A stretch of DNA of 17,861 nucleotides from positions 1 to 17,861 of the forward strand of contig JAJYDP010000019.1 of NCBI GenBank assembly GCA_021777365.1. Direction: 5' to 3'. Under the pieces are notes generated by a model. That model had not been told where the DNA came from, did not search any database, and saw nothing but the letters and a program-made list of their open reading frames with translations. Shown in pieces: positions 1 through 17,861 of this stretch (positions are counted from its first letter, which is position 1; each line of letters begins with the position of its first letter). The DNA comes from Chloroflexota bacterium (GTDB lineage Bacteria > Chloroflexota > Limnocylindria > Limnocylindrales > CSP1-4). A program made the translations under genes and the position numbers.

Positions 1-572
1 CGGCCCCGGAGATCCTGCAGCAGCACGTCGCGGGAGGCCGCCGCGGCTCCTGCGATCGCGAGTCCCAGCGCCACGATCTCCAGCTGGCCGGGCGTGCCGG
101 TGAGGGCCGCCGCGACCAGGCCGCAGGCATCGAGGAGGAGGACCGCGCCGATCGCGGTTCGCAGCATGTCGCGGCTGAAGGCGGCCAGCGGGACGGCCGC
201 GAAGGCCACGGCGACCCCGGCGGCGAGCGCAGTGGCCGGTCCACGGCCGGGACCCGCGATCGGCGCGACCACCGACCCGAGTGCGAACCCGAGCAGCACG
301 AAGGCGGCCTCGCCCCAGCCCCCGAGCGGGAGCGGCGGCAGGAGCGCCGGTCCTTCGCGTGCGGCGAGCAGCAGCAGGTACGAGGCAAGCAGCGCGGTCA
401 CCAGCCAGAAGGCCAGCGGCAGCACCGGCGGCAGGGGTGACAGCGCGAGGGGCGAGAGCACCAGGGCCGCCGCCATGCCGAGCACCGCGACCTGCGCCGT
501 TCGCGCCCTGAGCGACGCCGCCGCAGCGACCGCGGTCGCGAGGGCACCGATCCCGGCCAGCGCAGGTTCCAC
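1..572 (-). CDS. Multi-pass membrane protein, unidentified, 3' end off the window
   Basis: The minus strand stays open from a GTG at 572 to the left edge (about 190 codons, no stop seen). The product is almost entirely hydrophobic, rich in Ala, Leu, Val and Gly, with roughly five to six candidate membrane helices separated by short Arg/Asp/Pro-containing loops. It begins 15 nt after the lepB stop on the same strand with a weak GGGA ribosome site, so it is probably cotranscribed with lepB. The segment near residue 135-150 (SRDMLRTAIGAVLLLDA) is faintly reminiscent of small NuoK/HyfE-type antiporter-like subunits, but I would not name it on that. Third codon positions are overwhelmingly G or C, which supports real coding. 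The family is not recognised. Confidence 0.6.
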   Translation of the reverse strand, partial: MEPALAGIGALATAVAAAASLRARTAQVAVLGMAAALVLSPLALSPLPPVLPLAFWLVTALLASYLLLLAAREGPALLPPLPLGGWGEAAFVLLGFALGSVVAPIAGPGRGPATALAAGVAVAFAAVPLAAFSRDMLRTAIGAVLLLDACGLVAAALTGTPGQLEIVALGLAIAGAAAASRDVLLQDLRG

Positions 573-587
573 GGCCGGATCCCGGAT

Positions 588-1238
588 TCAGGCCGCGCGC
601 GCGAACGCCGCGGCGCGGTCGGCGGCCGGAGGAGCCGCGGCGCGGGCGCCCGAGGGGAGGGCCGAGGGCACGGACAGCGGGCTCAGGTCGGGATACGTCG
701 GCGTGGCCAGGATCTCGAAGGTGTTGAGTGGCCAGTACCGCAGCCAGGCCCGACCGATGACGTTCGCGATCGGCACCGGCCCGAACACCCGGGAATCGCT
801 GGAGTTCTCGCGGTGGTCGCCCATCACGAAGAGCGAGTTCGCCGGCACCACCCAGTGGTCCTGGCCCCCGAGGGGTTCCGTGGTCTGTCCCGGGAACACG
901 TACGGCTCGCTGATCTCCTGGCCGTTGATGAACACGTGGCCGTTGCGGAGGTCGAGGGTGTCGCCGGGCAGGCCGATCACGCGCTTGATGAACGGGGTCG
1001 AGCCGGGTGCTGCGCCGGGCGGCATGAAGACCACGATGTCGCCCCGCTTGTACGGGTCGAACCGAGGGGTGAGCTTGTCCACCAGCACGTACTGGTGCGG
1101 CAGCAGGGTGTTCTCCATGCTCATCTGCTCGACCTGGTACGGCTGGGCGATGAAGGTCTGGATGACCAGAAAGATGATGAGGGTAAGGACGAGTGTCTCG
1201 ACCGCCTCCAGGAGGCAGCCGCGCGCGCGCTGGGTCAC
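588..1238 (-). CDS. lepB: Signal peptidase I
   Basis: Type I signal peptidase (family S26), which cleaves signal peptides from exported proteins on the outer face of the cytoplasmic membrane. A single N-terminal membrane anchor (about residues 10-31) is followed by the catalytic serine in QMSMENTL (Ser40, box B), the general-base lysine in FIKRVIGLPGD (Lys85, box D) and box E, GDHRENSSDSRVFG. The product is about 216 aa from this start, a normal length for short Gram-positive-type enzymes. An Ala-rich tail follows the catalytic core. The frame is open back to an ATG at 1334, but that lies upstream of a good minus-strand -10 box (TATACT, 1275-1270) and would overlap the divergent gene. The GTG at 1238 is therefore the preferred start, although it lacks a strong Shine-Dalgarno sequence. 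Confidence 0.93.
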   Translation of the reverse strand: MTQRARGCLLEAVETLVLTLIIFLVIQTFIAQPYQVEQMSMENTLLPHQYVLVDKLTPRFDPYKRGDIVVFMPPGAAPGSTPFIKRVIGLPGDTLDLRNGHVFINGQEISEPYVFPGQTTEPLGGQDHWVVPANSLFVMGDHRENSSDSRVFGPVPIANVIGRAWLRYWPLNTFEILATPTYPDLSPLSVPSALPSGARAAAPPAADRAAAFARAA

Positions 1239-1269
1239 GCGGGACGAACGTCTCGGATCACAAGGCGGG

Positions 1270-1275
1270 AGTATA
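1270..1275 (-). promoter_or_regulatory. -10 box for lepB
   Basis: TATACT on the minus strand, 31 nt before the proposed GTG start of lepB, matches the sigma70-type -10 consensus at five of six positions. No convincing -35 hexamer is visible 16-18 nt upstream. It sits in the short divergent region shared with the Ig-like/propeller gene. Confidence 0.5.
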
Positions 1276-1313
1276 GGGCCAAGTGACGCACGGGGCGGGG
1301 AGCCGCTCCGTGG

Positions 1314-1319
1314 TAAGGT
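1314..1319 (+). promoter_or_regulatory. -10 box placed for leaderless transcription
   Basis: TAAGGT ends 8 nt before the GTG at 1328. This is the spacing expected when transcription begins at or next to the start codon, giving a leaderless mRNA. There is no properly spaced Shine-Dalgarno sequence before 1328. The prediction rests on motif and spacing only. Confidence 0.4.
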
Positions 1320-1327
1320 CAGAGCTC

Positions 1328-3331
1328 GTGTCACGCCACACCGTCGAGCTCGCCGGGCGCCTCATCGCCATCGCCGTGCTCGTGCTGATCCTGGCGAACG
1401 CCACCCTGGTGGACCGTGTCCCGCCTGCCGTCCAGGGCGTCACGCTCGGCCGGACCACCGGCGACGCCCACGTCGGCCTGACCCACACGACCGTCGACGT
1501 GCAGTTCACCAAGGCCGTCGACCAGGGTTCGGCCGAGCTCCATTTCCGGCTCGTCCCGGAGGTCCAGGGCACATTCTCGTGGGACGGCGCCCGGACCATG
1601 ATCTTCACGCCCGCCCAGAAGCTCCCGGTCGCGACGCAGTTCGTGGTGACGATCTCGCCCGGGTTCCGCGACGTGAACGGCAACGTCGCCGACCAGGGCG
1701 CCACCACGTTCACGTTCCGCACCATCGGGCTCCCGACGCTCACGTCGAGCATCCCCGCCGCCGGCGCGACCGACGTCGCGGTCAGCTCGACGATCACGCT
1801 GACGTTCGACCGGCTGATGGACGTCGGCGCGACACAGGCCGCGATCGGCATCCTGCCCTCGACGCGCTTCCGCGCCACCTGGAGCGGCCTGACGGTGACG
1901 CTGTCGCCGCTCGACCCGCTCTCCTTCGGCACGCACTACATCGTCACGGTGTCCGACCTCGCCGCCGACACCGACGGCAATTCTCCGGCCGGCCCCATCG
2001 CGGTCGACTTCACCACGGTCAGTGCCGGGCTCGGGCTGATGAGGGTCATCCCCGCCGACGGCTCGGCCGGGGCACCCGTGAACGGCCCCATCGCGATGCT
2101 GTTCGACGGGCCGGTCGATCCGGGGAGCGTCAGCGGGCTGGTCCAGGTCACGCCGCCCGCCCCCGGGGAACTCCGGGTGGAGACGGTGCCGGACGACGTG
2201 CCTGGCGCCACGCCGCCCGCGAGCGTCCTGGTGTACCAGCCAGCGGCGCCACTGGCCCCGCACACCACCTACACCGTTGAGTTGCTGGGTGGCGTCAAGC
2301 GCGCCGACGCTCCGGACATGGTTGCGGCGGGACGGACCTGGTCGTTCACCACGGGCGCTCCCACCGACTCGCTCCAGAACCAGGTGCTGTTCCTCTCCGC
2401 CCGCACCGGGGTCCGCAACCTCTGGGCGATGAACCCGGACGGCAGCAACCCCAGGCAGCTGACGGACGAGCTCGCGCCCGTGACGGCCTACGACGTCACC
2501 GCCGACGGGAAGCGGGTCGTCTACGCCTCGGGCGGCCTGGTCGAGACGTTCAGGCTCGGCGATTCGAGTCCCACCGTCCTCACCCCGACAGACGCGTTCG
2601 ACTACGCCCCCCGCCTTCTGCCCGATGGCAGCGCGGTCATCGTCGGGCGACGCGGGAGGCTCGCCGGCGATGACCAGGGCATCTGGCTCCTCCCGATCGA
2701 CTCGAACCAGCAGGCGCGCCAGCTCCTGGTAGGCGGCGCGCCGCCTACCGGCTCGGTCAACGCCGCCGCCGACACCGCGGACGCCGTGCAGCCGGGGCCG
2801 TGGTCGACGCTCACGGCCGTCTCGACGGACGGCGCCACCGCACTGGCGGTGGACTCGAGCGGTCGGATCGTGCGCATCGACCTGGCCACCGGAGCGGCGA
2901 CCCCGACGGGGCTGCGCGACCCTGCGGGACCCATGCAGTGGTCCGACCGCGAACACGGGTTCGTGGTGGACGCGCTGGGCACGGGCCAGGGGAACGCCTC
3001 CGCGTGGGTGCTGCGCGACGGGGCGGCACCCCTGGCCCGGGGAGGGCCGTGGCTCAGCGTCTCGTCGCAGGGGGACATGGCATGGCTCTCGGGCGGCGGC
3101 CTGCAGCACGTGACGTTCCAGCCGGCGGGCGGCGGTGCCCCGCTGGCGCTGAGCGCCGCGACCGACCTGTCCGACCGGGAGCCCTCTTTCTCGCCGGCGG
3201 GCGACCTGGTCGTGTTCGTGCGGGTCCCGGCGGCGGGTGGCCCGAGCGCGGGTATCTGGGAGGTGCGCACGGACGGGCGGGAGCTGCGTCAGCTGTCGCC
3301 GGACGGGACGCAGCCGCGCTGGCTGCCATAG
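1328..3331 (+). CDS. Membrane-anchored protein with Ig-like (Big_5) repeats and TolB-like propeller
   Basis: The product is about 667 aa. An N-terminal hydrophobic segment (about residues 8-27) looks like an uncleaved signal anchor, placing the rest outside the membrane. Three bacterial Ig-like units of the SbsA/Big_5 type follow (about 30-130, 132-228 and 232-345). They show the usual features: xxPxxGAxxVxVxxxIxLxFDxxMD, W/F-rich middle strands, and endings such as FTFRTI, VDFTTV and WSFTTG. The C-terminal half (about 350-667) has TolB/WD40-like blades: LWAMNPDGSNPRQLTD, YDVTADGKRVVYASGG and the final IWEVRTDGRELRQLSPDG. The protein is probably a surface binding or scaffold protein, with no enzyme motif. 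The frame is open from 1283, but the GTG at 1328 fits the TAAGGT box and puts the anchor at the extreme N terminus. Confidence 0.75.
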   Translation: MSRHTVELAGRLIAIAVLVLILANATLVDRVPPAVQGVTLGRTTGDAHVGLTHTTVDVQFTKAVDQGSAELHFRLVPEVQGTFSWDGARTMIFTPAQKLPVATQFVVTISPGFRDVNGNVADQGATTFTFRTIGLPTLTSSIPAAGATDVAVSSTITLTFDRLMDVGATQAAIGILPSTRFRATWSGLTVTLSPLDPLSFGTHYIVTVSDLAADTDGNSPAGPIAVDFTTVSAGLGLMRVIPADGSAGAPVNGPIAMLFDGPVDPGSVSGLVQVTPPAPGELRVETVPDDVPGATPPASVLVYQPAAPLAPHTTYTVELLGGVKRADAPDMVAAGRTWSFTTGAPTDSLQNQVLFLSARTGVRNLWAMNPDGSNPRQLTDELAPVTAYDVTADGKRVVYASGGLVETFRLGDSSPTVLTPTDAFDYAPRLLPDGSAVIVGRRGRLAGDDQGIWLLPIDSNQQARQLLVGGAPPTGSVNAAADTADAVQPGPWSTLTAVSTDGATALAVDSSGRIVRIDLATGAATPTGLRDPAGPMQWSDREHGFVVDALGTGQGNASAWVLRDGAAPLARGGPWLSVSSQGDMAWLSGGGLQHVTFQPAGGGAPLALSAATDLSDREPSFSPAGDLVVFVRVPAAGGPSAGIWEVRTDGRELRQLSPDGTQPRWLP

Positions 3332-3365
3332 GCCGGCCGCCGGGGGCCTTCCGGGCGGAACCGCA

Positions 3366-3374
3366 TGCTACACT
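3366..3374 (+). promoter_or_regulatory. Extended -10 promoter for hppA
   Basis: TGCTACACT is an extended -10 (TGN followed by TACACT), 75 nt before the hppA GTG. The -35 region is weak, as is common with extended -10 promoters. It lies just after the stop of the propeller gene, giving hppA its own transcript. Confidence 0.5.
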
Positions 3375-3397
3375 CCGGCCGGCCGAAAGCCGCGTGC

Positions 3398-3420
3398 CAT
3401 CCCCGCTCGCAGCGGGGATG
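3398..3420 (+). promoter_or_regulatory. Perfect leader hairpin upstream of hppA
   Basis: CATCCCCGCT and AGCGGGGATG form a perfect 10-bp stem with a 3-nt CGC loop inside the predicted hppA 5' leader. A T-rich tract (TTTCCTT) follows directly, and the Shine-Dalgarno GGGAGG lies at 3434-3439. A GC-rich stem plus T-tract resembles an intrinsic terminator, so it may act as an attenuator. It could instead be a 5' mRNA-stabilising stem. Confidence 0.6.
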
Positions 3421-3449
3421 TTTCCTTGCCTACGGGAGGCGTGTCCGAC

Positions 3450-5675
3450 GTGAGCGGTCTAGCGGGTGCGATGCCCTGGCTCATCCCGATCGCCGTCCTG
3501 GCGACGGTCCTTTTCGCCTTGTACCTGGCGCGCGACGTGCTGTCGCACGATACGGGGACGCAGGCGATGCAGGACGTCGCCGGCACGATCTACGAGGGCG
3601 CGGTGGCGTTCATCCGGCGCCAGTACACCACCATCGCCCTGCTGGCCCTGGTGGTGGCCGTGATCATCGCCGTGGTGATCGGGCTGGTCGAGACGAAGCA
3701 GGTCTCGGACACCGACGTCTACGGCATGGACCTCGGCATCCGCACCGGCGTCGCCTTCCTGGTCGGGGCGGCGTGCTCCATGGCCTCGGGCATCATCGGC
3801 ATGTACGTCAGCGTCAAGTCCAACGTGCGCACCGCGGCGGCCGCCCGCCGGAGCCTGGTCGAGGCGGTGAAGGTGGCCATGCGTGGAGGCGCCGTCTCTG
3901 GCTTCCTGGTGGTGGCCCTGTCGCTGGCCGGCGTGTGGGCGATGTTCGTCGCCTACGGCGGCTTCCAGCACCCGGACCAGGCGCCCTTCCTGATCGTGGG
4001 TTACGGCTTCGGCGCGTCGTTCGTGGCGCTCTTCGCGCAGCTCGGCGGCGGGATCTACACCAAGGCGGCGGACGTGGGCTCCGACCTGGTGGGCAAGGTG
4101 GAAGCCGGAATCCCCGAGGACGATCCGCGCAACGCCGGCGTGATCGCCGACCTGGTGGGCGACAACGTGGGTGACTGCGCGGGCCGCGGTGCCGACCTCT
4201 TCGAGTCGACCGCGGTCGAGAACATCGGCGCCATGATCCTCTCGGTGGGCATCTACAACGTCGCGGTCAGCGCGGGCTGGCCCAGCCCGGAATCGTGGAT
4301 CTTCTTCCCCCTCGTGGTGCGCGCCTTCGGGCTCCTGGCCACCATCGTCTCGCTGTACACGCTGGGCGGCCGCGAGGACGAGGACCCCATGAACATCCTC
4401 AACCGCGGCTACTGGCTCACCACCGGCCTGAGCGCGGTGGGGATGCTGATCGTCACGAACGTGATGATGCAGACCGGCCAGCAGACTGGTGCGTCCGGGA
4501 TCCCCACCTGGCTCTGGTTCTTCGGCGCCGGCCTGGTCGGCCTGGCCACCAGCATCGCCTTCGTCTACATCACGCAGTACTACACGGCCGGCTCGTTCCG
4601 CCCCGTGAAGGAGATCGCCGAGGCGTCCAGGACCGGTCCGGCAACCAACATCATCGCTGGCACGGCGGTCGGCTACGAGACCACGTTCGCCACCGCCATC
4701 GTCATCGGGATCGCGCTGCTGCTCAGCCACTGGCTGGGCTCGCAGGCCAACCTGCTGAACGCCCAGGGGCAGAACATCGGCGGCATCTTCGGGACCGCGG
4801 TCGCGACCATGGGCATGCTCATGACGTGCGCGTACGTGCTCGCCATGGACACTTTCGGGCCCATCACCGACAACGCGGGCGGCATCGCCGAGTTCTCGCG
4901 CAGCGAGGCCGGTGCCCGCGAGATCACCGACCGCCTCGATGCCGTCGGCAACACCACCAAGGCGCTGACCAAGGGCTACGCGATCGCGTCCGCCTCGCTG
5001 GCCGCCTTCCTGCTCTTCAGCGCGTACATCGACAAGATCAACCTCATCCTGTCGCGGCAGATCGCGGCGGGCAAGCAGGGCGTCCAGCTCATGACCGCCG
5101 TGGACCTCTCGAACATCGGCGTGTTCGTGGCAGCCCTGATCGCTGCGATGCTGGTCTACTTCTTCAGCTCATTGGCCATCCGGGCGGTGGGCACCACCGC
5201 CCAGTCGATCATCGTCGAGGTGCGCCGCCAGTTCCGCGAGATGCCGGGCATCATGGACTACACCCAGCGCCCGGACTATGCGCGCGTGGTGGACATCACG
5301 ACGCGGGCCGCCCTCCGCGAGATGGTGGCGCCGGGCGCCGTGGCGGTCGCGACGCCCATCGTCGTGGGCCTCGTCCTCGGCTACCAGGCCGCGGCCGGCC
5401 TGCTGATGGTGGGCACCATCGCCGGTGTGCTGCTCGCCTCGGTCCTCAACAACGGCGGCGGCGCGTGGGACAACGCCAAGAAGTACATCGAGTCCGGGCA
5501 CCTGCTCGACGCGGACGGCAACGTGCTCGGCAAGAAGACCGCCGCGCACGCGGCCGCGGTCGTCGGCGACACCGTCGGCGACCCATTCAAGGACACTGCG
5601 GGGCCCTCGCTTCACGTGCTCGTCAAGCTGCTCGCGACGCTCACCCTGGTCTTCGCGCCGCTCTTCATCCGCTAG
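3450..5675 (+). CDS. hppA: Membrane-bound proton-translocating pyrophosphatase
   Basis: An integral membrane pyrophosphatase that couples PPi hydrolysis to ion pumping. The product is about 741 aa with some 16 predicted helices, a normal length. The PPi/Mg-binding region DVGSDLVGKVEAGIPEDD (from Asp208) and VGDNVGDCAGRGADLFES are intact, as is the C-terminal GDTVGDPFKDTAGPSLH. The subtype-diagnostic GNTTKALTKG (500-509) has Lys504 and Thr507, which marks K+-independent and most likely H+-pumping enzymes. Enzymes of the K+-dependent class have Ala at the Lys504 position. The GTG at 3450 has GGGAGG 10 nt upstream; an in-frame ATG at 3471 is a possible alternative. The gene has its own promoter and hairpin leader, and uppP follows after 66 nt. 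The PPi released by the nearby tRNA synthetases and other anabolic reactions is its substrate. Confidence 0.97.
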   Translation: MSGLAGAMPWLIPIAVLATVLFALYLARDVLSHDTGTQAMQDVAGTIYEGAVAFIRRQYTTIALLALVVAVIIAVVIGLVETKQVSDTDVYGMDLGIRTGVAFLVGAACSMASGIIGMYVSVKSNVRTAAAARRSLVEAVKVAMRGGAVSGFLVVALSLAGVWAMFVAYGGFQHPDQAPFLIVGYGFGASFVALFAQLGGGIYTKAADVGSDLVGKVEAGIPEDDPRNAGVIADLVGDNVGDCAGRGADLFESTAVENIGAMILSVGIYNVAVSAGWPSPESWIFFPLVVRAFGLLATIVSLYTLGGREDEDPMNILNRGYWLTTGLSAVGMLIVTNVMMQTGQQTGASGIPTWLWFFGAGLVGLATSIAFVYITQYYTAGSFRPVKEIAEASRTGPATNIIAGTAVGYETTFATAIVIGIALLLSHWLGSQANLLNAQGQNIGGIFGTAVATMGMLMTCAYVLAMDTFGPITDNAGGIAEFSRSEAGAREITDRLDAVGNTTKALTKGYAIASASLAAFLLFSAYIDKINLILSRQIAAGKQGVQLMTAVDLSNIGVFVAALIAAMLVYFFSSLAIRAVGTTAQSIIVEVRRQFREMPGIMDYTQRPDYARVVDITTRAALREMVAPGAVAVATPIVVGLVLGYQAAAGLLMVGTIAGVLLASVLNNGGGAWDNAKKYIESGHLLDADGNVLGKKTAAHAAAVVGDTVGDPFKDTAGPSLHVLVKLLATLTLVFAPLFIR

Positions 5676-5741
5676 CCGCCGTCCGGAGGCGGTCGCGGTC
5701 ATCCGCGGCCGCCCCTGCGGCCGGCCCGCCCGGGGAACCTC

Positions 5742-6569
5742 ATGCCGCTCGTGCTCCAGGCGCTCGTGATCGGGATCCTGCAGGGCCTGACCGAATTCCT
5801 GCCGATCTCGTCCTCGGCCCACCTGATCGTGGTGCCGGAGTTTCTCGGCTGGAAGGACCCCTTTCTCAACAGCGCCGGCTTCGACGTCATGCTGCACGCG
5901 GGCACGCTGGCCGCGCTGCTGATCTACTTCTGGCGCGACCTCGTGCGCCTGCTGACGGCCTGGCTGGGGTCGATCCGCGAGCGGCGGATCGGTGCCGACC
6001 CCGACCGGCGGCTGGCCTGGCTCATCCTCGTGACCATGATCCCGGGGGCCGTCCTCGGCGTCGCGCTGGAGAGCTTCTTCGACACGTTCTTCCGCGAGCA
6101 CATCATCCTGGTCGCGGTGTTCCTGGCCCTGGGCGCGGGGATCCTGTGGCTCGCGGAGCGGCTGGCGTTCCTGCAGCGCGGACTCGACAACGTGAACATC
6201 CGGGACGCGATCGTGATCGGGGTCGCCCAGGCGTTTGCCCTGTTCCCCGGGTTCAGCCGGTCGGGGATGACCATCGCGGCCGGTCTCTACACGGGGCTCA
6301 CGCGCGAGGCGGCCGCGCGCTTCTCGTTCCTGATGGGCACGCCGATCATCGCCGGCGCGGCGGCGTGGAAGGCCCGCGAGCTGCTGCACGCCGGCCTCCC
6401 GTCGGCCGACCTCCTCGCGCTCGGCGTGGGAATGCTGGGGGCTGCCGTGGCCGGAGTGCTGGCGATCGCGTTCCTGCTGGACTACCTGCGGCGGAAGACC
6501 ACCGGCCCCTTCATCGCCGAGCGGCTCGTCATGGCCGCCCTGGTGGTGGTCTTCGTGCTGGCGCGCTGA
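5742..6569 (+). CDS. uppP: Undecaprenyl-diphosphate phosphatase (BacA type)
   Basis: A membrane phosphatase that converts undecaprenyl diphosphate to the monophosphate, recycling the lipid carrier for peptidoglycan and other envelope polymers; overexpression is known to give bacitracin resistance. The product is 275 aa, the usual size. The first signature GLTEFLPISSSAH spans residues 15-27 and the second, ALFPGFSRSG, falls around 166-175; these form the active-site halves of the inverted-repeat fold. The remainder is strongly hydrophobic with about seven to eight helices. The ATG at 5742 has GGGGA 6 nt upstream. The 66-nt spacer after hppA holds GC-rich stems but no U-tract, so readthrough from hppA is plausible. 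Confidence 0.97.
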   Translation: MPLVLQALVIGILQGLTEFLPISSSAHLIVVPEFLGWKDPFLNSAGFDVMLHAGTLAALLIYFWRDLVRLLTAWLGSIRERRIGADPDRRLAWLILVTMIPGAVLGVALESFFDTFFREHIILVAVFLALGAGILWLAERLAFLQRGLDNVNIRDAIVIGVAQAFALFPGFSRSGMTIAAGLYTGLTREAAARFSFLMGTPIIAGAAAWKARELLHAGLPSADLLALGVGMLGAAVAGVLAIAFLLDYLRRKTTGPFIAERLVMAALVVVFVLAR

Positions 6570-6596
6570 CAGCGCCACGGTGAGGGCAGCCCCGGC

Positions 6597-7100
6597 ATGG
6601 AGGTGATGAAGCAGCTCCGCCACGGCGCGATCCGCGACCTGCTCGCCCAGCGGAACGTGCGGACGCAGCAGGAGCTCGCAGCCGCGCTCCGCGAGCGCGG
6701 CTTCCGGGCGACCCAGGCCACGATCAGCCGCGACGTGGCCGAGCTCGGGCTCGTCAAGGTGCACCGTGGCGGGTCGTACGTGTACGCGCTGCCGCCCCGC
6801 CTCGCCGAGACGGAGCCGAGCGCCGAGGACCGGCTGGCGGGGTTGCTCCGGAACCTGCCCGTCGACGTGCGAGAGGCGGGCCTCCTGCTGGTGGTCAGGA
6901 CGCTCTCGGGCAGCGCGCATGCGATCGCGTCGGCGCTCGACCGGGCCCACTGGCCCGAGGTCGTCGGTTCGATCGCCGGCGACGACACCCTCTTCATCGC
7001 CTTCTCGGATCGGGGCTCCCTCCGCCGCGGTCGCAAGCGCCTGGTACGGCTGCTCGACCAGCCCGGCCGCACGCCGGACCCGCCGTCACATCCGCTTTGA
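6597..7100 (+). CDS. argR: Arginine repressor ArgR
   Basis: A hexameric arginine-responsive transcription regulator. The product is 167 aa. The N-terminal winged helix (about 6-65) carries the recognition-helix signature ATQATISRDVAELGLVKV, with the Ser44-Arg45 pair that contacts DNA in the family. The C-terminal oligomerisation and arginine-binding domain (about 75-153) ends its core with GSIAGDDTLFIAF; the GDDT (128-131) supplies the ligand-contacting aspartates. The gene starts 27 nt after uppP and is probably cotranscribed with it. No arginine biosynthesis or catabolism gene is in the window, so its targets lie elsewhere. The Pro-rich C-terminal tail is atypical but short. Its stop codon overlaps the -35 box of the greA promoter. 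Confidence 0.95.
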   Translation: MEVMKQLRHGAIRDLLAQRNVRTQQELAAALRERGFRATQATISRDVAELGLVKVHRGGSYVYALPPRLAETEPSAEDRLAGLLRNLPVDVREAGLLLVVRTLSGSAHAIASALDRAHWPEVVGSIAGDDTLFIAFSDRGSLRRGRKRLVRLLDQPGRTPDPPSHPL

Positions 7101-7126
7101 CACCAGCGGCGGGAGCGCCCTAGAAT
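7097..7126 (+). promoter_or_regulatory. Near-consensus sigma70-type promoter for greA-lysS-serS
   Basis: The consensus -35 TTGACA (7097-7102) and TAGAAT (7121-7126) are separated by 18 nt. The start site should fall near 7133, giving a leader of about 80 nt before the greA GTG. The -35 overlaps the argR stop codon. This is the strongest promoter match in the window. Confidence 0.8.
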
Positions 7127-7137
7127 CCTCCGCTGGT
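7102..7137. repeat. Perfect 8-bp inverted repeat around the greA -10
   Basis: ACCAGCGG (7102-7109) and its exact complement CCGCTGGT (7130-7137) are separated by 20 nt that contain the TAGAAT box. The left arm begins at the last base of the -35 and the right arm covers the expected transcription start. The placement suits an operator for a dimeric repressor. A weak argR-end hairpin is the alternative, although there is no U-tract. Confidence 0.45.
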
Positions 7138-7212
7138 CGAACTCCTGACGCGCCCGCTCGCGCGCGCCGGGGGTTCTTTCTCTTGCAGCCTGTCATCCCA
7201 CGGGAGCGGTTC

Positions 7213-7677
7213 GTGAACAACAAGCCCGGTTACCTCACCCGCGATGGGCTCGAGAAGCTGCGAGCCGAGCTCGACCAGCTGGTCAACGTCCGTCGCGCGG
7301 AGGTCGCGGCCCGCATCCACGACGCCAAGGAGCACGGGGACCTCGCAGAGAACGCCGAGTACGAAGACGCCAAGAACGAGCAGGCCTTCGTCGAGGGCCG
7401 GATCCAGACGCTGGAGTCGCTCATCCGGAACGCCGTCCTGATCGACGAGCACCACACGTCCGACCACGTCCAGATCGGCTCGACCGTGGTCGTCGAGTCC
7501 CTGGACGGCAAGGAGACGTTCCACATCGTCGGCTCCGCCGAGGCCGACCCCGGGTCGGGCCGGATCTCCAACGAGTCGCCGGTGGGGCGGGCACTGCTCG
7601 GGCACCGGAAAGGCGACAAGGTCGTGGTCCACGTCCCGAGCGGGGACTTCACCTACGCGATCGTGAGCATCGGCTGA
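7213..7677 (+). CDS. greA: Transcription elongation factor GreA
   Basis: It binds the RNA polymerase secondary channel and stimulates cleavage of backtracked RNA. The product is 154 aa, close to the usual 158. The N-terminal coiled-coil finger holds the tip motif HGDLAENAEYEDAKNEQ, with the acidic pair Asp43 and Glu46 (equivalent to E. coli Asp41 and Glu44). The C-terminal FKBP-like domain contains ISNESPVGRALLGHRKGD. The frame is open far upstream into argR, but the GTG at 7213 has GGGAG 6 nt before it and matches the family N terminus. It is the first gene behind the strong promoter at 7097-7126, with lysS following after 27 nt. Confidence 0.97.
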   Translation: MNNKPGYLTRDGLEKLRAELDQLVNVRRAEVAARIHDAKEHGDLAENAEYEDAKNEQAFVEGRIQTLESLIRNAVLIDEHHTSDHVQIGSTVVVESLDGKETFHIVGSAEADPGSGRISNESPVGRALLGHRKGDKVVVHVPSGDFTYAIVSIG

Positions 7678-7704
7678 CGCCGCGACCGACCGCCGGAGGG
7701 AACG

Positions 7705-9339
7705 GTGTACTGGGCCGATGAGCTCGTCTCGCGCCTGAGCGGTCCCCAGGTCGTCAACGATTCGAAGACGCCGTCCGGGACCGTCCACGTCGGGAGCCTG
7801 CGCGGCCCGGTGGTCCTCGACGCGATCTGGCGTGCGCTCCGTGAGCGCGGACTCGAGGCCCGCCTGCTCTACGGCGTGGACGACATGGACCCCATGGACG
7901 CCCAGGCGCTGCTGACGCCCGACGCCGTCGAGCGCTACATGGGGGTGCCGCTGGCGCGGGTGCCCGCCCCGGAGGGGAGCAGCGCCCCCAGCTACGCCCG
8001 CCATTTCGCCGGACTCTTCCTCGCAACCTTTGCCGGGCTCGGGATCCACCCCGAGACCTACTGGATGAGCGAGGTCTACCCGACGGGCGCGGTCGACCCG
8101 TACATCCGGCTTGCCCTGGAGCGCGCGGACCGCGTGCGCGAGATCTACCGGCGCATCGCCAACGTCCAGCACCCCGCGGACTGGCATCCGGTCCAGGTGG
8201 TATGCGAGCACTGCGGGAAGGTGGGGACCACGATCGTCACCGACTGGGACGGCCAGCGCGTCTTCTACGAGTGCCGCCGGGACCTGGTCGCCTGGGCCTA
8301 CGGATGCGGCCACTCGGGCTGGGTGGAACCGTTCGGCGGCCGGGGGAAGCTGGGCTGGAACCTGGAGTGGGCGGCGCAGTGGAGCATCTTCGGGGTCACC
8401 ATCGAACCCTGCGGCAAGGACCTGGCGACGGCCGGCGGGTCGCGCGACAGGGCGGACGCGATCGCCCGCGAGATCTTCGAGCGCGAGCCCCCCATCAACC
8501 TGCCGTACGAGTTCCTGAACATCGGCGGCCGCAAGATGAGCACCAGCAAGGGCCGCGGGGCGGCGGCGCACACCATGGCCGAGGTGCTGCCGCCGGAGCT
8601 GCTGCGGTTCCTGTTCCTGCGGTACCGGCCCAGCCACGCCATCGACTTCGACCCGGCCGGCGACACGATCCCGCGCCTGTTCGACGAGTTCGACCGGGTG
8701 GCGGCTGCCACGGCGGGGCACGAGGTGAAGGGCGAGCTGCCGCCCGAGCACGATCGGATCTTCGCGCTGAGCCTGCTCGACCCGGATGCCGACCCGGCCG
8801 CGGAGGCGGCCCGCTTCCGCCCGGACTTCTCCCAGGTCGCCATGCTGGTGCAGCTGCCCGGCATCGACGTGGATGCGAGGGTCGCCGCCGAGAAGGGCGC
8901 ATCGCTGGACCTGGCCGAGCAGGTCATCCTGGCGGACCGCGTCCGTGCGGCGCGGGCGTGGCTCGAGTCGTACGCGCCGGATCGCTCGAAGATCGCCGTC
9001 CGTGACGAGCTTCCGGCCGAGGCGCGCCACGCGCTCGCCGACGAGCAGCGGACCTTCCTTGGCGCGCTCGCCCTGTCGGGCGAGGTGGCCCGGCCCGGTT
9101 CCGGGGAGGCCTGGCAGGACCTGATCTTCCGGGTGGCCGAGGAGGCGGCACTGCCGGCCGGGCGCGCATTCGCGGCGATCTACCTGGCGTTCCTGGGCCG
9201 CACCAACGGGCCGCGTGCCGGCTGGCTCCTGGCCGCACTGGAGCGCGAGTTCACCATCGAGCGCCTTCGCCAGGCGGCGGGGTGGAGCCTCGAGCCCGAG
9301 GGAGACGGGCCCGCCCGGGCAGAGGAGGGGATGGCATGA
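7705..9339 (+). CDS. lysS: Class I lysyl-tRNA synthetase
   Basis: It charges tRNA-Lys with lysine. This is the class I (archaeal-type, LysK) enzyme, not the usual bacterial class II form. The Rossmann-fold signatures are TPSGTVHVGSLRG (HIGH equivalent, His28-Ser31) and KMSTSK (277-282). An inserted Cys cluster, CEHC (167/170) with later Cys190 and CGH (201-203), has the expected zinc-binding look, followed by the class I LysRS hallmark GRGKLGWNLEWAAQW. The C-terminal part is an all-helical anticodon-binding domain. The product is 544 aa, typical of the family. The GTG start has GGAGG 5 nt upstream. The stop overlaps the serS start (ATGA), implying coupling. No class II lysS is present in the window, so this may be the cell's only LysRS. 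Confidence 0.96.
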   Translation: MYWADELVSRLSGPQVVNDSKTPSGTVHVGSLRGPVVLDAIWRALRERGLEARLLYGVDDMDPMDAQALLTPDAVERYMGVPLARVPAPEGSSAPSYARHFAGLFLATFAGLGIHPETYWMSEVYPTGAVDPYIRLALERADRVREIYRRIANVQHPADWHPVQVVCEHCGKVGTTIVTDWDGQRVFYECRRDLVAWAYGCGHSGWVEPFGGRGKLGWNLEWAAQWSIFGVTIEPCGKDLATAGGSRDRADAIAREIFEREPPINLPYEFLNIGGRKMSTSKGRGAAAHTMAEVLPPELLRFLFLRYRPSHAIDFDPAGDTIPRLFDEFDRVAAATAGHEVKGELPPEHDRIFALSLLDPDADPAAEAARFRPDFSQVAMLVQLPGIDVDARVAAEKGASLDLAEQVILADRVRAARAWLESYAPDRSKIAVRDELPAEARHALADEQRTFLGALALSGEVARPGSGEAWQDLIFRVAEEAALPAGRAFAAIYLAFLGRTNGPRAGWLLAALEREFTIERLRQAAGWSLEPEGDGPARAEEGMA

Positions 9340-10664
9340 GCATCGGCCTGCAGCGTCTGCGGGAGGACGCGGACCGGGTCCGCCAGGGCGCCATCGACAA
9401 GGGCGAGGATCCCGCCGTGGTGGACGTCGCGCTGCAGCTCGATGCGCACCGGCGCAGCCTGCTCGGCGAGGGCGACGCCCTGCGTGCCGAGCGGAACGCG
9501 CTCTCGAAGCGGATCGGCGACGCCATCCGGGGCGGAACGTCCCCGCAGGGGCCGGAGGTGGAGGCGCTGCGACGGTCGTCGACGGAGGCAGGCCAGCGGA
9601 TCGCCGCGATCGACGCGGAGCTGGCCGCCGTCGAGGCGGACCTCGAGGACGCGCTGCTCCGCATACCGAACCCGGCGGACCCCGAGGTCCCGGTGGGCGG
9701 CGAGGACGCCAGCGTGATCGTGCGGACGTGGGGCGACCCGGCACCGCACGACGAGGCCACCGGCGGGGGGCCGGATGGCGCCGCCCCGTGGACCCGGCGT
9801 CCCCACTGGGAGATCGGCGAGGCGCTGGGCATGCTGGACCTCGCGGCCGGCGCCAAGATCAGCGGATCCGGGTTCCCCGTCTATCGCGGGTCGGGCGCGG
9901 CGCTCGAGCGGGCGCTGATCAACTGGTTCATCGGGGTCCACACCCGCGAGCACGGCATGACCGAGATCTGGCCGCCGGCGCTGGTCAATAGCGCCTCCGC
10001 GCGCGGGACCGGGCAGATCCCGGACAAGGAAGAGCTCATGTACGTCGCCACCCGCGACGAGCTGTACCTCGTGCCCACGGCGGAGGTCCCGGTGACCAAT
10101 CTGCACCGGGACGAGATCATCGAGGCCGAGCGGCTCCCGATCCGGTACTGCGCGTACACACCCTGCTTCCGCCGGGAGGCGGGCGCCGCGGGCAAGGACA
10201 CCCGCGGCATCCTGCGCGTCCACCAGTTCGACAAGGTCGAGATGGTGCTGTTCGAGCGGCCCGCCGACTCGGGCGCGGCGCTCGAGTGGCTGACCCGGGC
10301 GGCCGAGACGCTGCTGCAGCGGCTCGGGCTGGCCTATCGCGTCAAGCTGATGGCCACCGGCGACATGGGGTTCGTGCAGGCCAAGAAGTACGATCTGGAG
10401 GTCTGGGCGCCGGGGGTGGAACGGTGGCTCGAGGTCAGCTCCGTGTCGAACTTCCGGGACTACCAGGCGCGCCGGATGAACATCCGGTGGCGCGCGGAGC
10501 CCGGTGCGAAGCCCGAGATCCTGCACACGCTCAACGGCTCGGGCCTGGCGCTGGCCCGGACGTTCGCCGCGATCCTGGAGGTCTACCAGCGGGCGGACGG
10601 GTCGGTCGTGGTGCCCCAGGTGCTCCGCCCGTTCCTGGGCGAGCGGATCGGCACGCCGGCCTGA
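9336..10664 (+). CDS. serS: Seryl-tRNA synthetase
   Basis: A class II aminoacyl-tRNA synthetase that charges tRNA-Ser (and tRNA-Sec where present). The product is 442 aa. The N-terminal antiparallel coiled-coil arm (about 26-110) grips the long variable arm of the tRNA. The catalytic core has TAEVPVTN (from 248), motif 2 with CFRREAGAAGKDTRG (277-291), and motif 3 with LNGSGLALARTFAAILE (399-415). An Asp/Gly/Pro-rich stretch at 133-150 sits at the arm/core junction and looks like a loop insertion. The ATG overlaps the lysS stop by four bases, with the strong GAGGAGGGG 5 nt upstream, which fixes the start. The next gene begins 7 nt after the stop. Confidence 0.97.
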   Translation: MSIGLQRLREDADRVRQGAIDKGEDPAVVDVALQLDAHRRSLLGEGDALRAERNALSKRIGDAIRGGTSPQGPEVEALRRSSTEAGQRIAAIDAELAAVEADLEDALLRIPNPADPEVPVGGEDASVIVRTWGDPAPHDEATGGGPDGAAPWTRRPHWEIGEALGMLDLAAGAKISGSGFPVYRGSGAALERALINWFIGVHTREHGMTEIWPPALVNSASARGTGQIPDKEELMYVATRDELYLVPTAEVPVTNLHRDEIIEAERLPIRYCAYTPCFRREAGAAGKDTRGILRVHQFDKVEMVLFERPADSGAALEWLTRAAETLLQRLGLAYRVKLMATGDMGFVQAKKYDLEVWAPGVERWLEVSSVSNFRDYQARRMNIRWRAEPGAKPEILHTLNGSGLALARTFAAILEVYQRADGSVVVPQVLRPFLGERIGTPA

Positions 10665-10671
10665 GCGCGCC

Positions 10672-11151
10672 ATGGGACTCCCGGCCGTCGGCGACCTCGC
10701 CCCCGACTTCACGCTCCGCGACCAGGACAGGGAGCCCGTGACGCTGAGCGACCTGCGGGGCAGGCCCGTCATGCTCGTCTTCTTCCCGCTCGCCTTCAGC
10801 TCCACCTGCACGCGCGAGCTGTGCGAGATCCGCGACGACTTCGGCGCGTACGAGGGACGCGATGTCACCGTGCTCGGCATCAGCGTCGACTCCACCTACG
10901 CGCTTCGGGCGTGGCGGCAGGACCAGGGCTACCGCAACCGGTTCCTCTCCGACCGCTGGCCGGTGGGAGCGGTCGCGAAGCTCTACGGCGTCTGGAGCGA
11001 GGAGCAGGGCCAGGCGGATCGGGGGACGTTCATCCTGGACGCGGCCGGCGTGGTGCGCTACGCGGTGCACAACCCCGCGAGCCAGGCGCGGGACGAGGGC
11101 GCGTACGTCGCCGCGCTCGACGTCATGGGCCTGCGTGGGAGATCCGCGTAA
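10672..11151 (+). CDS. AhpE/BCP-like thiol peroxidase (peroxiredoxin)
   Basis: It reduces H2O2 or organic peroxides through a peroxidatic cysteine. The product is 159 aa with a thioredoxin fold. The N terminus PDFTLRDQDREPVTLSDLRG and the LVFFPLAF segment resemble mycobacterial AhpE, as do WPVGAVAKLYGVW and RGTFILDAAGVVRYAV. The active-site PxxxSxxC gives Cys46 as the peroxidatic residue. A second cysteine, Cys51, lies five residues on (C-x4-C), the spacing of the resolving Cys in BCP/PrxQ enzymes. AhpE of Mycobacterium tuberculosis is one-Cys, so this protein may combine an AhpE-like body with BCP-like chemistry. The ATG at 10672 lies 7 nt after serS, so it is cotranscribed and probably coupled. 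Confidence 0.9.
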   Translation: MGLPAVGDLAPDFTLRDQDREPVTLSDLRGRPVMLVFFPLAFSSTCTRELCEIRDDFGAYEGRDVTVLGISVDSTYALRAWRQDQGYRNRFLSDRWPVGAVAKLYGVWSEEQGQADRGTFILDAAGVVRYAVHNPASQARDEGAYVAALDVMGLRGRSA

Positions 11152-11267
11152 GCGCGTACCGGTTCGGCCCACCCGATCGAGCAGGGCCACCTGGTCCCGC
11201 GCCGTACCGCGCCAGTGACCTTTGGCCCTGTCGAGAGGCGCGCCCGGCTGCGGAGACTCCGTCCTCG

Positions 11268-11534
11268 ATGACAGTTGCGGTTGTCCCCATCGAGCGCGCG
11301 GGCAGGCGCCGGTCGCTCGAGGAAACCTCCACGGACCACCTCATCCGGCGCATCCGCTGGCACCGCGCGGTGAAGCGGGCCAACCCGCGGGGCTCGGCGC
11401 TCTGGCAGGCGGCCGACCTCCGGGAGCGCTGGTTGATCGCGGTGCTGCATCGCCGGTTCGGCGTCACCACGATCACGCCGGACGGCCTCGACTGGCTGAT
11501 TCTCTGGGAGCGCCAGGCGGACCGGACGGCCTGA
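11268..11534 (+). CDS. Small basic protein, family not recognised
   Basis: An 88-aa open frame with strong G/C preference at third codon positions, as in neighbouring genes. The product is Arg-rich and has four tryptophans (RIRWHRAV, SALWQAAD, RERWLIAV, DWLILWERQ). It is predicted to be mostly helical with a short turn at FGVTTITPDG. No signal peptide or Cys is seen. It lies 116 nt after the peroxiredoxin gene and 299 nt before the Cys/His-module operon, so it may be its own unit. A GGAG is present 12 nt before the ATG, a long spacing. Function unknown; the helical Arg/Trp pattern would suit RNA or protein contact, but that is only a guess. Confidence 0.6.
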   Translation: MTVAVVPIERAGRRRSLEETSTDHLIRRIRWHRAVKRANPRGSALWQAADLRERWLIAVLHRRFGVTTITPDGLDWLILWERQADRTA

Positions 11535-11833
11535 AAGCCGCCACCGGGTCCGGCGCCGGCGGGGATCGAGGGTAACCATTCGGTCGGGCGCCGCCGCGCG
11601 CCACCGGGCGCCGCCGGGCGCCGAGGGTTCACGACGAGGCCGCCGCGCCCCCTGCGCACCCTGTCCGCCCGCGACGAGGGAATCGCGCGGATGCGGTACG
11701 CTCTCGGCCAATCGAACGCGCGATGAAGCTCGCGCCTGGTTCCCGCGGGTGCGGGTGATGGCTTCTGGTCGGTGACCGGGAGCCGTTTCTTTTTCCCGGC
11801 GCGTGTTCCCGGCGTGCGAGAGGCGGGACAGCC
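11535..11833 (+). other. Non-coding gap and leader before the Cys/His-module operon
   Basis: Nearly 300 nt without a convincing gene. In order it contains a GC-rich 10-nt tandem repeat (11586-11625), a possible weak -10 (TACGCT, 11697-11702), an 11-codon open frame MKLAPGSRGCG (11723-11758), and a CCGGGA arm (11776-11781). Two TTCCCGGCG copies (11793-11801 and 11806-11814) follow, either of which can pair with that arm. A T-rich tract (11786-11794) lies between the arm and the first copy. A GAGAGGCGGGA ribosome site precedes the GTG at 11834. The layout resembles a structured leader, possibly an attenuator. Confidence 0.4.
11586..11625. repeat. Imperfect 10-nt tandem repeat, four units
   Basis: Consecutive decamers GGGCGCCGCC, GCGCGCCACC, GGGCGCCGCC and GGGCGCCGAG. 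Units 1 and 3 are identical; units 2 and 4 each differ from them at two positions. The stretch is non-coding and could be slippage in very GC-rich DNA or a protein-binding array. Confidence 0.45.
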
Positions 11834-13189
11834 GTGCACACGCCGACGATCGCCCGGGGGATCCTGCGAGGAATGGACAGGATGGACGAGATCGCCACGA
11901 CGGACGCCGCGGGCGATGCCGCCTGCGAGGTGTGCCGTGTCCAGCTCGACGCCGTCGCACGGCGCATCGGCTGGATCGAGGCGGAAGGCCTGAACGACGG
12001 CCCGTTCCTCCACCGGTTCGTCGCCTCGGGCGGCTACTGCCCGCGCCACCTGCGGCAGGTGCTCGGCACGGCGGAGGGTGGACGCTGGGCCGTCCCCCTG
12101 CGCCTGGCGCTGCACGAAGTCGGGCGGCAGACGGCAGCCGCCTCCGCGGGCCTCGCGTTCGATCCGTGCCCGCTCTGCGAGCTCGAGACCTGGACCGGCG
12201 AGTACGCCGTCTCGGTCCTCGCCTCGGGGCGGACGCCGGTGACCGGCGGGGCGCGGCATCTCGGCCCCGGGGCATTCGTGTGCCTGCGGCACGCGGCCGA
12301 GGAGCTGCTGGTGCGTCCCGGAAGCGCCGCGCTGGAGCGACTGCAGCGCGCCCTGGGGGCCGCCTCGAGCCCGGCCCTGCACCGCAGGCTGGCCGCGGTC
12401 GCCGGTCTCGACCCGGCAGGGGCGATCCGGGCGCCGGCCTCCGGGTCCGACCTCGGGGCGGCGGATGTGTCCGCTGCCCCGGCACTGTCGCCAGCGTGGC
12501 TCAGGGCCGAGGTGGAGGCCGATCGCTGCCCTGCGTGTTCGGCGGCGGTCGCCGCAGAGAAGGCCCTGCTGCAGCGCGATCGTGGCCCCGCCGAGGTCCG
12601 GCTGTGCGCGCACCACGCCTGGGACGCCGCCTGGGCCGCACCCGCCCTCGTCGAGGAGGTGGCCCGTCGGGCCGTTGACGGCGCCCGCAGCTGGGCGGAT
12701 GCCCATGCGGCCGGCGAGCTTCCGCTCCCTGCGCCGGGCACCGCGGCATGGCCGGACGGTCCACCCGCGCGCGGACGGCGAGGGATCGTGGGCCGCCTGA
12801 CCGGCCGGCAGCGCGCCGCCGCCGCAGGCCGTCCCTGCACGGTGTGCCTGGCCCGGGCCGCAGCCGTGGGTTCCCGCCTGCGGCTGCTCGACTCGCAGGC
12901 CGAGGACATCTCCGCAGCCCGCGCGTGGCGGGGCCTCTGCGTCCGGCACCTGCTCCGGGCCGCCCCCGAGACGCGCGCTGCGTGGCCTCTGCTGCTGGCC
13001 GCCGCGCACTCCGCGAGCGGAGACCTGGAGCGGGCGCTGGTGTCCGGGCACGATCCGTCGGGTGGAGCCCTCGGCGCGGGACCGGCCATCCGGGACGCCG
13101 CCGCCTGCCTCGCCGGCGACGCCGTCGTGCGTGACCCGTGGTATTCGCCCGAGGTCCCGGGACTCGGGCCGTCGATCTGGCCGCTGTGA
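11834..13189 (+). CDS. Four-module Cys/His (C-x2-C...C-x2-H) protein, DUF6062-like
   Basis: A 451-aa protein of unknown function built from four probable zinc-binding modules. They are C31-x2-C34-x34-C69-x2-H72, C112-x2-C115-x34-C150-x2-H153, C232-x2-C235-x22-C258-x2-H261 and C335-x2-C338-x30-C369-x2-H372. The third Cys is usually preceded by a small or hydrophobic residue and sits in a motif such as GGYCPRH or RGLCVRH. Module 1 shares NDGPF...GG(Y)C..H with the minus-strand protein at 15369-16133. The CPLC...GFC..H style resembles the DUF6062 family. The linkers are Ala-rich helices; a basic linker lies at about 311-333. There is no signal peptide or membrane segment, so it is probably cytoplasmic. 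The GTG at 11834 has a nearby ribosome site; the ATG at 11882 is an alternative. The next gene overlaps the stop by 4 nt. Confidence 0.75.
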   Translation: MHTPTIARGILRGMDRMDEIATTDAAGDAACEVCRVQLDAVARRIGWIEAEGLNDGPFLHRFVASGGYCPRHLRQVLGTAEGGRWAVPLRLALHEVGRQTAAASAGLAFDPCPLCELETWTGEYAVSVLASGRTPVTGGARHLGPGAFVCLRHAAEELLVRPGSAALERLQRALGAASSPALHRRLAAVAGLDPAGAIRAPASGSDLGAADVSAAPALSPAWLRAEVEADRCPACSAAVAAEKALLQRDRGPAEVRLCAHHAWDAAWAAPALVEEVARRAVDGARSWADAHAAGELPLPAPGTAAWPDGPPARGRRGIVGRLTGRQRAAAAGRPCTVCLARAAAVGSRLRLLDSQAEDISAARAWRGLCVRHLLRAAPETRAAWPLLLAAAHSASGDLERALVSGHDPSGGALGAGPAIRDAAACLAGDAVVRDPWYSPEVPGLGPSIWPL

Positions 13190-13923
13190 TCGACCAGGTG
13201 GCGGCTGAGCAGCGGACGGTCAGCTCGGCGGCTAACTGGAGCGCCGGCCGGCCGCATCCTCTCGGCGATCTCGAGATCCAGTACCTCTGCCTGTTCGGTG
13301 CGGATGCCATCGACAGGCCCGAGACTCGCGTACAGCTGTGGATGGCGTGGGGCATGTGTCATCGTCACGCGCTCGGGTTCCTGGCGGTCGAGGCGTCCCT
13401 GCACCAGGGCTGGCTGTTCCGGCCCGCCATCGTCTACGACGACGTGATCGACCGCGGCAGGTACGCGCTCGCCCCGAGACGCCTGTTCGAGCGGGCCCGT
13501 GTCGGGGCGTCCCTCCGGGAGGCGGAACCCTGCCAGCCCTGCGCCCTCGGGCTGACGCCCGACGAGCCGGCAGAGCCGGAGGCCGCGACCATCGTCGACG
13601 AGGGCCGCGGCCTCGACCCGCTCCGCTCGTTCGCCTCGGAGACGCGTCGGCACTGGGAACGGTGGGTCTGCGGGAAATGCGCCGGATCGGAGTCCCCGAC
13701 TCGCTGCCGGCTGCACCTGGCGGAGGATCTCGACGCGGGCAGGGGCGCCGGGCTGCCGTCGCAGCGGGTGCTGGTCGAGGATCTCTCGTCGCACCTCCGG
13801 GCCTACGCGCGCTCCTTCGGATGGTCGAGCCGCGGGACCGAGACGGCGGCCGACCGGGCCGCGCTCATCGGTGCCGTCGGATGGTGCGGCGGATGGGAGA
13901 GCATCCTCCGATTCCTGCCCTGA
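13186..13923 (+). CDS. Second Cys/His-module protein, partly degenerate
   Basis: About 245 aa from a GTG that overlaps the previous stop as GTGA. The frame is open to a GTG at 13138, but that stretch has poor third-position GC while the upstream gene's frame stays good, so 13186 is preferred. Module 1 is degenerate: YLCLFG keeps Cys35 but has Gly38 where the second Cys is expected, then GMCHRH (Cys58/His61). Module 2 has CQPC (116/119), then a compact CGKC...CRLH (162/165/174/177), so it may bind one or two metals. The segment around 70-105 (HQGWLFRPAIVYDDVIDRG) looks folded and may be a small specific domain. It ends 60 nt before the convergent gene. Function unknown; the shared modules and coupling suggest it works with the preceding protein. 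Confidence 0.7.
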   Translation: MIDQVAAEQRTVSSAANWSAGRPHPLGDLEIQYLCLFGADAIDRPETRVQLWMAWGMCHRHALGFLAVEASLHQGWLFRPAIVYDDVIDRGRYALAPRRLFERARVGASLREAEPCQPCALGLTPDEPAEPEAATIVDEGRGLDPLRSFASETRRHWERWVCGKCAGSESPTRCRLHLAEDLDAGRGAGLPSQRVLVEDLSSHLRAYARSFGWSSRGTETAADRAALIGAVGWCGGWESILRFLP

Positions 13924-13983
13924 GAACCGGAGACGGGGCGCGTGATCGCCGGCAGGCCACCTCGCGCCTGGACGCCTCTCGCG
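13924..13983. other. Convergent intergenic with a GC stem
   Basis: Two operons end face to face here. GGCGCG (13937-13942) can pair with CGCGCC (13963-13968) across a 20-nt loop that itself contains GCCGGC. There is no T-tract on either strand, so a classical intrinsic terminator is not supported. The stem could slow polymerase from both sides. Confidence 0.3.
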
Positions 13984-15372
13984 TCAGGCCACCCGGCTGC
14001 CCTCGCCCGACACGGCCGCGACCGGCTCGGCGCCGGACGAGGCACGATCGGCCCACGCCCGGCGGAGCAGGCGCAGCAGCCCCGTCGCGGCCTCCGAGGT
14101 CGTCGCCGGGTATGAGAAGGCGATCGCGCGCGCAGCTGCTGCCGTGGCCGGCTGGCTGAGCTCGACCCGACCGACGAGCGGCGAGAGCGTGATCGCGACG
14201 CCCTCCAGGTGCTCGAGGGCGGCCGAGCGGAACTCGCCCGCCTGCAGGAGCGCGAACCGTGTCGGGGTGAGACCGACCGTGATCGCGCGAGGCGCGCCCT
14301 CGCGGCGCGGCGCGTAGAACGCCCCCAGGAGCTGCTCGGGCGCAAGGTGCTCTCGCATCGAGTCAACCTCGCGGACGGCGTCCTCGGCCTGGCGGAACAG
14401 TGCCGCCGGGGCCGCGTCGAACTCGACGGCGGCCGGCGCGTATCGCCGGACCAGTGTCCGCGCGCCGTCCCCGGGCAGGAACCGGAGGAGCAGATCGCGG
14501 AGCACCTCGGCTTCGGGACGCAGCTCGCCCGGGAGCGCGAACCTGGCCCCGCCCCCGCGGGTCTGGACGTGCAGCTCCAGGACGTCGCGGCCGGACAGAC
14601 GGACGGCGCGCAGCGCCTCGAGCGCCAACAGGCGGGCGTCCACGCCCCAGTCGAAGAGGTATCGGTCGGGCGGCAGGTGATCGACCATCCAGATCAGCTG
14701 GCGGTCGGACAGGAGCAGCAGCCCGGCTCGTCGCTCCGCCCCGCGGCGCGGCATGCCCAGGCGTCCGGTCCGGACCGAGTCGGGCGGTCGCTCGATGGCG
14801 TAGAGAAGGCGCTCGTCATCGTCGAGGAGCCCCTCGAGACCGCGGATGAAGCGCGGTGGAAGGCGGTCCAGGCGGTACTCGGAACGCGAGTGGGGCGTGG
14901 TGAACCGCGCCTGCCCCGGGTCGCCGCCGACGGATCGCCAGGCCCGGCCGCCGAGGATGCGTCCGGCCTGCCGGCGAACCCGGAAGCGCTGGCGGGCGTC
15001 GAGCGCGAGCCGCTCGGCCGCCGTCGCGTCGACCCACTGCGCGGCCACTGCACGGGCCACCGTCCTGACGACCGGCTTCGGCGGCAGCGCCTGGCCCGCA
15101 AGGCGCGTGACCAGCACGGTGCGATCGGTCTCCACCAGGGCCCCGGCGAGCTCGGCAGCCACGCGACAGCCGGGGAAGCTGGAGCTCGGCAGGGCCACGA
15201 CCGCGGCCAGCTCGGTCCCGTCGCCGGCGTCGGAGTCGACCAGGTACGCCCGATCGAGACCGAGCCACAGTCCACCCGGGCGCGCCGACGTGACGCGCGG
15301 AACGTCGGCGTCGACGACCACGTCGAGGCCGGGGCCGAGCGCCTCGTCGATGGCGAGTTCGACGGTGGTCAC
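13984..15372 (-). CDS. Degenerate pyrophosphatase-like domain fused to two PH-like domains
   Basis: A 462-aa protein of unknown function. The first 110 residues look like a shortened family I inorganic pyrophosphatase: GLDRAYLVDS, then DGTELAAVVALPSSSFPGC (51-69), then VAAELAGALVETD. The family normally reads DGDPxDxLVL...FPGC...xGxxxMxDE. Here two of the three catalytic aspartates are replaced (Thr53, Ala56), so hydrolysis is unlikely. Residues about 174-300 resemble a bacterial PH/YokE-like domain (DDDERLLYAIERP, GLLLLSDRQLIWMVD, LEALRAVRLSGRDVLELHV). Residues about 345-440 look like a second copy (LAPEQLLGAFYAP, ITVGLTPTRFALLQAGEF). The start is the GTG at 15372, overlapping the upstream stop as GTGA; the longer open frame back to 15630 is antisense-like and Gly/Arg-rich. 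The domain calls are by eye. Confidence 0.7.
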   Translation of the reverse strand: MTTVELAIDEALGPGLDVVVDADVPRVTSARPGGLWLGLDRAYLVDSDAGDGTELAAVVALPSSSFPGCRVAAELAGALVETDRTVLVTRLAGQALPPKPVVRTVARAVAAQWVDATAAERLALDARQRFRVRRQAGRILGGRAWRSVGGDPGQARFTTPHSRSEYRLDRLPPRFIRGLEGLLDDDERLLYAIERPPDSVRTGRLGMPRRGAERRAGLLLLSDRQLIWMVDHLPPDRYLFDWGVDARLLALEALRAVRLSGRDVLELHVQTRGGGARFALPGELRPEAEVLRDLLLRFLPGDGARTLVRRYAPAAVEFDAAPAALFRQAEDAVREVDSMREHLAPEQLLGAFYAPRREGAPRAITVGLTPTRFALLQAGEFRSAALEHLEGVAITLSPLVGRVELSQPATAAAARAIAFSYPATTSEAATGLLRLLRRAWADRASSGAEPVAAVSGEGSRVA

Positions 15373-16133
15373 GGCCGCGGCGCCGTGCCGGCGAGGACCG
15401 CGACCACCTCCGCGACCGCCCGACGCTCGTCCTCGGCCAGCTCGTGGCGGCGGTCGAAACTCGAGTGGAGTACGAACCCGTCCAGCCGCTCCACCAGCTC
15501 GTCGAGCCGCGCCAGCTGACCCGCCGTCAGCGCCTGCGCCGCCTCTCCCGTCCGTTCCGTGGCGGCGGTTGCGAGGAGCGTTCCCAGGTGCGCCAGGCAG
15601 AACGGGGCGGCCGCCAGCGCCTCCCGCCACGGCCCGGCCGGCTCCGCGAGCGCCACGAAGCGCACCGCTGCGCGATCGCAGGCGCCGGCCTCCAGCGCGC
15701 AGATCGGGCAGTCAACCGCGGCTTCCGTCGCGTGTCTGAGCGCCGACGGCCGTCCGCGCCGTTGCCGGAGCGCGCCACGAAGACCGGCAACCCGGGCCGC
15801 GAGCACGGAGCGTCCCAGGATGGCCACGCCCAGCGACCCGCCCGCCTGGTCTCGTTCGACCCGCACCAGCGCCCGCTCGTGGGGAGCGCAGAACCCGCCA
15901 CCCGCCAGCAGCCGTTCCCGGAACGGGCCGTCGTTGACGTTCTCCCACAGGAGCGCCTCGAGATACCGCCGTCCACTCCGCTCGATCACGACGCACAGCG
16001 GACAGCCACCGGACCGCACCGCGGCGATGAGCGCGTCGTCTCCCAGCTCGCGCTCCGGCAGCGAGGGTGCGTCGGTCGGCCGCGGCCCCAGTCCGGATCG
16101 GTCCTGCAACGCCATGTGAGTGGGCGCCCTCAC
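15369..16133 (-). CDS. Two-module Cys/His protein, DUF6062-like
   Basis: A 254-aa cytoplasmic-looking protein with two well-formed modules: C44-x2-C47-x34-C82-x2-H85 and C142-x2-C145-x33-C179-x2-H182. Module 1 (CPLCVVIERSGRRYLEALLW, ENVNDGPFRERLLAGGGFC, then APH) is the best match in the window to the DUF6062-type pattern CPLC...GFC..H. It shares NDGPF with the first module of the plus-strand protein at 11834. The C-terminal part is helical with an acidic, Arg-containing stretch and contains no Cys. The GTG at 16133 overlaps the upstream stop (GTGA); an ATG at 16115 is possible. Its own stop overlaps the start of the PH-like gene, so all three minus-strand genes are coupled. A structural zinc-binding role is inferred; no catalytic residues are apparent. 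Confidence 0.8.
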   Translation of the reverse strand: MRAPTHMALQDRSGLGPRPTDAPSLPERELGDDALIAAVRSGGCPLCVVIERSGRRYLEALLWENVNDGPFRERLLAGGGFCAPHERALVRVERDQAGGSLGVAILGRSVLAARVAGLRGALRQRRGRPSALRHATEAAVDCPICALEAGACDRAAVRFVALAEPAGPWREALAAAPFCLAHLGTLLATAATERTGEAAQALTAGQLARLDELVERLDGFVLHSSFDRRHELAEDERRAVAEVVAVLAGTAPRP

Positions 16134-16618
16134 GTCCCCGGGACCGTGCCGGGGTCATCGGCCGCCGGCGCGGCTGGACCGGCTGGCCGGGCCCCGGCCG
16201 CGCGCCGCACGATCACGGACGGGTGCGAGCGGGCCGCGGCGAGGGATGCGTCGGCCGATGGATCACCGGCAAACGCAGCGAGGGCGCGTACCGCGGCGGC
16301 GGCCCGGTAGGGGTCGTCCTGAAGCCGGGAGAGCCGGCCCAGCGGCTCGATGGCCGGCATCGTCTTCCGCTCGCCCAGCAGGCGCGCGGCCAGCATGGCG
16401 CTCTCCGTGTCCGGGTGATCGAGGGCCCACAGGAGGCCGGCGTCGAAGTCCCGGGGGGTCTCCAGCAGCGAGCCGCAGCGCTCGCACCGGGTGCTTTCCC
16501 ACGGGTTCATGGCATAGCAAACCGGGCAGAGGCGAGTCGGGCCCTCGCCACCGCGGGGCACCCCACCAGGTCCGGCAGCACCGGAACGCCGCACCAGGTT
16601 CGACGCCGGGTCAGGCAC
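16130..16618 (-). CDS. Zinc-ribbon protein with HEAT-like repeats
   Basis: A 162-aa protein. A short basic/Gly-rich N terminus precedes a rubredoxin-like zinc ribbon, CPVC (31/34) and CERCG (45/48), eleven residues apart. The rest is helical pairs of the HEAT/PBS-lyase type (HPDTESAMLAARLLGE, MPAIEPLGRLSRLQDDPYRA, AAVRALAAFAGDPSAD, HPSVIVRRAAG), suggesting a small protein-interaction solenoid of two to three repeats. It heads the minus-strand operon. The GTG at 16618 has AGAGG 6 nt upstream and GGAGG directly abutting it. It was probably recruited as an adaptor for the downstream Cys/His and PH-like proteins, inferred only from coupling. Confidence 0.75.
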   Translation of the reverse strand: MPDPASNLVRRSGAAGPGGVPRGGEGPTRLCPVCYAMNPWESTRCERCGSLLETPRDFDAGLLWALDHPDTESAMLAARLLGERKTMPAIEPLGRLSRLQDDPYRAAAAVRALAAFAGDPSADASLAAARSHPSVIVRRAAGARPAGPAAPAADDPGTVPGT

Positions 16619-16657
16619 CCTCCACCTCTCGCTGCAGCGCGGTCGAGGTAGAAGCCG

Positions 16658-16702
16658 TCAGCGGAACCGCGGGTCGTCGCCGTTGCGACGGGCGGGCTTC
16701 AT
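16658..16702 (-). other. Possible 14-codon leader ORF
   Basis: An ATG at 16702 opens a frame encoding MKPARRNGDDPRFR and ending at 16658, 39 nt before the GTG of the zinc-ribbon gene. It begins 10 nt after TAGAAT, so it would be translated leaderless. It is very basic. It may be a leader peptide, a tiny protein or chance. Confidence 0.3.
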
Positions 16703-16712
16703 CGCCCGGCGC

Positions 16713-16718
16713 ATTCTA
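16713..16718 (-). promoter_or_regulatory. -10 box for the minus-strand Zn-ribbon/Cys-His/PH operon
   Basis: TAGAAT on the minus strand, identical to the greA -10, about 95 nt before the zinc-ribbon gene. No -35 match is present at 16-18 nt; an ATGACA lies only 10 nt upstream, which is too close. Confidence 0.45.
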
Positions 16719-16753
16719 GCGCGCGCCTGTCATCCCTCCCCCGCGAGCGCCAT

Positions 16754-16787
16754 CGCCTCTCGCGTGCCGTCGCCTCCCGCGTGCCGT
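16754..16787. repeat. 17-nt tandem repeat, two units
   Basis: CGCCTCTCGCGTGCCGT (16754-16770) is directly followed by CGCCTCCCGCGTGCCGT (16771-16787), with one mismatch, and then by the first bases of a decayed third unit. It is non-coding and lies between the two divergent promoters. Confidence 0.7.
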
Positions 16788-16812
16788 CGCCCCGCTCGCC
16801 CGTCTCCGGCGG

Positions 16813-16826
16813 CCGTGGGACCACGG
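16813..16826. promoter_or_regulatory. Palindrome upstream of the eno promoter
   Basis: CCGTGG-GA-CCACGG is a perfect 6+6 inverted repeat centred about 22 nt upstream of the eno -35. It is a possible transcription-factor site; such short GC palindromes also arise by chance in this composition. Confidence 0.3.
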
Positions 16827-16838
16827 GCCGAGTGGCCG

Positions 16839-17861
<1,023 letters not shown>

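What the first reader, a model, noticed from the sequence alone, without database searches (positions are those of the whole stretch)
11834..16133. A multi-gene locus of repeated C-x2-C-x33/34-C-x2-H modules
Three proteins on opposite strands carry the same probable zinc module. Four copies keep the second-to-third Cys spacing at 33 or 34 residues: C34-C69 and C115-C150 in the 11834 protein, and C47-C82 and C145-C179 in the 15369 protein. Two more in the 11834 protein have spacings of 22 and 30. The 11834 and 15369 proteins also share NDGPF followed by GG(Y/F)C..H, so they are related by descent rather than by composition. The CPLC...GFC..H form recalls DUF6062, but I know of no described system with four tandem modules plus Zn-ribbon/HEAT and PH-like partners. 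Function is unknown; a zinc-stabilised scaffold or signalling complex is inference.
Basis: partly seen in the sequence, partly recalled or inferred. Interest (0 to 1): 0.72.

Follow-up and report, generated by a model that had tools for sequence, protein, structure and literature searches.

The report
Zinc-module protein cluster in Chloroflexota
Two related proteins built from repeated cysteine/histidine metal-binding modules, with a third degenerate copy, sit together in what is probably an uncultured Chloroflexota bacterium; relatives of them lie beside a MoxR-type cellular machine, which gives a first lead on what this uncharacterised protein family does.

The parts
11834..13189 (+). [not shown]
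   Evidence: AlphaFold2 model pLDDT 74.7, pTM 0.77
11924..12049 (+). [not shown]
   Evidence: closest to DUF6062 module 1, hhalign score 81.3
12167..12292 (+). [not shown]
12527..12616 (+). [not shown]
12836..12949 (+). [not shown]
   Evidence: closest to DUF6062 module 2, score 53.1
13186..13923 (+). [not shown]
13984..15372 (-). PH protein, 462 aa: residues about 4-139 pyrophosphatase-like and degenerate, residues about 155-300 PH fold, C-terminal part unassigned
15369..16133 (-). DUF6062 protein, 254 aa (248 aa if it starts at the ATG at 16115, as the public copy P0005 does); its stop overlaps the PH start by 4 nt, and its GTG start, if used, overlaps the Zn-ribbon/HEAT stop by 4 nt
15879..16004 (-). 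DUF6062 module 1, C44-H85, spacing 34
15588..15710 (-). DUF6062 module 2, C142-H182, spacing 33
16130..16618 (-). Zn-ribbon/HEAT protein (first codon uncertain)
   Evidence: directly upstream of the PH gene in 5 relatives
11268..11534 (+). [not shown]
16951..17859 (+). enolase (cut by the window end); flank that anchors synteny with relatives

Best explanation
[not shown]
Confidence: 0.4

Rival explanations
1. [not shown]
Confidence: 0.2
2. [not shown]
Against: Cys3His zinc sites usually fill without help (recalled). DUF6062 with the same sites has no MoxR gene nearby in 32 loci.
Confidence: 0.12
3. [not shown]
Confidence: 0.18
4. The modules hold an iron-sulfur cluster or another metal instead of zinc.
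For: Cys3His ligation is also compatible with [2Fe-2S] clusters (recalled).
Against: The eighth ligand of DUF6062 is Asp in 22 of 34 rows, and C-x2-C pairs at helix starts are usual for zinc (recalled).
Confidence: 0.08

Closest known systems
DUF6062 (Pfam PF19538)
MoxR-DUF58 operons (Bat-type)
   Same: In G023 MoxR (AAA_3, 189 bits) is followed by DUF58
Family I inorganic pyrophosphatase (PF00719)
   Same: Residues about 4-139 of the PH protein align with nearly whole pyrophosphatases (93.7%, score 50.3; 60 shuffles at most 19.8)
   Different: Of the three Asp of the DGDPLD motif the first is kept in 3 of 9 rows, the second and third in 0 of 9; no Pfam match at E 1 or less in 9 of 9 rows
PH/GRAM superfold
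   Different: Model confidence is low (pLDDT 46); no sequence-level match to bPH_2 above shuffles

Membership tests
DUF6062 (PF19538), 15369 protein | score over Pfam's gathering cut-off | tested here: met
   37 bits, cut-off 27
DUF6062 (PF19538), 15369 protein | two C-x2-C-x(32-34)-C-x2-[HD] modules | tested here: met
   spacings 34 and 33; seven ligands invariant in 34 of 34 rows, of which two are the same gene
[not shown]
   [not shown]
[not shown]
   [not shown]
treble-clef zinc finger | zinc knuckle on a beta-hairpin plus a ligand pair at a helix start (recalled) | tested here: inconclusive
   [not shown]
MoxR-vWA ternary conflict systems | specialised MoxR plus vWA plus VMAP, iSTAND, FtsH or beta-propeller component (passages of PMC7159879) | tested here: inconclusive
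   G023 MoxR scores 189 bits to AAA_3 and 35 to bpMoxR; the other components were not searched for; no MoxR seen in the window
family I inorganic pyrophosphatase (active enzyme), PH protein residues 4-139 | catalytic acidic residues | tested here: not met
   second and third Asp of DGDPLD kept in 0 of 9 aligned rows, first in 3 of 9 (which residues are catalytic is recalled)
PH superfold, PH protein residues 155-300 | fold aligning to solved PH domains | tested here: met
   [not shown]
zinc protein | bound zinc | not testable with these tools
   needs purified protein

The most novel reading that the evidence does not exclude
Probability: 0.2. Interest if true: 0.7.

Novelty: new variant of a known kind. 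Interest (0 to 1): 0.45.

Why it matters
DUF6062 has no described function in the papers held here. A recurring gene run with MoxR, DUF58 and DUF4129 gives its four-module relative a testable context, and four modules in one chain are a natural handle for metal counting and pull-down. A pyrophosphatase-like domain that lost its acidic motif and was joined to a PH fold is itself an unusual protein. If the adaptor reading holds, it adds new kinds of subunit to the widespread but poorly understood MoxR chaperone systems.

Full report

READING. Identity of the parts is well supported. Mechanism is inference: metal-stapled helical adaptors serving a MoxR-type machine. MoxR proteins with VWA partners remodel clients and take part in metal insertion (abstract of PMC13036017); MoxR with DUF58 is a known operon pattern, tied to stress (passages of PMC11834572); the held main text of PMC7159879 on MoxR-vWA conflict systems has no mention of DUF58 or DUF4129 (term counts and passages). 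No held paper has DUF6062, none has MoxR, DUF58 and DUF4129 together, and none has MoxR, DUF58 and Chloroflexi together; subscription papers are mostly not in that library.

Noticed in passing
window 11268-11534 (+): Conserved 88-aa ORF, 83% identical in G071 at the same place, no NCBIfam match at E 1e-5.
   Followed up: no
window 13984-15372 (-), residues about 4-139 and 155-300: Degenerate family I pyrophosphatase-like domain joined to a PH-fold domain, without a Pfam match.
   Followed up: yes
L080, L083, L088, L090: PH genes lie beside a pair of MutS-domain-V proteins (Pfam in L083; own profiles), in G023 followed by enolase.
   Followed up: no
L100, L103, L104, L107, L117, L118: A second DUF6062 group sits beside ABC ATPase and permease-like genes (by eye).
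   Followed up: no
L145 7168-10756: DUF6062, coiled ORF, Zn-ribbon/HEAT, MFS transporter and pyrophosphatase in one run in a distant genome.
   Followed up: partly
window 3-572 (-): Alanine-rich, membrane-like ORF of 190 aa cut by the window edge.
   Followed up: no
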